From Nocardia bhagyanarayanae (lineage in GTDB: Bacteria > Actinomycetota > Actinomycetes > Mycobacteriales > Mycobacteriaceae): DNA of 64,000 nt. Positions 1 through 64,000 of this stretch are shown in pieces. How positions within the stretch are numbered: the first letter of the stretch is position 1; every line of letters starts with the position of its first letter. A program made the position numbers and the translations under genes. The stretch covers positions 5,208,001 to 5,272,000 of the forward strand of contig NZ_VFPG01000001.1 in the NCBI RefSeq assembly GCF_006716565.1. The letters are read 5' to 3'. The notes under the pieces were generated by a model. The model ran no database searches. It worked only from the letters and a program-made list of their open reading frames with translations, and was not told the DNA's origin.

Positions 1-548
1 GCGCGCACGGCGCCGGTGATCTGCCCGAAGGTATCGAGGGCGGACTCGACGCGCAGATCTGCTACAACCCGGAGAATCTCACCTACCCCTACGGTGCGTA
101 CTTCTGCGTCGTCGACATCGACCCGGGGACGGCCGTGGTGAAGGTCCGCCGCTTCCTCGCCGTCGACGACTGCGGAACCCGGATCAATCCGATGATCATC
201 GAGGGCCAGATCCACGGCGGTATCGTCGACGGCATCGGCATGGCGCTGATGGAGATCATCGCCTTCGACGAGGACGGCAACTGCCTCGGTGGGTCCCTGA
301 TGGACTACCTCATCCCGACGGCGCTCGAGGTCCCGCATCTCGAGACCGGCTACACGGTCACCCCTTCGCCGCTGCATCCGATCGGTGCGAAGGGCATCGG
401 CGAATCGGCCACGGTCGGATCACCCGCGGCGGTGGTCAACGCGGTGGTGGACGCGTTGGCGCCGTTCGGGGTTCGGCACGCCGACATGCCGCTGACGCCG
501 TCGCGGGTGTGGGAAGCGATGCAGGGCAGGCCGAGACCGCCCATCTGA
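1..548 (+). CDS. coxL: Carbon-monoxide dehydrogenase-type molybdenum hydroxylase large subunit, C-terminal part
   Basis: Open reading frame already running at the window edge (first full codon at base 3), so only the last ~180 residues are seen. They contain GAKGIGESATVGSP near the end, the segment of xanthine-oxidase-family large subunits that carries the conserved active-site Glu of the Mo centre, plus the preceding DCGTRINPMIIEGQIHGG stretch typical of CoxL/CutL proteins. The family transfers oxygen to CO or another substrate at a Mo-molybdopterin cytosine dinucleotide site. The motif that separates true Mo-Cu CO dehydrogenase from aldehyde oxidase-like relatives lies upstream and is not visible, so the substrate is open. 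The following genes are the usual maturation partners. Confidence 0.88.
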   Translation, partial: AHGAGDLPEGIEGGLDAQICYNPENLTYPYGAYFCVVDIDPGTAVVKVRRFLAVDDCGTRINPMIIEGQIHGGIVDGIGMALMEIIAFDEDGNCLGGSLMDYLIPTALEVPHLETGYTVTPSPLHPIGAKGIGESATVGSPAAVVNAVVDALAPFGVRHADMPLTPSRVWEAMQGRPRPPI

Positions 549-561
549 GTGGATTCGAGCG

Positions 562-1467
562 ATGAGATCACCGATGAAGATCAGCGAACGAGCGCAGCAG
601 CTGGTCCGCACCCGGACTCCGTTCGTACACGCGACCGTCGTGCGCGCGCAGCAACCGACCTCGGCGCACGCCGGGGACGAGGCGATCCTCTTGCAGGACG
701 GGACGATCGAGGGATTCGTCGGCGGCCAATGCGCCCAGAACTCGGTCCGCAAGGCCGCGCTGGGCGCCCTGCAGTCGAACGAGAGTGTGCTGCTGCGCGT
801 GCTGCCGGACGGCGATCTGCAATTTCCGGAGGCGCCCGGCGCCGCGGTGGTGGTGAATCCGTGTCTGTCCGGCGGAGCGCTGGAGATCTTCCTCGAGCCA
901 CAGATCCCCGCGCCGCTGGTGCGCATCTGCGGCGCGACACCCATCGCGGACGCGCTGGCCGACGTGTGCGAATTGGTGGGATTCGGGGTGCGACGCAGTG
1001 TCGCCGAAGCCGACCCGCTGGATTCGCCCACGGACACGACGGCGATGGTCATCGCCAGCCACGGTGGGCCGGAAGCCGAACTGATCCGCGTCGCCCTCGA
1101 CGCGGGCGTGGGCTATATCGGCTTGGTGGCCAGCAGGATTCGCGGGGCGTCGATCCTCGACGAGCTCGGATTGACCGACGCCGAACGCGCACGCGTCCAT
1201 ACCCCGGTGGGTTTGCCGATCGGTGCCAAGACCTCCCAGGAGATAGCCGTTTCGATCGTCGCGGAACTGATCCAGGCGATCCGCAAGGATGGCTTGACTG
1301 TCCCGTCGAGCCCGGTGGGCGTCGTATCCGAGGCACTCGATCCGGTGTGCGGCATGACCGTCGTGGTCGGGTCGGACACGCCACATCTCAGTGTCGACGG
1401 CGTCGACTATTGGTTCTGTAGCACCGGCTGCCGCAAATCCTTCGCAGCGACGAAGACGGACTCATGA
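562..1467 (+). CDS. XdhC/CoxI-family molybdenum-enzyme maturation protein with C-terminal YHS domain
   Basis: 301 aa. Residues ~15-75 match the XdhC_CoxI N-terminal domain (IEGFVGGQCAQ), ~110-240 form the Rossmann-like second domain (ASHGGPEAELI, GLVASRIRGASIL), and ~259-297 are a YHS-type metal-binding module with DPVCGM and FCSTGC cysteine pairs. XdhC proteins bind the Mo cofactor and deliver the matured (sulfurated) form to the apo-hydroxylase. The extra YHS domain is not part of classic XdhC. Start could be ATG 562 or ATG 574 (MKISERAQ); neither has a strong ribosome site. Lies 13 bp after coxL and ends in an ATGA overlap with the next gene. Confidence 0.85.
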   Translation: MRSPMKISERAQQLVRTRTPFVHATVVRAQQPTSAHAGDEAILLQDGTIEGFVGGQCAQNSVRKAALGALQSNESVLLRVLPDGDLQFPEAPGAAVVVNPCLSGGALEIFLEPQIPAPLVRICGATPIADALADVCELVGFGVRRSVAEADPLDSPTDTTAMVIASHGGPEAELIRVALDAGVGYIGLVASRIRGASILDELGLTDAERARVHTPVGLPIGAKTSQEIAVSIVAELIQAIRKDGLTVPSSPVGVVSEALDPVCGMTVVVGSDTPHLSVDGVDYWFCSTGCRKSFAATKTDS

Positions 1468-2057
1468 CGAGCGGGTTCGTCACCGGAGTCGTCCTCGCCG
1501 CGGGTACCTCACGGCGACTCGGTACCGCGAAACAGCTGCTGCCGTACCGGAATACGACGGTTCTGGGCGCCACCCTCGACGTGGTGCGATCCTGCGCTTT
1601 CGATCAGATGATCGTCACCCTGGGCGGATCCGCGGCGGCGATCCGGCAGCAGGTCGATCTCGCCGGGCTGGAGGTGGTCATGGCCGAAGACTTCGATTCG
1701 GGCTGCGCGTCGTCGTTGCGTTCGGCCCTGCGCTCGGTGGACCCCCGGGCCGAAGGAATCGTGCTCGTGCTCGGTGATCAACCGGGTCTGTCGGCGGCGA
1801 CCGTCGACCGGCTGATCGCCGAGGGAACGACCGGCGCCATCACCGTCTGCCGCTACCGCGACGGCCTCGGTCATCCATTCTGGTTGAGCCGCGGCATGTT
1901 CGGCGAGCTGGCCCGATTGCACGGCGACAAGGCCGTGTGGAAGATCATCGAGTCGGGCCGCGTGCCGGTGTCCTGGCTCGACATCGGCGCCCCGGTGCCC
2001 TTGGACGTGGACACCTGGGACGACTACGAGCGCCTGCGCGCCGCGTCGCCGCCATGA
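1464..2057 (+). CDS. MobA-like nucleotidyltransferase (probable molybdenum cofactor cytidylyltransferase)
   Basis: 197 aa. N-terminal VVLAAGTSRRLGTAKQLLPY is the nucleotide-binding signature of the MobA/MocA family, and LGDQPG (~residue 107) supplies the metal-binding Asp. The MocA branch joins CTP to molybdopterin to make the cytosine dinucleotide form used by xanthine-oxidase-family enzymes, which fits its place between xdhC and moxR in a cox cluster. The start is fixed by ATGA overlap with the preceding stop codon, and its stop overlaps the next ATG, so translation is coupled on both sides. Confidence 0.85.
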   Translation: MTSGFVTGVVLAAGTSRRLGTAKQLLPYRNTTVLGATLDVVRSCAFDQMIVTLGGSAAAIRQQVDLAGLEVVMAEDFDSGCASSLRSALRSVDPRAEGIVLVLGDQPGLSAATVDRLIAEGTTGAITVCRYRDGLGHPFWLSRGMFGELARLHGDKAVWKIIESGRVPVSWLDIGAPVPLDVDTWDDYERLRAASPP

Positions 2058-2941
2058 TGTCGCCGTTCGACGATGTCGAGGACGTGGTGCGACGTTTCGA
2101 CGCCGACGACTACCTGCTCGACACCGGGACCGCCGCCGCCTTCTATCTGGCCACCACGTTGGGGCGGCCGCTGCTGCTGGAAGGCGAACCGGGCGTGGGC
2201 AAGACGACGGCGGCGAAGACCCTCGCCACCGTGCTCGGCGCGCCACTGATCCGCCTGCAGTGCTACGAGGGCCTCACCGTGAGCGAAGCGCTGTACGACT
2301 GGAACTACCAGCGCCAGCTGCTCAGCATCCGGCTCGCCGAGGCGCGCGGCGCCGACCTCACCGAAGCCGACCTGTTCACCGAGGCATTCCTGGTCGACCG
2401 GCCGATCCTGCGCTGTGTGCGGTATCGCGGTCCGACGCCGCCGGTGCTGCTCGTCGACGAAATCGACCGTGCCGACGACGAATTCGAGGCGTTGCTGCTG
2501 GAATTCCTCGGTGAGGCGGCGGTCACCGTTCCCGAGCTCGGGACCTTCGTCGCCGAACAGCCGCCGCTGGGGGTGCTGACCTCGAACCGCAGTCGCGACC
2601 TGCACGACGCGCTGCGGCGGCGCTGCCTCTATCACTGGATCGACTACCCCGAACCGGCCCGCGCGGTGGCGATCGTGCGACGCACCGTGCCGGGGGCGAC
2701 CGACGCGCTGATCGAGCACGCCACCCGATTCGTCGCCCACGCCCGGACCCTCGATCTCGACAAGCCGCCCGGCGTCGCCGAGACCATCGACTGGATCGCC
2801 GCGTTGGCGACGCTCGACGTCGCCGATCTCACCGCGCCGGAGGCGATCGCCGCGCTCAGCGCACTGGCGAAGACACCCGACGACCGCGACACCGTGTTCG
2901 GGGCGTTCGCCGAATACACCCAGGACTTGGCTCCCGGATGA
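2054..2941 (+). CDS. MoxR-family AAA+ ATPase (CoxD-like)
   Basis: 295 aa. Walker A GEPGVGKT at ~44-51, Walker B VLLVDEIDRAD at ~131-141, sensor region LTSNRSRDLHDALRRRCLYHW. In cox clusters CoxD is the ATPase that, with the VWA partner CoxE, is needed for maturing the metal centre of CO dehydrogenase. ATG 2054 overlaps the previous stop (ATGA); ATG 2057 is equally possible. Upstream in-frame starts are rejected because they lie deep inside the nucleotidyltransferase gene. The VWA partner is two genes downstream. Confidence 0.86.
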   Translation: MMSPFDDVEDVVRRFDADDYLLDTGTAAAFYLATTLGRPLLLEGEPGVGKTTAAKTLATVLGAPLIRLQCYEGLTVSEALYDWNYQRQLLSIRLAEARGADLTEADLFTEAFLVDRPILRCVRYRGPTPPVLLVDEIDRADDEFEALLLEFLGEAAVTVPELGTFVAEQPPLGVLTSNRSRDLHDALRRRCLYHWIDYPEPARAVAIVRRTVPGATDALIEHATRFVAHARTLDLDKPPGVAETIDWIAALATLDVADLTAPEAIAALSALAKTPDDRDTVFGAFAEYTQDLAPG

Positions 2942-2953
2942 GAGGAAACTCCG

Positions 2954-3604
2954 ATGAAGATCGCCAACGAGTTCACCGTCAACGCACCCGTCGAGCGGGC
3001 ATGGGAGGTGCTGACCGACCTCGAACAGGTGGTGCCGCTCATGCCTGGCGCACAGATGGTGGGCTGGGAGGGAGACGATTTCCTCGGCAAGCTGAAAGTC
3101 AAAGTCGGTCCGGTGATCAGCGAATTCAGCGGGAAGGCGAATTTCGTCGAGCGCGACGAACTCGACCATCGAGCCGTCATCAACGGCCGCGGCCGGGATT
3201 CGCGCGGATCCGGCAATGCCGCGGCGGTCATCACCACACGATTGCGCGAAGACGGCGACAAGACCCGTGTCACCGTGGACACCGACCTCAAGATCGTCGG
3301 CAAGCTCGCGCAATTCGGCAGCGGGATGCTGCAGCAGGTGTCCGAGAAGATGATCGGTCAATTCGTCGCATCGCTGGAAGCGAAACTCGCGGAGGGGGAT
3401 TCGGCTTCAGCCGAGCCGGTGGCCGAGGCGGACAGCCGAGCTGCGCGGCCACAACCGGTCGCGCAACCCGAGCAGGCGCCGCTCGATTTGGCCGATCTCG
3501 TCGGGTCGGCGATGATCCGGAAGTATGCGCCCGCGATCGCGTTGGCGCTTGCGGCACTGCTCGGAATCGTTCTGGCACTCAGGCGAATTCGCGGGCAGCG
3601 ATGA
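2954..3604 (+). CDS. coxG: CoxG-family SRPBCC protein with C-terminal membrane anchor
   Basis: 216 aa. Residues 1-~150 are the carbon monoxide dehydrogenase subunit G (CoxG, SRPBCC/START-like) fold: MKIANEFTVNAPVERAWEVLTDL then VPLMPGAQ. A low-complexity Ala/Pro/Glu linker follows, and ~190-210 are one hydrophobic helix ending in RRIRG. In oligotrophic CO oxidisers CoxG recruits CO dehydrogenase to the membrane; recent work on mycobacterial CoxG links it to menaquinone delivery. The anchor here fits such a role. Preceded by gaggaaact as ribosome site and translationally coupled (ATGA) to the VWA gene. Confidence 0.82.
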   Translation: MKIANEFTVNAPVERAWEVLTDLEQVVPLMPGAQMVGWEGDDFLGKLKVKVGPVISEFSGKANFVERDELDHRAVINGRGRDSRGSGNAAAVITTRLREDGDKTRVTVDTDLKIVGKLAQFGSGMLQQVSEKMIGQFVASLEAKLAEGDSASAEPVAEADSRAARPQPVAQPEQAPLDLADLVGSAMIRKYAPAIALALAALLGIVLALRRIRGQR

Positions 3605-4788
3605 CGCGAGCGGTTCTGCTGCGCGGCGTCGATCTGGCCGCGTTCGCTGTCGCGGTCGTCGCGCGACTGCGGCGTGGCGGGGTCGCGGTGGCGCCGAGCG
3701 GGCCCGCGCTGTACGTGCAGGCCCTGCGTCGCATGGCGCCGCGAACGCGCACCGAGCTCTACTGGGCTACGCGCCTCACGCTCGTCGATCGGATGCAGGA
3801 TCTGGCGCCCTTCGACGCGGTCTTCGCGACGCTGTTCGCCGACGCGGTGCTGGGCACGGACCCGCCGAGCCGAACGCACGGAGCGCCGCCCGGACGCGCG
3901 ACGGCGCCGGGCACGGGCGGTCGCGGACAGCCTCGGCAAGGTGGTGAAGTACCTTGGGCGACACTGGGATCGGTAGCCGGCTCCGACCGCTCGACCGACC
4001 AGAGCGCGACGCTGCCGGAGGTGCTGCCGAGCCGGTTCGCGGCGCGGGCACAGGAACCGTTCGCCCGCTTCGATCCGGGCGATCTGCGCACCATCGGGAC
4101 CTGGCTGGAACAGGCGTCGGCGCTCTGGCCCCAGCGCAGCAGCAGGCGCTACGAAAGCCATCCACACGGCAAGCGGATCGACTTCCGGGCGACGATGAAC
4201 AACTCCCGCCGCACCGGCTGGGAGTCGGCGGTGCTGGTCCGCACTCGTCCCCGCCGCCGACGCCGCCGAATCGTCTTGATCTGCGACGTCAGCCGCTCGA
4301 TGCAGCCGTACGCGACGATCTACCTGCATCTGATGCGGGCCGCGATGCAGCGCCGCTCCCCCGATCGACCCGAGGTCTTCGCCTTCTCCACCTCGCTGAC
4401 CAGGCTGACCTCGGTGCTGGCGCACCGCTCCCCCGATGTCGCGGTGGCGCGGGCCAACGACAAGGTGGCCGACCGCTACGGCGGCACGCACATCGGCCGA
4501 TGCCTCGGCGCGCTGCTCGCGACGCCGTTCGGTGACGCGGTGCGCGGCGCCGTCGTCGTCATCGCCTCGGACGGCTGGGACAGCGACAGCCCCGATGTCG
4601 TCGCCCGTGCGATGGCTCGCATCCGGCGCCGCGCTTGGCGCGTCATCTGGCTCAACCCCCGCGCGGGCGATCCCCGATTCCAGCCCACCACCGGCGCGAT
4701 GGCGGCGGCGCTGCCGTTCTGCGACATCATGATGCCCGCGCACACGCTGGCGGGTATGCGGGAATTCGTGCAAGCGCTGGCATCGTAG
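3601..4788 (+). CDS. coxE: VWA domain protein (CoxE-like)
   Basis: 395 aa. The C-terminal half is a von Willebrand A domain with the metal-ion-dependent adhesion site LICDVSRSMQ (DxSxS near residue 228) and TRLTSVLAH further on. The N-terminal part (~1-110) has the CoxE-type FAVAVVARLRRGGVAVAPSG opening. CoxE works with the MoxR ATPase CoxD in metal-centre assembly. The longer reading frame that begins at 2938 runs antiparallel to sense over the coxG gene; the real start is ATG 3601, overlapping the coxG stop. Last gene of the apparent cox operon. Confidence 0.84.
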   Translation: MTRAVLLRGVDLAAFAVAVVARLRRGGVAVAPSGPALYVQALRRMAPRTRTELYWATRLTLVDRMQDLAPFDAVFATLFADAVLGTDPPSRTHGAPPGRATAPGTGGRGQPRQGGEVPWATLGSVAGSDRSTDQSATLPEVLPSRFAARAQEPFARFDPGDLRTIGTWLEQASALWPQRSSRRYESHPHGKRIDFRATMNNSRRTGWESAVLVRTRPRRRRRRIVLICDVSRSMQPYATIYLHLMRAAMQRRSPDRPEVFAFSTSLTRLTSVLAHRSPDVAVARANDKVADRYGGTHIGRCLGALLATPFGDAVRGAVVVIASDGWDSDSPDVVARAMARIRRRAWRVIWLNPRAGDPRFQPTTGAMAAALPFCDIMMPAHTLAGMREFVQALAS

Positions 4789-4798
4789 GTCGTCCGGG

Positions 4799-5173
4799 TC
4801 AGGCCGTGACCAAGTCCATGCGAAGGAACTCGTTGATGCGCAGCAGCTTCGGCGGACGCGCCACGTCGACAGGCATGGCTTGGAACGCCTCCTCCGTTCC
4901 GATCAAACGCGGGGCGGCGAGGTCGACCTCGGTGCCGTCGACCCGGAGCCGCGCGGTGCCCGCCGCCAGGATGTTGCGCACCCAGTCCGAGCCCGATCCG
5001 TACACCGGAACGAACAGGTAGCCACCGTCGACGGGATGCGCGTCGAGCGGCGTGCGGTAGGTCGCGCCGGAGACTCGGCCGACGTGAATCAGTACGGGCC
5101 ACTTCCCTCCCGCGATCGCGCGGGGATTGAACACCCGCTTGTTGACGTGCCCCCACCACCTCGGCATAGGCAT
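4799..5173 (-). CDS. Deazaflavin (F420)-dependent nitroreductase-family protein
   Basis: 124 aa. GKWPVLIHVGRVSGATYRTPLDAHPVDGGYLFVPVYGSGSDWVRNILAAG matches the split-barrel deazaflavin-dependent nitroreductase (Ddn) family abundant in Mycobacterium and Nocardia, which uses F420H2 to reduce quinones and other small molecules. ATG 5173 is preceded by AAGGAG at good distance, so the 5' extension to 5371 is not real. It is divergent from a TetR gene, and two palindromic sites between them suggest it is the regulator's target. Confidence 0.82.
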   Translation of the reverse strand: MPMPRWWGHVNKRVFNPRAIAGGKWPVLIHVGRVSGATYRTPLDAHPVDGGYLFVPVYGSGSDWVRNILAAGTARLRVDGTEVDLAAPRLIGTEEAFQAMPVDVARPPKLLRINEFLRMDLVTA

Positions 5174-5254
5174 TGGTGATCTCCTTCTCTCGCCCCGAAA
5201 GGGCATCGCGGGTTGGTCGTATGCCGGGAACGCGGCTGCTGACAACCCCGGAAA

Positions 5255-5287
5255 CTTACACCTGTAAGGCTGACTTACACTTGTAAG
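5255..5287. promoter_or_regulatory. Tandem TetR-type operators
   Basis: Two 14-bp palindromes, CTTACAccTGTAAG at 5255-5268 and CTTACActTGTAAG at 5274-5287, with centres 19 bp apart. They sit in the divergent gap between the Ddn-like gene and the TetR gene and overlap the likely promoters, the usual place for TetR autoregulation. Confidence 0.75.
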
Positions 5288-5318
5288 CTTGTCAACACCT
5301 TCGCACCCTGGAGAAGTG

Positions 5319-6032
5319 ATGCCCCCACGCCGACCCCTCAGCAGAGATCGCGTGCTGGACGCCGCGATCACGGTTGCCGATCGCGGTGGGGCGGAGGCTA
5401 TTTCGATGCGGCGGGTAGCGCAGGAACTGGGCGTGGAGGCGATGTCGCTCTACAACCACGTGCCGAACAAGGACGCCCTCCTCGACGGCGTGGTCGACGC
5501 GGTGTTCGCGGCGATCGAGCTACCCGCGGTCGAATGCGACGAGTGGCGCGATGCGATCCGGGCGCGCGCTCGCTCCGCGCGTGCGGTTCTGTCGCGGCAC
5601 AGCTGGGCTCTCGGGCTCATGGATTCCCGGCGCAATCCGGGACCGGCGACCTTGCGCCACCACAACGCCGTCCTCGGCGTCCTCCGGGAAGCGGGGTTCT
5701 CGCTGGCCATGTCCGCGCACGCCATCTCGCTCATCGACAGCTATGTCAGCGGGTACGTCCTCCAAGAGGTGAACCTGCCGATGACGACTCCGGCCGATGT
5801 CGAGGAAGTCGCGGGCGACCTCCTCGAGCAGCTGCCGGCTCAGGAGTTGCCGTACCTCACGGAAATGATCGTCGACCACGCCCTGCGACCCGGCTACGAC
5901 CACACCACCGAGTTCGACTTCGGGCTGGAGCTGATACTGGACGCGCTCGAAGCTCGCCGGGCAGCGTCATCGACATCCTCGCCGGCCGCCGGTGCGTCCG
6001 CGAGCACGGGCGGCGGCCAGGCCGACCCATGA
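5319..6032 (+). CDS. TetR-family transcriptional regulator
   Basis: 237 aa. N-terminal helix-turn-helix LDAAITVADRGGAEAISMRRVAQELGVEAMSLYNHVPNKDALLDGVVDAVF, followed by a TetR_C-type ligand domain (NLPMTTPADVEEVAGDLLEQL). The C-terminus ends in a short Ala/Ser/Gly-rich tail. ATG 5319 has GGAGAAG upstream; the TTG at 5289 is rejected because it falls in the operator. Probable repressor of the divergent deazaflavin protein and of itself through the 14-bp palindromes; the effector is unknown. Confidence 0.85.
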   Translation: MPPRRPLSRDRVLDAAITVADRGGAEAISMRRVAQELGVEAMSLYNHVPNKDALLDGVVDAVFAAIELPAVECDEWRDAIRARARSARAVLSRHSWALGLMDSRRNPGPATLRHHNAVLGVLREAGFSLAMSAHAISLIDSYVSGYVLQEVNLPMTTPADVEEVAGDLLEQLPAQELPYLTEMIVDHALRPGYDHTTEFDFGLELILDALEARRAASSTSSPAAGASASTGGGQADP

Positions 6033-6051
6033 GATACCGGTGGAACTGTCG

Positions 6052-6675
6052 TCAGCAGCTGCGGCCGTGTGTGATGTTGTAGATGGGGTTGCCCGGTACG
6101 CATTCGGGTGCCCCGGGCAGGCTCTGGTCGATGGGGTGCGTCAGCCACCATGCCATTCCGAGTACAGCGACAGCGGCGATCGCGCCGACAGCCGGGATGG
6201 CGCGGCTGCTCATCGACCGACGGGCCCAGACGATGCCCAGGCAGAGCGCGGCGGCGAGAGTGGCGACGCCGCCGGCGATTTCGAGCAGAGAACCGACATC
6301 CTGCGGCGGCTCTCCGATGGTGATCGTGTTCGACAGTACTTCACCGGTGATGTACATCCATTGCCCCGCGACGAGACCAGCGACCGCGATGCCCGTGGCC
6401 CGGACGGCGGGTAGCTGCGCCCACAACAGGATGACCACCGCGTGCAGCACGACCAGCAGCGTGACAGTCGCCGCGGCGAGCATCGGGTCGAGCCAGTCGG
6501 TGACCGGATTGCGGCCGTCCTCGGCGCGGACCGCGGTATAGCCGAACCACGCCGCGGCGAAGAAGCCGCCGAGCAACGCCGAGAATCCGAGGACCGGCGG
6601 GACGGTTGGAGTGGGCCGAGCGGGGGCGGGCGGCGCCGATGATCCATGTGGTTCGTGGGCTCGGGCACTGGTCAT
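6052..6675 (-). CDS. Integral membrane protein of unknown function
   Basis: 207 aa. A Pro/Ala-rich cytoplasmic N-terminus (~25 residues) precedes about five hydrophobic helices (VLGFSALLGGFFAAAWFGY, LAAATVTLLVVLHAVVILLWA, AVRATGIAVAGLVAGQWMYI, LLEIAGGVATLAAALCLGIV, AVGAIAAVAVLGMAWWL). No enzymatic motif is recognised. ATG 6675 is preceded by GAGGAGA, so the ATG 12 bases further upstream is not used. Divergent from a TetR gene and separated from it by two palindromes, so it is probably that regulator's target; a small efflux-accessory role would fit but is a guess. Confidence 0.7.
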   Translation of the reverse strand: MTSARAHEPHGSSAPPAPARPTPTVPPVLGFSALLGGFFAAAWFGYTAVRAEDGRNPVTDWLDPMLAAATVTLLVVLHAVVILLWAQLPAVRATGIAVAGLVAGQWMYITGEVLSNTITIGEPPQDVGSLLEIAGGVATLAAALCLGIVWARRSMSSRAIPAVGAIAAVAVLGMAWWLTHPIDQSLPGAPECVPGNPIYNITHGRSC

Positions 6676-6695
6676 GATTCTCCTCATCCATAGCT

Positions 6696-6741
6696 GGTGA
6701 GTGCGTGCGCACTCACCCTAGAATGGTAGGTGCGTACGCAC
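6696..6741. promoter_or_regulatory. Paired TetR-type operators
   Basis: GGTGAGTGCG-tg-CGCACTCACC (6696-6717, perfect 10-bp arms) and GTGCGTACGCAC (6730-6741, perfect 12-bp palindrome). They share the TGCG..CGCA core and lie between the divergent membrane-protein and TetR genes. Confidence 0.76.
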
Positions 6742-6761
6742 TCACTGACAAGGGAGAAGAA

Positions 6762-7340
6762 ATGCCACCCAGCGCACGGGACCGACTGGTCGCCGCGACC
6801 ATCAAGCTCACCCGTGAGCACGGAGGCCAGATCACCACCGCGCAGATCGCCCGGGAGGCAGGATGCTCGGAGGGCAACATTTTCAAGCAGTTCGGCAGCA
6901 AGTCCGCCCTGCTCACCACTGCACTGTGCGAAGAACTTCCCAGGATCGCCATCGCCGACAGCGTCGCCGCGGTCGGCAGCGGCGACCTGGACAAGAACCT
7001 GCGCGACCTGCTGTCCGCGCTGATCGAGTTCCAAGGCAGCGCACTGCCTTTGATGGCCGTCCTACTCAGCGACCCCGCCCTCCGCGCCGAATATCAGCAA
7101 GTCTCCGGGAAACAAGGCACTGGACCACAGCTGGCAGTGGACCGTATTGCCGACTACCTGCGTGCCGAACAGGAGCTCGGCAGACTCCGCGGCGATCTGG
7201 ACGCCGACGCCGCAGCCGTCCTGCTACTCGGGGCAGCCCAGAACCTGGCGCTCACCGAGCTGGCCACCGGCTCGCCGCGGCAGACGGACAGACTCCTGCC
7301 CGATGTCGCGACACTGCTCACCACGTCACTCACTCGATAA
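6762..7340 (+). CDS. TetR-family transcriptional regulator
   Basis: 192 aa. Helix-turn-helix at ~10-55 (LVAATIKLTREHGGQITTAQIAREAGCSEGNIFKQFGSKSALL), with a variable all-helical ligand domain after it. ATG 6762 follows AGGGAGAAG; the earlier in-frame starts overlap the operator region. Adjacent to paired palindromes and divergent from a membrane protein, a layout typical of local repressors. Effector unknown. Confidence 0.84.
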   Translation: MPPSARDRLVAATIKLTREHGGQITTAQIAREAGCSEGNIFKQFGSKSALLTTALCEELPRIAIADSVAAVGSGDLDKNLRDLLSALIEFQGSALPLMAVLLSDPALRAEYQQVSGKQGTGPQLAVDRIADYLRAEQELGRLRGDLDADAAAVLLLGAAQNLALTELATGSPRQTDRLLPDVATLLTTSLTR

Positions 7341-7447
7341 TCCCGGCTACGCGGCAGGCCGAGCACGACAACGATCGTGTGGGAACCGCCGCGCAGGCAT
7401 TGCGGAATCTTCGAGAAACGCCAACATCCCCGGACGCGGCTCGCTCG

Positions 7448-9901
7448 TCAGATCCGCGCGGGACGGGCGCCGCGGCGCCGTGGGCGCAGCTGGTACAGGC
7501 GGTACCAAGCCAGCGCGAGGAAGACGATCCCCAGGGCCGCGACGACTCCCATGTCGACCAACCACGTTCCGATGCTGTGTTTCCACAGCGGGTCGGCCGC
7601 GCCGTCGTGCGGCGAGAGGGTGTCGAGGTCGAGGGTGGCCGCTCCCGCGGCGAAACCCCACCGCGAGGGCGAAATATAGGACAACTGCTCCAGGAAGATG
7701 GTGCCGGGCAGCCGCACCAGGCCGCCGGTGAGCACCAGTTGCGCCATCGAGAGCACGATCAGCAGCGGCAGTGTCTTCTCGGAGGTGTTGACCGAGACCG
7801 ACACCAGTAGGCCCAATGCCAGCGACGTGATGCCGAGCAGCGCCATCGCCAGCATCAGCTCCACCTCGACCGAAGTGAACAGCCCGCTGGGCGGCATATC
7901 CACGCCGATGGTGCCGATCAGCACCAACATCACCGCTTGAATGGTGGTGATCACCCCCAGTACCAGCATCTTCGACATCAGATAGACGCCCGCGGACAAG
8001 CCTGCCGCGCGTTCTCTGCCGTAGATCGTCTGCTCCTTGACGATCTCCCGGATCGAGTTGCCGGTGCCGACGAAGCATGCGGCGAACATCAGGATCATGA
8101 GTTTGGTCGGTGCGTCGACGTTGGTTCCCGGCGTCCCGGCGAAACCTTCGCCCGGCGGCACCGCGGCGATCAAGCCGCCGAGCAGAATGGGCATCACGCC
8201 GAGCAGCGCGAGATAGCTTCGGTCCGAGGCGATGACGGCCAGGTAGCGACGGCACAGCGTACTGAGCTGGCTGAGCTTGGACTGGGGCGCGGGCGGCGGC
8301 TCCGGCGGGCGCACCTCCGTGGGGCCGACCTCGTCGGTCAGTCCGACCGCCACGTACTGCTGGAAGTACGGCGAATCACGGAACTCGCCCGCCCAGTCGC
8401 GGTCGGCCTCGCGTTCGAACGCCTGGAACACTTCGGCCCAGGTGCGCTGCCCGAAGTGCCGCAACCCTTCCGCGGGCGGACCGTAGTAGGCCAGCCGACC
8501 GCCGGGCACCAGGACCAGCAGGCGGTCGCAGGCATCGAGATTCGCCACGCTGTGCGTCACCACGATGACGGTCCGTCCATCGTGCGCCAGCTCGGACAGC
8601 ATTTCCATCACCGTCTTGTCCAGGCCGGGATCCAGGCCGGAGGTCGGTTCGTCGAGGAACAGCAGCGACGGCTTGGTCAGCAACTCCAGCGCCACGTTCA
8701 CGCGTTTGCGCTGTCCGCCCGAGAGCCGATCGATGCGGGTGTCGGCGTGCTTCGCCAAGCCGAGCTCCCCGAGGACCTCGTCGACCCGCTGCTCCCGCTC
8801 CTCGCGACGGGTGTCGCCGGGGAAGCGCAGTTCGGCCGCGTAGAGCAGCGCGCGCCGAGTCTGGAGCTGGTTGTGCAGGATGTCCTCCTGCGGTACCAGG
8901 CCGATCCGATGCCGGAGCTCGTCGTAGTTGGTGTACAGATCGCGTCCGTCGTAGCGAACCGTTCCCTCCGTCGCCGGTCGCAACCCGGTGACCGCGCCGA
9001 GCAGCGTCGACTTGCCCGCTCCGCTGGGCCCGATGACGCCGACGAGCGAGCGGTGCGGGATGGGGAAGCTCACCTCGTCGAGCAGCACCTTGCCCTCGCC
9101 CGTCCGCACGATGAGGTTCTGCACCGAGACCGACACGTCGCCGGTGTCGACGAACTCCCGCAGTTCGTCGCCGACCAGCCGAGCCGTGGTGTGCCCCATG
9201 CCGATCAGATCGGATTCGGAGAGGTCGGCGGCATCGACCCGGGAACCGTTGACGTAGGTGCCGTTGTGGCTGCCGAGGTCGACGATCCGGTACTTGCCGT
9301 CGCCGAGCATCCGCAGTTCGGCGTGATGGCGGGAGACCATGAGGTCGGACACGACGATGTCGTTGTCGGCGGCGCGGCCGATCCGAAGCGGGCTCGAGGT
9401 GATCCGGACTACCGCGCTGGGGTCGGCGGCCGGAGCCAACGATCGCGCGACCGGCCGATCGCCCGTGCGGAACTTCGTGACCGTCGCTTCATCGTCGAGG
9501 TCGTAGCCGGGATCGGGGACGATCATCGTGTCGCCGCTGCCGGGATCGCCATCGGTCTCGTGGCCGGGTGGCGCTTCGACCGAACAGGTCAACTGCTCGC
9601 CGTCCCGGGCGTGGCCGAGCTGGAACGTCTCGTCTCGGTCGATCACCATGCGCTCGACGCGTTTACCGTCGAAGTAAGTGCCGTTGCGGCTGCCCGCGTC
9701 CTCGATTTCCCACCCGTTCGATCCCCGTTCCAGAACGGCGTGCACGGCGGATACCCGGGGATCGGTCACCACGATGTCGGAGGCGGGATCGCGACCGACG
9801 TTATATGCGCCACCGGCGCGTAGCCGATAGACACGTTCCCTCGTCTGCACCACCAGAACCGGCGCCTCGGGAAATTCCGTGGAGGACGGTTCATCCGCCA
9901 T
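7448..9901 (-). CDS. Double FHA-domain ABC transporter (Rv1747-type)
   Basis: 817 aa single-chain half-transporter. Two forkhead-associated domains at ~30-95 (VGRDPASDIVV, GSRNGTYFDG) and ~170-240 (IGRAADNDIVV, SRHHAEL, GSHNGTYVNG) bind phosphothreonine. The ATPase follows with Walker A GPSGAGKST (~291-299), signature LSGGQRKR (~393-400) and Walker B LLFLDEPTSGLD, then an ABC-2-type membrane domain with about six helices (~590-810). The order matches M. tuberculosis Rv1747, which is regulated by Ser/Thr kinase phosphorylation and implicated in cell-envelope lipid export. ATG 9901 chosen; upstream in-frame ATGs add a Cys/Arg-rich stretch unlike the family. Substrate not evident. Confidence 0.9.
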   Translation of the reverse strand: MADEPSSTEFPEAPVLVVQTRERVYRLRAGGAYNVGRDPASDIVVTDPRVSAVHAVLERGSNGWEIEDAGSRNGTYFDGKRVERMVIDRDETFQLGHARDGEQLTCSVEAPPGHETDGDPGSGDTMIVPDPGYDLDDEATVTKFRTGDRPVARSLAPAADPSAVVRITSSPLRIGRAADNDIVVSDLMVSRHHAELRMLGDGKYRIVDLGSHNGTYVNGSRVDAADLSESDLIGMGHTTARLVGDELREFVDTGDVSVSVQNLIVRTGEGKVLLDEVSFPIPHRSLVGVIGPSGAGKSTLLGAVTGLRPATEGTVRYDGRDLYTNYDELRHRIGLVPQEDILHNQLQTRRALLYAAELRFPGDTRREEREQRVDEVLGELGLAKHADTRIDRLSGGQRKRVNVALELLTKPSLLFLDEPTSGLDPGLDKTVMEMLSELAHDGRTVIVVTHSVANLDACDRLLVLVPGGRLAYYGPPAEGLRHFGQRTWAEVFQAFEREADRDWAGEFRDSPYFQQYVAVGLTDEVGPTEVRPPEPPPAPQSKLSQLSTLCRRYLAVIASDRSYLALLGVMPILLGGLIAAVPPGEGFAGTPGTNVDAPTKLMILMFAACFVGTGNSIREIVKEQTIYGRERAAGLSAGVYLMSKMLVLGVITTIQAVMLVLIGTIGVDMPPSGLFTSVEVELMLAMALLGITSLALGLLVSVSVNTSEKTLPLLIVLSMAQLVLTGGLVRLPGTIFLEQLSYISPSRWGFAAGAATLDLDTLSPHDGAADPLWKHSIGTWLVDMGVVAALGIVFLALAWYRLYQLRPRRRGARPARI

Positions 9902-10096
9902 AACCGGAGTATACGACCGTGCCACACGGTGCCCGCAATAGTCGATCATCGGTATGCGATTCGAATATGTTGCACGGCACCGACCACAATGGAAGATGGA
10001 AATCGCGGTGTGACTGCGCAATTCGATCTCGATATGAAACCAGGATGCGAAATCGACGCCGAATGTTTCCGATTCAAGGGCAATCGCGGCCGAATG

Positions 10097-11218
10097 TCAC
10101 GATTTGTCGCCGGGCGCCCGCAGCAGCAGTGTTTGCAGCGCCAGATACAGCAGCGCCGCGTCGGCGGGTACCGCGAAGGCCGCGCCGGTGAGTCGCTCGA
10201 TTCGCTTGAGACGATGCAGGACCGTGTTGCGGTGCAGGTGCAGCCGCTCCCCGACCGCCGACGTGGAGCCACCGAGTTCGTACCAGGCCAGGGCGGTCCG
10301 CACCAGCGCGTCGGCGTCGTCGGGATGGAGTCGATCGAACGCGGCGAGCGCGTCCGAGAGGACATCCGCGGCGAGTCCGGGGTTCGCCGCGATCAACGCA
10401 CGCGCCGGGGACGAGGCATAGGTGTGGATTCCGATGTCCGCCTCGCTCAGGCAGCGGAAGGCGAGGCGCGCCTGGTCCAGTGCGGTAGGCGTGGCCACTA
10501 GGTCGGTGAACGGCTTGCTCGCCCCGGCTCGCGTCCGCACGGTTCGGAGCGCGCGGCCGAGGGTGACCGGCGAGACCGCGGCGGCGAGGGTGACTCGGTC
10601 CTCGGCGAGACGGGTGCGGACGGTGGTTAGTCCGTTCGCGACGAGGTGCACGTCGCCGACCAGAACGACGAACGTGGCTCGGGCCGGCAGGCGCATTCTT
10701 CTGCCCAACCCCGCACGCTGCGTCGCCGGGAAGCCGGGATCGAGCAGCGCCCGCAGCAACCGTTGATCGGGTTGTTCGGTCCCGGCGACGACCACGCGCC
10801 GGTAGGCCTCGGCCGCCGCGACGGAATACTCGTCGACGGTCGCCCACATCAACGTCGACAGCCGAGGTAGCGCGGGACGGTCGTCATCGTCGGCGCGTTC
10901 GACGATGACCTCCCAGAACGCCATGCCCGCGACACGGAAGGCGTGCAGCAAACTGTCCAGCGGGATGCCTCGCTCGGCCTTGAGGCGTCCGGCTCCGCGT
11001 GCGGGTTCGAGTGAATAGGACGCTCCGCCAAGGGAATCCAGCAATGCCTCGAGGCTGTCGGCCACCAGGACGGCCAATTCGTGATGATCGAGCGCGGCGT
11101 CGCCGTAGTCGCGGTCGTCGTTTTCGATTCTGGCGGTGACCATTTCGGAGATCGCGGCCAGATCCGCGCGCAGCTCGTCGAGGAGGCGCGGGCGGTCGGC
11201 GTGCGTGTCCTGGGTCAC
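10097..11218 (-). CDS. PucR/CdaR-family helix-turn-helix regulator
   Basis: 373 aa. The C-terminal PucR-type helix-turn-helix (SAVGERLHLHRNTVLHRLKRIERLTG, ~320-347) is the family hallmark. The N-terminal part resembles the actinobacterial RsbRD-like sensor region (DSLEALLDSLGG, GIPLDSLLHAFRVAG), and a GGDEF-like linker precedes the helix-turn-helix. GTG 11218 is preferred; the longer frame to 11314 would translate through a 30-bp palindrome just upstream, which looks like an operator. Target genes are not obvious; the divergent SnoaL gene is a candidate. Confidence 0.84.
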   Translation of the reverse strand: MTQDTHADRPRLLDELRADLAAISEMVTARIENDDRDYGDAALDHHELAVLVADSLEALLDSLGGASYSLEPARGAGRLKAERGIPLDSLLHAFRVAGMAFWEVIVERADDDDRPALPRLSTLMWATVDEYSVAAAEAYRRVVVAGTEQPDQRLLRALLDPGFPATQRAGLGRRMRLPARATFVVLVGDVHLVANGLTTVRTRLAEDRVTLAAAVSPVTLGRALRTVRTRAGASKPFTDLVATPTALDQARLAFRCLSEADIGIHTYASSPARALIAANPGLAADVLSDALAAFDRLHPDDADALVRTALAWYELGGSTSAVGERLHLHRNTVLHRLKRIERLTGAAFAVPADAALLYLALQTLLLRAPGDKS

Positions 11219-11231
11219 TGTCGTCAACCTA

Positions 11232-11261
11232 GCGTTCGTTGTGCGCGCGCACAACGAACGC
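11232..11261. promoter_or_regulatory. 30-bp perfect palindrome upstream of the PucR gene
   Basis: Perfect inverted repeat of 15-bp arms with no spacer; the left arm reads GCGTTCGTTGTGCGC. Its edge is 14 bp from the PucR start codon, so a bound protein would block the promoter or the start. Most likely an autoregulatory operator; it could also form a hairpin in RNA. Confidence 0.75.
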
Positions 11262-11414
11262 GTTCGAAGTGGCGGCGTTCGCCCGTCGCCACGACGGACG
11301 GCTCCCCGCGACACTGAAGTCCCTGATCGGTCACAGCCTCCAGAGTGGCTCTCGCAGAACGCCTCTCAGGCCGGATCGACGAAACTACTGCTACAACGAT
11401 CGGAGTCCACCCTC

Positions 11415-11819
11415 ATGACCATTGCCACGCGAGAACTGTTCGAGCGCTACCACGCGTGCTGGGCGGACCGCGACCCGGACCGGATCATCGAACTCCACAC
11501 CGCCGACTCGGTGTTCCACCTGCACTCCGGCCAGGAACCCGCCCGAGGCCGCGCCGCCATCCGTGCGGCGGCGGCGGGCACTTTCGCCCTGGTTCCCGAC
11601 CTGACCTTCCACCTGATCTCGTTGCGCGTCGGAGACGATTTCTGGGTGGTGCAATGGCAGCTGACCGGGACGTCGGCGACCGGCAATCGCGTGTGCGTCG
11701 ACCTCGCGGACTTCGTCCTGGTCGAGGGCGGTGCCGTCAAGGAGAAGCACTCCTACGTCGACGGCGTCGCCATGCAGGCCGCGCTCGCATCGCAGCCCGT
11801 TGCGCCGTCGCAACGCTGA
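11415..11819 (+). CDS. SnoaL-like / NTF2-fold protein
   Basis: 134 aa. FERYHACWADRDPDRIIELHTADSVFHLHSGQEPARGRAAI matches the nuclear-transport-factor-2-like SnoaL superfamily (small cone-shaped alpha+beta barrel; limonene epoxide hydrolases, polyketide cyclases and many uncharacterised proteins). The ORF with the longer 5' end crosses the PucR promoter; ATG 11415 begins the domain. Divergent from pucR across the 30-bp palindrome, at ~200 bp. No substrate can be named from sequence. Confidence 0.75.
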   Translation: MTIATRELFERYHACWADRDPDRIIELHTADSVFHLHSGQEPARGRAAIRAAAAGTFALVPDLTFHLISLRVGDDFWVVQWQLTGTSATGNRVCVDLADFVLVEGGAVKEKHSYVDGVAMQAALASQPVAPSQR

Positions 11820-11903
11820 AGCCGTGGGATGCGTTGCGGGACTCGGCTTTCACCTTGACCAGGAGGTTCGAATCTCGCATGCCATCGGCCTGTGCCGGGG
11901 TTG

Positions 11904-12683
11904 CTAGTCGCGCCAGACGGGTGGGCGCTTCTCCAGGAAGGCGGCCATCCCTTCGCGGGCGCCGGGTAGTTGCGCGGCGGCGGCCATGACTTCGAGGGCG
12001 AGGGTGTAGGCGTCCGCTTCGGGGCGGTCGAGTTGGGCGTAGAGGGTGCGTTTGCCGAGTGCTTTGTTGGCCCGGCTGCCCCGGGTGGCGCGGGCGAGCA
12101 ACTCGTCCACGGCGGAGTCCAGCTCGGCATCCGGCACCGCACGGTTGATCAGGCCCCACTGTTCGGCGGTGCGGGCATCGATCGGGTCGCCGGTGAGGGC
12201 CAGCTCCATCAGCCGTTTGCGGCCGACGGCGCGGGCCACCGGAACCGCGGGGGTGTGGCAGAACCAGCCACCCTTACCGCCGGGGAGCGCGAAACCGGCC
12301 GATTCGGCGGCGACGGCCAGATCGCAGGAGGCCACCAGCTGGCAGCCCGCGGCCGTCGCCAGGCCGTGTACCCGGGCGATCACCACCTGCGGCACCGATT
12401 GAACGGTCGACATCAGCTCGGTGCACAGGCTGAGGAGTTCCCGCACGCCGAGCAGGTCGCGAGCGGCGACATCGGCGAAGTCGTGTCCCGCGGAGAACAC
12501 CGGACCGTGCGCGCCGAGCACTATCCCGGTGGCATCGGTCTCGCCCGCGGCCCGGAACGAGGCGAGGAGTTCGGCCAAGTGCTCCCCCGACAGCGCATTG
12601 CGCCGATCCGGCCGGTTCATGGTGATGCGCACCGTTTCGCCATCCCGCGCGACCAGCACATGCTGATACTCCAGAGCCGTCAT
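11904..12683 (-). CDS. Enoyl-CoA hydratase/isomerase-family protein (crotonase fold, ECHDC3-like)
   Basis: 259 aa. Crotonase features include VRITMNRPDRRNALS, GPVFSAGHDF (oxyanion-hole segment) and AVGRKRLMELALTGDPIDA. The second catalytic Glu of enoyl-CoA hydratase is kept in LMELALTG, but the first is replaced in LPGGKGGWFCHTP, where classic hydratases have QPEI. The PG...GxFCxTP pattern matches the ECHDC3-like branch, whose reaction is poorly defined. ATG 12683 has GGTGGAGAT as ribosome site. It stands apart from beta-oxidation genes. Confidence 0.8.
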   Translation of the reverse strand: MTALEYQHVLVARDGETVRITMNRPDRRNALSGEHLAELLASFRAAGETDATGIVLGAHGPVFSAGHDFADVAARDLLGVRELLSLCTELMSTVQSVPQVVIARVHGLATAAGCQLVASCDLAVAAESAGFALPGGKGGWFCHTPAVPVARAVGRKRLMELALTGDPIDARTAEQWGLINRAVPDAELDSAVDELLARATRGSRANKALGKRTLYAQLDRPEADAYTLALEVMAAAAQLPGAREGMAAFLEKRPPVWRD

Positions 12684-12753
12684 ATCTCCACCGTAGATCG
12701 CCACGGGCGGCGCCACGACGACTCCGGAGCGGCACTATCTCCTGTGTCCGGTT

Positions 12754-13398
12754 TCAGCCGCGGGGCAGCCCGGGATCACTCGGCCGCGGCCCCTTCGCGG
12801 GATTGGCCCACGAGGCGGGTCCGTCAGGTCCTGGCGCGTCGGCTACACGGCTCTGTCTGTCCGCGTCGGCGACTGCTCTCGCATCGACCTCGCGTCGCGC
12901 GAAGGCGATATCGCGTGCGCTACGCACCGACAATCGGCCGAGCGAGGTCGCGGCGAAGAAGAGGATCAGCGCGCCGAGACCGTAGAAGTAGGTCAGTTGC
13001 AGCACAGCGCTTTTCCAGTCGGACGTGGCGACAGGGTCGCCGACATGCCCGATTCCCAGCGGGTCCGCCAGTACCGGTCCGATGACGAACCAGAAGCCCG
13101 CCGCCACTCCCAGCCACGCGCCGAAGCTCGCCACCAGGCGGTTGCGGCTGACCAACATGAGCAGTCCGCCGACGACCGCGGCGACGCCGGGCAGCACTTG
13201 GAGCCACCCACGCGCCGCGGTCCACACCCACGGCTCGTCCGGAGTGAACGCGAAGTCGAAGTACGGCCCGAGGAACGGGATCAGCGCACCCCAGGCGCCC
13301 AGCAGTAGCACCGCGAGCCCGCCGATGGCTCCCCGGCTGCGCGGAATTCGGAGCGGGCGGCCGCGACCGGCGGGAACAGTGTCATCGACGTCCCTCAT
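12754..13398 (-). CDS. Integral membrane protein of unknown function
   Basis: 214 aa. Four hydrophobic helices are visible (GGLAVLLLGAWGALIPFLG, LPGVAAVVGGLLMLVS, FGAWLGVAAGFWFVIGPVLA, LQLTYFYGLGALILFFAATSL), followed by a charged C-terminal tail. ATG 13398 follows GGAGGCGTC. Such four-helix proteins are widespread in Nocardia and Mycobacterium without assigned function. It is downstream of, and on the same strand as, a lipoprotein gene 108 bp away; a shared transcript is possible. Confidence 0.7.
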   Translation of the reverse strand: MRDVDDTVPAGRGRPLRIPRSRGAIGGLAVLLLGAWGALIPFLGPYFDFAFTPDEPWVWTAARGWLQVLPGVAAVVGGLLMLVSRNRLVASFGAWLGVAAGFWFVIGPVLADPLGIGHVGDPVATSDWKSAVLQLTYFYGLGALILFFAATSLGRLSVRSARDIAFARREVDARAVADADRQSRVADAPGPDGPASWANPAKGPRPSDPGLPRG

Positions 13399-13506
13399 GA
13401 CGCCTCCAATCGTCGGGGTAGGTGCTTTACACCGCCTACCCCTTGTCCACCGCGCTACGCACGAATGCCGCGAGGCGGGTTCACGGCGGCTACTACGCCG
13501 AGCGTT

Positions 13507-13971
13507 CTATCCGCCGAATCCCACCAGGGCGGAGGCGAGGTCGGGGACCTCGAGCACCTCCAGTGCTTGCTGACGCACATCGGGGCAGGTCTGCGTGGTG
13601 ACGGTGTCGACGATGGTCTTGTCCTGAACGACGTCGTCGGTCAGCTCGTTGCGGGCCGCCCAGTTCTGCACGGTGCCGTTGAAACTGGTCTTGGCAACCG
13701 TCGAACCTTGGTCGCGCCAGTTGTCGAGTTCGGGCTGGATCATGTCGCACAACTGCTGACTGGCTTCGGCGCCGATTTCGGCGCCCGTCGTCGGCGAGGC
13801 CGCGGGAGTGGTAGTGGGCTGTGTCGTAGTGACGGGCAGTGTGGTCATCATGGTGGTGGTTTCCTGCGCGGTGTCGTCGCCGTTGTCACCGCAGCCGGTG
13901 AGCACGACGGCCGCGGCCACTGTCCCGGCGACGAGAACGGAGCGGGCAATTCGACCCCGGTTGGCGATCAT
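13507..13971 (-). CDS. Secreted lipoprotein of unknown function
   Basis: 154 aa. The signal peptide RSVLVAGTVAAAVVLTGC ends in a lipobox (Cys27), so it is probably a lipid-anchored exported protein. A Thr/Pro-rich linker (~32-62) follows, then a small domain with two Cys (LCDMIQPELDNWRDQG, VTTQTCPDVRQQALEVLEVPDL) resembling helical haemophore-like/unknown domains of mycobacterial secreted proteins. GGAGATGTC precedes the ATG. Function not recognised. Confidence 0.78.
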   Translation of the reverse strand: MIANRGRIARSVLVAGTVAAAVVLTGCGDNGDDTAQETTTMMTTLPVTTTQPTTTPAASPTTGAEIGAEASQQLCDMIQPELDNWRDQGSTVAKTSFNGTVQNWAARNELTDDVVQDKTIVDTVTTQTCPDVRQQALEVLEVPDLASALVGFGG

Positions 13972-14386
13972 GACATCTCCTTCTGGTCGAGTCGTAGGTC
14001 TTCTGTGCGGAAGCCCAGGTGAACACCGATCATCATCAGGGCGGGCAAGCGTTGGCCGAACACTTCGGATTCGCTGAACACGACTTCATCGACGGCGTGT
14101 ACCGGCCTGAGCTCGGCGCGCTCGCGACATGTGGGATTCGAAGCCGAGCCGTTTCGACCGGATGCGGTGCGATTCACCGAAATTGTGCCGGGCGAGCGGG
14201 CATCACGTGGCGCATTCCGAAGATTTCCCGCGCCGCGGCGTTGCCACGGCCGCAGGAGGCTGCTGTAGCGGAGATCGCGTGGTGGTAACAATCGTTGGTG
14301 GCCCGGGGTGAAGCTGCTAAATTTGCGAAGATTCGCCGTCGACATGCCCGTTTCTACGATCGTAAGCGTTAGGGAGAGGCAGGACG
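13972..14386. other. Non-coding gap between divergent genes
   Basis: About 415 bp between the lipoprotein gene (leftward) and the alcohol dehydrogenase gene (rightward). No protein-like frame or RNA gene is recognised. The last ~60 bp are more AT-rich (around 14320) and end in agggagag, the ribosome site of the dehydrogenase. Confidence 0.5.
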
Positions 14387-15439
14387 ATGAAGGCGTTCGT
14401 CATGAAGGAGATCGGGTCGGTGGGGTTCACCGAGAAACCCGTCCCGGAGCCCGGCCCATTCGACGCCGTAGTGCGGACTACCACGGCCCTCATCTGCACA
14501 TCCGACTCGCATACCGTCCAGGGTGGTATCGGCCCGCGGGAGAACCTGACCTTGGGTCACGAGGCCGTGGGAGTCGTGCACGCGGTCGGCAGCGAGGTAC
14601 GGCGCATCCGGCCGAACGATCGTGTCCTGGCCGGTGCCATCACCCCGGATTGGGGCGATACGGCCTCGCAGAACGGGTTTCCTTCGCAATCGGGTGGCCC
14701 GCTGGGCGGTTTCAAATTCGCGAACTCCAAAGATGGCGTCTTCGCCGAGTACTTTCACGTCAACGATGCCGACGCGAATCTCGCCGTCATCCCGGACGCG
14801 ATTCCGGACGATTGGGCGGTGTATTGCTCCGACATGCTGTCGACCGGATTCATGGGCGCGGAGAAGGGCAACATCCCGATCGGCGGCACCGTGGCGGTCT
14901 TGGCGCAGGGACCGGTGGGCTTGATGTCGACGGCGGGAGCGAGATTGCGGGGCGCCGGTCTGATCATCGGTGTGGAATCGGTACCGGCGCGGCAAGCGTT
15001 GGCACGCCGGTACGGCGCCGGCGAGATCATCGATTTCACGAGCGAGGATGTTGTCGAGCGGGTACTCGAACTGACCGGCGGTGAGGGCGTCGATACCGCG
15101 ATCGAAGCGCTCGGCGCCGATGCCACGTTCCAGACCGCGGTGAAGATCACGAAGCCGGGCGGAACGATCTCCAACGTCGGATATTTCGGCGACGGCGAAT
15201 TCGTCCGAATACCCCGCGTCGAATGGGGAGTCGGCATGGCGGACAAGACGATCGCGACCGGACTGTGTCCTGGCGGGCGGCTCCGCATGGAGCGTCTGCT
15301 GCGCATCCTGGAGTCGCGCCAGGTCGACCCGACGCCGATGACGACGCACGAATTCGCTTTCGACGACATGGAGCAGGCGTTCGAGGTTTCGGACAAGAAG
15401 CTCGACGATGTCGTGAAAGTGCTGATCCGTTTCGGCTGA
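14387..15439 (+). CDS. Zinc-dependent alcohol dehydrogenase (TbADH/isopropanol dehydrogenase type)
   Basis: 350 aa medium-chain dehydrogenase close to Thermoanaerobacter/Clostridium secondary alcohol dehydrogenases (CTSDSHTV, LGHEAVG, FKFANSKDGVFAEYFHVNDADANLA). The catalytic zinc ligands Cys37, His58 and Asp149 are present; the structural four-Cys zinc loop is absent, as in that subgroup. TbADH uses Gly-Ser-Arg to bind the NADPH 2'-phosphate; here the segment reads GVESVP, with an acidic residue and no Arg, so NAD is more likely than NADP. GGGAGAGG precedes the start. It lies 41 bp upstream of the GH15 operon. Confidence 0.86.
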   Translation: MKAFVMKEIGSVGFTEKPVPEPGPFDAVVRTTTALICTSDSHTVQGGIGPRENLTLGHEAVGVVHAVGSEVRRIRPNDRVLAGAITPDWGDTASQNGFPSQSGGPLGGFKFANSKDGVFAEYFHVNDADANLAVIPDAIPDDWAVYCSDMLSTGFMGAEKGNIPIGGTVAVLAQGPVGLMSTAGARLRGAGLIIGVESVPARQALARRYGAGEIIDFTSEDVVERVLELTGGEGVDTAIEALGADATFQTAVKITKPGGTISNVGYFGDGEFVRIPRVEWGVGMADKTIATGLCPGGRLRMERLLRILESRQVDPTPMTTHEFAFDDMEQAFEVSDKKLDDVVKVLIRFG

Positions 15440-15480
15440 CAACGCCGCCACTTCGCTTGCCTTCTCCGGGAAGAGCTGAG

Positions 15481-17307
15481 ATGCACGATCCCGATCCACC
15501 GTTCAGGCCGATCCGCCGCCGAGACGGATACCTCCCGCTCGAGGACTACGGGCTGATCGGAGACGGCGCGACCGCCGCCCTCGCCGGTGTGGACGGCACG
15601 ATCCCCTGGCTGTGTATTCCCCGGTTCGACGCCGAACCGCTGTTCTGCGGACTGCTCGATCACGCACGTGGCGGGTCGTTCACCGTCGCCCCGGAGAACT
15701 TGCTCGAAGGCCGCCAGCGCTATCAACCCGACACCGGCGTGCTGGAAACCGAGTTGCGCTGCGAAACCGGAGTCGTCCGGCTGACCGATGCGATGGTTCT
15801 GCGCTCCGGCGCCGACCTGCGCGACGACGCTCCGGCCAACCGCGCCGAACTCGTTCGCTCCGCGGTCGTCGTCGACGGACACGTCCGTTTGAACGTGGAT
15901 GTCTCGCCGCGCGGCGGCGGCGAGGTGAGGCCAGTGTTCAGCGGTCTCGAGATCCGCGCGAAATCGCAACCGGGCCTGCGGCTGCATCTGCGCGGCAACC
16001 GGCCGCTGACCGGCCTGCGCAGCACCTACGAGCTGGAACAGGGAGAACGGCTCGAACTGGTGTTGTCCTGGGGACGATTCCATCGCCACCACCAGTTCGA
16101 CGCCTCGTCGATGCTGCACGACACCGCGACCGCCTGGCGATCGTGGTTGACGGATTGCAGCTACGACGGCCCGCGGAAACCCCTGGTCCGGCGTGCCGCG
16201 ATCACCCTCAAACTGTGCGACCACTGGGTCAACGGCTCCCTCGTCGCCGCGCCCACCTCCTCACTCCCGGCGCCGATCGGCGGCGTCCGCAACTGGGACT
16301 ACCGTTATGTCTGGATCCGCGACGCCGCCTACGCCGTATATGCCTTGCGCCGCATCGGCTTTCAGGGTGAGGCCGACGCGTTCCTCGGATGGGTTCTCGA
16401 CGCGTTCGAACGCAGCGACGGACTTCGCATCATGTACGACATCGACGGCGCGCCCGTGCCCGACGAGACCGAGGCCGCCGATCTGGAAGGCTACCGGCGC
16501 TCGGCTCCCGTCCGCTGGGGTAACGGGGCTGCCGACCAACGTCAGCACGACGTCTACGGCGAGATTCTGGATTGCGCCGACCAGTGGCTGCGCTCCGGCG
16601 GGGAGATTCAGCCAGACCTGTGGCCGAGCCTGGCTCGCCTGGCGGATGCGGCCGGTCGATCATGGGAGGAACCGGATCAAGGCATCTGGGAAGTGCGGAG
16701 CCAAGGCCGTGCGTTCACCTACAGCGCCGCACTGTGCGAGGTCGCGCTGGATCGCGCCGCCTCGATCGGCGAACGCTTCCGTCTGCCAGGGCCGGTCGGC
16801 ACGTGGCGCGCCACCGCCACGCACATCCGCGAATCCATCCTGAAACGCGCGTGGGACGATCGCGCGCGGACGCTCAGCGCACATCTCGACGGCGGCGGCG
16901 CCGTGGATGCCAGCCTGCTTGCGCTGCCACTCCGGCATGTCGTCCCCGCCGATCATCCACGCATGGTGGCGACAGCCGCCGCGGTGGCCGATCGCCTCGG
17001 CGCGGGAAACGGTTTGCTGTACCGATACCTGCACGACGAATCGCCCGACGGCCTGCCGGGCGACGAGGGCGCCTTCGTCCTGTGCAGCTTCTGGCTGGTC
17101 GACAACCTGACCATGCAAGGCCGCATCGAGGAAGCCGAGCAGCTCTACGACTCACTGTGCGATCGCGCCAGCACGCTGGGGTTGTTCTCCGAACAGATCG
17201 ACCCCTCCACCGGTGCGTTCATGGGCAACTTCCCTCAGGCGTTCAGCCACATCGGCGTCATCGCCAGTGGCGTGAACCTCGCACGCGCGAAGGCGGACCG
17301 AGAATGA
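15481..17307 (+). CDS. Glycoside hydrolase family 15 protein (glucoamylase/trehalase-like)
   Basis: 608 aa. N-terminal DYGLIGDGATAALAGVDGTIPWLCIPRFDAEPLF and GGVRNWDYRYVWIRDAAYAVYAL are signatures of bacterial GH15 proteins. The two acidic catalytic residues are expected in EEPDQGIWEVR (general acid) and SEQIDPSTGAFMGNFPQAFSH (general base), both present. Family members release glucose from alpha-glucans or trehalose; actinobacterial paralogues include trehalases. No signal peptide, so it acts inside the cell. ATG 15481 follows GGGAAGAG. Coupled by ATGA to glucose-6-phosphate dehydrogenase. Confidence 0.88.
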   Translation: MHDPDPPFRPIRRRDGYLPLEDYGLIGDGATAALAGVDGTIPWLCIPRFDAEPLFCGLLDHARGGSFTVAPENLLEGRQRYQPDTGVLETELRCETGVVRLTDAMVLRSGADLRDDAPANRAELVRSAVVVDGHVRLNVDVSPRGGGEVRPVFSGLEIRAKSQPGLRLHLRGNRPLTGLRSTYELEQGERLELVLSWGRFHRHHQFDASSMLHDTATAWRSWLTDCSYDGPRKPLVRRAAITLKLCDHWVNGSLVAAPTSSLPAPIGGVRNWDYRYVWIRDAAYAVYALRRIGFQGEADAFLGWVLDAFERSDGLRIMYDIDGAPVPDETEAADLEGYRRSAPVRWGNGAADQRQHDVYGEILDCADQWLRSGGEIQPDLWPSLARLADAAGRSWEEPDQGIWEVRSQGRAFTYSAALCEVALDRAASIGERFRLPGPVGTWRATATHIRESILKRAWDDRARTLSAHLDGGGAVDASLLALPLRHVVPADHPRMVATAAAVADRLGAGNGLLYRYLHDESPDGLPGDEGAFVLCSFWLVDNLTMQGRIEEAEQLYDSLCDRASTLGLFSEQIDPSTGAFMGNFPQAFSHIGVIASGVNLARAKADRE

Positions 17308-18677
17308 TCCAACGGCTTGTCATCTTCGGCGGCACAGGCGACCTGACCGGACGGTACCTCCTGCCGGGGCTGGCCGCACTGCACGAGTCCGGAAAGCTCG
17401 ATACGGGTTTCCAGCTCGTCTGCGTCGATCTGAAAGACTGGGACGACAAGCAATTCCGGGCGTGGGCCGCCGACCAACTCGACCAGCATGCCGCGAGTAC
17501 GGCAGGCGACAGCAGACGAGCGATCACAGCCGCCGCACGATATCGGCGAGCCGACATTCAGAATCCGCTCGAGGTGGCCGAAGCGATCGCCGGTGCCGGT
17601 CCGGTGGCCGTCTACCTGGCGTTGGCTCCCGCACTGTTCCCCACGGCGATCCGAACGCTGCACGAAGCGCACCTGCCCGACGGCAGCCGGATCGTGCTCG
17701 AGAAGCCTTTCGGCGTGGACCTCGCCAGTGCCGAGACCCTCAACCAACTGCTGTCGGACCTGGTACCGGAACAGGCCGTCTTCCGGGTGGACCACTTCCT
17801 CGCCATGACGACCGTGCAGAACCTGCTCGGCAGCAGGCTGGCCAACCGCGTGCTCGAATCCCTTTGGAACAGCGCGCATATCGCCAAAGTCGAGATCACC
17901 TGGGACGAGACGCTCACCGTCGAGGGCAGGGCCGGGTACTACGACAACGTCGGGGCGCTCGAGGACATGGTGCAGAACCATCTCCTGCAATTGCTGTGCC
18001 TGGTGGCCATGGAACCTCCGATCACGCTGTCCGAACGTGATCTGCGCGACCGCAAGGTCGACGTGCTGCGGTCGATACGCCCCCTCACCGACGACGACAT
18101 ACCGCACCGCACGCGCCGGGCACGCTACAGCGCGGGCACGATCGGCGATCGCAGTGTCCCCTCCTACACCGACGAGCCCGGCGTCGACCCGCAACGTGGC
18201 ACCGAGACCTACGCTGAAATCGAACTGGCACTGGACAATTGGCGATGGTCGGGAACGACCTTCGTGCTGCGCACCGGCAAAGCCCTCGGCGCGGACCGCA
18301 AGGAAGTCGCGGTCCACTTTCGTCCCGTACCCCACGTGCCCTTCGGCCACGATGGGTCGACATCGCCGAACATCCTGCGTTTCGCGCTCGACCCCGAAAG
18401 CCTCACCCTCGCTCTCACGGTGGTGGGACCCACCGCGGGCACCTTGGTTCCGCTCACCATGACCGCACCGATTCAACCACCGGAACTTCCCGCCTACGGA
18501 CGGCTCCTGCTGGACGTCCTGACCGGAAACGCGGCCCTGTCCATCCGCGGCGACGAAGCCGAACAGGCATGGCGGGTCGTCACCCCGATCATTTCCGCCT
18601 GGTCGCGGGACCTCGTGCCACTCGACCACTATCCCGCGGGCTCGGTCGTGCCGAGCGGTGTCGGCAACGGTCGATGA
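17304..18677 (+). CDS. zwf: Glucose-6-phosphate 1-dehydrogenase (divergent)
   Basis: 457 aa. N-terminal FGGTGDLTGRYLLPGL is the NAD(P)-binding motif; EKPFG, YYDNVGALEDMVQNHLLQLL (with the catalytic His) and YAEIELALDNWRWSGTTFVLRTGKAL are family landmarks. The active-site signature, usually RIDHYLGKE, reads RVDHFLAMT: Asp and His are kept but the phosphate-binding Lys is Met. It would convert glucose-6-phosphate to 6-phosphogluconolactone for the pentose phosphate pathway, but activity should not be taken for granted. Start ATG 17304 overlaps the GH15 stop; its own stop overlaps gntK. Confidence 0.84.
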   Translation: MIQRLVIFGGTGDLTGRYLLPGLAALHESGKLDTGFQLVCVDLKDWDDKQFRAWAADQLDQHAASTAGDSRRAITAAARYRRADIQNPLEVAEAIAGAGPVAVYLALAPALFPTAIRTLHEAHLPDGSRIVLEKPFGVDLASAETLNQLLSDLVPEQAVFRVDHFLAMTTVQNLLGSRLANRVLESLWNSAHIAKVEITWDETLTVEGRAGYYDNVGALEDMVQNHLLQLLCLVAMEPPITLSERDLRDRKVDVLRSIRPLTDDDIPHRTRRARYSAGTIGDRSVPSYTDEPGVDPQRGTETYAEIELALDNWRWSGTTFVLRTGKALGADRKEVAVHFRPVPHVPFGHDGSTSPNILRFALDPESLTLALTVVGPTAGTLVPLTMTAPIQPPELPAYGRLLLDVLTGNAALSIRGDEAEQAWRVVTPIISAWSRDLVPLDHYPAGSVVPSGVGNGR

Positions 18678-19228
18678 ACACATCGGATACCCCCGGTCGT
18701 CCCCCGCCGCCCTGCATCGTCGTCATGGGTGTTTCCGGCACCGGGAAAACGACGATCGCTCGCCTACTGGCCGACGAATTCGGCATCCCGTTCGCCGACG
18801 CGGACGATTTCCACCCGCCGGCGAACGTCGCGAAGATGGCCTCGGGCACCCCGTTGGACGACAGCGATCGCGGCCCCTGGCTCACCGCGGTCGGCCGCTG
18901 GCTGCACGACCACTACGCCGCCGGCACGGGCGCCGTGGTCGCCTGCTCGGCACTCAAACGTCGCTACCGCGACATACTGCACGCCTCCGCGCCGTCGGTG
19001 TTCTTCCTGCTCCTGACCGCCAGCCGCGAACAATTGATCGAGCGGATGACCGGTCGCCACGGTCACTACATGCCGCTGTCCCTGCTCGATTCCCAACTGG
19101 ACGCGCTCGAACCACTGCAACCCAGCGAACAAGGCGCCATCCTCCCGGCCGATCGAGCACCCGATCACATCGCCGGTGCGGCGGCCGCGCTCCTCCGAAA
19201 AGCCTCTGGCGCACCGGAATCCGGGTAG
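18674..19228 (+). CDS. gntK: Gluconokinase
   Basis: 184 aa. P-loop GVSGTGKTT at ~19-27, then FADADDFHPPANVAKMASGTPLDDSDRGPWL, the conserved GntK substrate region, and ACSALKRRYRDILH. It phosphorylates gluconate to 6-phosphogluconate. Coupled by ATGA to the glucose-6-phosphate dehydrogenase gene, so two entries to 6-phosphogluconate share one transcript with a glucose-releasing GH15 enzyme. Confidence 0.93.
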   Translation: MNTSDTPGRPPPPCIVVMGVSGTGKTTIARLLADEFGIPFADADDFHPPANVAKMASGTPLDDSDRGPWLTAVGRWLHDHYAAGTGAVVACSALKRRYRDILHASAPSVFFLLLTASREQLIERMTGRHGHYMPLSLLDSQLDALEPLQPSEQGAILPADRAPDHIAGAAAALLRKASGAPESG

Positions 19229-19328
19229 CTCCAGGTCCTGACCGCGACCTCCGGAGCACGCGAACCGTAGTCGCAGTGCGGCCGCGCCAGTGCTCGGCAG
19301 GTCTGCAGACGCTCGGGGAGGCCGGGCG

Positions 19329-20051
19329 TCAGCGGTCCTTGTCGCTGGAGCCGTCGCAGCAGTCGCAGCCGTGCTCGTCCGTCCCGGTGGTACCGAGCAG
19401 TGCGGTCGGTGTGGGGCAGCAGGTGTCGCCCTTCCACGCGTCGCGGCCTTCCTTCACCGCGATCGCGGCGATGACGAGTGCGGCGATCGGGTCGGCCCAG
19501 GACCAGCCGAAGAGACTGTTGAGCAGCAGCCCGAACAGCAGGACCGCAGAGAGGTAGGTGCACAGCAGGGTCTGCTTGGAATCGGCTACCGCGGAAGCGG
19601 ATCCGAGTTCGCGCCCGGCGCGGCGCTGCGCCCACGACAGCACCGGCATGACGACCAGGCTGACCGCGGCCAGGGTGATCCCGATCGGCGAGTGCCGCGC
19701 GTCGCCGATACCGAGCAGGCCGCGGACCGACTCGACGGTGACGTAGGCGGCGAGGGCGAAGAAGGAGAACGCGATGATTCGCAGCGCGATCTTCTCTCGT
19801 CGCTCCGGGTCGCGGCCGGCGAACTGCCAGGCCACCGCCGCGGCCGAGGACACCTCGATCACCGAGTCGAGGCCGAACCCGATCAGCGCGGTCGAGGACA
19901 CTCGAGCGCCCTCGGTGAGCGCGATGACCGCCTCGACGACGTTGTAGGAGATGGTCGCGGCGACGAACCACCGGATCCGCCGCGCCAGCACCGCCTTACG
20001 GTCCGGGCTCGGCCCGGCCGAGACCGGAGAGGGCATCCCGAGGGAGGCCAT
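19329..20051 (-). CDS. Cation diffusion facilitator-family metal transporter
   Basis: 240 aa with about five to six helices (WFVAATISYNVVEAVIALTEG, IGFGLDSVIEVSSAAAVAWQFAG, IIAFSFFALAAYVTVESV, IGITLAAVSLVVMPVLSWA, TYLSAVLLFGLLLNSLFGWSWADPIAALVIAAIAVKEG). GxDSVxE and SWADPxAALxIA are CDF-type helix motifs. The Cys-rich C-terminus (TCCPTP, GCDCCDG) probably binds metal. ATG 20051 overlaps the TGA of the upstream CmtR-like sensor (TGATG), so the two are co-translated; the longer frame to 20447 is antisense read-through. Likely exports the metal sensed by that regulator (Cd/Pb/Zn). Confidence 0.85.
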   Translation of the reverse strand: MASLGMPSPVSAGPSPDRKAVLARRIRWFVAATISYNVVEAVIALTEGARVSSTALIGFGLDSVIEVSSAAAVAWQFAGRDPERREKIALRIIAFSFFALAAYVTVESVRGLLGIGDARHSPIGITLAAVSLVVMPVLSWAQRRAGRELGSASAVADSKQTLLCTYLSAVLLFGLLLNSLFGWSWADPIAALVIAAIAVKEGRDAWKGDTCCPTPTALLGTTGTDEHGCDCCDGSSDKDR

Positions 20052-20386
20052 CAGCAGCATCCCGCGGTGTCGGAATCCGGGCAGCAGGCGGGGTCGACCG
20101 CCAGCACCAGGCCGAGCAGGTCGTCGAGAGCGGCCCCGATGCGGGCATCGGCCAGTTCGTAGCGGCTGCGGCGACCCTCCGGGATCGCGACCACCAGTCC
20201 GCACCCGCGCAGGCACGCGAGATGGTTGGACAGGATCTGGCGCGTAACGCCGATCCGCTCGGCCAGCTCCGACGGATATCCCGGCTGCCGGCGCAGGTTC
20301 AGCAGGATCTGGGTGCGGGTCGGATCCGACAGCGCATGCCCGAACCGGGCGAGAGCGTCGGTGTGCAGCACCGGCAGAGTCTCCAT
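20051..20386 (-). CDS. cmtR: CmtR-type ArsR/SmtB metal-sensing repressor
   Basis: 111 aa winged-helix protein: FGHALSDPTRTQILLNLRR, LAERIGVTRQILSNHLACLRGCGLV. Cys58 and Cys62 in LACLRGCG correspond to Cys57/Cys61 of M. tuberculosis CmtR, and Cys101/102 (DPACCPDS) matches its third ligand Cys102; CmtR senses Cd(II) and Pb(II). A CC pair also ends the protein. ATG 20386 chosen over 20401 by similarity at the N-terminus. Co-translated with the CDF exporter. Confidence 0.87.
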   Translation of the reverse strand: METLPVLHTDALARFGHALSDPTRTQILLNLRRQPGYPSELAERIGVTRQILSNHLACLRGCGLVVAIPEGRRSRYELADARIGAALDDLLGLVLAVDPACCPDSDTAGCC

Positions 20387-20406
20387 GAGGCAACAGTACA
20401 TCGAAA

Positions 20407-20418
20407 TCTGTATTCAGA
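20407..20418. promoter_or_regulatory. Candidate CmtR operator
   Basis: Short dyad TCTG-tatt-CAGA 21 bp upstream of the cmtR start, in an AT-rich part of the divergent gap. The position fits ArsR autorepression; the assignment is from position only. Confidence 0.45.
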
Positions 20419-20441
20419 AAATATTGGATCGTGATTCGGGG

Positions 20442-20473
20442 TTGCATCCTGTACCGGGGTACAGGCTTACCGT
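20442..20473 (+). promoter_or_regulatory. MerR-type metal-responsive promoter
   Basis: -35 TTGCAT (20442-20447), a 20-bp spacer containing the perfect dyad CCTGTACC-gg-GGTACAGG (20448-20465), and -10 TACCGT (20468-20473). The over-long spacer with a central dyad is the hallmark of MerR-activated promoters. The -10 ends 6 bp before ATG 20480, so transcripts are probably leaderless. Confidence 0.8.
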
Positions 20474-20479
20474 CGAAAC

Positions 20480-20824
20480 ATGACGATCTCCTCTGAAGAC
20501 GAGGGCGGGGTACCGGACGCCTGCACCCTGCCCACCGCGGAGCAGCCGATGCGGATCGCCGAGTTCGACCGCTTCTTCGCCGAATTCGCGCACACCGCCC
20601 GCCGGACTGGCCCGGCCCGGCTCGAACTCTTGCTGGATCCGGCCGCGGAACCGACCGCCCGTGATCTGGCCGCGCGGGAGTCGAGTTGCTGCTCGTTCCT
20701 CACCTTCGACTTCGACACCACCGAAGCCGGTCTCGTGATGGGCATCGGGGTTCCCGGCACCTACGTCGACGTGCTCGACGCCTTCGCCGCCCGTGCCGAC
20801 AGCGCGATCGGCGGCGCCCGGTGA
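20480..20824 (+). CDS. Small conserved protein of a MerR-controlled metal operon
   Basis: 114 aa, no signal peptide or membrane segment. It shows ACTLPTAEQPMRIAEFDRFFAEF at the N-terminus and a striking ESSCCSFLTFDFD motif (~70) with paired Cys. Proteins of this type usually sit next to MerR genes in mycobacterial and nocardial metal loci; a metal-binding role is inferred from the CC pair. It starts 6 bp after a MerR-type -10 element and overlaps the merR GTG start (20821), so it is the first gene of the operon. Confidence 0.7.
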   Translation: MTISSEDEGGVPDACTLPTAEQPMRIAEFDRFFAEFAHTARRTGPARLELLLDPAAEPTARDLAARESSCCSFLTFDFDTTEAGLVMGIGVPGTYVDVLDAFAARADSAIGGAR

Positions 20825-21263
20825 CCACGCTGCGCACCAGCGAACTCGCCGCGGCGGCAGGGGTGAACACCCAGACGCTGCACTACTACGAACGCCGCGG
20901 TCTGCTCGCCGAACCGGAGCGCACCCTCGGCGGGCACCGCCTCTATCCGGAGCAGTCCGTCACGGTGCTGTGATCAAGGCGGCCCAGCGGCTCGGGTTCA
21001 CGCTCGACGAGGTCGCCGACCTGCTCGCCGCCACCCAATTCGGCCGCGCCGATGCCGGGCTACAGTCCCGGGCGGCGGCGAAGCTGGCCGAGGTCGACGC
21101 CGAGCTCGCCGAACTCACCGCCGTGCGCGACACCCTGCGCGCGGCACTGGCCGCTGGATGCGACGACCTGCTCGCCTGTAGCGAATCACCTTGCTGCCCG
21201 GTGCCTTTCGACACGAAAGTCGACGACCGCGCGACGAGCGCAGGGGGCAGCTGTGGCTGCTGA
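20821..21263 (+). pseudogene. MerR-family regulator interrupted by a frameshift
   Basis: GTG 20821 opens VTTLRTSELAAAAGVNTQTLHYYERRGLLAEPERTLGGHRLYPEQSVTVL and then hits TGA (20971-20973). The rest of the family sequence, VIKAAQRLGFTLDEVADLLAATQ, continues in the frame one base back and runs to 21263 with a Cys-rich tail (AGCDDLLACSESPCCPVPF). Relatives read about ...LRVIKAAQRLGF at the junction, so a net loss of one base (or four) is likely near 20968. The helix-turn-helix and sensor halves are thus on different frames. The break is a real mutation or an assembly error. Confidence 0.8.
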
Positions 21264-21537
21264 GACACGCTGGTGGGCGCCGATCGGGGCGGGCGCCCTG
21301 CTGTGCCTGGGCTGCTGCGTCGCCCCGCTGCTCATCGTGGCCGGCGTCCTCGGCAGCGGCACATTGCTGGTCGGCCTGTCCTGGCTGCAACCGCTCGGCT
21401 TCGCACTCATCGGTATCGGTGTCGCCGGGTTGCTCTGGTCGCGGCTGCGCGCCGGCCGCACCGGCTGCCCTATCGGTGACGGCACGAATTCGTGCGCGAG
21501 CTCGGGCTGCGGCTGCACCACGACCACGGTCGCCTGA
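21253..21537 (+). CDS. Small metal-transport-like membrane protein (MerT-like)
   Basis: 94 aa, two helices (PIGAGALLCLGCCVAPLLIVAGVL and LQPLGFALIGIGVAGLLWSRL). The first holds CCVAP, like the CCxxP of mercuric transporters MerT/MerC, and the C-terminus is Cys-rich (TGCPIGDG, CASSGCGC). GTG 21253 overlaps the end of the merR frame by 11 bp and follows a purine run. Third gene of the MerR-controlled operon; metal uptake into a detoxification route is inferred, and the exact metal is unknown. No merA or merB is present nearby. Confidence 0.68.
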   Translation: MAAETRWWAPIGAGALLCLGCCVAPLLIVAGVLGSGTLLVGLSWLQPLGFALIGIGVAGLLWSRLRAGRTGCPIGDGTNSCASSGCGCTTTTVA

Positions 21538-21561
21538 ATTCCGGCATTTCAGGCTCTGCCC

Positions 21562-21681
21562 ATGACCGTGCTGCGCTCGATACTGCTGTTCGCCTCGGCC
21601 GCCGTCGCCGAGATCGGCGGCGCATGGCTGGTCAGGCAAGGCGTTCGCGAGCACCGTGGGTCGCCGGCCGTTCGCAGGTGA
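21562..21681 (+). pseudogene. YnfA/UPF0060 N-terminal remnant
   Basis: [33 protein letters not shown] matches the start of UPF0060 (YnfA-like) small multidrug-resistance-type membrane proteins, normally ~110 residues. Similarity stops after ~33 residues and the frame ends at TGA 21681, so about two thirds of the protein is missing. It lies just after the metal operon, where such genes are common. Confidence 0.75.
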
Positions 21682-21747
21682 TCCCACTTCCCATGGGGTG
21701 ATTTCGAGCGCCGTGCGTCGGCGTGTTCCGGGCGGTACGGTCGGGAT

Positions 21748-23316
21748 ATGCCCGGGCAGCGCGGCGACGGCTCGTTTGGAAACTACCGCCTCGAACGCTT
21801 GCTGGGGCGCGGCGGCATGGGCGAGGTGTGGCTGGCGCGCGACCGTAGCGGCAGCGCCGTGGCGCTGAAGGTCTTGTCCACGACGTATTCCGCGGATTCG
21901 GCCTATCGGCGTCGTTTCGAGCGAGAGGCACGGTTGGGTTCGCGGCTGCGCAACCCGCATATCGTGCCCATCCACGCCTTCGGCGAGGTCGATGGCCACC
22001 TGTTCTTGGAGATGGCCTACATCGAGGGCGTCGACCTGGCTACCCGCCTGCGGTCGGGCGCGCTCGCACCGGCGCGCGCTGTGGATGTCGTCGCGCAAGC
22101 CGCCGAGGCGTTGGATACCGCGCACGCGGCCGGGCTCGTCCATCGGGATGTGAAACCGGCCAACATCCTCGAGCACACCAGCGGTTTCGTGTACCTGATC
22201 GACTTCGGTATCGCCCGCGCCGCCGACGGCACCGCGATCACCGCCAGCGGCCAGGTTGTCGGCACGTTGCAATACATGGCGCCGGAGCGGTTCACCGGAA
22301 CGCTCGACGCCCGCTCCGATATCTATTCGCTGGCGTGCGTGCTCTACGAAACCCTCACCGGGCAGGTGCCTTACGGTGACGGTGATCCCGCACGTCAGAT
22401 GCACGCGCACTTGACGTCCGCACCGCCACACGCCTCACAAATCGCCGCCGATGTTCCCGCCGCGCTCGATGCCGTCATCGCTCGCGGCATGGCCAAGGAC
22501 CCGGACGACCGGTACGCCAGCGCCGGGCAATTCGCCGCCGCGGCGCGCGCTGCCCTCGGCGTGCGGGCACCGGCTCAGCCGCCGCCGGTTCCGCACGGGG
22601 CCGCCGGACCCCGCCCCGCGACTCGCGTCATCACCGCCCCGGGCCCGTCGGCGACCGCGGCAGCGACCCCGTCGATGCGAGCGCGGGAGTCCCCGGCGGT
22701 CCCGCCCGTCGGCCCTCCCGGTCCGCGCGGGAACCCGTCTATCGGCGGGTGGATATCTTTCGGCGCCGGAGTGGTCGCTCTTGCCGCGCTGGCTTTGTGG
22801 TTGCTGGTCGGCGGCATCGGCTCCGGCCCGAGTCCGAGCACGACGACGAACGAAGCCGCCACTTCCGCGACCGCTCCACCGCAGACAGCCGAGGGACCGC
22901 CCTACGATGCGGCCGACGGCGCGCGCGACGGCAACTTCGCGTTCACCGTGGTGGACGCCCTGCCCAGCACCGGTCCGGGGAGCCCGGACGGTGCGGACAC
23001 CATCGTGACGTTGACGGTCACCAATGTGTCCGGCCAGCAACAAGATTTCCGCATCGATGAGCAACGCCTGATCACCACGGAAGGCCGGTCGGTCGCGCCC
23101 AAGGCCGCGGACAACCCCTCCGGCGGCAACACGATCCCCCTCGGCCCCGGAAGCACCAGCACGATCCGGTTGGCCTTCGACGTCCCTGGTGACGCCAAAA
23201 AGGACGACAAGAAAGAGGACGACAAGAAGAAAGACGACAAGAAGCGGGAAGTGCCGAGCCATTTGGAGTTGCACGGCGGACCGTCGACCCCCGGCGTGAT
23301 CGTGCCGATCCCGTAG
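21748..23316 (+). CDS. Transmembrane Ser/Thr protein kinase with extracellular DUF4352-like domain
   Basis: 522 aa. Kinase domain ~12-270: glycine loop LLGRGGMGEVWLARD, VALKV lysine, VHRDVKPANIL catalytic loop, LIDFGIA metal site and GTLQYMAPERF activation segment, as in PknB-type Hanks kinases. A Pro-rich linker, one membrane helix (~333-355) and an extracytoplasmic domain follow, with NFAFTVVDALPSTGPG and VTNVSGQQQDFRIDEQRL, of DUF4352 style. Close to the C-terminus is a Lys/Asp run (KKDDKKEDDKKKDDKK). It may phosphorylate FHA proteins such as the transporter at 7448-9901, but no direct link is visible. Confidence 0.88.
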   Translation: MPGQRGDGSFGNYRLERLLGRGGMGEVWLARDRSGSAVALKVLSTTYSADSAYRRRFEREARLGSRLRNPHIVPIHAFGEVDGHLFLEMAYIEGVDLATRLRSGALAPARAVDVVAQAAEALDTAHAAGLVHRDVKPANILEHTSGFVYLIDFGIARAADGTAITASGQVVGTLQYMAPERFTGTLDARSDIYSLACVLYETLTGQVPYGDGDPARQMHAHLTSAPPHASQIAADVPAALDAVIARGMAKDPDDRYASAGQFAAAARAALGVRAPAQPPPVPHGAAGPRPATRVITAPGPSATAAATPSMRARESPAVPPVGPPGPRGNPSIGGWISFGAGVVALAALALWLLVGGIGSGPSPSTTTNEAATSATAPPQTAEGPPYDAADGARDGNFAFTVVDALPSTGPGSPDGADTIVTLTVTNVSGQQQDFRIDEQRLITTEGRSVAPKAADNPSGGNTIPLGPGSTSTIRLAFDVPGDAKKDDKKEDDKKKDDKKREVPSHLELHGGPSTPGVIVPIP

Positions 23317-23349
23317 TCGGCGGCCACGCGGTCGCCTCGAGCGCGGCGA

Positions 23350-23823
23350 TCACGCATCTGTCGCCGAGGCGTGTTCACCGACCTTGCGGACTCGGGTGGT
23401 CGCCGCGGTGACACGCTCGCCCTCGCGGTCTTCGGGGTGCAGCGGGGCGATAGGGCTGTCGTGACGGTCGACGAGTGTCGAGTGCGGTTCGTCGGTGGCG
23501 AAGGCGTGCCGTTCTCCCCATTGGCGCAAGGCCACGACGACGGTGAAGAGATCCTGCCCGGCTTCGGTGAGTACGTAGCTGTGCCGCTTGCCGCCGGGGG
23601 TGGTGCTCATGGTGAGGATTCCGTGGTCGACGAGCCTGCGCAGGCGGTCGGTGAGGATGTTCCTTGCGATCCCGAGTCGCTGCTGGAATTCGGTGAAGGT
23701 CGCCGCGCCGTCCATGGCGTCACGCACGATCAGCAGGCTCCACCGATCGCCCACGAGGTCGACGGTTCGGGCGACCGGACAGGTCGGATCGGTCCACTCG
23801 CGGCCGGAGCCGAGCGCCGTCAT
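23350..23823 (-). CDS. HxlR-family transcriptional regulator
   Basis: 157 aa winged-helix protein: TCPVARTVDLVGDRWSLLIVRDAMDGAATFTEFQQRLGIARNILTDRLRRLVDHGIL is characteristic, and Cys19 is in the position of the redox-sensing Cys of HypR/YodB-like members. ATG 23823 follows GGGAGGG. Divergent from an MFS transporter with nested inverted repeats between them, so probably its local regulator. The acidic C-terminal extension (~120-157) is unremarkable. Confidence 0.85.
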   Translation of the reverse strand: MTALGSGREWTDPTCPVARTVDLVGDRWSLLIVRDAMDGAATFTEFQQRLGIARNILTDRLRRLVDHGILTMSTTPGGKRHSYVLTEAGQDLFTVVVALRQWGERHAFATDEPHSTLVDRHDSPIAPLHPEDREGERVTAATTRVRKVGEHASATDA

Positions 23824-23827
23824 GAGC

Positions 23828-23901
23828 CCTCCCAATCAGTTGCAATGTGAAACCATTGTGCCCTACCGTCAAATGGTTGCATTTTGCTACTGATTGGGAG
23901 G
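23828..23901. promoter_or_regulatory. Nested inverted repeats between hxlR and MFS genes
   Basis: Outer arms CCTCCCAATCAG (23828-23839) and CTGATTGGGAGG (23890-23901) are perfect complements and include the ribosome sites of both divergent genes. Inner arms AACCATT (23851-23857) and AATGGTT (23872-23878) are a likely HxlR operator. Confidence 0.68.
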
Positions 23902-23905
23902 CGTG

Positions 23906-25240
23906 GTGGCGACAGGAGTGACGAGGTCGCAGCGATTCGTTCTGGCGCTGGTGTGCGCGGTGGCGGTGTCGACGATCTATGCGATCCAGCCGGTGCTCGA
24001 GGCGGCGGGCGCCGGTTTGGGCTTGGCGCGTGAGTCGCTGGGCTGGCTGGTCGCAGCCGGGCAGATCGGCTACTGCGCCGGTTTGGTCTTGCTGGTTCCG
24101 CTCGGCGACGTGGTGAATCGCCGGCGGCTCATCACCGTGCATCTAGTACTCACCGCCGCAGGGGCTGCGGTCGCGGCCGCCGCCCCGAACGCCGCCGTCG
24201 CGGTGGCGGGGCTCGCGGTCGCGGGTTTGTTCGCGGTCGTGGTTCAGGTGACTGTCGCCTATGTCGCCGCGGTCTCCGCGCCGAGCGAACGTGGCCGGAA
24301 TATCGGCGCGGTGACCTCGGGTGTGGTGATCGGCATCCTCGGCGTCCGGGTCCTCGCGGGGGTGCTGGGCGACACGGTTGGCTGGCGTGCCGTGTACGCG
24401 CTGCTCGCCGTGCTCTGTGTGGCTCTGGCCCGCACCGTCCACGCGACGCTCGACCCGGACCGCGAGGTTACCGGCGCACGGTACGGGCACGTGCTGGCGT
24501 CGATGGGGCGGCTCGCGCGCACGGATCGTCTGTTGACGAGCCGAGGCCTGATCGCCTTCTTCCTATTCGCGTCCTTCGGAACGCTCTGGAGCGGGCTGGC
24601 CCTCCCCCTCGGCGCCGAGCCCTGGAACTTCGGCACCACGCAGATCGGCCTCTTCGGAGTGGCGGGCCTGGCCGGAGCGCTCGGCGCCGCGCGCGCGGGA
24701 CGATGGGCCGATTCCGGTCGCGCACAAGCGATCACCGGCTCCGCACTGGCGTTGCTCACCGCTTCCTGGCTGCTCACCGCCCGGATCGAAACAACACTGG
24801 TGCCGCTTGTCATCGGCATCATCGTGCTCGACTTCGCCGTCCAGGCGGTACACGTCAGCAGCCAACATCTGCTGACCACAGCCCACCCGGACCGCGCCAG
24901 CAGCGTCATCGGCGCCTACATGGCCTGCTATTCCCTCGGGTCCGCCCTCGGCGCGATCACGACCACGTGGGCGTACAGCACCTGGGGATGGTCGGCCTCC
25001 TGCTGGACGGGCGCGGCCTATTCGCTCGTCGCGCTGGTGCTGTGGGGACTCGCCCAGGTCGCCGACAGCACAGGGCGCGATGCCGCGAGTTCGCCCGAGC
25101 CCCCGAGTCCGGTCGGGCGAACTTGCGATGCACCTCTACACCAACCAGATCAGGACGAGCACCACGGCGATGACGACGAGGATCGTGATGGCAAGGTGGG
25201 GTGCGGGCACCCTGCGCGTGGCCGGCGCATCGGCGGGTGA
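23906..25240 (+). CDS. Major facilitator superfamily transporter
   Basis: 444 aa. About twelve helices; the loop-2/3 motif reads GDVVNRRRLI and a second-half equivalent ARAGRWADSGRAQ is present. SwissProt-like relatives are drug or metabolite exporters with a DUF-free layout. GTG 23906 is preferred: GGGAGG lies 5 bp before it (alternatives GTG 23903, TTG 23894). The last ~45 residues, from about 25100, are hydrophilic and unlike MFS tails; they read antisense to a small gene at 25136-25297, so the natural protein may once have ended earlier. Probably controlled by the divergent HxlR. Confidence 0.83.
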   Translation: MATGVTRSQRFVLALVCAVAVSTIYAIQPVLEAAGAGLGLARESLGWLVAAGQIGYCAGLVLLVPLGDVVNRRRLITVHLVLTAAGAAVAAAAPNAAVAVAGLAVAGLFAVVVQVTVAYVAAVSAPSERGRNIGAVTSGVVIGILGVRVLAGVLGDTVGWRAVYALLAVLCVALARTVHATLDPDREVTGARYGHVLASMGRLARTDRLLTSRGLIAFFLFASFGTLWSGLALPLGAEPWNFGTTQIGLFGVAGLAGALGAARAGRWADSGRAQAITGSALALLTASWLLTARIETTLVPLVIGIIVLDFAVQAVHVSSQHLLTTAHPDRASSVIGAYMACYSLGSALGAITTTWAYSTWGWSASCWTGAAYSLVALVLWGLAQVADSTGRDAASSPEPPSPVGRTCDAPLHQPDQDEHHGDDDEDRDGKVGCGHPARGRRIGG

Positions 25241-25297
25241 GACATCGTCTCGACCGTGGTCGGCAGGCACCGATTGATCATCGAAACGTTCGGACAT
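25136..25297 (-). CDS. 53-aa single-helix membrane protein
   Basis: ATG 25297 opens an acidic N-terminus (MSERFDDQSVPADHGRDD, then SPADAPATRRVPAPHL) followed by one uninterrupted hydrophobic helix, AITILVVIAVVLVLIWLV, at the very C-terminus (TAG 25136-25138). The layout, a tail-anchored small protein, is common in actinobacterial genomes and often missed. taaggctgggg provides a weak ribosome site. It overlaps the 3' end of the MFS frame in antisense by ~105 bp. Function unknown. Confidence 0.65.
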   Translation of the reverse strand: MSERFDDQSVPADHGRDDVSPADAPATRRVPAPHLAITILVVIAVVLVLIWLV

Positions 25298-25351
25298 GCC
25301 CCAGCCTTACCCGTGCGCCGGGCCGGAAAACTACCTGGTGGCGGACCGCCT

Positions 25352-26074
25352 TCAGCGCGGAGTCGTGGCCCGCACGACGAGTTCGGCCACGTCTGCCGGA
25401 CGCGAGACCGCGACGGCATGCGAGGCGGTGACCTCGACCGTTGTCGCGTTCGCCCGCTCCGCCATGTACCGCTGCGCCTCGATCGGGATGTTCTTGTCCT
25501 CGGATGTGAGCAAGGCGTAGGTCGGCAGGTCGCGCCAGGCGGTGGCCGAGGCGCCTTCCTGCAGGGCGGCGAGCGCGACGGGGCGCTGGGTGATGCCCAT
25601 CAGTTCGCCGGTGGCGGCGGGTGTGTCGGCGGCGAACTGGGTGTGGAACGCATCCTGGCGGATGTAGAGCTCGGTGCTGGTCGAGCCGTCGGGCAAGGGG
25701 TAGGTGGCCGGGCGGGTGGTCGGGCCGAGGGTGGAGCCGGGGAACTTGTCGGTGAGTTCCAGGGCGCTCTCGCCGAGATCGGGGATGAAGGCCGCGATGT
25801 AGACCAGGGCGGAGACGTTCGCTTTGCCCGCAGCGGCCACGGTGATGACGCTGCCGCCGTACGAATGGCCGACCAGGACACAGTCGCCTTCGATCGAGTC
25901 CAGGACCGAGGCGATGTATGCCGCGTCGCTGTCGAGGCCACGCAGCGGGTTGGCGGCCGCGATCACCGATGTGCCTGCGGCGCGCAGTCTTTCGGCGACG
26001 CCGTTCCAGCTCGACGAGTCGGCGAAGGCGCCGTGGACGAGGACGACGGTGGGACTGCTGTTTTCGTTGCTCAC
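25352..26074 (-). CDS. Alpha/beta-hydrolase
   Basis: 240 aa. VVLVHGAFADSSSW is the oxyanion strand, GHSYGG (Ser near residue 92) the nucleophile elbow, and TASHAVAVSRP holds the probable catalytic His. This clade is related to plant hydroxynitrile lyase/methylesterase-like hydrolases of actinobacteria. GTG 26074 follows AAGGAGACC. Paralogous to the next upstream gene, 68 bp away on the same strand, so a tandem duplication forming one operon is likely. Substrate unknown. Confidence 0.83.
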   Translation of the reverse strand: MSNENSSPTVVLVHGAFADSSSWNGVAERLRAAGTSVIAAANPLRGLDSDAAYIASVLDSIEGDCVLVGHSYGGSVITVAAAGKANVSALVYIAAFIPDLGESALELTDKFPGSTLGPTTRPATYPLPDGSTSTELYIRQDAFHTQFAADTPAATGELMGITQRPVALAALQEGASATAWRDLPTYALLTSEDKNIPIEAQRYMAERANATTVEVTASHAVAVSRPADVAELVVRATTPR

Positions 26075-26142
26075 GGGAAGGTCTCCTTGTGGATAGGCGC
26101 GGACGGTTCAGGCCGAGCGCGGCGCGGACGCGCAGGTTTCGG

Positions 26143-26895
26143 TCAGCCGATTTCGGCGAGGGCGCCGGTGATCACCGACGCGACTTCCTCGGGGTGGGTC
26201 TGCATCACGAGGTGGGGTGCGTCGAGTTCGGTGACGGAGCGCAGACCGGCCCTGCGATAGCCGAAACGCTGCACATCGGGGTTGATGGTGTGGTCGGCGG
26301 CCGAGACGATGCCCCAACCCGGCGTGGTTCGCCAGGCCGCCAGCGACGCTGTCTCGCCGAAGGCGTCGGCCGACAGCGGCCGCTGCGACACCGCGAGCAC
26401 GCGTGCTCTCGTCGAGTCGAGGCCGGCGGCGAATACCGAAGGAAACGCGTCGATTTCGACGGACACGTCGGTGCCGGTGGCGCCGTCGGAGGTCGGGTAG
26501 GGCGAGTAGACCAGATGGTCGGCAAGGCTCGAGCCGGGGAATCGGCCCTGTAGCTGGGCCAGGCTCTCCCCTTCCTCGAGTGCGTAGCCGGAGACGAAGA
26601 CGAGTCCGGCCACATTGTCGGCGGCCCCCGCGACGGTGATGACGGCGCCGCCGTAGGAGTGTCCCGCCAGCAGGACCGGTCCGTCGATCTGTTCGACCAC
26701 CGACCGGACCGAGGCGGCGTCGGCGGCGAGACTGCGGTTGTAGACCGGCGGCGCGAGTACCCGATGTCCGCGTTCGAGCAGAAGCTCGATGACCGGACTC
26801 CAACTGGAGGCATCGGCGAAGGCGCCGTGGACGAGAACGATGGTCGGTGGGGGCAAGGCGAGTCCTTTCGACTGCGAGGTGTTGCTGTGCGGCAT
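26143..26895 (-). CDS. Alpha/beta-hydrolase (paralogue)
   Basis: 250 aa from ATG 26895. IVLVHGAFADASSW and GHSYGG nucleophile elbow, ELDAPHLVMQTHPEEVASVI with the catalytic His. The upstream ATG has no clear ribosome site, whereas AAAGGA stands 8 bp before TTG 26856, which would start at LPPPTIVLVHG and match the paralogue length better. Tandem copy of the 25352-26074 hydrolase; the two share motifs throughout, including GELMGITQRP / LAVSQRPL. Confidence 0.83.
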   Translation of the reverse strand: MPHSNTSQSKGLALPPPTIVLVHGAFADASSWSPVIELLLERGHRVLAPPVYNRSLAADAASVRSVVEQIDGPVLLAGHSYGGAVITVAGAADNVAGLVFVSGYALEEGESLAQLQGRFPGSSLADHLVYSPYPTSDGATGTDVSVEIDAFPSVFAAGLDSTRARVLAVSQRPLSADAFGETASLAAWRTTPGWGIVSAADHTINPDVQRFGYRRAGLRSVTELDAPHLVMQTHPEEVASVITGALAEIG

Positions 26896-27023
26896 TCAGT
26901 TTCGGCCGCCAACGCCGCCTGCGCCCCTCTCCACCGGCCGTAAATGCCTCCGATCAGGACAAGCCTTCCCGGTCCCGCGGCCATGCGCCGAGGTGAATCC
27001 GTCGCGCGGAATCGTTGCTGGAG

Positions 27024-27710
27024 TCAGCGGGACCGCGGCTGTCCGGAGTTGTGTGGCGTCACCAGGCCGGACTCGTAAGCGACGACCACGAGTTGGGCGC
27101 GGTCGCGGACCTGGAGCTTCGTCATGGCTCGGTTGATGTGGGTCTTGGCGGTCAGCGGGCTGATGACCATGTGGTCCGCGACCTGGTCGTTGGACAGGCC
27201 TTGCGCGACCAGCGCCACGGCCTCGCGTTCGCGGTTGGTCAGTTCCTCGAGTCCTGTGGCGAGACCGGTGCCGGTGGCCAGCGGCTGGGTGACGAACCGG
27301 TTGATCAACCGGCGGGTGATCGACGGAGCGAGCAGGGCGTCGCCGCGCGCGGCCACACGGATGGAGTGCAGGAAATCTTCCGGCTGAATGTCTTTGACGA
27401 GGAATCCGGCCGCACCGGCGCGCAGCGCGTGAAAGACGTATTCGTCCAAGCCGTAATTGGTCAGGATGACTACGTGCACCCCGGCCAAGGCCGGGTCGGC
27501 CGATACGCGCCGGGTCATCTCGATGCCGTCGACGACCGGCATCTGTATATCGATGAGCGCGATATCGGGCAGATGTTGCCGGGCCAGGGCCAGGCCCTCG
27601 CTCCCGTCGCTGGCTTCGGCTACGACTTCGATGTCGTCCTCGAGGTCGAGCAGCGCACGGAATCCGCTGCGAATGAGCGGCTGGTCGTCGACGAGCAGGA
27701 CTCGGATCAT
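27024..27710 (-). CDS. NarL/LuxR-family response regulator
   Basis: 228 aa. Receiver domain with VLLVDDQPLIRSGFRALL, phosphoacceptor Asp in IALIDIQMPVVDG (~residue 54) and VVILTNYGLDEYV / FLVKDIQPE. C-terminal LuxR helix-turn-helix ELTNREREAVALVAQGLSNDQVADHMVISPLTAKTHINRAMTKL. ATG 27710 overlaps the histidine kinase stop by 4 bp, so the pair is co-translated. Targets are not visible; the nearest divergent gene encodes a DUF6223-like membrane protein. Confidence 0.92.
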   Translation of the reverse strand: MIRVLLVDDQPLIRSGFRALLDLEDDIEVVAEASDGSEGLALARQHLPDIALIDIQMPVVDGIEMTRRVSADPALAGVHVVILTNYGLDEYVFHALRAGAAGFLVKDIQPEDFLHSIRVAARGDALLAPSITRRLINRFVTQPLATGTGLATGLEELTNREREAVALVAQGLSNDQVADHMVISPLTAKTHINRAMTKLQVRDRAQLVVVAYESGLVTPHNSGQPRSR

Positions 27711-28810
27711 GTTCGGTCCACAGGAAGTTCGGCCTGCACGGAGAAGCCACCTCGGCTGCGTGGCGCGGCCCGCAGGTGACCGCCGAGGGCGGTGACTCGT
27801 TCGCGCATCCCGAGCAGCCCGACGCCGTCCGCGGGCGCGCGGCCGGGGGTGGCCTTGCCGTCGTCGTCGACTCGGACGACCAGAGTGTCGGGGCGATAGT
27901 CGATCCGGACCGACGCGGTCGCGGCGGCGGCGTGACGGGTGATGTTGGTGAGCGACTCCTGAACTATCCGGTAGACGGTCCGATCCACGGCGACTGGCAA
28001 TTCCTGGCGTTGCCCTTCGATTGTCAGGGTCGCGTCCAACCCGGCCGTCCGAGCTCGCTCCACCAGGTCGGGGACGTGATCGAGTCCGTGCGGCGGTGTG
28101 ACCCCGTCGTCGCGCAGCGCCTCGAGGGTCGCGCGCAGCTCCCGTGCCGCCTCCCGGCCGGCATCTCGGATCGCCAGCAGGGCCTCGGGCACCTCTTCGC
28201 CTCGTTTGCGGGCTACGTGGACGGCGGCCTCGGACTGAACCTTGATCACCGAGATCTGGTGCGTCAGTGAATCGTGCAACTCCCGCGCGATGTGTAGTCG
28301 CTCCTCGTCGGCGCGGCGCCGCGCGGTCTCCTCTCGCGTGCGCTCGGCTTCGTCGGCGCGCCGTTCGGCCTGCCGCAGCGCTTCCCCGGCGGCACCGGCC
28401 GCGATCAGCCACGCGATCTCGAGTGCGTCTCGGGCCTGCGCGAAGGCCGCACTCGTTTCGTGCAGGGAAGCCAGGGCCGCGAGCGGCAGAGCGGCCAACA
28501 GAGCCACCGACGCAGCCACCGTGACCATGCGGTGTCCAGCCCGTACCGCGGCGTATACCGCGAACAGGAACGCGACGGCGGGCACGTCGAATCCGACGGC
28601 TTGGTACGCCAATGCGGACAACCCGGTGAGAATTAGCACGGCGACCGGGGCCCGGCGTCGCGCGGCGAGCGCCAATCCCCCGGCTATCAGCGACGCGTAG
28701 CCCAGCGGATCGAGATTCGTCGGGGCGTGCTGTTTCGACAGACCGGTGACCAACAAGATCGCCGCCAACCCGACCGCGATCGCCCAATCCACGATCCGTC
28801 CCCTGTTCAT
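27707..28810 (-). CDS. DesK/NarX-type sensor histidine kinase
   Basis: 367 aa. About four to five N-terminal helices (WAIAVGLAAILLVTGL, YASLIAGGLALAARR, VPAVAFLFAVYAAVRAG, TVAASVALLAALPLAALA), then the HisKA_3 dimerisation helix with phosphorylatable His in IARELHDSLTHQISVIKVQSEAA. The ATPase domain shows ESLTNITRHA and GVGLLGMRERV. Membrane-embedded sensing without a large extracellular loop suggests an envelope or lipid signal. Cognate regulator overlaps downstream. Confidence 0.92.
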   Translation of the reverse strand: MNRGRIVDWAIAVGLAAILLVTGLSKQHAPTNLDPLGYASLIAGGLALAARRRAPVAVLILTGLSALAYQAVGFDVPAVAFLFAVYAAVRAGHRMVTVAASVALLAALPLAALASLHETSAAFAQARDALEIAWLIAAGAAGEALRQAERRADEAERTREETARRRADEERLHIARELHDSLTHQISVIKVQSEAAVHVARKRGEEVPEALLAIRDAGREAARELRATLEALRDDGVTPPHGLDHVPDLVERARTAGLDATLTIEGQRQELPVAVDRTVYRIVQESLTNITRHAAAATASVRIDYRPDTLVVRVDDDGKATPGRAPADGVGLLGMRERVTALGGHLRAAPRSRGGFSVQAELPVDRT

Positions 28811-29015
28811 GCGTGCACCCTAACTGGATTCTCACGCGAGCAAATCCTGCTGACGGACGGTCAACCGACTACCGCACCCGCAGTACTTCACGAGATTCCA
28901 GCGGCAGTCGCTACCGCGACCGGTGCAGCGCGAAGTGCCTACGTCCGCACGATGTTGCGCGGTCCTCCGGCCGACATCATCGGACGACATCCCGTCGCAC
29001 GACAAGGAGCACCTC

Positions 29016-29426
29016 ATGTCCGTCCGTCATATCCTCGGCGCCACCGCCGTCCTGCTGGGAGCCTTCGCGCTCAGCTCACCGGCCGTCGCGCACGCCTCCA
29101 TCCAGTCGAGCGCAGCGAGCGTGTCCACCATGAGCTCCGGGCGACTCGGGGCGATCGTGGCCACGGTTGTGGGGCTGATCGGCGTGAGCGTCGGCGGGTC
29201 GGCGCTGGCCCGATCCACCCGAATCGGCAGCAGTAGGAACGCGGCCCTCGTGGCTTTGGCGGCGGGCCTGACCACCGTGGTTATCGGCGGGCTGGTCGTC
29301 GCCACCGCCGACGGTGGTCTCGGCACCGGAAACGGACTGGGCGGAGCTCTGGTGGCACTGGCCGTCGGATTGATCAGCATCGTTGTCGGCGGGCTGCTGA
29401 TGGTCCGCGCCCGTCGCGCGGGCTGA
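29016..29426 (+). CDS. Small membrane protein, DUF6223-like
   Basis: 136 aa. Signal-like first helix (GATAVLLGAFALSSPAVAHA) followed by three hydrophobic helices with Gly-rich repeats: RLGAIVATVVGLIGVSVGGSALARS, AALVALAAGLTTVVIGGLVVATADGG, GGALVALAVGLISIVVGGLLMVRA. The three segments look like internal repeats of one unit ending in VGG/IGG. The ATADGGxGTGNGxGGAxVAL stretch matches the actinobacterial DUF6223 family as I recall it. AAGGAG precedes ATG 29016. Divergent from the two-component system, so a possible target. Confidence 0.72.
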   Translation: MSVRHILGATAVLLGAFALSSPAVAHASIQSSAASVSTMSSGRLGAIVATVVGLIGVSVGGSALARSTRIGSSRNAALVALAAGLTTVVIGGLVVATADGGLGTGNGLGGALVALAVGLISIVVGGLLMVRARRAG

Positions 29427-29613
29427 TCCGTCTCTGATTGCGACCTCTCCGCCGCCACCGGCTCACTTCGCTGCGGAGCACTCGGGCGCCCTCGGATTGG
29501 GCAACGGGCGGGCAAATTGTGGAAATTTTAAATTGATTATGGCGGCGACTTCACAGTCCGGCGAAACCGCGTAGAATTCCAGCAGGTCGGGACAGCATTT
29601 TTGGAGTCCTATC

Positions 29614-29955
29614 ATGATCGAAAGAAAGAAATCACACACGAAGTTCGCACGGTTGGCGGCTGCTGCCGGTATAGCAGCAGTTGCTGCGATTCCGGTCGCC
29701 ACAGCCACAGCCGCAGCGCAAGCGCCTACCGCGCAGGCAGCGACACCCGATTCCGCAACCCAACTCGTCAACAGCCCCGGTTGGGGTGGTGGCCACGGTT
29801 GGGGCGGCGGCTGGGGCTGGGGCGGTGGCGGTTGGGGATGGGGTCACGGTGGCGGTTGGGGATGGGGCGGCGGCTGGGGATGGAATCCCGGCGGCTGGTG
29901 GAATTGGTGGAACCCGCCTGGCTGGGGTGGCTGGGGCGGTTGGGGCAGCTTCTAG
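29614..29955 (+). CDS. Secreted Gly/Trp-repeat protein
   Basis: 113 aa. N-terminal signal peptide (KFARLAAAAGIAAVAAIPVATATAAA) with cleavage expected near residue 35, then from residue ~56 a low-complexity domain made of Gly-Trp repeats: GWGGG, GWGWGG, WNPGGWWNWWNPPGWGG. Trp is about one in four residues there, interrupted by single His and Asn. No Cys. GGAG lies 8 bp before the ATG. Followed by a 17-bp-stem hairpin. Function unknown; envelope or surface association is inferred. Confidence 0.78.
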   Translation: MIERKKSHTKFARLAAAAGIAAVAAIPVATATAAAQAPTAQAATPDSATQLVNSPGWGGGHGWGGGWGWGGGGWGWGHGGGWGWGGGWGWNPGGWWNWWNPPGWGGWGGWGSF

Positions 29956-29963
29956 CGCCGGTG

Positions 29964-30000
29964 ACCGAGCCCGGACACGCGGTGCGTGTCCGGGCTCGGT
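29964..30000. terminator. Hairpin terminator after the Gly/Trp-repeat gene
   Basis: Perfect 17-bp stem (ACCGAGCCCGGACACGC / complement) with a ggt loop, 9 bp after the stop codon. No U-tract, as usual for actinobacterial hairpin terminators. Confidence 0.75.
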
Positions 30001-30060
30001 CGCATCGAGTACCGATCGTATGAAGCCAGATTCGACCGACCGGCTGGAGCTGGTGACGAC

Positions 30061-31314
30061 ATGAAGATTGTGTGTATCGGTGGCGGGCCGGCGGGGTTGT
30101 ACTTCGCTATTTCGATGAAGCGACGCGACCCGGCCCATGACATCACGGTGATCGACCGCGATCCTCCCGGGTCCACCTATGGCTGGGGCGTCGTGTACTG
30201 GGACGACCTGCTCGACCTTCTGTATCGGAACGATCCCGACAGCGCCCAGGCGGTGCGTGCCGGGTCGGTCGTGTGGCGGGAACAGGCAATCCATGTGGGC
30301 GACGACCAGACGGCGCATTTCGGGGGCTACGGGTTCAGCATGGGGCGCGCCGCATTGCTCGACGTACTTTCCCGGCGGGCGAGCGACCTCGGCGTCGATG
30401 TCCAGCACGGGCGAGAGGTCCACGATCTGTCCGGCTTCGACGACGCCGATCTGATCGTCGCCTCCGACGGCGCGAACAGCCGGGTACGGCAGCTGGGTGA
30501 CGATCGTTTCGGCACGTCCGTCACACTCGGCGAGAATCGATATATCTGGCTCGGTACGGACAAGGTCTTCACCCGATTCACCTTCGCCTTCGAACACACC
30601 TCGGCCGGCTGGATCTGGTTCCACGCCTATCCATCGGTCGCCGGGAAGATCAGCACCTGCATCGTCGAGTGCCAACCGCAGACCTGGCAGGGGCTGGGTT
30701 TCGATTCCCTGGACAACTCCGAGAACTTGCGTGTTCTGGAAAAAATATTCGCGCGCCATCTCGACGGTCACTCGTTGATCAGCAAGACACGAGGCGAGTT
30801 CGCAAGGTGGAGCCGCTTTCCCGAGGTAACAAACAAAAGCTGGTATCACGACAACGTGGTACTGCTCGGCGACGCCGCGCACACAACGCATTTCACCATC
30901 GGTTCGGGCACCCGGTTGGCAATCGTCGACGCCGTCGTGCTCGCGCAGAATCTGTACGAGCATGCCGAGGTCGCCGACGCGCTGGAGAACTACGATGCGC
31001 AGCGGCGCGCCGCGCTGCGTCCGATACAGGCCGCCGCCCGTGGCAGCATGGTCTGGTTCGAACACGCCGACCGGTATCTCGACCGCAGCGCCGTGCAATT
31101 CGCCTATGCGATGGCGGCTCGGCACGGGCTTCAAATGCCGTGGCGATATCAGCTACACCTGCTCACGCAGGTACCCCCTGTGCGCAAGGTCCGGCGTGCC
31201 ATCGACTCCGGACAGCGGTGGCTGCGGGCTGCCCGACGGGGGGAAGTCACGAAAGCGCTGCCCTCGCAACGGCGCCCATCCGACCCACTCCCGACCGATC
31301 GGTCGAAGCCCTGA
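30061..31314 (+). CDS. FAD-dependent monooxygenase (aryl-CoA hydroxylase-like)
   Basis: 417 aa. Rossmann motif VCIGGGPAGLYFAISMKRRDP, then TYGWGVVYWDDLLD, GYGFSMGRAALLDVL and a second FAD motif VVLLGDAAHTTHFTIGSGT. This combination is typical of group A flavin monooxygenases near salicylyl-CoA 5-hydroxylase and 2-aminobenzoyl-CoA monooxygenase/reductase, here without their C-terminal Old-Yellow-Enzyme half. ATG 30061 starts the Rossmann fold directly; the ORF upstream to 29986 is non-coding. Stand-alone gene; the substrate is not determined. Confidence 0.86.
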   Translation: MKIVCIGGGPAGLYFAISMKRRDPAHDITVIDRDPPGSTYGWGVVYWDDLLDLLYRNDPDSAQAVRAGSVVWREQAIHVGDDQTAHFGGYGFSMGRAALLDVLSRRASDLGVDVQHGREVHDLSGFDDADLIVASDGANSRVRQLGDDRFGTSVTLGENRYIWLGTDKVFTRFTFAFEHTSAGWIWFHAYPSVAGKISTCIVECQPQTWQGLGFDSLDNSENLRVLEKIFARHLDGHSLISKTRGEFARWSRFPEVTNKSWYHDNVVLLGDAAHTTHFTIGSGTRLAIVDAVVLAQNLYEHAEVADALENYDAQRRAALRPIQAAARGSMVWFEHADRYLDRSAVQFAYAMAARHGLQMPWRYQLHLLTQVPPVRKVRRAIDSGQRWLRAARRGEVTKALPSQRRPSDPLPTDRSKP

Positions 31315-31345
31315 TCCGCGACTCCAGGGGTCGGTGACCGGCCGT

Positions 31346-31387
31346 CGAGTGTGCCGTGTCCGGCGATCACCGGACACGGCACACTCG
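31346..31387. terminator. Bidirectional hairpin terminator
   Basis: Perfect 18-bp stem (CGAGTGTGCCGTGTCCGG / complement) around a 6-nt loop, between the convergent monooxygenase and secreted-protein genes, 2 bp from the latter's stop. Confidence 0.8.
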
Positions 31388-31388
31388 C

Positions 31389-31874
31389 TCAGCTCAGCGT
31401 GAACGCCGCCGTGCCCGAGATCTGCTCCATCTCCCGGTCGTTCGAGTCCAGCGCGACGATCCGAGCCTCCACCCGGCCGGCGCCCGGCGCCGTGCCGAAA
31501 CCGACGATCACTCCGTCCACCGTGTGCTGGACGACACCGTTGACGACGCGGTGCTTCTGCCCGTCCGCGTACCCGGTATCCAGGTTCTTGAAGCGAACAG
31601 CGACCTTCCAGTCCGAGCAGCCTTCTCCGGTCTGGGTGACCTTCACCCGCACACCGAACGTGCCGGGCGTTTCCTGCGGCACGGTGACCGCATCGATGAT
31701 CGCCGAGCAGCTGGTCGGAATCAGGCGCGTCAGTGTCGGCGTGAACGGAGCACCCGGCTCGTGCGGAATGGCGGTGGACGGCCCTGCGAGCCCGACCATC
31801 CCGGCGGCGGTCACCGCTGCGATGACACCGGCGCGCGCCGAAAACTGTTGCAGCTGTGTGCGATTGAGAGTCAT
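31389..31874 (-). CDS. Secreted protein of unknown function
   Basis: 161 aa. Signal peptide SARAGVIAAVTAAGMVGLAGPSTAIP with cleavage likely near residue 35. The mature part has two Cys (TSCSAII, GEGCSDWKV) that could form a disulfide and a beta-rich body (VRVKVTQTGEGCSDWKVAVRFKNLDTGY, TVDGVIVGFGTAPGAGRVEARIVALD). Related secreted proteins occur in Nocardia without known role. Convergent with the flavin monooxygenase across a hairpin terminator. Confidence 0.75.
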   Translation of the reverse strand: MTLNRTQLQQFSARAGVIAAVTAAGMVGLAGPSTAIPHEPGAPFTPTLTRLIPTSCSAIIDAVTVPQETPGTFGVRVKVTQTGEGCSDWKVAVRFKNLDTGYADGQKHRVVNGVVQHTVDGVIVGFGTAPGAGRVEARIVALDSNDREMEQISGTAAFTLS

Positions 31875-32187
31875 GACCGGTCTGTCGGGTGCTCTGCAAC
31901 CACTGTTACACAGTCATGGCGTTAGTGAAATCACTGTAACATCCGGAGAAGACGCCGTTGACGATCTCATCGGTCAGGACCGAAAGCCGTTACAGCTACG
32001 ACGATCTCGGCCCAACCGATCCGCCGATGCCGAGCCTTCAGAGGATGGCGCCCCCTCCCGCCTCGATCATCCGACCGCCACAGAAGCGGGAGGCACCCGC
32101 AGCCCCTCGCCGCCCGCGGTGCCCAGCGCCCAAGCGGACATAGCCTCCACACGGCACTATTCGGGCTGCTGGCCGTGCTGTCGGCAG
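31875..32187. other. Intergenic region with a spaced inverted repeat
   Basis: About 310 bp. Arms TGTTACA (31904-31910) and TGTAACA (31935-31941) flank a 24-bp interval upstream of the secreted-protein gene and may be a regulator site. The rest shows no convincing gene; a 61-residue Pro-rich frame at 31958-32143 has no coding signature. Confidence 0.4.
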
Positions 32188-32832
32188 TTATGAGGTCGGG
32201 TTGATGGCGAGCACACAGGCAACGGGCGGGTCGAGGTCGAGGGTTTCGACCCGCAGGTCGGTGAAGCCGGCGTCGGTGAGCATGTCCCGGAGTTCTTCGG
32301 CTGCTTGGACCGTGGTGTCCCGGGTGGCGCCCGGGCAGCGGGGCTGGCTGACGAGCGCGATGCGTCCAGCGGGGCGAAGCAGGCGGCGCAGTTCACGAAG
32401 CCGCTCCACCGGGTCGCGCCAGAATCCCACGGAGTTGACGGCGAGTATGGCATCGAGCGGATCGCCGAATCTCGGCAACTGGTCCACCGAGGCGTGCGTG
32501 AGATGCACGCGTCCAGCACGGACGGCGACGGCGTTGCGGCGGGCGGCATGCCGGACCATGGCTCGGGAGTGGTCGATGCCGAAGACGTGGCCCTGGGTGG
32601 CGCGGCCGGCGAACTCGGCGATGGCGACGCCGGGACCGAAGCCGATCTCGAGTACCCGGTCGGTGGGCTGCACGTCCAGCAACGACACTGCCCAGATGTT
32701 GCGCTGCCGGTTGGAGGGGCGTAGCGCGAACATCCAGCCGTTCATCCACCCGACGACGCCCCGAGGGTGACCGGCCTGACGCACCAAGTATCTGATCGCG
32801 CGTTGCTGGAGAGTTCTGGCTGTTGTCTGCAT
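32188..32832 (-). CDS. Class I SAM-dependent methyltransferase
   Basis: 214 aa. Motif I VLEIGFGPGVAIAEFA, motif II GIDHSRAMVRHAARRN, DAILAVNSVGFW and a motif-III-like LRPAGRIALVSQPRCP identify the Rossmann methyltransferase fold. The WMNGWMFALRPSNRQRNIW opening is shared with actinobacterial methyltransferases acting on small molecules. Divergent from a MerR regulator across an imperfect dyad, so probably induced by that regulator's signal. Confidence 0.85.
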   Translation of the reverse strand: MQTTARTLQQRAIRYLVRQAGHPRGVVGWMNGWMFALRPSNRQRNIWAVSLLDVQPTDRVLEIGFGPGVAIAEFAGRATQGHVFGIDHSRAMVRHAARRNAVAVRAGRVHLTHASVDQLPRFGDPLDAILAVNSVGFWRDPVERLRELRRLLRPAGRIALVSQPRCPGATRDTTVQAAEELRDMLTDAGFTDLRVETLDLDPPVACVLAINPTS

Positions 32833-32848
32833 GATCGCCAGTCAACGG

Positions 32849-32866
32849 CTTCAAGTACGCTCGAAG
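32849..32866 (-). promoter_or_regulatory. Candidate MerR dyad
   Basis: Imperfect repeat CTTCAAG-tacg-CTCGAAG in the 38-bp gap between divergent methyltransferase and MerR genes. On the minus strand TTGACT (-35-like) sits next to it, so it may serve the methyltransferase promoter. Confidence 0.5.
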
Positions 32867-32870
32867 TCAA

Positions 32871-33308
32871 ATGAGTGACCAGCTGACGATCGGCGAGCTG
32901 GCGAGCCGCACCGGTGTCGCCGCCTCCGCGTTGCGTTACTGGGAGGAGCAGGGCCTGCTGCCGGCCCCCGCCCGCGTCGCGGGCCAACGGCGTTATCCGC
33001 CGGCGGCGGTCGGGCTGGTCGGTGTGGTCGTGGCGCTTCAGAACATCGGTTTCACGTTGCGGGAGATCAAGGCGTTCATGGCGTCTCGTTCCCCGGCCGA
33101 GGCCGGGTGGCGGGAGCTGTACCAACGCAAGCTCGCCGAGCTGGATCAACGGATCGCCCAGGCACTGGCGGCACGCACCGCCATCGCTCACGGTCTGGAC
33201 TGCCCGCACCAGGACATTGTCGAGTGCCCCAACTTCGCGAGCGGGGTCACGGCGCTTCTGGCGGGACATTCTCTCGAAGAGGCTCACGCGCAGGTTCATT
33301 CGCACTGA
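32871..33308 (+). CDS. MerR-family regulator (SoxR-like)
   Basis: 145 aa. N-terminal winged helix-turn-helix LTIGELASRTGVAASALRYWEEQGLLPAPARVAGQRRYPPAAVGLV and a coiled-coil helix. The C-terminus has CPHQDIVECPNF, a Cys pair spaced by eight residues that resembles metal- or thiol-sensing MerR members (SoxR-like proteins lacking the four-Cys cluster). Divergent from a methyltransferase. Confidence 0.85.
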   Translation: MSDQLTIGELASRTGVAASALRYWEEQGLLPAPARVAGQRRYPPAAVGLVGVVVALQNIGFTLREIKAFMASRSPAEAGWRELYQRKLAELDQRIAQALAARTAIAHGLDCPHQDIVECPNFASGVTALLAGHSLEEAHAQVHSH

Positions 33309-33410
33309 CCTCGCCGTCGAAGCGGGCGGCCTCGCTGCTGGGCGCGTGAGATGAGGGCTTTGGACCCGGGACCGCCCCCGGTCTTCCGGACTATCCAAGC
33401 CCTGAACATG

Positions 33411-34346
33411 TCAGCGTTCCTCGGTCTCCAACCGTTCAGCATGCCGCGCACCGGGGTGTTCCGCATCGGAACCGCCAGTCGCCGGGTGCGCGGGCGGAGT
33501 CTGCGACCCGGTCCACGCGGCGAGCAGCCGCAGTGCGGTCTCCGAGGCCGAGCCTGCCTCGGCGGTGTAGATGCACAGCGTCTGGTCGGGATCGCCTGGT
33601 AGCGAGACGCTTTCGTAGTCGATGGTGAGATCACCGACGAGGGGGTGGTGGTAACGCTTGGTGCCGTGACTGCGTTCGCGGACGTTGTGGTCGGCCCACC
33701 AGCGCCGGAATTGCGGGCTCTTGACAGCGAGTTCGCCGACGAGTTCGGCCAGCAGCGGGTCGTCGGGGTGACGGCCGGCGTCCAGGCGCAGGACCGCGAC
33801 GTTGTCTCGGGCGACCTCTTCCCAATCGAGGTACAGCTCGCGGGCGGACTCGTCGAGGAAGGTGTAGCGCAACATGTTTCGGTCCCGGGGCGGGAGCGCC
33901 TCGAAGTCGGTGATCAGAGCCCGGGCGAGACGATTGGCGGCGAGGATGTCCATGCGACGGCCGAAGACGAAGGCGGGCATCACGTCGTCGACCGTCTCGA
34001 GGATGCGGCGGATCCCGGGACGGACCCGCTGCACTCGCGCCGGAGTCCGGCGCCGGGCGCGCCGCGGATTCGCCCGGGCGATCTGGAACAGATAGGAGCG
34101 CTCGACCTCGTCCAGGCGCAGGGCGCGGGCCACGGCGTCGAGGACCTCGTCGGAGACGTTGATATTGCGTCCTTGCTCGAGCCGGCTGTAGTAGTCGACG
34201 CTGACCCCGGCGAGCTGGGCGACTTCTTCGCGGCGCAGCCCCGGCACCCGGCGTACCCCGCCCGTTCCGCCGATCTGCATGTCGTCGACGTTCAGGCGCG
34301 CGCGGCGGGTCCGTAGGAACTCCTTCAGCTCGGCATTGTGCTCCAT
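33411..34346 (-). CDS. XRE-family regulator with MmyB-like C-terminal domain
   Basis: 311 aa. Helix-turn-helix VPGLRREEVAQLAGVSVDYYSRLEQGRNINVSDEVLDAVARALRLDEVERSYLF at ~30-85, then the MmyB-like ligand domain (DVMPAFVFGRRMDILAANRLARALI, RNMLRYTFLDESARELYLDWEEVA). This combination is very common in Streptomyces and Nocardia next to short-chain dehydrogenases. ATG 34346 chosen because it starts the conserved ELKEFLRTRRARL region. Divergent from an SDR gene, its likely target. Confidence 0.9.
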   Translation of the reverse strand: MEHNAELKEFLRTRRARLNVDDMQIGGTGGVRRVPGLRREEVAQLAGVSVDYYSRLEQGRNINVSDEVLDAVARALRLDEVERSYLFQIARANPRRARRRTPARVQRVRPGIRRILETVDDVMPAFVFGRRMDILAANRLARALITDFEALPPRDRNMLRYTFLDESARELYLDWEEVARDNVAVLRLDAGRHPDDPLLAELVGELAVKSPQFRRWWADHNVRERSHGTKRYHHPLVGDLTIDYESVSLPGDPDQTLCIYTAEAGSASETALRLLAAWTGSQTPPAHPATGGSDAEHPGARHAERLETEER

Positions 34347-34525
34347 GCATCCAGTCTGACGGGCACGGCGGCCACACACCGCGACCAAGGTCGGTCTGCT
34401 GGACCCAGGTTCGCCGGACCTAGGTCGAGCAGGGCGCGATTTGGGCGGCCGCGGGCCCTGCTCCCGCTGTTGTATCGAATGCGCGGCGCACCCGCCGCGG
34501 ACGACACACAGGAGAGATCACACCC

Positions 34526-35299
34526 ATGACTACTCACAACACCTCCCCGCTCGCCGGCCGCGTCGCCGTGGTGACGGGCGCCTCGAGCGGCATCGGCGCC
34601 GCGACCGCCAAGCGGCTGGCCGCGTCCGGGGCGACGGTGGCCGTGCTCGCACGCCGGGCCGATCGGCTCGAACTCCTGGCCGAGGAGATCGCGCAGGCGG
34701 GCGGGACGGCGCTGGCCCTGACCGTCGACGTCACCGATGCGCAGGCCCTGCACGCCGCGGCCGAGCGGGTGGCCGCCGAACTCGGTACCGCCGATCTGCT
34801 GTTCAACAATGCGGGTGTCATGCTGCCCGCACCCGTCGACGAGCTGCCGGTCGAGCAGTGGCAGCGCCAGATCGATCTGAACGTGACCGGCCTGATGAAT
34901 GCCATCGGCGCGTTCCTACCCCAGTTGATCGCCGCGGCCGCGGAAAAGGGCGTGGCCGATCTGGTCAACACATCCTCGATCGCCGCGCAGAACCTGTTCC
35001 CGAATTTCGCGGTGTACTCGGGTACCAAGGCCTACGTGACGCACCTGTCGCGGACCCTGCGCGCCGAACTCGGCGCCAAGGATGTCCGTGTCTCCGCGAT
35101 CGAGCCGGGCATCGTCGGCACGGAGCTGCAGAGCCACGTCACCGACGCCGGCGCGCAGGAATGGCTCGAGAGTTCGAAACAGGAGATGACCTGGCTCGAT
35201 CCGGAAGATATCGCCGAGGCCGTCAACTTCTTGGCGTCCCAGCCCGCGCGCGTGAACCTGCAGCAGGTCACGATCATGCCGACCCGGCAGCCGGCGTAA
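34526..35299 (+). CDS. Short-chain dehydrogenase/reductase (SDR)
   Basis: 257 aa. Classical SDR: cofactor motif TGASSGIG (~18-25), NNAG (~95), catalytic Ser in NTSSIA and the YSGTK active site, with LARRADR after the second strand, so NADPH is likely. Product name limited to oxidoreductase. AGGAGAG precedes ATG 34526. It follows the divergent XRE/MmyB regulator at ~180 bp, the usual arrangement for regulated SDRs. Confidence 0.9.
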   Translation: MTTHNTSPLAGRVAVVTGASSGIGAATAKRLAASGATVAVLARRADRLELLAEEIAQAGGTALALTVDVTDAQALHAAAERVAAELGTADLLFNNAGVMLPAPVDELPVEQWQRQIDLNVTGLMNAIGAFLPQLIAAAAEKGVADLVNTSSIAAQNLFPNFAVYSGTKAYVTHLSRTLRAELGAKDVRVSAIEPGIVGTELQSHVTDAGAQEWLESSKQEMTWLDPEDIAEAVNFLASQPARVNLQQVTIMPTRQPA

Positions 35300-35475
35300 G
35301 CGAATCATCCGGGACGGCGGGTTCGTCCACATTGCGCGCTCGGGCCGGTCGGCGACGGGCGTGCCCTCTGGCTTCACGCGACGCCTCGTCGTCGGCGAGA
35401 ACGCTTGCCGCGAGCCGTTTCCGGGCTTTCCTGGGCGGCTCGGTCGAGTTGCTGCGCGTCGAGGCGGGCTCGGTA

Positions 35476-36057
35476 TCAGGAGCTGGCTTGCTTGCGGCGC
35501 TGCCGAAGAGCGCGCATCGACACCTGCGATCCGCATCCGGGGCTGCAGTAGCGCGCCGCCCGGTTGCGGGTGCGATCGATGAAGCCGAAGTGGCACGGCG
35601 GATTGCAGCATGCCTTGATCCGCATCCAGTCCCCGCGCTGCGCCGTCTCGGTCACCGCGGCGAGAACGGCGCCCAAAGCGCCGGGGACACCGGTCGATCC
35701 GGCGAGGAGCTGCGCCGTTTCCGCGGTGACGACCGTTGTGAGCGGATAGCGCACACCCGCCTGCCGCAGATACCGCTCCGCCTCGGCGACCTGCGCGTCA
35801 CCGATATCTGGATCACCCGAGTGTGTCAGCAGCACCGTGACCAGTGCGTCGCGAAGCTCACGCGCAGCCACCGCGTCGGAGTCGGTCACCACGGTGGCGG
35901 CGTCGAGCAGACCATGCTCGATCGCCCAGTCCGCGAATCCCGAAGCGGTGCCGAAGACCTCGACACCTCCCGCGCCGTCGGCCCTGGTGTTGACGAACTG
36001 CAACACCAAAGCAGCGGCATCCTCGCTCCACTTCCCTGCCTCACGCGTCGCCTCCAC
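35476..36057 (-). CDS. CGNR zinc-finger domain protein (putative regulator)
   Basis: 193 aa. The C-terminal CGNR zinc finger is clear: KACCNPPCHFGFIDRTRNRAARYCSPGCG with the Cys-Cys/Cys-Cys ligands at ~150-178. The upstream ~110 residues are the ABATE domain of this family (LVLQFVNT, DWAIEHGLL, ARELRDALVTVL), proposed for stress-responsive transcription factors. Start is uncertain: GTG 36057 matches family length but its ribosome site is close; ATG 36183 would extend it over the neighbouring promoter. Divergent from an SDR gene, the probable target. Confidence 0.8.
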   Translation of the reverse strand: MEATREAGKWSEDAAALVLQFVNTRADGAGGVEVFGTASGFADWAIEHGLLDAATVVTDSDAVAARELRDALVTVLLTHSGDPDIGDAQVAEAERYLRQAGVRYPLTTVVTAETAQLLAGSTGVPGALGAVLAAVTETAQRGDWMRIKACCNPPCHFGFIDRTRNRAARYCSPGCGSQVSMRALRQRRKQASS

Positions 36058-36129
36058 TCCTCCACGATACCAACACGACAAGCGGCTAACCCAGTCGATC
36101 ACAACGCTCGCGCTGAAACGACTTGAAAT

Positions 36130-36158
36130 GTTGCGAGCTAAATGGATACGCTCGCAAC
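36130..36158 (+). promoter_or_regulatory. Inverted repeat abutting the SDR start
   Basis: GTTGCGAG (36130-36137) and CTCGCAAC (36151-36158) are perfect 8-bp arms with a 13-bp spacer. The right arm touches ATG 36159 and no Shine-Dalgarno is present, so the transcript is leaderless or the operator occludes the start. Confidence 0.65.
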
Positions 36159-37022
36159 ATGACGAATGCAGGAAACACCCCACCGATCTGGTTCATCACC
36201 GGCGCCTCCTCGGGTATCGGACGAGAGTTAGCAGTTCAGGCGCTGACGGCCGGAGAAACCGTGGTCGCGGTGGCTCGACACACCGAAACCCTCAGTGACT
36301 TGGGAGAATCCGACCGGCTGCTCACGATCGAGGCGGACGTGCGCGACGAGACAGCCGTCGCGAAGGCGGTCGAGCAGAGCGTGGCCCGCTTCGGTCGCAT
36401 CGACATCGTCGCCAACCTCGCCGGCTATGGACTCTTCGGGGCGGTCGAGGAAGCAGCCGACGCGCAGGCACGGGCGATCTTCGATACCAACGTCTTCGGC
36501 GTACTCAACGTGCTGCGCTCGACACTGCCGGTGCTGCGGGGTCAGCGGTCCGGGCACATCCTGCAGGGCTCGTCCTACTACGGTCAGACCGCAGATCCCG
36601 GCGTCGGGCTGCTCGCAGCCACCAAGTACGCCGTCGAAGGGCTCTCCGACGCGCTCGCAGCCGAAGTGGCGCCACTCGGAATCCACGTGACCCTCGTTCA
36701 GCCCGGCCTCACCGCAACACCTTTCCTGTCCAATCTCGACACGGCTACAGCGACCCACGCCGACTACGACCAGACCGTGCGCGCCCTACTGCAGGCGATC
36801 CAAGCGCTGCCGGAATCGGCGTTCTCCAGCGCCGAGCGCGTGGCCGCCGCCATCCGCACGGCCGTGGCCGGTGACACCCCGCCCCGCCGGCTCGCCCTGG
36901 GCATCGCCGGCGCCGCCAGCATGCGCACCGCGCTCACCGCCCGCCTCGCCGAACTCGACGAATGGGCCACCCTCACCAACCAGGTCGACGCCGAGCCCCG
37001 CGTTCACGTCCACACCGGATAG
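36159..37022 (+). CDS. SDR-family protein lacking the catalytic Tyr
   Basis: 287 aa. Cofactor motif TGASSGIG, VVAVARHTETL, NLAG for the usual NNAG, and the Ser region LQGSSYYG are present. The active-site YxxxK is LAATK: Leu152 stands where the catalytic Tyr is in relatives (GLYSATKFAVEGLS), while Lys156 is kept. The family otherwise matches SDRs annotated as estradiol 17-beta-dehydrogenase-like or oxidoreductases. Divergent from the CGNR regulator; upstream start is fixed by an inverted repeat. Confidence 0.82.
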   Translation: MTNAGNTPPIWFITGASSGIGRELAVQALTAGETVVAVARHTETLSDLGESDRLLTIEADVRDETAVAKAVEQSVARFGRIDIVANLAGYGLFGAVEEAADAQARAIFDTNVFGVLNVLRSTLPVLRGQRSGHILQGSSYYGQTADPGVGLLAATKYAVEGLSDALAAEVAPLGIHVTLVQPGLTATPFLSNLDTATATHADYDQTVRALLQAIQALPESAFSSAERVAAAIRTAVAGDTPPRRLALGIAGAASMRTALTARLAELDEWATLTNQVDAEPRVHVHTG

Positions 37023-37128
37023 ACGCCTCGCGTGCTGGCCGCTGTCGCGTGATGCCGGTGTGGTCGGCGAAGTCACGGATGACCAAGCCGCGGACCTTGA
37101 ACGCTCAGCGCGTAGGTACGTGCCAGAA

Positions 37129-37170
37129 CCGTCGGTGGTGGACAGACTCGTGTCGGTCCACCACCGACGG
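37129..37170. terminator. Bidirectional hairpin terminator
   Basis: Perfect 15-bp stem (CCGTCGGTGGTGGAC / complement) with a 12-nt loop, between convergent SDR and saccharopine dehydrogenase-like genes. Confidence 0.75.
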
Positions 37171-37230
37171 GTAGTGGTGCATCCGAACGGAATCCGACTT
37201 CGAGTTCGGCTGACAGACGTGACATCTGTG

Positions 37231-38283
37231 TCACTTCACTGTCGGGATCGCCTCGATGGTCCAGCTGAGGTCGTGGCCGGAGAGGGTTTCGAGGAAGTCA
37301 GCGGGATCGAACGCTTGCGCGGGGGTTCGTACTCCGGCGGCAGTGTCGCCTGCCGCCAATCGCCGGGCTGCTTCGACCGCGGCGACGGCGGTGGTTCCGT
37401 AGGTGTCTCGGCCTCGGATGACCCCCCGTGTCTGCTGACCTCGGTGGTCCACGGCGTCGAGCAGATAGGTGAATTGCTGTGCGGCGCGGTCGTGCTCGTT
37501 CGGGCCTGGGGGAAGCCCTGCGATCAATTCCGGCGTGATGGGTGTTTCGAGGCTGGCCTTCAAGGTCGCCTCCAGCAGGCTTTCGACATGATCGACCTGC
37601 ACGTGCCGGGGGATGGTGACTACCTCGCACGTCGGCAGCGCAGCCATCGCGACGGACTCCCCGCCGGGCAAGGTGATTCGATCGCGCCGGGCCGGAATCC
37701 CGCTGCGCCAGGCGCCGTCGTCATAGATCAGCCCGCCGGACCGCATCGTGTCCATCGTCGCCAACGCCGAGCGCAGCGATCCGCGTGAGAGACCGGCAGC
37801 ACCTGTGATGAAGTGGCTGACAGTGATCTCCGCCAGCGGCCCGGTCCGCTCGGCGATCAGGTGCGCGAGCAGGTCGCCCGGCAAGCAGCCGTCGTTGACT
37901 GCCGGCACGACCGTGACACCCGCACGCTCGGCGTCGCCGTCGAAGGAATCGAAAACGCCCTTCACATACAGTTGCTCGCCCGCGGTGTCGACATAGTGGG
38001 CGCCGGCTGCGATCGCGGCATCGACCATCACTGCGCCGGAGGTGGTGAACGGTCCCGCACAGTTGATGACGACATCGCTACCCGCCAAAGCGGCAACGAG
38101 AGCGGCGCGGTCGTCGAGACCGGCTACCCGGAGGTCGGCGTCGGGAATTCCGACCTCGGCGGCTGCGGATTCCAGCCGCGTTCGATCTCGACCGACGAGC
38201 CGGACCTCTACGTCATGGCGGGACGACTCGGCAAGGGTGAGCTTGCCCTGATAGCCGTTGGCGCCGTAGACGGTGATGAGCAT
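37231..38283 (-). CDS. Saccharopine dehydrogenase-family NAD(P)-binding protein
   Basis: 350 aa. N-terminal Rossmann motif ITVYGANGYQGKLTLAE, GRDRTRLESAAAEVG and DVVINCAGPFTTSG, followed by AAIAAGAHYVDTAGEQ, typical of the Sacchrp_dh_NADP family that includes trans-acting enoyl reductase relatives of Mycobacterium. C-terminal domain carries GRDTYGTTAVAAVEAARRL. Many such proteins act in lipid biosynthesis; this one has no lipid genes nearby. Divergent from an AraC regulator. Confidence 0.82.
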   Translation of the reverse strand: MLITVYGANGYQGKLTLAESSRHDVEVRLVGRDRTRLESAAAEVGIPDADLRVAGLDDRAALVAALAGSDVVINCAGPFTTSGAVMVDAAIAAGAHYVDTAGEQLYVKGVFDSFDGDAERAGVTVVPAVNDGCLPGDLLAHLIAERTGPLAEITVSHFITGAAGLSRGSLRSALATMDTMRSGGLIYDDGAWRSGIPARRDRITLPGGESVAMAALPTCEVVTIPRHVQVDHVESLLEATLKASLETPITPELIAGLPPGPNEHDRAAQQFTYLLDAVDHRGQQTRGVIRGRDTYGTTAVAAVEAARRLAAGDTAAGVRTPAQAFDPADFLETLSGHDLSWTIEAIPTVK

Positions 38284-38427
38284 GTCAACTCCTGTGGCTG
38301 AACGATTCGCTGCATGATCAGCAGCTATTCGAACTTAAAGCCAACGATCTGCGACGCTCAATGCGTCAGAATCCAAGATCTATACGAATTCGTCTCGATC
38401 AGGTCGTGATTTGATATTTTCGATGGT

Positions 38428-39423
38428 GTGGATCCTCTTTCTGACGTGGTGACCGCGATGCGGATCGGCGAGCCTCATTCGGGCCGGGTCAGCCACCATG
38501 CGCCGTTCGGCTGGCAGTTTCCGGCCTTCGATGCCGCAGGATTCCATGTGGTTCTGGCAGGCACCTGCTGGTTCCTGCCCCCGGCCGCCGATCCGATCGC
38601 GCTGCGGCCGGGCGACATCGTCCTGCTTCCGGGAGGATGCGCCCACGGGCTGGCCGACGATCCAGCCACGCCACTACGTCCAGCTGCCACCTCGCTGCGC
38701 CGGGTGAACCCGCGACCGTCCCGACCGGACACCGCATCCGAACCGCGACCGGAGGCCGTGCTGCTGTGTGGTGCCTACCTTCTCGATCGAAGCCGGTCAC
38801 ACCCGATGCTCGCCGATCTGCCCGAGGTCATCCACCTGCCCGCCCCGGAAACTCGCCATACCCCGGTCGGGGCGATCATCGATCTCCTCGACAGCGAACT
38901 CGCCGCCGACCGGCCCGGACACGATGCCATGCTCCGCTCGCTGCTCGACGCGCTACTGCTACACATCCTGCGCCGCTGGCTCGACCGCCAAACCGACACC
39001 GGGTGGTCGGCCGCGCTACACGACCCGGCCATCGCCGCGGCGCTCTCGGCGATCCACGGCTCGCCCGGGCACGGCTGGACCGTGGCCGAACTCGCCGCGC
39101 ACGCCGGGATTTCCCGAGCTGGCCTCGCCCGCCGATTCACCGAACTGATCGGCCGGCCACCCATCGCCTACCTCACCTGGTGGCGCATGACCCTCGCGGC
39201 CCGGCAACTGCGCGATACCGACACTCCGCTGACGGTCATCGCCCGAGACGCCGGCTATGCATCCGAGTTCGCGTTCGCCCACGCGTTCAAAAACGAATTC
39301 GGCCACCCACCAGGCCAATTCCGAAAGAAGAACCCGCCAGTTCAACCACCGGATCGGAACGTGGGCCGATCGAGCGGCTCCGCGACTCGCGCAGTCACAC
39401 ACGCCGCCGAATCCGAAAGATAG
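38428..39423 (+). CDS. AraC-family transcriptional regulator
   Basis: 331 aa. N-terminal cupin-like ligand domain (~10-80; WFLPPAADPIALRPGDIVLLPGGCAHGL) and two C-terminal helix-turn-helix units, VAELAAHAGISRAGLARRFTELIGRPPIAYLTWWRM and LTVIARDAGYASEFAFAHAFKNEFGHPPGQFR. This is the AraC class often controlling a divergent oxidoreductase, here the saccharopine dehydrogenase-family gene 144 bp away. GTG 38428 is the first usable start. Confidence 0.88.
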   Translation: MDPLSDVVTAMRIGEPHSGRVSHHAPFGWQFPAFDAAGFHVVLAGTCWFLPPAADPIALRPGDIVLLPGGCAHGLADDPATPLRPAATSLRRVNPRPSRPDTASEPRPEAVLLCGAYLLDRSRSHPMLADLPEVIHLPAPETRHTPVGAIIDLLDSELAADRPGHDAMLRSLLDALLLHILRRWLDRQTDTGWSAALHDPAIAAALSAIHGSPGHGWTVAELAAHAGISRAGLARRFTELIGRPPIAYLTWWRMTLAARQLRDTDTPLTVIARDAGYASEFAFAHAFKNEFGHPPGQFRKKNPPVQPPDRNVGRSSGSATRAVTHAAESER

Positions 39424-39646
39424 ACCCGAACACCCGGCGCCCAGGAAAGCCACACCACCATTTGCAGACCACGTCGGCAGCCGGTCGTTCGGAAAAATCT
39501 ACTCGGACATGGATTTCGGTGCGTCTTGGTGCCGCGTTGGCCTTCCGGTTGTTCCGAGGTTTCTGAAAGAGGATCACGCGTTGGTGAGCAGATCAGGAAA
39601 TCCTGCCGCCGCAGGTGATCCTTGAACGGCCCTGGACACGCATCGG

Positions 39647-40555
39647 TCAGCGAAGGCTGTCATCGATAGTGGCCAGCAGTTTCCATTGCTGTGCCGGGAT
39701 GGTGAACGGCTCGGCTGATAGCGCCTGAAGGCAGACGTGATCCGCGCCGGCGGCGATATGGGCGGCGATCCGTTGTCGCACTTGGTCTTCCCCGATCGCG
39801 ACCAACGCGTTGACGAGCCGGTCGCTGCCGGGTGCGGTGAGATCGGCGTCGGTGAAGCCGAGTCGCTGCCAGCTCGCGCGGTAACCGGGGTTGGGCAGGT
39901 AGGCGCCCACATGTGCGTGAGCGCGTGTCCGGGCGTCCGCGTCGTCGGCCCCGACCACGACGGCCTGTTCGACCACGAGCGTCCGGTCCGGTCCGAGGGT
40001 GGCGCGGGCCTGCGCGGTGTGTTCGGGCGTCACAAGATAGGTGATAGCGCCGTCGGCCCTGTCCCGAGCCAGCTGCAGGGCGCGCGGACCGAGCGCCGCC
40101 AGGATGCGAGGTAACCGACCGGAGTCGGGCAGTCCGAGCTGGGCACGCAGGGTGTCCGGTGTGTCGAGATCGTCGAGGTAGTCGCGCAAGGTGGCCAGCG
40201 GTCTGCGATATTCGAGTCCGAGCACTCCTTCGACGACTCGGGGATTGGATGTGCCGGTCCCGAATACGAACCGATCCGGATAGGAATCCAGGACGGCCCG
40301 GGCCGAGGCTCGCATCCAGTGTGGATGGCGGCCGTATGTCACCGCGATCCCCGTGCCGACCAGCAGTCTGTGGGTCGCGGCGAGCAGTCCGGCGGCAGTG
40401 ACGAACGGGTCGTGCGCGAGTCCTTCGCTGAGCCAGATCGCGCCCAAACCCAGTTCCTCCAGCTCCGCCACCAGCCCCGTCGCTACGGCCGGCGCTTGCA
40501 GATCGAGCCCGTTCACCCAGATGCCGGTGCGCGGCAAGCTTGTCGGCAACACCAT
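39647..40555 (-). CDS. Luciferase-like (LLM-class) F420-dependent oxidoreductase
   Basis: 302 aa. PRTGIWVNGLDLQAPAVATGLVAELEELGLGAIWLSEG, HRLLVGTGIAVTYGRHP and VLGLEYRRPLATLRDYLDDLD are typical of the actinobacterial LLM group that binds F420. ATG 40555 fits the family N-terminus; the frame upstream to 40696 crosses a palindrome. Separated from a divergent TetR gene by perfect 13-bp arms, so its expression is probably TetR-controlled. Confidence 0.84.
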   Translation of the reverse strand: MVLPTSLPRTGIWVNGLDLQAPAVATGLVAELEELGLGAIWLSEGLAHDPFVTAAGLLAATHRLLVGTGIAVTYGRHPHWMRASARAVLDSYPDRFVFGTGTSNPRVVEGVLGLEYRRPLATLRDYLDDLDTPDTLRAQLGLPDSGRLPRILAALGPRALQLARDRADGAITYLVTPEHTAQARATLGPDRTLVVEQAVVVGADDADARTRAHAHVGAYLPNPGYRASWQRLGFTDADLTAPGSDRLVNALVAIGEDQVRQRIAAHIAAGADHVCLQALSAEPFTIPAQQWKLLATIDDSLR

Positions 40556-40580
40556 GTTCGACTCCCGTCCACTACAATTC

Positions 40581-40614
40581 GGAATGCCACTCCAAATATA
40601 CGGAGTGGCATTCC
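40581..40614. promoter_or_regulatory. TetR-type operator with 13-bp perfect arms
   Basis: GGAATGCCACTCC (40581-40593), spacer AAATATAC and GGAGTGGCATTCC (40602-40614). Symmetric about an AT-rich centre, between the divergent LLM oxidoreductase and TetR genes. Confidence 0.8.
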
Positions 40615-40632
40615 ACTTAGCCGAGGAGCCCC

Positions 40633-41238
40633 ATGGAGCGAGCCGAATCACCGCCACCGGGCGGTGTGCGAGCCGATGCCCGCCGCAGCCGCGCACGACT
40701 GCTCGAGGCCGCCCGGACGATGTTCGCCGGCGAAGGCGTCGACGTGTCGTTCAACGAGATCGCCCGCCGCGCCGGTGTCGGCCCCGCCACCCTCTATCGG
40801 CATTTCCCGCAGCGAGAAGACCTCATCGCCGCCGTGGTCGGCACGAGCCTCGAGGAGGTCACCACACTCGCGAGCACCCTCGACACCGAGCCCGATCCCG
40901 CTGCCGCACTGTCGTTATGGGTTGCCGCGCTGGTGTCGCACATTCGTCGCGTTCGCGGGCTGTCCGAGGAGATCATGCGTGCCCTCGAGGTCCCCGACAG
41001 CCCATTGGCGCCGCATTGCGCCGCAGCCCTGGCCGCGGCCGAGACCGTCCTGGTCCGTGCCCAACGGGCCGGACGTGCGCACCCCGAAGCCACCACCGAC
41101 GACATCGTCAAGATCGCCAGCGCCATCGCGTGGACCAGTGACCAGTCCGACATCACCGCGGCGGCCACCGACCGTCTTCTCGGCCTTGTGCTGCACGGCA
41201 TCATCGGCCCGGACAAGACGCGACCCCTACACGCCTGA
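40633..41238 (+). CDS. TetR-family transcriptional regulator
   Basis: 201 aa. Helix-turn-helix RLLEAARTMFAGEGVDVSFNEIARRAGVGPATLYRHFPQREDLIAAVV with the N-terminal RADARRSRARLLEAA start. The C-terminal domain (SLWVAALVSHIRRVRGLSEEIMRALEVPDSPL) resembles the TetR_C subfamily shared by Mycobacterium and Nocardia. AGGAGCCCC precedes the ATG. Divergent from the LLM oxidoreductase across a perfect operator, so probable repressor of it. Confidence 0.86.
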   Translation: MERAESPPPGGVRADARRSRARLLEAARTMFAGEGVDVSFNEIARRAGVGPATLYRHFPQREDLIAAVVGTSLEEVTTLASTLDTEPDPAAALSLWVAALVSHIRRVRGLSEEIMRALEVPDSPLAPHCAAALAAAETVLVRAQRAGRAHPEATTDDIVKIASAIAWTSDQSDITAAATDRLLGLVLHGIIGPDKTRPLHA

Positions 41239-41270
41239 CACCACTCTTACCCAGCCGAACCGTTCTGGTA

Positions 41271-42230
41271 TCAACGAACTCCGGTGGCGGCCCGGCTGTG
41301 CGTTCGTCCAGAGGTCGCGGGCATTCCGGGCGTGCGCGATGCCGACCGCGGGTGGTAGGCCAGGCAGGCTGCCGAGGCCCCGTCCGCGGCCAGGAAGATC
41401 ACGGTGCGCGCCGTATCGAGCAGACCCACATCCAGTGCGTTCAGGTAGGCGTACACCGGGGCCGCGGTATAGGGAACGCCGATCGATGGAGCGAAACCGA
41501 TCACCGACCGTGCCGGGATGGCGAGTGTGTTCGCCAAGCGGGTGCGGAATCCGGACACGTGGGCTGGAGCCAGCAGCAGGGCCTGCCCCTCGGCGAAATC
41601 GCCTCCGTCGAGTCCCTCCTCGTCGACGCAGGAGCGCACGACCGCCACGGCCAAATCGACCGGGTCCTGCGCACCGGCACGGATGCTGATGACGCGACGG
41701 CCTTCGGTGCCGGCGTCACCCAGATCCACCCAGGCCGTCGGGTCGACCGTGCCGGGGGCCTCACAAGTGTGGAGGCGACCGAAACCGCCTGCGGCAGGCG
41801 AGCTTCCGAGCAGTAGCGCGGCGCCACCGCTGGTGTACGGGAAATCGCTGACGTGGCGCTCGGTGGAGGGGTGGACATCGCCCGCTACGAGCAACGCGTA
41901 CTCCACCCCGCCGGTGGCCAGGAATGCGTCGGCGGTCACGATGGCGTGCAGCAGACCGGTGGCGCCTTGCATCAGATCGAAGGAGAATGTCGGCGTCTGC
42001 CCGGCTTCGTAAGCGAGGCCCAGCCCGATCCGTTTCTGAATGAGCGCCGCTACCGCGGGCTCGCAGAGGTTGCTGTCCCGGAACACCCCCGTGTTGATCA
42101 GCATTCCGATCTCGTCGAGGCCGACATCCGCACGCTGCACGCAGGTGCGCGCCGCGCGTGCAGCCAGTTCGAAGTAGCTGCCGGTGCCGGGGTCGGAGTC
42201 GGTCGCGGCCGAGATGATCATCGTTGCCAT
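41271..42230 (-). CDS. KAS III-like protein without catalytic Cys
   Basis: 319 aa thiolase-fold protein: GVFRDSNLCEPAVAALIQKRIG, FDLMQGATGLLHAIVTADAFLATG, YTSGGAALLLG and SIGVPYTAAPVYAYL follow the FabH layout. At the nucleophile position the motif is MQGATG with Ala90 instead of Cys, and the Asn of the active-site GNT is absent (IGVPYTA); a His in LLAPAHVSG is retained. ATG 42230 has GGAGG 8 bp upstream; ATG 42236 overlaps the stop of the upstream partner. Probably a structural or regulatory half of a heteromer. Confidence 0.8.
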   Translation of the reverse strand: MATMIISAATDSDPGTGSYFELAARAARTCVQRADVGLDEIGMLINTGVFRDSNLCEPAVAALIQKRIGLGLAYEAGQTPTFSFDLMQGATGLLHAIVTADAFLATGGVEYALLVAGDVHPSTERHVSDFPYTSGGAALLLGSSPAAGGFGRLHTCEAPGTVDPTAWVDLGDAGTEGRRVISIRAGAQDPVDLAVAVVRSCVDEEGLDGGDFAEGQALLLAPAHVSGFRTRLANTLAIPARSVIGFAPSIGVPYTAAPVYAYLNALDVGLLDTARTVIFLAADGASAACLAYHPRSASRTPGMPATSGRTHSRAATGVR

Positions 42231-42232
42231 GC

Positions 42233-43285
42233 TCATGCCTCCAAGCGGGAGATGGTCGCGGCGAGGTATCCGGAGACGATTCCCGAGGCCGCCGGGCACA
42301 TGAGGATCTTCGATCCTTTGGGGATCTTTTGTTGCGCGAGATGCTCGTGCAGTACCAGGAAATGCGAAGTCGAGGCGGTATTGCCGTAGTCGTGCAGCAC
42401 GTTGAGCGCTTGCGGCATCGGCGTGCCGAAATGGCGCTCGGTCAAGTCCGAGATGTAGCCGATCGCGGGTCCGCTGAACTGGTGATGGATCCAGTAGTCG
42501 AATTTCTCGCTCTCCCAGCTGCGCCCGGTATCGGCGAGGAAATCAGCCAGCCGGTTGATGGCCTGCTGGTAGCGGGCTTCGTTCTGCATGGCCCGGTTGT
42601 CGGTGTACATCGCCATTCCACCGGTTCGATCACTGGGCATCCCCAGGCAATGCTCGGCGCCGTCGGCGGCGGTCATGAGTTCGACGTAGTGGAGCTCGTC
42701 ATCGTCGTCGCCGCGACCGTCCAAGACGACCGCGGCTGCGGCGTCCCCGACGGTCAGCGACGCGAACTGCGGGTCGTACGGCTGGCTGATCTCCCGTGCC
42801 GCGGTCTCCGCGATCGGGGTGATCTGCTCACCGCTGACCACCAAGCCATTACGCACAACCCCGGCCCTGATCATCCGATCCAGCACCATCACCCCCGTGA
42901 ACATTCCGGCACACGCGTTCGACACATCGAAACACCGCGCCGCGTCCGCGCCGATCGAACGACCCAACATCACCGCGAAAGACGGCGCATAACAAAAGAT
43001 TCCCGCGCCGCGAGTGCGTGTGATGGAGGCCGAGATGATGACGTCGAGTTCGTCGACGGCGTAGCCGGAGTGCTGCAGACAATCATCGATCGCACGCAGT
43101 GCCAAATCGAAGGACGACTCATACCGGTCCGGATGACTGTCATAGACACGTCGATTCCGGATTCCCGTGATCCGCTCGAGGTCCAGCGACTTCGGCACGG
43201 TCAGCTCGGCGGTCAGATCCTCGGTGGAGCGAACAGTTGTCGGTGTGTAGGCACCGATCGACTCGAAACGCGTACGGAGCATCAT
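42233..43285 (-). CDS. KAS III-family 3-oxoacyl-ACP synthase-like enzyme
   Basis: 350 aa. Cys125 in FDVSNACAGMFTG, the His of YWIHHQFSG and the Asn of LHDYGNTAST complete the FabH catalytic triad. ITGIRNRRV and LTVGDAAAAVVLDG are further KAS III hallmarks. It may condense or transfer acyl groups; it lies outside fatty-acid biosynthesis genes. ATG 43285 and 43282 are adjacent. Translationally coupled to the Cys-less KAS III-like gene, so the two are expected to form a complex. Confidence 0.83.
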   Translation of the reverse strand: MMLRTRFESIGAYTPTTVRSTEDLTAELTVPKSLDLERITGIRNRRVYDSHPDRYESSFDLALRAIDDCLQHSGYAVDELDVIISASITRTRGAGIFCYAPSFAVMLGRSIGADAARCFDVSNACAGMFTGVMVLDRMIRAGVVRNGLVVSGEQITPIAETAAREISQPYDPQFASLTVGDAAAAVVLDGRGDDDDELHYVELMTAADGAEHCLGMPSDRTGGMAMYTDNRAMQNEARYQQAINRLADFLADTGRSWESEKFDYWIHHQFSGPAIGYISDLTERHFGTPMPQALNVLHDYGNTASTSHFLVLHEHLAQQKIPKGSKILMCPAASGIVSGYLAATISRLEA

Positions 43286-43665
43286 CCCTGCTTTCCGCTT
43301 CAGTTCGGCAACAAAGATCACGTGTCGCGCTGGGCGACAGAGTCGGTCGTGGAAACGTGACGCCGCTGCGGCTACCCGGTCTGTCCTATCGGCCTCGCGC
43401 TGACCTCGCACAGCCGCTGTGCGACCCCGTCATCTCGGGCCAGGCGCGACGTAGTCCCTGATCAAGATCGTCTTCACAGGCGACCACCATGCCACAGAAA
43501 TTTCGTCACAGACTGCCGACACGAGCGTCCGGACAAAATTCTTCGGCTACCCCCGAACATGATGCACCAGAACAATACTGAGCAACCGTCCAGCTAGAGG
43601 GCGGCACCGTGGCGTCGCCGAAACGTCGGCCGATCAGCCGCCCACACCGCCCCGGGGCCGCTGGA
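43286..43665. other. Upstream region of the KAS III pair
   Basis: About 380 bp with no protein-like frame. It should hold the promoter for the leftward KAS III genes and the 3' end of the multicopper oxidase transcript. Sequence around 43490-43600 is more AT-rich than its surroundings; no clear repeat was found. Confidence 0.4.
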
Positions 43666-45198
43666 TCAGTGCCGGTAGGACAACACGCTCATCATCCCCG
43701 CCTCACCGTGATACGCGTTGTGGCAATGCAGCATCCACTGCCCAGGGTTGATCGCGTCGAAGTCGACCTCGACGGTGTCACCGGCAGCGACGACGACCGT
43801 GTCCTTGCGGGGGCCGCCGCCGCTGCCGTCTGCCACGGCGAAGGTGTGCCCGTGCAGGTGCATCGGATGAAACATGGTGGTGGCGTTGACGAATCGCAAC
43901 CGCACTCGCTGCCCCTCGAATACCTCGAACATCGCATGCCCGTCCTCGTGGACGGCGCCGTCGAGGGGCGCGTGGTCGTTGATCGTCCACACATACTTCG
44001 AGGCGTCGGCGACCAGCCTTACGTCGAGCACTTGATCGGGGGCGCGTGCCGGCAGACGTACCGCCGCCTCGGCCCGCAGACCGGTCACCGTCAGCGGCGC
44101 CGTCGCCAGTTCCCGGACTCGTACCTGCGGGTCCGGTGGCTGGCCAGAGCCGGTGCGGATCAGCGCCATCGCCCGCCCGGACTTGCCCTCGGCCGATGCA
44201 ACGAGCGGGAACACGCCCTCTTGCAGATCGACGAGCACGTCGTAGCGTTCCCCCATCCCGATCAGCAGCGACTCGGTCGTCACCGGAAACACCGGGAAAC
44301 CGTCGGAGTGGGTGACCTGCAGCTGATGGCGGCCGATGGCGAGGCGGAAAGCGGTGTCGGCGGCGGCGTTGACGACCCGCAGCCGCATCCGCTGCCCAGG
44401 GCGGGCGGTGAAGGTCACCGGATCGGTCGGGGTACGCCCGTTGATCAAATACAGCGGGTACGTGACGTCGCCACCGTGATCGCCCAGCGGCGCCTGCTGC
44501 GGCCCGGAGTGCCCGCCGTGTCCGCCGGACTCGGAGGGGTGGGCGCTCATATCGTGCATCCCGGCGGCCCGCAGCCGCGCCAGCTCCGTGTCGGGGTCGC
44601 GGCGGTCGATACCGTCGAGCCAGTCGTCCAGCACGACAACGGCTTCCAGGTCGTAGCGTGCGCCGTCGTCGGGGTCCTCCACGATCAGCGGCGCATACAA
44701 CCCGCGGTCCAACTGCACGCCGACGTGCGGGTGCAGCCAGTAGGTGCCCGCATCGGCCACGGTGAACTCGTAGTCGAATCCGGCTCCCGGCGTGATCGGG
44801 GCCTGGGTGAGGCCCGGTACACCGTCCATGTCCGCGCGCAACGCCAGCCCGTGCCAGTGCACCGTCGTCGTGGCTTGCGGTAAGGCGTTCTCGACCCGGA
44901 CGGCGGCTACCTCTCCACGCCGCAGGCGGATCTCCTGACCCGGGAGTCGGCCGCCGTAGGTCCAGGTCGGCACCTGCACTCCACCCAGGTCCACGATCGT
45001 CGGCTCGGCCCGCAACGCGAACTGCCGGATCGGTGCCGAACCGGTGCGCCGCCGCGCCTCGGCCGCGCGTACCGCCTCCGAATCCGCGCCCACCGCCACC
45101 GTGGGCCGCGGCCCCCGCGAGCAACCCGCCGCCACCGCCCCTAGCCCAGCGGCCAGAAAACCCCGCCGCGACCACATTCCTTCACCGCTTCCGGTCAC
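43666..45198 (-). CDS. mmcO: Multicopper oxidase, Tat-exported lipoprotein (MmcO-like)
   Basis: 510 aa. Twin-Arg signal WSRRGFLAAGLGAVAAGC with lipobox Cys. The four copper-binding motifs are complete: TVHWHGLALR, YWLHPHVGVQ, HPMHLHGHTF and WMLHCHNAYHGEAGM. A His/Met-poor middle insert (MHDMSAHPSESGGHGGHSG) is His-rich and may bind copper. Oxidises Cu(I) in the cell wall for copper tolerance, like MmcO of mycobacteria. GTG 45198 is preferred: a -10 hexamer (TAGGCT) ends 6 bp before it, giving a leaderless mRNA; ATG 45177 is an alternative. Confidence 0.9.
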   Translation of the reverse strand: MTGSGEGMWSRRGFLAAGLGAVAAGCSRGPRPTVAVGADSEAVRAAEARRRTGSAPIRQFALRAEPTIVDLGGVQVPTWTYGGRLPGQEIRLRRGEVAAVRVENALPQATTTVHWHGLALRADMDGVPGLTQAPITPGAGFDYEFTVADAGTYWLHPHVGVQLDRGLYAPLIVEDPDDGARYDLEAVVVLDDWLDGIDRRDPDTELARLRAAGMHDMSAHPSESGGHGGHSGPQQAPLGDHGGDVTYPLYLINGRTPTDPVTFTARPGQRMRLRVVNAAADTAFRLAIGRHQLQVTHSDGFPVFPVTTESLLIGMGERYDVLVDLQEGVFPLVASAEGKSGRAMALIRTGSGQPPDPQVRVRELATAPLTVTGLRAEAAVRLPARAPDQVLDVRLVADASKYVWTINDHAPLDGAVHEDGHAMFEVFEGQRVRLRFVNATTMFHPMHLHGHTFAVADGSGGGPRKDTVVVAAGDTVEVDFDAINPGQWMLHCHNAYHGEAGMMSVLSYRH

Positions 45199-45204
45199 GC
45201 ATGA

Positions 45205-45243
45205 AGCCTAGTATCCACCCCGTATAACCCCTGAGGGGTATAC
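45205..45243 (-). promoter_or_regulatory. Copper-responsive promoter (CsoR/RicR-like box)
   Basis: Near-palindrome GTATAACCCC-TGA-GGGGTATAC at 45222-45243 resembles CsoR/RicR Cu(I)-repressor sites; TAGGCT (45205-45210) is a -10 for a leaderless start at 45198. The box covers the -35 position, so copper-free repressor would block transcription. Confidence 0.75.
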
Positions 45244-45360
45244 GGCGCGGTCGCAAGGCCCGTCTGCGACCATGCTCACCACGGCGTGCACCACGCAGGG
45301 CATCGCGAAGTCCATCGCCACGCTGGCGCTGTGGTGGCTGGGCACAATACATTTGGGCGC

Positions 45361-46074
45361 ATGCGTGAACGATCTCGAATCCTGCTGTGCGCTACCACGA
45401 CCGTCGCCGCGGCGCTGGCGCTGCCGGTCCTCCCGATCGCCTCCGCTGCGCCCTCCCCCAGTCCCACTGGCTGCGCGGAGGTCCGCGTCGTCACCGTGCG
45501 CGGCACGCTCGAACCGCAGATCGGCAGTCTGCTGCTGACCCCGCTGGCCGGGCGGATCGCCCGGGAATCCGGCCGCAGCACCACAGTGACCGAACTCGAG
45601 TATCCCGCCTCGATGGCCCCGGACAGCTCCGTGCGCGGCGTCGAGAACCTGACGGCACTGGTGAACGAGACCGCAGCCGAATGCCCGAATCAGCAGCTCG
45701 TCCTCCTCGGCTACTCACAGGGCGCCCGCGTCATCGGCAACACCCTTCGCACGCGAACCGCGTTGAGCGACCAGGCCGCCGCGCAGATCGACGCAATCGC
45801 CCTGTTCGGCAGTCCGCTGTTCAACGGCGCCGACCCCTTCAACCGCGGCAACTACGATCCCGCCCTGTCGGGCGTCGCCGCGCTGCCCGTCGGCGCCCTC
45901 GGAGAATTCACCGACCGCGTGCGCTCCTACTGCCATGCCGCCGACCGCGTCTGCCAGGGCGGCGATCCGGCCGCTGGGTTCGGAAATGCCTTGAGTCCTG
46001 GGCATTTCGCATACTTCGTCAACGACTACCGGGACCAGGCGGCGGCATTCGTCCGCGAGCAGCTCGGGTCGTAG
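45361..46074 (+). CDS. Secreted cutinase-family serine hydrolase
   Basis: 237 aa. Signal peptide LLCATTTVAAALALPVLPIASAAP, then CAEVRVVTVRGTLE, nucleophile GYSQGARVIG, and Asp/His in YCHAADRVCQGGDP and LSPGHFAYF. The Cys pairs match the disulfide pattern of cutinase-like proteins. Such enzymes hydrolyse esters (cutin, phospholipids or triacylglycerols) in the envelope or outside. ATG 45361 starts the signal peptide directly; the upstream frame is intergenic. Confidence 0.86.
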   Translation: MRERSRILLCATTTVAAALALPVLPIASAAPSPSPTGCAEVRVVTVRGTLEPQIGSLLLTPLAGRIARESGRSTTVTELEYPASMAPDSSVRGVENLTALVNETAAECPNQQLVLLGYSQGARVIGNTLRTRTALSDQAAAQIDAIALFGSPLFNGADPFNRGNYDPALSGVAALPVGALGEFTDRVRSYCHAADRVCQGGDPAAGFGNALSPGHFAYFVNDYRDQAAAFVREQLGS

Positions 46075-46113
46075 TCGTCCCCTCCTGCGGCCCGGGCTGG
46101 TACGCGTCCGACC

Positions 46114-46138
46114 GATCACCGCGATGCGCGCGGTGATC
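46114..46138. terminator. Hairpin after the cutinase gene
   Basis: Perfect 10-bp stem GATCACCGCG / CGCGGTGATC with a 5-nt loop, 40 bp after the cutinase stop. Confidence 0.55.
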
Positions 46139-46280
46139 GACCAACTCGACCTGCTCATCGGTGATCTCGTCGACCGCGCCCGCACTGCTGGCGTGCCCTG
46201 ACCGCATTCGAATCGGCGTTCGGTGGCTGGCAGGGCCTGTCCTGGGGCTCGGTCGGCGGGTTCCTCGCGACCGCTGCGCG

Positions 46281-46535
46281 GCACACCTGGTCAATGTCGA
46301 CGCCACGCTGCTGGGGACGCTCTCGATCGCCGTGACCGGCGGAACCCTGACCGCCGCCGCCTACGTCGCGACCCGCTCACTGTGGCTGCCGATCGGCCTG
46401 CACTTCGGCTGGAACTTCATCCAGGCCGGTGTCTTCGGTGTCACGGTGTCCGGCTCGGGCCCCGCGTCCCCCGGCCTGCTGCAACCACACTGTCCGGGTC
46501 ACTCTCCCGAATACTTCGATCCCGAATTCCCCTGA
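46281..46535 (+). pseudogene. CPBP-family intramembrane protease C-terminal remnant
   Basis: HLVNVDATLLGTLSIAVTGGTLTAAAYVATRSLWLPIGLHFGWNFIQAGVFGVTVSGSG is the last third of a CPBP (Rce1-like) protease, including its final HFGWNF motif. The N-terminal membrane helices and the catalytic EExxxR motif are missing, so it is a stub. The ~200 bp before it carry other short frame fragments (WQGLSWGSVGGFLAT) of unknown origin. Confidence 0.7.
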
Positions 46536-46856
46536 GTAGGCAAGAGGCTCCCACCCGGACGTGGGATCCGGCGGTTCGCACATCGCGAGGGTTCTGGAAG
46601 CGCGGTGTCGAATGCCCGCGGTGCCTGGAACGAACTCACCACATCCGATAACGACCGATTGTGCGTGAGCGAGCCCCACCCCGCGCTAGCGGACAGGCGG
46701 AACGCGCCGGCCGCGGCGTCGTATGGCCGGTGTCGGCGGCGGGACAGACACGACAGCTTCGGACGGCACCGCCCGCGGCCGTTCTCTGTCACCCTTGCAC
46801 GAGACGACATGTGACCGGCGTTACAGTGGTTGCCGAGCAAACGCGAAGGAACCCGA
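46536..46856. other. Intergenic region before the GAF regulator
   Basis: About 320 bp without a credible gene. It contains the upstream region of the GAF regulator; no repeat stronger than a few bases was found. Small frames here (46605-46814) look random. Confidence 0.4.
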
Positions 46857-48143
46857 TTGAGCACAGCAGCGCACGCCAACCCTTGGGTCGCCGTTCGACC
46901 GGATGACGATGTCACACAGTTGGCGCGGAGAATATCGTCCGCGCACCACTCCTTTGTCGAAGGTGTCGACCGCCTGCCGACGCTGCGCCCGGTGGTCCTC
47001 GATTCCTGGCGGCGCAGCCGAAGTAACGGCGTCGACCCGGACGGCTTCGGCGATGCGGTGGATCTCGACGGTGTGGAACTGCAGCGGTACCGGGCCGGAC
47101 ATCCGACGGCGCTGATCCGTCCGGTGGTGCGGAAATTGCTCGTCGAGGACGCCGCCGAGGCCGGACTGCTCGTCGCGATCAGCGATGCCCAGGGACGATT
47201 GCTCTGGATCGAAGGCGATTCGAAGGCCAAGGACCGGGCCCTGGCGATGAACTTCGTCGAGGGCGCGGACTGGAGCGAGGACCGTGTCGGCACAAACGCG
47301 CCGGGCACCGCACTCGCCCTCGATCACCACGTGCAGATCTTCGGAGCCGAGCACTTCAGCCGGGTGGTGCACGAGTGGAGCTGCTCCGCCGCTCCCGTAC
47401 ACGATCCACTCAGCGGCCGGATCATCGGCGCCATCGACATCACGGGCGGTCCGCGAGTCGCCGCGATGGAGGCGTTGGCACTGATCCGGGCGACGGTGCT
47501 GGCCGCGGAGTCCGAGCTGCGACTACACCTGCTCAACTCGCCCGAACCACTCGACCTCACGACCCCGCGTCTACAGGTACTCGGCTCGAACCGACCGACC
47601 CTGACCCGCGACGGCGAGCGAATCCGGCTGTCGCAGCGACATGCCGAGATCCTGCTGCTGCTGGCCGAGCACCCGGAGGGACTGAGCGCCGACCATCTCG
47701 CCATGCTGCTCGACGAATCCGAGCTGGATCCGGTGACGATCCGGGCCGAGCTGTCCAGGGTTCGAAAGATGTTGGGCGCCAACGGCCTGGGTTCGCGCCC
47801 GTACCGACTGCTGATGGACCTCGACACCGATGTGGACGAGGTCCGCCGCGCGCTCGCCCGCGGCGATACGGCGGCAGCGTTGCGCGCTTATCCGGGGCCG
47901 ATCCTGCCGCGTTCGCTCGCACCCGGCATCGACGAACTCCGCGCCGAGTTGCGCGGGCGCCTGCGCGCCGCACTGCTGAGGGCGGGCGACCGTCGGCTGC
48001 TAGCCCGCTGGACCCGTTCGGTCGACGGCCGCGAAGACCTCGCGGCATGGACCGCGTACCTCGCCTCCCTCGACCGGCAGTCTTCGATGTATGCCCAGGT
48101 CGAAACGCAGCTGAGGCTTCTCGATCGGAAACTGGGCATCTGA
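46857..48143 (+). CDS. GAF-domain helix-turn-helix regulator of ethanolamine/aldehyde genes
   Basis: 428 aa. An N-terminal signal region (LDSWRRSRSNGVDPDGF) leads into a GAF domain at ~80-220 (LLWIEGDSKAKDRALAMNFVEGADWSEDRVGTNAPGTALALDHHVQIFGAEHF, the AcoR/GAF signature). The C-terminal part has ILLLLAEHPEGLSADHLAMLLDESELDPVTIRAELSRVRKML, a winged-helix segment, but no sigma-54 AAA domain. TTG 46857 has GAAGGA 8 bp upstream and is preferred over TTG 46830. Probably activates the adjacent aldehyde dehydrogenase and ethanolamine genes. Confidence 0.83.
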   Translation: MSTAAHANPWVAVRPDDDVTQLARRISSAHHSFVEGVDRLPTLRPVVLDSWRRSRSNGVDPDGFGDAVDLDGVELQRYRAGHPTALIRPVVRKLLVEDAAEAGLLVAISDAQGRLLWIEGDSKAKDRALAMNFVEGADWSEDRVGTNAPGTALALDHHVQIFGAEHFSRVVHEWSCSAAPVHDPLSGRIIGAIDITGGPRVAAMEALALIRATVLAAESELRLHLLNSPEPLDLTTPRLQVLGSNRPTLTRDGERIRLSQRHAEILLLLAEHPEGLSADHLAMLLDESELDPVTIRAELSRVRKMLGANGLGSRPYRLLMDLDTDVDEVRRALARGDTAAALRAYPGPILPRSLAPGIDELRAELRGRLRAALLRAGDRRLLARWTRSVDGREDLAAWTAYLASLDRQSSMYAQVETQLRLLDRKLGI

Positions 48144-48151
48144 CCAGTTAC

Positions 48152-48168
48152 TTGCAACTGTCGTGCAA
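48152..48168. promoter_or_regulatory. Candidate GAF-regulator site
   Basis: Inverted repeat TTGCA-N7-TGCAA between the GAF regulator and the aldehyde dehydrogenase gene; the nearest symmetric element to the operon promoter. Confidence 0.5.
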
Positions 48169-48234
48169 CATGAATGCTCCTAGTGTTCCGGATCACACCC
48201 GATGCAGAAATGCCAGGAGAACGAGGAGCATTCG

Positions 48235-49758
48235 ATGACCGTCTTCGCCCGCCCCGGAACACCCGATGCAGCGATGTCGTTCCAGGCCCGGTACGACAAC
48301 TGGATCGGCGGCGAATGGGTGGCGCCCGTCAAGGGCCAGTACTTCGAAAATCCGACACCGATCACGGGTCAGCCGTTCTGCGAGGTCGCGCGCGGCACCG
48401 CGGAGGACATCGAACTCGCCCTCGACGCCGCCCACGCCGCCGCGCCGGCCTGGGGCAAGACGTCGGTCGCCGAGCGAGCCGTCATCCTCAACAAGATCGC
48501 TGACCGCATGGAGGAGCACCTCGACGCGATCGCCCTCGCGGAGACCTGGGACAACGGCAAGCCGATCCGCGAGACACTCGCCGCCGACATCCCGCTCGCG
48601 ATCGACCACTTCCGGTACTTCGCCGGCGCCATCCGCGCCCAGGAGGGTTCGCTGTCGGAGATCGATGCCGATACCGTCGCCTACCACTTCCATGAGCCGC
48701 TCGGCGTGGTCGGCCAGATCATTCCGTGGAACTTCCCGATTCTGATGGCCACCTGGAAGCTCGCGCCCGCCCTTGCCGCCGGCAATGCCGTCGTTCTCAA
48801 GCCCGCCGAGCAGACCCCCGCGTCGATCCTGTTCCTGATCGGCATCATCGGCGATCTGCTGCCGCCCGGTGTGGTCAATATCGTCAACGGCTTCGGCGTC
48901 GAGGCGGGCAAGCCGCTCGCGTCGAGCCCGCGGATCAGGAAGATCGCGTTCACCGGCGAGACCACCACCGGCCGCCTGATCATGCAGTACGCCTCCCAGA
49001 ACCTGATTCCGGTCACGCTGGAACTCGGCGGCAAGAGCCCCAACATCTTCTTCTCCGATGTACTCGCCGCGAATGACGACTACCGGGACAAGGCGCTCGA
49101 AGGCTTCACCATGTTCGCGCTCAATCAGGGCGAGGTCTGCACCTGCCCGTCGCGCGCGCTCATCCAGGCCGATATCTACGACGACTTCCTTGCCGCGGCC
49201 GTGGTGCGCACCAAGGCCGTGCGGCAGGGCGATCCGCTCGATACCGAGACCATGATCGGCGCGCAGGCCAGCAACGATCAGCTCGAAAAGATCCTGTCCT
49301 ACATCGAGATCGGCAAGGGTGAGGGCGCCACGCTACTCACGGGTGGTGAGCGTGCCGACCTCGGCGGCGACCTGTCCGGCGGCTACTACGTCGAGCCGAC
49401 GGTCTTCGCGGGGAACAACGCCATGCGGATCTTCCAGGAGGAGATCTTCGGACCCGTCGTCTCGGTGACCTCGTTCGCGGACTACGACGACGCCATCAAG
49501 ATCGCCAACGACACTCTCTACGGACTCGGCGCGGGCGTGTGGTCGCGCGACGGCGCGGTGGCCTACCGGGCCGGTCGTGACATTCAGGCCGGCCGGGTGT
49601 GGACCAACACCTACCACCAGTACCCCGCGCACGCGGCGTTCGGCGGCTACAAGCAGTCCGGGATCGGCCGCGAGAACCACCACATGATGCTCGACCACTA
49701 CCAGCAGACGAAGAACCTGCTGGTCGGCTACGCGTCGAAGGCGCAAGGCTTCTTCTGA
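48235..49758 (+). CDS. Aldehyde dehydrogenase (acetaldehyde oxidising, ExaC/AldA type)
   Basis: 507 aa. [45 protein letters not shown] with the Glu, and [11 protein letters not shown] with catalytic Cys302 are all present, so the enzyme is intact. The sequence is close to acetaldehyde dehydrogenase ExaC/AldB-type (NAD-dependent). In this operon it would oxidise the acetaldehyde made by EutBC. ATG 48235 follows GAGGAG; the longer 48202 start is not needed. Confidence 0.9.
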
Positions 49759-50315
49759 TGGTCGATGCCACCTCGGCGCTCCCCCGGCGAGTGCGTGCTA
49801 CCGCGGCGGCGATGGATCTGCTCCGTCGCCTCCGTGGTCTGCACGGGCCGCTGATGCTGCACCAGTCCGGCGGCTGCTGTGACGGTTCGGCCCCGATGTG
49901 TTACCCCGCGGACGAATTCGTGATCGGTGATCACGATGTGCTGCTCGGCCTGCTCGACCTGCGGTTGCGGGTCGGCAAACAACCCGAATCCGCTCCCGAG
50001 CCGGCGGATGTCGCGCCGGTGTGGATCTCGGGTCCGCAGTTCGCCGCGTGGCAGCACACCCAGCTGGTACTCGATGTCGTGCCCGGACGCGGCTCCGGCT
50101 TCAGTCTGGAATCGCCCGAGGGGTGGCGGTTCCTCAGTCGCGGAAGGGTTTTCGACCATGCCGAACTAACGGCTCTGGCCACGGCCGAGGTCGTAACCGG
50201 CGAAGGCTGGGCGCGCGGCGAGCGTCCCGCTGTTTCCACCGAACCGCAGGTCGTCGCCGAGGCGGCCGATGCCTGCCCTGTCCCCGGTCGCGGGACATCT
50301 CAGAACTCTATGTGA
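49758..50315 (+). CDS. DUF779 protein
   Basis: 185 aa. LMLHQSGGCCDGSAPMCYPADEF and SLESPEGWRFLSRGRVF match DUF779, a family often encoded directly after aldehyde dehydrogenases. The CCDGSAPMC cluster suggests metal binding. Coupled by TGATG to the aldehyde dehydrogenase. An accessory role in aldehyde handling is inferred from this conserved pairing; its molecular role is not known. Confidence 0.84.
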   Translation: MVDATSALPRRVRATAAAMDLLRRLRGLHGPLMLHQSGGCCDGSAPMCYPADEFVIGDHDVLLGLLDLRLRVGKQPESAPEPADVAPVWISGPQFAAWQHTQLVLDVVPGRGSGFSLESPEGWRFLSRGRVFDHAELTALATAEVVTGEGWARGERPAVSTEPQVVAEAADACPVPGRGTSQNSM

Positions 50316-50340
50316 TTCATTCAGCTAGAAGGAGGTCGCG

Positions 50341-51774
50341 ATGGCGATCCCCACCGACAAGTCCGCACACGAGGACTTCCACAACGAGGACGACGCGTAC
50401 CTCGCGAAGCGAACCCTGAAGTCGGGGTCCGCGGGGTGGCTACTCCTCGCCGGTCTCGGCGTCAGCTATGTGATCTCCGGTGACTACGCCGGGTGGAACA
50501 ACGGCTTGGCGCAGGGTGGTTTCGGCGGATTGCTCATCGCCACCGTAGTGATCGCGGGAATGTATCTCGCGATGGTGCTCGGCATGGCCGAGATGTCCTC
50601 GGCGCTGCCCGCGGCGGGCGGTGGTTATACCTTCGCCCGGCGCGCACTCGGCCCCTGGGGCGGATTCGCGACCGGCGCGGCCGTTCTCATCGAGTACGCC
50701 ATCGCCCCCGCCGCCATCGCGACGTTCATCGGCGCGTATGTCGAATCGCTGCATCTGTTCGGCATCACGGACGGCTGGTGGGTCTACCTCGCCGTCTACG
50801 CGCTGTTCATCGGCATTCATCTCACCGGGGCCGGCGAAGCGCTCAAGGCGATGTTCGTCATCACCGTCATCGCGTTGGTCGGACTGGTCGTCTTCGCTGT
50901 CTCGGCGTGGGATTCGTTCGACGCCGGAAAACTGACCGATATCCCGGCCGACCCTGCGGCCGTGGGCAGTTCGTCGTTCCTGCCGTTCGGGTACTTGGGA
51001 ATCTGGGCCGCGGTGCCGTTCGCGATCTGGTTCTTCCTTGCGGTGGAAGGCGTACCGCTGGCCGCCGAAGAAGCGCGGGAGCCGGAGAAGAACGTGCCCA
51101 AGGGGATCATCATCAGCATGCTGGTGCTGATCGTCACCGGCTCGGCGGTGCTGTTCCTGGCCACCGGTGCGCTCGGCGCCCAGGCGATTTCGACCTCCGG
51201 CAACCCGCTGGTCGAAGCGCTCGGTGATTCGAGCGCCGCCGAACTCGTCAACTACATCGGCCTGGCCGGACTGGTCGCGAGCTTCTTCTCGATCGTCTAC
51301 GCCTACTCGCGGCAGACATTCGCCCTGTCTCGGGCCGGATACCTGCCGACGAGCCTGTCGGTCACCAACGCTCGCAAGGCGCCGATGCTCGCGCTGATCG
51401 TGCCGGGCGTCATCGGATTCACACTTTCGCTGACCGGCAAGGGCGCGATGCTACTGAATATGGCGGTCTTCGGCGCAGCCCTCAGCTACGTGCTCATGAT
51501 GATCAGCCACATCGTGCTACGCGTCCGCGAGCCGCAGATGCCGAGGCCCTATCGCACTCCGGGCGGAATCCTCACCACGGCCTTCGCCCTGGTCATCGCC
51601 TGCGCCGCGGTGATCGCCACCTTCCTCGTCGACCGCACGGCCGCGACCTGGACCCTGGTCGCCTTCGCCGGGTTCATGGCGTACTTCGGCCTCTACAGCC
51701 GCCATCACCTGGTCGCCAACTCGCCCGACGAGGAATTCGCCGCCCTGGCCAAGGCGGAAGAGGAACTCGAATGA
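50341..51774 (+). CDS. eat: Ethanolamine permease (APC superfamily)
   Basis: 477 aa, about twelve helices. GWLLLAGLGVSYVISGDYAGWNNGLAQGGFGGLL is characteristic of ethanolamine permeases Eat, as is FFLAVEGVPLAAEEAREPEKNVPKG. It imports ethanolamine across the membrane. Preceded by GAAGGAGG and followed, with a 4-bp overlap, by eutB. Confidence 0.88.
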   Translation: MAIPTDKSAHEDFHNEDDAYLAKRTLKSGSAGWLLLAGLGVSYVISGDYAGWNNGLAQGGFGGLLIATVVIAGMYLAMVLGMAEMSSALPAAGGGYTFARRALGPWGGFATGAAVLIEYAIAPAAIATFIGAYVESLHLFGITDGWWVYLAVYALFIGIHLTGAGEALKAMFVITVIALVGLVVFAVSAWDSFDAGKLTDIPADPAAVGSSSFLPFGYLGIWAAVPFAIWFFLAVEGVPLAAEEAREPEKNVPKGIIISMLVLIVTGSAVLFLATGALGAQAISTSGNPLVEALGDSSAAELVNYIGLAGLVASFFSIVYAYSRQTFALSRAGYLPTSLSVTNARKAPMLALIVPGVIGFTLSLTGKGAMLLNMAVFGAALSYVLMMISHIVLRVREPQMPRPYRTPGGILTTAFALVIACAAVIATFLVDRTAATWTLVAFAGFMAYFGLYSRHHLVANSPDEEFAALAKAEEELE

Positions 51775-53183
51775 CCGTCTACCACCAGCAGATCGGCGGC
51801 ACCAACTACACGTTCGACGGCCTCGTCGAACTGATGGCCAAGGCGACGCCGCGGCGCGGTGGCGACGAACTGGCCGGATGCGCGGCGGCCTCCGACGCCG
51901 AGCGGGCGGCCGCGCAGTGGGCGCTCGCCGAGGTACCGCTCGATTGGTTCCTCCGGGAACTGCTGGTGCCCTATGAGGATGACGAGGTCACCCGCCTGAT
52001 CATCGATTCGCACGATCGCCTTGCCTTCCAAGCCATCTCGCATCTCACCGTCGGTGGACTGCGGGACTGGCTGATGGAAACAGCGGCGCGCGACGATGCC
52101 GCCGCACGGCTGCGTGCCGTATCGCCCGGACTGACACCGGAAATGGTGGCGGCGGTCAGCAAGATCATGCGCAATCAGGATCTCATCGCGGTCGCACGTG
52201 CCGCCGTGGTGACCGCGGGCTTCCGCACGACGATCGGGCTGCCCGGTCGCTTGGGCACCCGGCTGCAACCCAACCACCCCACCGACGACCCCCGCGGTAT
52301 CGCCGCGGCAACCCTCGACGGGCTGCTGCTCGGCTGCGGCGACGCGGTGATCGGCATCAACCCGGCCACCGACTCACCGCAGGCCACTGCGGATCTGCTG
52401 CACCTACTCGACGAGATCCGGCTGCGCTTCGACATCCCCACCCAGTCCTGTGTGCTCTCCCACGTCACCACCACCATCGGACTGATCGAGGCGGGCGTTC
52501 CGGTGGACCTGGTGTTCCAGTCCATCGCGGGCACCGAGGGGGCCAATGCCGGGTTCGGCGTGAATATCTCACTGCTACGCGAGGGCAACGAAGCGGGCCG
52601 ATCACTCGAGCGGGGCACCGTCGGCAACAATGTGATGTACCTGGAAACCGGTCAAGGTTCCGCGCTCTCGGCGGGCGCGCACCTGGGCACCGGCGGCAAA
52701 CCGGTCGATCAGCAAACCCTGGAAGCCCGGGCCTACGCGGTAGCCCGCGACCTGGACCCGCTACTGGTCAACACCGTCGTCGGCTTCATCGGCCCCGAAT
52801 ACCTCTACGACGGCAAACAGATCATCCGCGCGGGCCTCGAAGACCACTTCTGCGGCAAACTACTCGGCCTGCCCATGGGCGTGGACGTCTGCTACACCAA
52901 CCACGCCGAAGCCGACCAAGACGATATGGATACCCTGCTCACCCTCCTCGGAGCGGCCGGAGCCGCATTCGTCATCGCGGTCCCCGGCGCCGACGACGTC
53001 ATGCTCGGCTACCAGAGCCTCAGCTTCCACGACGCCCTCTACGCCCGTCGCGTCCTCGGCCTGCGCGCCGCACCGGAATTCGAGACATGGCTGCAAGGAC
53101 TGGGCATGGCCGACGCGGCGGGCCGAATACTGCCGGTGGAGATCACCTCCTCCCCGCTGCGCGAATTGACGGGAGCTCTATGA
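51771..53183 (+). CDS. eutB: Ethanolamine ammonia-lyase large subunit
   Basis: 470 aa. Conserved EutB segments include GLPGRLGTRLQPNHPTDD, GCGDAVIGINPATDS, HVTTTIGLIEAGVPVDLVFQSIAGTEGANAGFG and MYLETGQGSALSAGAHLG. It uses adenosylcobalamin to convert ethanolamine to acetaldehyde and ammonia, with EutC. The overlap with eat (ATGA) and with eutC (ATGA) indicates strict coupling. Confidence 0.96.
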   Translation: MTVYHQQIGGTNYTFDGLVELMAKATPRRGGDELAGCAAASDAERAAAQWALAEVPLDWFLRELLVPYEDDEVTRLIIDSHDRLAFQAISHLTVGGLRDWLMETAARDDAAARLRAVSPGLTPEMVAAVSKIMRNQDLIAVARAAVVTAGFRTTIGLPGRLGTRLQPNHPTDDPRGIAAATLDGLLLGCGDAVIGINPATDSPQATADLLHLLDEIRLRFDIPTQSCVLSHVTTTIGLIEAGVPVDLVFQSIAGTEGANAGFGVNISLLREGNEAGRSLERGTVGNNVMYLETGQGSALSAGAHLGTGGKPVDQQTLEARAYAVARDLDPLLVNTVVGFIGPEYLYDGKQIIRAGLEDHFCGKLLGLPMGVDVCYTNHAEADQDDMDTLLTLLGAAGAAFVIAVPGADDVMLGYQSLSFHDALYARRVLGLRAAPEFETWLQGLGMADAAGRILPVEITSSPLRELTGAL

Positions 53184-53971
53184 GCATCGACCGGAGAGCT
53201 CGAGCGCCACAGGACTTCTGGAACAGCCTGCGCTCGAGTACCCAATCCAGGATCGGCCTCGGCCGCGTAGGCGACGCACTGCCCACCACGAGTGTGCTCG
53301 AATTCCGCGCGGCGCACGCCGCGGCCCGCGACGCGGTACACCTGCCACTCGACGTGTCGGCCTTGGCGACTCGCGTCGAAGCGGTCGGCCTCGGCAGCCC
53401 CGTGACCGTCCGCAGCCGGGCCACCAGCCGACCCGAATACCTGCGTCGCCCCGACCTCGGCCGGCTCCCCGCCGACCTGACCGCCGTCCCCCGGACCGGG
53501 GCCGATCTCGGCTTCGTACTCGGCGACGGACTCTCCCCACGCGCGCTCATGGACCACGGCGCACCCCTACTGGCCGCCCTGGCGACGGAACTCGCCGACA
53601 CGTATTCCATTGCGCCACCGGTAATCGCCACCCAAGCCCGGGTAGCGCTGGGCGATCATATCGCCGCCGCACTGGGCGTCCAGACCCTGATCGTCCTCAT
53701 CGGCGAACGCCCCGGACTCTCGGTGGCCGACAGCCTCGGCATCTACCTCACCCACCTGCCGAAACCGGGGCGAACCGACGCCGACCGCAACTGCATCTCC
53801 AATATCCATCCGCCCGAAGGCCTCGGCTACCAGCAAGCGGCGAGGGTGGTAGCCAGCTTGATCTCCGGCGCACGGAGGCTGGGCAGATCCGGCGTCGACC
53901 TCAAGGACACCTCTCGCACTGACGAGCTGGTCTCCCATGCGGCGCTGACGATTCCGGGGCCAACCGGATAG
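53180..53971 (+). CDS. eutC: Ethanolamine ammonia-lyase small subunit
   Basis: 263 aa. TQSRIGLGRVGDALPTTSVLEFRAAHAAARDAVHLPLD, DLGFVLGDGLSP and GERPGLSVADSLGIYLTHLPKPGRTDADRNCISNIHPPEGLGY are the EutC core, including the cobalamin-proximal segment. Overlaps eutB by 4 bp; GGGAGC is its ribosome site. Last gene before a hairpin terminator. Confidence 0.95.
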   Translation: MSIDRRARAPQDFWNSLRSSTQSRIGLGRVGDALPTTSVLEFRAAHAAARDAVHLPLDVSALATRVEAVGLGSPVTVRSRATSRPEYLRRPDLGRLPADLTAVPRTGADLGFVLGDGLSPRALMDHGAPLLAALATELADTYSIAPPVIATQARVALGDHIAAALGVQTLIVLIGERPGLSVADSLGIYLTHLPKPGRTDADRNCISNIHPPEGLGYQQAARVVASLISGARRLGRSGVDLKDTSRTDELVSHAALTIPGPTG

Positions 53972-54053
53972 TGGGCTCCGAGGCTGTCACGTCTTCCGTG
54001 CGATGTGGCGAGTGCGCATGCGATATCTCCTGTGTGGTTGTTCGCGACTGGAC

Positions 54054-54089
54054 CTTCGGGGTGCGACCGGGTCTGGTCGCACCCCGAAG
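54054..54089. terminator. Bidirectional hairpin terminator after eutC
   Basis: Perfect 15-bp stem CTTCGGGGTGCGACC / complement with a 6-nt loop, between eutC and the convergent VOC gene. Confidence 0.8.
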
Positions 54090-54095
54090 AGAGCG

Positions 54096-54563
54096 TTAGG
54101 CCGGGACGTATTCGGCCGCGACGTCGAGGATCCAGGTGACACCGAAGCGATCACTGAGCATCCCGAAAGCGGGCGCCCACTGAGCTGGGCCGAATGCCTC
54201 GATGATCGTCGCGCCTTCGGCGAGGCGTTCCCACAGTGCGCCGACCTCCTCGAGAGTTTCGCCGCGCACCGAAAGGAAGAACCGTTCCTCGGTGATGGTG
54301 GTGCCGTTTTCGCGGCGGGTGGTGGGCGCGGCTGGGGTCGCAGGGGTGTCCTGGCCAGGCACGTCATACGCCATGACCCGGAACCCGTTGTCGGCGACGA
54401 CCTGGCCGAACACCACTTTGGTGGCGTCGGGTAGTTCGGTCGGCATCCCGAAGTCTCCATAGGTGGCGAGAGTGAGCTGGCCCCCGAACACCGACTGGTA
54501 GAACTCGAGGGCCGCGCGGGCCTGACCGCGGAAGTTCAGGTGGGCAACAGTGTTGAGCGTCAT
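54096..54563 (-). CDS. VOC-family protein (glyoxalase/PhnB-like)
   Basis: 155 aa. NTVAHLNFRGQARAALEFYQSVFGG, LATYGDFGMP and WAPAFGMLSDRFGVTWILDV match the PhnB/YjdN-type vicinal-oxygen-chelate fold. Such proteins bind small ligands; enzymatic activity is not implied. A stand-alone gene ending just before the eut terminator. Confidence 0.82.
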   Translation of the reverse strand: MTLNTVAHLNFRGQARAALEFYQSVFGGQLTLATYGDFGMPTELPDATKVVFGQVVADNGFRVMAYDVPGQDTPATPAAPTTRRENGTTITEERFFLSVRGETLEEVGALWERLAEGATIIEAFGPAQWAPAFGMLSDRFGVTWILDVAAEYVPA

Positions 54564-54846
54564 GGTGATTGGTGTCCCTTCGAGTGGTTTCGCCGCCGGT
54601 GGGCGACGAATTCCACACTGTCACCGGTAGAGGACAGGAACTGTCCTCTACTCGCGGCGATCTGGAAACCATGCCGATCTGGCCGTGCAACGGCGAAGTG
54701 ATCCTCCATCTGCCTGCCCCGCAAGTTGTTCCGTTCGCCGGCAATGGAGTCGTCGAGGCGCTCGACCAACAGACCGGATCGCCTCCCCGCCCGCTCGACG
54801 TTCGATCTCCGTCCAGGTTCTCGCCGAGCCCGGCGGCTCGACGCTG

Positions 54847-55215
54847 CTAGTCGTCCGCCACGGTCGCCAGGAAGTTCCGATTCACGTCGATCAGGTGATC
54901 AAGTGCCGCTCTAGCGGCGGCAAGGCTGTCTATTGTGGCCGAAAGGCGATCTCGCTCCTGATTCATAGCGGTCAAGGCTTGCCGGGCCCTATCCATATTG
55001 GGCTCCGTCATGCAGGGGACCATCTGAGCGATGGCTCTGCTCGACATTCCGGCCGCCAGGAATGCCTGAACCAGCGCCACCCGCTGGACGTGCTCATCGT
55101 CGTAGGACCGCTGGCCGCTGGGGGACCTTGTGCTGACCAGCAAGCCCTGCTGCTCGTAGTAGCGCAGCGATCGACGGCTTGCTCCTGTCCGGGCAGACAG
55201 TTCACCGATCCGCAT
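54847..55215 (-). CDS. MerR-family transcriptional regulator
   Basis: 122 aa. MRIGELSARTGASRRSLRYYEQQGLLVSTRSPSGQRSYDDEHVQRVALVQAFLAAGMSSRAIAQMVPC is the MerR helix-turn-helix plus coiled coil; the short effector region has a single Cys. Divergent from an EthD-like gene with an imperfect 26-bp dyad between them, so probably its activator. Confidence 0.86.
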   Translation of the reverse strand: MRIGELSARTGASRRSLRYYEQQGLLVSTRSPSGQRSYDDEHVQRVALVQAFLAAGMSSRAIAQMVPCMTEPNMDRARQALTAMNQERDRLSATIDSLAAARAALDHLIDVNRNFLATVADD

Positions 55216-55267
55216 CCTCGACTCCTCGTATGCATCAGGTCACAGCACTTGCCCCTGACATCGATGT

Positions 55268-55293
55268 GAGCGTTTAGGTTAACCCTATCGCTC
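55268..55293. promoter_or_regulatory. Imperfect MerR dyad
   Basis: Arms GAGCGTTTAGGTT (55268-55280) and AACCCTATCGCTC (55281-55293) match at 10 of 13 positions, centred on GGTTAACC, in the gap between the MerR and EthD genes. Confidence 0.55.
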
Positions 55294-55359
55294 GCGGTCC
55301 GCCGCCAGAGTGTCCGGTTTGTGGACCTCTCGCGTTCGCGAGCACGAAAGGAGAAGTAA

Positions 55360-55707
55360 GTGATCAAATTCGTTTTCATGATCAACCGTATCGATGGAAT
55401 GACCTTCGAGGAGTTCGTTGAACATCACCGAAACCGGCACGCCCCGCTGTTCGCCTCCATTCCGGAAGCGCGACAGTATGTGAAGAAGTACACCGTCTCC
55501 CACCCGATACCCGCCGATGGGTATCCGAGTCCCGCCTACGACGGCCTCACTGAAATCTGGTTCGAAAGCTGGGCGGACCACAACGCCTTCTTCGCATCCG
55601 CTAATTACAAGGCGCTGGTGAACCCGGACGAGAGCAAGTTCATCGACATGAATTCGGTGGAGGTAATGGTCACCGAAGAAATGGTTGTGGTCCAACCTTC
55701 AGGCTGA
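55360..55707 (+). CDS. EthD-domain protein
   Basis: 115 aa. IKFVFMINRIDGMTFEEFVEHHRNRHAPLFASI and the YDGLTEIWFESWADHNAFFAS motif identify the EthD dimeric alpha/beta-barrel family, small proteins first found with ethyl tert-butyl ether degradation and in many catabolic loci. GTG 55360 follows AAAGGAGAAGT. The divergent MerR gene is its probable regulator. Confidence 0.84.
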   Translation: MIKFVFMINRIDGMTFEEFVEHHRNRHAPLFASIPEARQYVKKYTVSHPIPADGYPSPAYDGLTEIWFESWADHNAFFASANYKALVNPDESKFIDMNSVEVMVTEEMVVVQPSG

Positions 55708-55741
55708 CGACCGCCTCGGAGCGCACCCGGCCGGGTCGGTG

Positions 55742-56722
55742 TCAGATGGTGGCGACGATTTTGCCGGTGTGGTGTCCCTGTTCCAGGTAGTGGTGGGCGG
55801 CGACGATGTCATCGAGGGTGAACACGGTATCGATGATGGGATGCACTGCGCCGGTGCGGATTCCGGCGGTCAGGAACGCGGCGATGCGGTGCACGACCGT
55901 CGGGTCGAGGGTGTGTTCGAAGCTCATGTACCGAATCATCGTGATCGGGCTGGCGGGATACGGTGCGGGCCGGGGATCCAGCCAGCCGACGGTGACCAGG
56001 GTGCCACTGAATGGTTTGGCCGCGTTGGCCAGCTCGGCCAGGCCGGGACCCATGACGGAATCCAGGACGATGTCGGCACCGGCGCCGTTGGTGTATCGGT
56101 GCGTGGCCTCGACGACATCGTCGTGGTCGGTGACGATGACCGCAGCGGCGCCGGCTGCCAGCAAGGCGTCCTTCTTCGCGGCACTCCGGGTGACGGCGAG
56201 GGGGATGGCACCGATCTGATTGGCGATCTGAATGGCGGCCAGCCCGACAGCGCTGGAGGCGGCGGTGATCAAGACATGGTCGCCGGGTCGCATCGCAGCC
56301 TTTTCGACGAGCGCGCCGTAGGCGGTCGAGTACGCCACCCACAACGCTGCCGCACTGGTGACGTCCAGCCCGTCGGGCCGGGCGACGATCCGGTCGACAG
56401 GAAGGACGATGCGTTCGGCGTAGGTGCCGTTGGAGTCCATGTCGGGCACGGCCGTGACGATGACCGCATCACCGATGGCCCATCCTTCGACTCCGGAGCC
56501 GAGCGCGTCGATCGTGCCGGTCGCTTCGATGCCGAGGCGGGCGTGTGGCAAACGGATCGGTCTCGGAGGCATACCCGCGCGCATCATCTGGTCGAGCCGA
56601 TTGATACCGACGGCTTCGATCTCGATTCGCACCTCGCCTGCGCCTGGGTCGCCGACCGGTTCGTCGACGATACGCAGGACTTCGGGGGCGCCGGTCTCAT
56701 CGAAGACGACGACTCGTGACAT
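55742..56722 (-). CDS. Quinone oxidoreductase-like NAD(P)H dehydrogenase (MDR)
   Basis: 326 aa medium-chain dehydrogenase of the QOR subgroup: GINRLDQMMRAGMPP, LGIEATGTIDALGSGVEGWAIGDAV, YSTAYGALVEKAAMRPGDHVLITAASSAVGLAAIQIA (NADPH fold) and QGHHTGKIVATI. No catalytic zinc ligands are visible, as expected for QOR. Divergent from a TetR gene; direct repeats occupy the gap. Confidence 0.86.
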   Translation of the reverse strand: MSRVVVFDETGAPEVLRIVDEPVGDPGAGEVRIEIEAVGINRLDQMMRAGMPPRPIRLPHARLGIEATGTIDALGSGVEGWAIGDAVIVTAVPDMDSNGTYAERIVLPVDRIVARPDGLDVTSAAALWVAYSTAYGALVEKAAMRPGDHVLITAASSAVGLAAIQIANQIGAIPLAVTRSAAKKDALLAAGAAAVIVTDHDDVVEATHRYTNGAGADIVLDSVMGPGLAELANAAKPFSGTLVTVGWLDPRPAPYPASPITMIRYMSFEHTLDPTVVHRIAAFLTAGIRTGAVHPIIDTVFTLDDIVAAHHYLEQGHHTGKIVATI

Positions 56723-56749
56723 GGGGACTCCTGACCGCTCTATTTCTCG

Positions 56750-56788
56750 TACAGTCGTTCTATAAATATAGATAGTACAGTCGTTCTA
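56750..56788. promoter_or_regulatory. Direct repeats in the QOR-TetR gap
   Basis: TACAGTCGTTCTA occurs at 56750-56762 and 56776-56788, 26 bp apart, on the same strand. They flank an AT-rich 13-bp interval and are probable regulator half sites. Confidence 0.65.
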
Positions 56789-56822
56789 AGAATGTCAATC
56801 GCAGTGCATGAGGAGGCAAGCG

Positions 56823-57392
56823 ATGGCGGGGCGTCCGGTCGACCATCAGCGCAGGGACGAGTTGCTCGACGCGGTGGTCGATTACACGGTCGAGCACGGG
56901 CTCAGCGAGCTGTCGTGGCGGCCGGTCGCCGCCGGTGTCGGGGTCTCGCCGACCACGCTGGTGCACCACTTCGGCACCAAGGAGAAAATGCTCCAGATCG
57001 TCCTAGAGCGGTTGCGGCAGCGCATGTTCGCCGCCACTCGCGATGCGGCGGGTGCGCATCCCGACCTGGCGACGGCAGCGCGCGCGGTCTGGGTCCGAAC
57101 CTCCGACCCGCGGCGGCAGGCGGAGTTCCGGTTGTTCTTCGCCGTCTACGGACGCGCCCTGCAAGCACCCCAGCAGTTCGCGGACTTCCTCGACCACGTC
57201 GTCACCGATTGGATGACCTCCCTGCGCGAGGCCCAAGTACCCGACACCGACCCCGAGACAGCAACCCGCACAGCAACATTGGTGATCGCGACGATTCGCG
57301 GACTGCTACTCGACCTTCTCGCCACCGGCGACCGGGACCGGGTCGATGGTGCCGCCGAAAGCTTCCTGAGCACCCTCGAACACCGGCCGTGA
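56823..57392 (+). CDS. TetR-family transcriptional regulator
   Basis: 189 aa. Helix-turn-helix LLDAVVDYTVEHGLSELSWRPVAAGVGVSPTTLVHHFGTKEKMLQIVLERL. ATG 56823 has GAGGAGG 8 bp upstream; the in-frame ATG 56808 does not. Divergent from the QOR-like gene and 35 bp from the nearer direct repeat, so it probably controls that gene. Confidence 0.85.
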   Translation: MAGRPVDHQRRDELLDAVVDYTVEHGLSELSWRPVAAGVGVSPTTLVHHFGTKEKMLQIVLERLRQRMFAATRDAAGAHPDLATAARAVWVRTSDPRRQAEFRLFFAVYGRALQAPQQFADFLDHVVTDWMTSLREAQVPDTDPETATRTATLVIATIRGLLLDLLATGDRDRVDGAAESFLSTLEHRP

Positions 57393-57549
57393 CCCGCAGC
57401 ATCGACGCAGCTTCGCACTTGCCCCGCCGGTATGCGTGGAAGAGGCCGGTTGAGCCGATTGTCCTCAGGGGCAGGACGTCAGTGCCTATCCCCGACCGTC
57501 GTTCTAGCTGAATTCCTCTGTCGTCTGCCTCCGTTATGGGACCACCACG

Positions 57550-57714
57550 TTGCCAGTCGTGGGACCACCGACGGCGGCACGCCAACTCCTCACCGCCCTC
57601 GACAACCGGGCCGTCGCGGGATTCACCGCCGAGGAAATCGCCACCTTGAAACAGCTGCTCACCCGGCTCGGCGACAATCTGGACCGAAGAAGCGACACCG
57701 ATCCGGCTCAGTAG
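57550..57714 (+). pseudogene. MarR-family C-terminal remnant
   Basis: Frame reading ARQLLTALDNRAVAGFTAEEIATLKQLLTRLGDNLD up to TAG 57714 matches the last helix of MarR regulators. There is no winged-helix part upstream (57393-57549 holds none), so it is a fragment. The remaining ~190 bp up to the next TetR gene show nothing else. Confidence 0.6.
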
Positions 57715-57904
57715 CGGCACCGACGGTGTCGGTAAACGGTCCGTGTTTTCCGAAGAGTCCGTGAACCCTCTAGTCGGCGGTCGCGGATCCTCGATCCCGG
57801 TCCCGGGTTCCGGGGAGCACGGTGTCGAACAGCCGGTCGGATTCCGTCGCGGATCCGAAGTCGGCCATCGGTGGCATTTCTTTCAGTCCGGTCGTGCGCC
57901 TGGT

Positions 57905-58471
57905 TCAGCCGTGCGGGCTCAGCCCGGTCACGGCCAGTCGGAACAGTCGCTCCGCCCGGGCGGCGGGCTCGGGGTGGTGCTCGGTGGCCAGGACGATTCC
58001 GACGATCAGCGCGATCAGGTCGGCGACAGCGACATCCTTCGCCACCGCGCCGTCCTGAATCGCACGGCACAGCAATGGGTTTCCCGCCTCTTCCAGCGCC
58101 GCCGAACAAGCGTTGTCGTGCACTTGATCGGAGGCGGCAGCGTCGTAGGCCAGCGCGACCGCCAGGCCGCGGGCGTTGACGCAGTAGGCGAGGACATCGG
58201 CCAGCCATTCCAGCAGCGCGTCGCGGCTATCGTCTCTCCCGGCCAGGTCGTGGGCACGGGCGCACAGAGCCGCTATCCGTTTCCGGGAGACCGCCTCCAG
58301 CAACGCCTGGCGGGTGGGAAAGTGCCGGCGCACGGTCGCCGAGCCAACCCCCGCGATACGGGCGATCTGCTCCAAGGAGGCACCGGCGCCGTGGGCAGCG
58401 ACTTCCGCCTCGGCGACGGCGAGAACTCGCGCGTAGTTGCGGCGCGCGTCCGCACGCTGTCGTTCGGGCAT
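57905..58471 (-). CDS. TetR-family transcriptional regulator
   Basis: 188 aa. Helix-turn-helix YARVLAVAEAEVAAHGAGASLEQIARIAGVGSATVRRHFPTRQALLEAVSRKR with the SDR/oxidoreductase-associated TetR C-terminal domain (LAVALAYDAAASDQVHDNACSAALEEAGNPLLCRAI). Divergent from an NmrA-family gene; two palindrome copies sit in the gap, so it probably represses that gene and itself. Confidence 0.86.
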   Translation of the reverse strand: MPERQRADARRNYARVLAVAEAEVAAHGAGASLEQIARIAGVGSATVRRHFPTRQALLEAVSRKRIAALCARAHDLAGRDDSRDALLEWLADVLAYCVNARGLAVALAYDAAASDQVHDNACSAALEEAGNPLLCRAIQDGAVAKDVAVADLIALIVGIVLATEHHPEPAARAERLFRLAVTGLSPHG

Positions 58472-58493
58472 CGCGTAGCCTCCTGTCTTGCCA

Positions 58494-58548
58494 AAACGGC
58501 GGGCCCCGCCATATCGTAGCGAAGCGAAAACGGCGGGCCCCGCCGTTT
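58494..58548. promoter_or_regulatory. Two TetR-type palindromes
   Basis: AAACGGCGGG-c-CCCGCCGTTT (58528-58548, perfect) and a copy with a degenerate right end (58494-58514). Spacing 34 bp, in the TetR/NmrA gap; they cover the region upstream of both starts. Confidence 0.8.
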
Positions 58549-58573
58549 AATGGATGAGCACCAGAGGAGCACC

Positions 58574-59497
58574 ATGTCCACAGCTTCCGCACCTGTTCTG
58601 GTCACCGGCGCCACCGGCAAACAGGGTGGCGCTACGGCCCGCGCCCTGCTCGCGGCAGGCGTTCGGGTCCGCGCCTTGGTGCGCGACCCGGCCACCGACC
58701 GGGCCAAGGCCGTCGAGGCGCTCGGCGCCGAACTGGTCATCGGCGATCTGCACGACCGCGATTCGGTGATCCGGGCGGCGGAGGGCGCCCGCGCCGTGTT
58801 CTCCGTGCAGATGCCCGCCGTCACCGCTGAAGGCTTCGATTTCGAAGGGGAGGTTACGCAGGGCATCAACCTCATCGAGGGTGCGAAGGCCGCCGGAGTG
58901 CCACAATTCGTGCACACGTCCGTGGCCGGCGCCGGTCAGCACACCGAAACTCCCGGCTGGGCCGACGGGCGCTGGGCGGCGATGGAACCCACCCTGAGCG
59001 CGAAGAGTGCGATCCAGGACCGGGTCCGCGCGGCCGGTTTCCCGCACTGGACTCTGCTCAAGCCGGGCACGTTCATGGAGAACTTCCTGCCGTCCACGGC
59101 CTACATGTTCCCGCGCGGTATCGCGGGCGGCCTGGTGAGCGTCATCAACCCCGAGACCCGGCTGTCTCTGGTCGCGGTCGACGACATAGGCCGCGCGGCC
59201 GCCGCGGCCATCACCGAGCCAGAGCGATTCGACAGGGTCGAGCTGGAGTTGGCGAGCGACTACCTCTCGATGACAGAAATCGCCGAGACCCTCTCCCGCG
59301 CGCTGAACATGCGTCTTGCCGCACCAGACATGACCGAGGAGCAGGCCCTAGCCGCGGGAATGCCCTCCTTCGCCGCCGCGCTCGAATGGCTGAACGTGGC
59401 TGGCCAACCGGGCCGCCCGCAGTACGCCAGGGACCTCGGCATCCCGCTCACCAGCTTCGAAGAATGGACCCAGCGGCACATGCGAGCCGACGCCTGA
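58574..59497 (+). CDS. NmrA-family NAD(P)-binding protein
   Basis: 307 aa. VLVTGATGKQGGATARALLAAGVRVRALVRDP is the NADP-binding motif; NFLPSTAYMFPRG and VAVDDIGRAAAAAI are NmrA-like. Members reduce quinones or sense the NADP pool. ATG 58574 follows GAGGAG. Controlled, by position, by the divergent TetR. Confidence 0.86.
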   Translation: MSTASAPVLVTGATGKQGGATARALLAAGVRVRALVRDPATDRAKAVEALGAELVIGDLHDRDSVIRAAEGARAVFSVQMPAVTAEGFDFEGEVTQGINLIEGAKAAGVPQFVHTSVAGAGQHTETPGWADGRWAAMEPTLSAKSAIQDRVRAAGFPHWTLLKPGTFMENFLPSTAYMFPRGIAGGLVSVINPETRLSLVAVDDIGRAAAAAITEPERFDRVELELASDYLSMTEIAETLSRALNMRLAAPDMTEEQALAAGMPSFAAALEWLNVAGQPGRPQYARDLGIPLTSFEEWTQRHMRADA

Positions 59498-60009
59498 CAC
59501 GACCCCACGGGGCTCGCTGAGTTCGCCAAGAAGGCAAGTCCAGCAACACTCGCCAACCCGAATCCCCCTGCACTGGAACCCAACTGGCAACAATCACCCA
59601 CCCTCCAACGGGCCAGCGGAAGGAGCGGAATCTCAAAATCGTGACGGGTCCGCCACGTCACCGCCAGACATTCCGAGATTCCGCCACGAGGGTCAACCCC
59701 GGTGGGCCGCGTCGGCTCGAAGCATGCGGCTCGGGCGACCGGTCGGCGCTATAGCCGAAACCGGACGACAAACGGCGCGGCGGCTGAACACAAACAAGCC
59801 ACGTGATCGCCGGCGGACCACATGTCCTTCAATCTCCGATTCCGCGATGCTCTGCACCGCTCATGCCGTGCACGCGCGGTGCGGATCGGTCCGCACGGGA
59901 GTGTCGGGCACTACCGGCCTTTGGCTTCACCATTCGGAAACGGTGCGCTTGTCAGTGGGTGGCGGCAAAGTAATAGGCGTCGAGGTGATTCGAGAGGTGG
60001 GGTGTACCG
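59498..60009. other. Intergenic region
   Basis: About 510 bp without a recognisable gene. It has a 7-bp-stem hairpin GTGCGGA-tcgg-TCCGCAC at 59879-59896. The nearest downstream gene begins after a purine-rich ribosome site (gagaggtgggg). Confidence 0.4.
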
Positions 60010-61200
60010 ATGGAGCGGGAACAGTTCGCGCAGGCTGTGTTCTGGAAGCTGGTCGCCCATGGCGTGACCGATGTCGAGTACCTGGCCGACAAGTTCTCGT
60101 TTCGTCGATCCGACGGATGGGTCTCCTACTTGGGCAACGTCTATCAGGAGTGTTGCAGGGTATCGGACCAGGAGCGCGAGGCCAGGATCGCCCAGTTCGT
60201 CGCCTCCATGATCAGCACACATTCGGTGCCTCGACACTGGGCAGCTGCGTCTCCACTGCTGCGGCCGGTGCTTCGCCCAGTCACCCGCGGAATGGGCGAG
60301 TCGATACCGAATGCGCAGATGCTCGCTCGGCCGGCCTTCCCATTCGTGGACGAGGCAGTCGTGGTGGATATGCCGTTCAACCGGGCTTTCGTGAGCTCGG
60401 ATATGGCTCGCGAGTGGGACGTCGAGCCCGCGCTCGTATTCGACACAGCGCGAGCAAACCTCAACCGACTGACGCAGGAGGGTCGGCTCCGCGATCGAGA
60501 AATCATCCAGTTCCGCGACACAGGCGATTCATATTTCGGGTCGTGCCTGCTGGTGCCAGGCTGGTTGGCTGGTTACTCAACGGGCGGACATCGGCCGGTT
60601 GCCTTCATCCCAGACAACGACACCCTGCTCGTGGTGCCCGATGATCCGGCACTGTTGGAGCAAGTCTTCGAGATGGTCGAGCAGCAGTACATCGATGCTG
60701 TCCGGCCCATCTCTCCGCAGGGTTACACCATTGACGAAGCAGGGCGGGTCGTGCCGTTCGATCAGATCGGCGCTCACCCCGCGCGGCCGCTGGCGTTGCG
60801 CGCCCGATGCGGACTGGCGGTCACCGAGTACGCCATCCAAACCCGAATCCTGACAGACAAATTCGATTCCGATCTCGACATCCTGCCGTGGAGTGACGTG
60901 GACCCCGCCTACGTCGCCGCGGTGAAATTCGAGACCTCACCCGAGGGACCGATCACCACCACGGTCTGGGGCGAAGGCGTGGAATACCTACTCCCCCAGA
61001 CCGATTACGTCCATTTCGTTCGAGGCGACACTGTCGAAGACATCGAACTCATATGCACAGTGCCGTTCGACGTTGTGGTGGAGCTCATGGGATTGATCCC
61101 GCTTCCTGGGCTCAGCCCAACACGCTTCGAGGCCCGGCATTGGCCCGACGAGACCACCCTCAACCGCCTCCGCAACGCTTCGAAGCAAGCAGGACAGTGA
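60010..61200 (+). CDS. Protein of unknown function
   Basis: 396 aa, no signal peptide or membrane helix. The opening MEREQFAQAVFWKLVAHGVTDVEYLADKFSFRRSDGWVSYLGNVYQECC and the later VVPDDPALLEQVFEMVEQQYIDAVRPISPQGYTIDEAGRVVPFDQ show faint likeness to DUF1444/YtpQ-type proteins, but I do not recognise a close family. It has an intact, Met-started frame with actinobacterial codon use, and stands alone between two spacer regions. A role in immunity or toxin systems cannot be deduced. Confidence 0.55.
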   Translation: MEREQFAQAVFWKLVAHGVTDVEYLADKFSFRRSDGWVSYLGNVYQECCRVSDQEREARIAQFVASMISTHSVPRHWAAASPLLRPVLRPVTRGMGESIPNAQMLARPAFPFVDEAVVVDMPFNRAFVSSDMAREWDVEPALVFDTARANLNRLTQEGRLRDREIIQFRDTGDSYFGSCLLVPGWLAGYSTGGHRPVAFIPDNDTLLVVPDDPALLEQVFEMVEQQYIDAVRPISPQGYTIDEAGRVVPFDQIGAHPARPLALRARCGLAVTEYAIQTRILTDKFDSDLDILPWSDVDPAYVAAVKFETSPEGPITTTVWGEGVEYLLPQTDYVHFVRGDTVEDIELICTVPFDVVVELMGLIPLPGLSPTRFEARHWPDETTLNRLRNASKQAGQ

Positions 61201-61303
61201 CGGCAAGCCACGCCACACAGCATCGAAGCGAAAACGTCAGGTCGAGTGATGCGCTGCCAAGCGTATTCCCATCCGCGCTGAGAGTTCCGGTGCGATAGCA
61301 GTC

Positions 61304-61540
61304 TCATTTCACCGGCAGCGCGTTGTCCATGCCGCCGACGTCGGTGATCTTCCAGCCCGCGTTCTTGTCGATGGTCAGCGCGTACGTGACGGTGGACTGT
61401 CCGCCTTGCGGGGTTTGTGCGCTGGTGGTGGTGACGTTGAGGAAGGCGCTCACTTTATAGATGCCACCGCCTTCCGAGGTGACGACGGCAGCGCTCGGGG
61501 TGGCCTTGGACGTCCATTGCAGCGGCAGCAACACGACCCC
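61304..61540 (-). pseudogene. C-terminal remnant of an Mce-associated-type exported protein
   Basis: Reads PLQWTSKATPSAAVVTSEGG and YKVSAFLNVTTTSAQTPQGG, then ITDVGGMDNALPVK to the stop. This resembles the last ~75 residues of Mce-associated exported proteins of Nocardia and Mycobacterium, but without the N-terminal membrane helix. The upstream part is lost where a fadB fragment begins on the other strand. Confidence 0.6.
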
Positions 61541-61817
61541 GGGCGAGACCGCGCCGATCCGTGATCTCATCGACCGCATGCTGTTCGTCGAGGCCATCGA
61601 AACCCAGAAATGCTTCGACGAGGGCGTGCTCACCACGTCGGCCGACGCCAATATCGGCTCGCTCTTCGGGATCGGCTATCCGGCGTGGACCGGTGGTGTG
61701 CACCAGTTCATCGTCGGCTACGCCAACGGCGGCAAGGCCGCGTTCGTGCGGCGTGCCGATGAACTCGCCGCGAAGTACGGCGACCGATTCCAGGTGCCCG
61801 CGTCGCTTCGCGACTGA
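61539..61817 (+). pseudogene. fadB-like 3-hydroxyacyl-CoA dehydrogenase C-terminal remnant
   Basis: MLFVEAIETQKCFDEGVLTT followed by SADANIGSLFGIGYPAWTGGV is the highly conserved C-terminal segment of the multifunctional FadB/FadJ family. Only ~90 residues remain; NAD-binding and hydratase domains are absent. Abuts the Mce-like fragment tail to tail. Confidence 0.78.
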
Positions 61818-61980
61818 CGGCAGGAGCCGGCTGGCGGCGGCGCGGACCTGATCGACATAGACGCCCGAGTGGGTGTAGGCCAAGATGGCCCGCCGCCCAG
61901 ACGGTGGCGGTGGCCAGGTCGCCGCCCGACGCGCACAGGTAGCGGCCAGCGGCCAGGGCCGCGTCGTCGATATTGTCGTG
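61818..61980 (-). pseudogene. Lytic murein transglycosylase C-terminal remnant
   Basis: HDNIDDAALAAGRYLCASGGDLATA, then a frameshift in the WWAAILAY region and AILAYTHSGVYVDQVRAAASRLLP. This is the end of the transglycosylase catalytic domain seen in mycobacterial and nocardial MltB-like proteins. No N-terminal part is present. Confidence 0.55.
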
Positions 61981-61987
61981 ACTGCGT

Positions 61988-62610
61988 GAAAGGGACGCCG
62001 CAGCAAGGGGTCTGCCTATTCGAGCACTGCGGCGACGGGGGCGTTGCAGACCAAACGCGATCCGGTCAAGCTCGCGGGCGCCTGCTTCGCTGCGACGCCT
62101 GCGGCCGCAAGATGCAGGCCGAAGTGGTCAGCGGAATCGTCTACTACCGCTGCCGAGCCAAGACCCTGGCCCCCGCCAGCCCCGTTCTCGCCGAGCATCC
62201 CGTCACGGTCAAATTGCGCGAGGACCACCTCGTCGCACCGATCGACCGCTGGCTGGCCACCCTGTTCCATCGGACCCATCGCGACCACACCATCGCCAGC
62301 CTGCTCACGGCTCAAGACGACAACGACCACGACACACACCGCGCACTACTGCGCCGCCGTATCGCCGATGCCGACGCCAAACTCGAACGCCATCTCGCCG
62401 CCATCGAAGCAGGAGTAGACCCCCCAAGTCCTCGTCACCGCGATGAACACCGCCCAAGCCGACAAAGCGGCAGCACAAACAGAGCTACAAAACCTGCCCG
62501 CTCTGACCGAGACCGAGATCCGCAAACTCATCGGCTCCCTCGGCGATATATCAGCCGTCCTCACCGCAGGCGCCCGAGCCGACAAGCGGACCTCTGCCAG
62601 GTTCTCCGCC
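61988..62610 (+). pseudogene. Large serine recombinase C-terminal remnant
   Basis: Fragments in order: KGRRSKGSAYSSTAATGALQTKRDPVKLAG, then in another frame LLRCDACGRKMQAEVV, GIVYYRCRAKTLAP and REDHLVAPIDRWLATLF (the recombinase zinc ribbon with Cys ligands), and after a C-run at ~62418 a third frame VTAMNTAQADKAAAQTELQNLPALTETEIRKLI. These are the zinc-ribbon and coiled-coil parts of large serine integrases. The catalytic N-terminal domain is missing, and two frameshifts (+2 near 62073, one extra C near 62418) disrupt what is left. Confidence 0.75.
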
Positions 62611-62622
62611 TCCCCATACAAA

Positions 62623-62652
62623 AGGCCCCGGCAACTGGTGTTGCCGGGGCCT
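62623..62652 (-). terminator. Intrinsic terminator of tRNA-Leu
   Basis: 13-bp perfect stem AGGCCCCGGCAAC / complement, 4-nt loop, followed on the minus strand by a TTTTG tract; 11 bp after the tRNA end. Confidence 0.85.
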
Positions 62653-62662
62653 ATCTGCACTG

Positions 62663-62747
62663 TGTCCGGAGGGGGACTTGAACCCCCACGCCCGATAAAG
62701 GGCACTAGCACCTCAAGCTAGCGCGTCTGCCATTCCGCCACCCGGAC
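62663..62747 (-). tRNA. tRNA-Leu(GAG)
   Basis: Acceptor GTCCGGG pairs with TCCGGAC at the 3' end; D arm, anticodon stem CTAGC/GCTAG with loop TTGAGGT (anticodon GAG, reading CTC), long variable arm of class II type and T arm GGGGGTTCAAGTCCCCC. The CCA end is not encoded. It borders the serine-recombinase remnant. Confidence 0.95.
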
Positions 62748-62845
62748 CGGTGGTGCTCAGCAAGGTTATCGGATGTGGCGGCTGGGGCCAAATCGCGGTA
62801 GGAATCGCTGGTCAACGGGTGGTTCGGGGGCGGATGGGAGGCGGG

Positions 62846-63715
62846 TCAGCGCAGCTCTTCGAAGGTGCGCTCGAAGGCGAGGGCACCGTGGCCGTCGGCG
62901 ACCTGGCGGTCGATGAGGGTCTTGATCGGGCCGATCACGTCGAGCGCGACGCCGGCGTCGCGGCTGGCGCGCACGATGGCGTCCATCGCGGCCTTGTGGA
63001 AGTTCAGGTGCTGGACGTCGGTGGTGTAGTCGCCGCCGTCGATGATCCGGCCGTACTCCGGGATGAGCTGGGCCATCGCCGTCACCCAGGCGGTCGCTCG
63101 TTCGGCGAACGCGCTGGCCGAGGCGCCCGTGGAGCGCACGAGCGCCGCGCCGTGCAGGAAGCCGGCGAACATGGCGTACATGTTCGAGAGCAGGGCGAAG
63201 TCCCAGGTCGCGGCGAGGCCCGCGTCCTCTCCGAAATAGTCTGCGGCGGCCGCGGATTCGAGCAACTCGCGGTTGCCGTCGAAGACCTTGGGCGACCCGC
63301 TGTACAGGATGGACGCGCCGGGCTGGCCGATCATCGGAGGCACCGCCATGATGCCGCCGTCGAGGTAGTCGATGCCGTGCCGTTCGGCCCATCTGCCGAG
63401 TTCACGGGATTCCTCGGGTGCGGTGCTGGTCAGGTTGATCACCTGCTTGCCCGACAGCCGCTCGGCGACCGGGTCGAGCGCGGCGTGCACCGAGGCGTGG
63501 TCGAGCAGGACGACCACGATCACCTCGCCCGCGTTCACCGCTTCTTCCACGGTGGCCGCGCCGACCGCTCCGGCCGCGACCAGGTCGGCGTCCTTGCCCG
63601 GGGTCCGGTTCCAGACGGTGGTGGGTCGTCCGGTCTTCAGGAAGGCCGCCGCGAGGGCTTGGCCCATCGCGCCGAGTCCGAGGACCGTGACCGGGTTCTG
63701 CTGGTTCTCCGCCAT
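62846..63715 (-). CDS. Imine reductase/beta-hydroxyacid dehydrogenase-family oxidoreductase
   Basis: 289 aa. Rossmann motif VLGLGAMGQALAAAFLKTG, then NRTPGK, NLTSTAPEESRELG, GGIMAVPPMIG and LNFHKAAMDAI. The IRED-like pattern has an Asp/Tyr-type active site in the C-terminal helical domain, formed by the partner subunit in the dimer. Such enzymes reduce imines or act as NADP-dependent dehydrogenases. Divergent from an HxlR gene, so probably HxlR-controlled. Confidence 0.85.
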   Translation of the reverse strand: MAENQQNPVTVLGLGAMGQALAAAFLKTGRPTTVWNRTPGKDADLVAAGAVGAATVEEAVNAGEVIVVVLLDHASVHAALDPVAERLSGKQVINLTSTAPEESRELGRWAERHGIDYLDGGIMAVPPMIGQPGASILYSGSPKVFDGNRELLESAAAADYFGEDAGLAATWDFALLSNMYAMFAGFLHGAALVRSTGASASAFAERATAWVTAMAQLIPEYGRIIDGGDYTTDVQHLNFHKAAMDAIVRASRDAGVALDVIGPIKTLIDRQVADGHGALAFERTFEELR

Positions 63716-63793
63716 CGCGGGTCAACTCCTTGGGTTGCAAACGTTGTGGTCAGCGCGCTGGAATCAACAGTGCGCGAGTGACGTTGGGTCGAC

Positions 63794-63820
63794 AAGTACC
63801 TACTATTCGGTCGGGTACTT
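63794..63820. promoter_or_regulatory. Candidate HxlR operator
   Basis: AAGTACC (63794-63800) and GGTACTT (63814-63820) are inverted arms around a 13-bp spacer, between the divergent oxidoreductase and HxlR genes. Confidence 0.6.
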
Positions 63821-63856
63821 ACCCACACGTATGTGAGCAGCTAGCGAGGTGCGGCA

Positions 63857-64000
63857 ATGGGCGCGAAGAGATCAGGACCATATTTCTGCGGCATCGACGC
63901 GGCCATGGACGTGATCGGCGGCAAGTGGAAGGCGCTCATTCTCTGGGAGCTCGAGGAGAACGGGGTGCGCCGTTTCGGCGAACTGCGCCGCGGCCTGCCC
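63857..64000 (+). CDS. HxlR-family transcriptional regulator, N-terminal part
   Basis: Starts at ATG 63857 and runs off the window after 48 residues. CGIDAAMDVIGGKWKALILWELEENGVRRFGELRRGLP is the HxlR winged-helix opening, with the conserved Cys11 that is the redox switch in several members. Divergent from the imine-reductase-like gene. Confidence 0.85.
   Translation, partial: MGAKRSGPYFCGIDAAMDVIGGKWKALILWELEENGVRRFGELRRGLP

Follow-up and report, generated by a model that had tools for sequence, protein, structure and literature searches.

Two adjacent reverse-strand genes in the window, the 64,000-nucleotide stretch of Nocardia bhagyanarayanae DNA analysed here, very probably encode a KAS III heterodimer of the LstAB type, in which a composite site would join two acyl-CoAs by head-to-head condensation. 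Sequence comparison assigns the pair to the LstA/LstB type, with OleA as a distant relative. Paired enzymes with a split site are already known from lipstatin biosynthesis; this pair has no recognisable pathway genes adjoining it.

Active-site residues of the two subunits

Subunit A (P0001, 350 aa) is the catalytic one and is encoded at 42233..43285 on the reverse strand. The initial annotation had assigned it Cys125, a His and an Asn, and all three were confirmed. The motifs SNACAG at residue 122, IHHQFS at 266 and GNT at 301 contain the nucleophile Cys125 (codon 42911..42913, from sequence and alignment), His268 (42482..42484, alignment) and Asn302 (42380..42382, alignment), with a spacing of 143 residues from Cys to His and 34 from His to Asn. 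Subunit B (P0002) follows on the same strand at 41271..42230 (319 aa) from the conserved start, or with 321 aa from 42236. It has a complete KAS III fold without the triad residues. The Ala in MQGATG and the loss of Asn described for it earlier were both found; alignment placed Ala, Pro and Val in the Cys, His and Asn columns, respectively. The Ala codon is 41961..41963 (sequence and alignment). Both proteins score below the curated cut-off of the OleA model NF006720 (285 bits), P0001 at 117.4 and P0002 at 41.7.

The junction between the genes (42228..42245, reverse strand; tGGAGGcaTGAgcATG) contains a Shine-Dalgarno-like GGAGG within the end of A, a TGA stop and, 2 nt on, an ATG for B; an ATGA is present as well. 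An ATGA overlap and an Ala90 had both been annotated, which need different starts. The ATG within ATGA (42236) gives Ala92 and Glu59, and the next ATG (42230) gives Ala90 and Glu57. Relatives without ATGA at the junction use the second ATG as their start, and the spacing between it and GGAGG is normal. B therefore probably starts at 42230, with coupling to A that is still tight. The ATGA exists but is probably not the start, and Ala90 is the right number from 42230.

Judged from its sequence, P0002 is not simply dead, as it retains an invariant Glu. HMMER alignment placed Glu59 (Glu57 from the conserved start; codon 42060..42062, reverse strand) on the E of the OleA LEPS motif, which is E117 in construct numbering. 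This Glu is conserved in all second-subunit rows aligned (251/251, 17/17 and 174/174, in overlapping sets with many close relatives; the 174 are 71/71 locus rows and 103/103 proteins). OleA Glu117 is reportedly key to condensation, and the 'beta' in its designation Glu117beta denotes the partner subunit. OleA of Xanthomonas campestris shares the KAS III fold with the window pair, and its active site combines a Cys with the Glu of the partner subunit, as proposed for the window pair; PMC4090904 gives these residues as Cys143 and Glu117beta. Unlike the window pair, OleA is the product of a single gene, and its homodimer has both sites complete; in the window pair the functions are divided between two proteins.

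LstA and LstB, from the lipstatin pathway of Streptomyces toxytricini, are closer, as compared through residue numbers in PMC12141560, homology and operon type rather than through their own sequences. In both systems the genes are adjacent and the catalytic one comes first. C128, H271 and N305 of LstA correspond to C125, H268 and N302 of P0001, with the same 143/34 spacing. LstB also lacks the triad and has an essential Glu, E60, which corresponds to E57 in P0002. The review PMC12141560 reports no activity for the variants LstA C128A, LstA H271A and LstB E60A. It also states that neither LstA nor LstB is soluble without the other, and that counterparts of LstB are widespread and in every case clustered with LstA. 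Unlike lstA and lstB, the window pair has no adjoining genes for an AMP ligase, 3beta-HSD, NRPS or formyltransferase.

A Cys one residue later (NGACG) occurs in some B proteins. The initial annotation had regarded an intact Cys in a shifted position in homologues as evidence against its reading. Such a Cys is common outside the window's clade, being present in 69/103 B homologues outside clades 1 and 2 and the fusions (the locus count, 70/71, is biased because FDLMNGAC served as search seed). Within the window's clade it is found in 8/121, and P0002 itself does not have it. Since the LstA C128A variant is reported to be inactive, the shifted Cys probably cannot stand in for the nucleophile.

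The residue equivalent to the B Glu differs between lineages of subunit A. In clade 1, the Nocardia clade that contains the window pair, it is replaced by Ala in 31/31 rows; in P0001 this is Ala100 (codon 42986..42988, reverse strand, from alignments). Elsewhere A retains the Glu, in clade 2 (8/8), the fusions (120/120), L047 and L078b (2/2), later loci (15/15) and public-genome loci (70/70), a total of 215 rows sampled from other lineages. These include L115, which by content is a lipstatin-like cluster with A, B, AMP ligase, 3beta-HSD, NRPS and formyltransferase, an order we take to be that of lst. Its A and B are of the same types as those of the window, but its A has Glu where P0001 has Ala. 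In an OleA-like dimer, the Glu of A would serve only the Cys-less pocket of B, and its loss in clade 1 fits an obligate heterodimer. The loss could also be read as drift at a site of no more use, which is the same statement from the other side. With the Glu lost from A and the Cys lost from B, neither homodimer would hold a full site, and the best reading is thus an obligate heterodimer that has a single composite site. A literature search, whose reach did not extend to the primary lst and nlt papers, returned no publication on clade 1 or its loss of the A Glu. In one clade-1 pair (L077:7466-9315), A has Ser for the catalytic Cys and B looks intact; this pair is either an active variant or a case of decay.

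Pairing and genomic context

The two genes stay together. A is adjacent or fused to B in 130/132 second-subunit loci, not all of which are independent (L116 and L196, for instance, represent one and the same contig). The separation of the genes in most genomes, which had been named as a sign against a functional pair, did not occur. Among the 41 loci that comprise the window pair and paralogues (W and L046-L085), B comes next on the same strand after 42/42 A genes, in one case as a fusion; the pairing in L077 was read by eye and with tblastn. In the second set 16/17 B-bearing loci are paired, and L128 shows B without A. In named public genomes 72/73 B loci are paired. The exception is L204 (Nocardia seriolae NBRC 15557), where all that remains of A before B is its final 47 residues.

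A and B each form one clade in trees with two FabH proteins, which shows a single origin for each subunit. The A and B trees are in agreement (r 0.96 across 60 pairs). Compared with the sister locus L049, A has a dN/dS of 0.18 and B one of 0.31, and both genes are under purifying selection. These values and the pairing in 130/132 loci indicate that the pair is the result of neither chance nor decay.

This genome has four sites at which homologues of A and B occur side by side: an A-B-OleC-95 aa-OleD-type operon, a related A-B-OleC-OleD cluster, the window pair and a pair fused to an NRPS. Both OleC homologues of the genome (E up to 1e-40) adjoin other A-B pairs, not the window pair. The A-B-OleC-OleD operon of clade 2, which this genome also carries, has the make-up expected of nocardiolactone genes (nltA and nltB) of the same genus and is putatively nlt. 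The window pair, by comparison, belongs to clade 1 and is not in such an operon. One clade-2 operon also encodes a 397-aa protein without a Pfam match (L085:4567-5760), to which the LstE-like NRPS of L115 matches at 248 bits. In Nocardia, 36 nocardiolactone clusters have been counted, as stated in part of PMC7413640 (mSystems). The fused pair forms the C-terminus of a 1762-aa NRPS C-A-T protein located behind a type I PKS (L048:4817-10105; C1, about 3244816-3250104). This architecture is found in 395 database proteins, with Nocardia and many mycobacteria among those listed. In the 120 listed, the A domain has Cys, His and Asn (120/120), and the B domain has the Glu and no Cys at the nucleophile column (120/120). 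The fused KAS III pair may be a chain-releasing or chain-joining module.

As had been annotated, alkylquinolone and polyketide genes are absent from the 20 ORFs scanned around the window pair. Its neighbors encode a TetR protein, an F420-dependent oxidoreductase, a multicopper oxidase and a cutinase. Neither an OleC-type AMP ligase nor an OleD-type 3beta-HSD was found among the neighboring ORFs scanned, and the pair falls outside lipstatin/beta-lactone clusters as defined by these two genes in the operon. Around the window pair, A and B alone are conserved with L049. Elsewhere in the window (46830-53971), genes for an ExaC-type aldehyde dehydrogenase, an amino-acid permease and EutB likely form an ethanolamine catabolism cluster.

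Settings vary within clade 1. In 11/31 loci OleC, OleD and a hydrolase are encoded on the opposite strand, and in 14/31 an SDR gene lies immediately upstream. Six loci have neither beside the pair (W with the window pair, L049, L075, L076, L077 and L078); in L078, OleC is found only at its second, neighboring pair. Of the 73 loci from public genomes, 46 include a strong match to OleC, 43 both OleC and OleD, 23 only a weakly similar ligase and four none. Absence of OleC is a minority state, yet not peculiar to the window. In the B tree, the window pair and L049 are nested inside an SDR-linked group (support 0.96-1.00); the A tree also places them among SDR-linked loci, with weaker support. These positions suggest that the two loci probably lost the linkage. 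In L174-L178 and other Nocardia loci, A and B are accompanied by a 250-aa protein and a ligase weakly similar to OleC (54-88 bits), and in some by an OleD homologue; this setting is possibly another pathway.

Proposed mechanism and alternatives

By analogy with OleA and LstAB, a fatty acyl-CoA would acylate A at Cys125, and Glu59 (Glu57) of B would reach across the dimer interface into the pocket of A and serve there as the base for the second acyl chain. The two chains would then be joined to an alpha-alkyl-beta-ketoacid in a head-to-head Claisen condensation without decarboxylation. The pocket of B itself would be dead, and A no longer has the Glu by which this pocket could have been served. 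The final product is probably a lipid derived from the alpha-alkyl-beta-ketoacid, which could be reduced by an SDR, decarboxylated to a ketone, or handed over in trans to the OleC/OleD homologues at the two other A-B pairs. A more specific version is that the site is fully segregated, with A lacking the Glu, B lacking the Cys and the heterodimer alone working, and that the pair, no longer part of the OleC/OleD pathway, feeds a different long-chain lipid, neither a beta-lactone nor an olefin (a ketone, or an alpha-alkyl-beta-hydroxyacid via an SDR). We put it forward tentatively, leaning slightly against it.

The initial annotation had compared the pair to the Pseudomonas PqsC/PqsB, which in P. 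aeruginosa is also a heterodimer of one catalytic KAS III subunit and one degenerate subunit that lacks all three triad residues. The active/inactive layout stands, and the window pair almost certainly forms a heterodimer. PqsBC as the closest model was not supported, as P0001 keeps the Asn and P0002 keeps the invariant Glu; it is an analogue, not family, and LstA/LstB fits better. An enzyme working like PqsBC would have A join an acyl-CoA to a small non-acyl compound (a beta-ketoacid, for instance), with B being structural only, and we consider this very unlikely here. Parts of PMC4807248 describe PqsC as lacking the triad Asn, with Val299 where P0001 has Asn302, and the role of PqsB as supporting or structural only. 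The pathway differs as well, and relatives of the window pair are found in OleC/OleD operons. PqsB is absent among the matches listed for P0002 and among the 60 of 74 listed for the B profile.

KAS III relatives also serve as acyltransferases, and CerJ and PhlA are among the weak sequence or fold matches. A pair of the CerJ or PhlABC type would make esters or amides on A, with B as a scaffold and no condensation. However, the conserved Cys-His-Asn together with the partner Glu is the condensing set of OleA and LstAB, and CerJ matches the B profile weakly (E 8.5e-04), which makes acyl transfer highly improbable. Least likely of all is a relic that decays after loss of its pathway. The window pair and L049 have no OleC, OleD or SDR neighbor, the Cys of A is lost in L077, and only the end of A is retained in L204; against this stand the dN/dS values of both genes, the intact catalytic residues and the intact ribosome-binding junction.

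If the LstAB-type condensing heterodimer with a composite site is correct, the clade would be a natural record of a homodimer with two identical sites turning into a heterodimer with one. The nucleophile would have been lost from one copy first, and then the useless base from the other. Nocardia would also have head-to-head condensing enzymes that searches keyed on OleC or beta-lactone clusters could miss.
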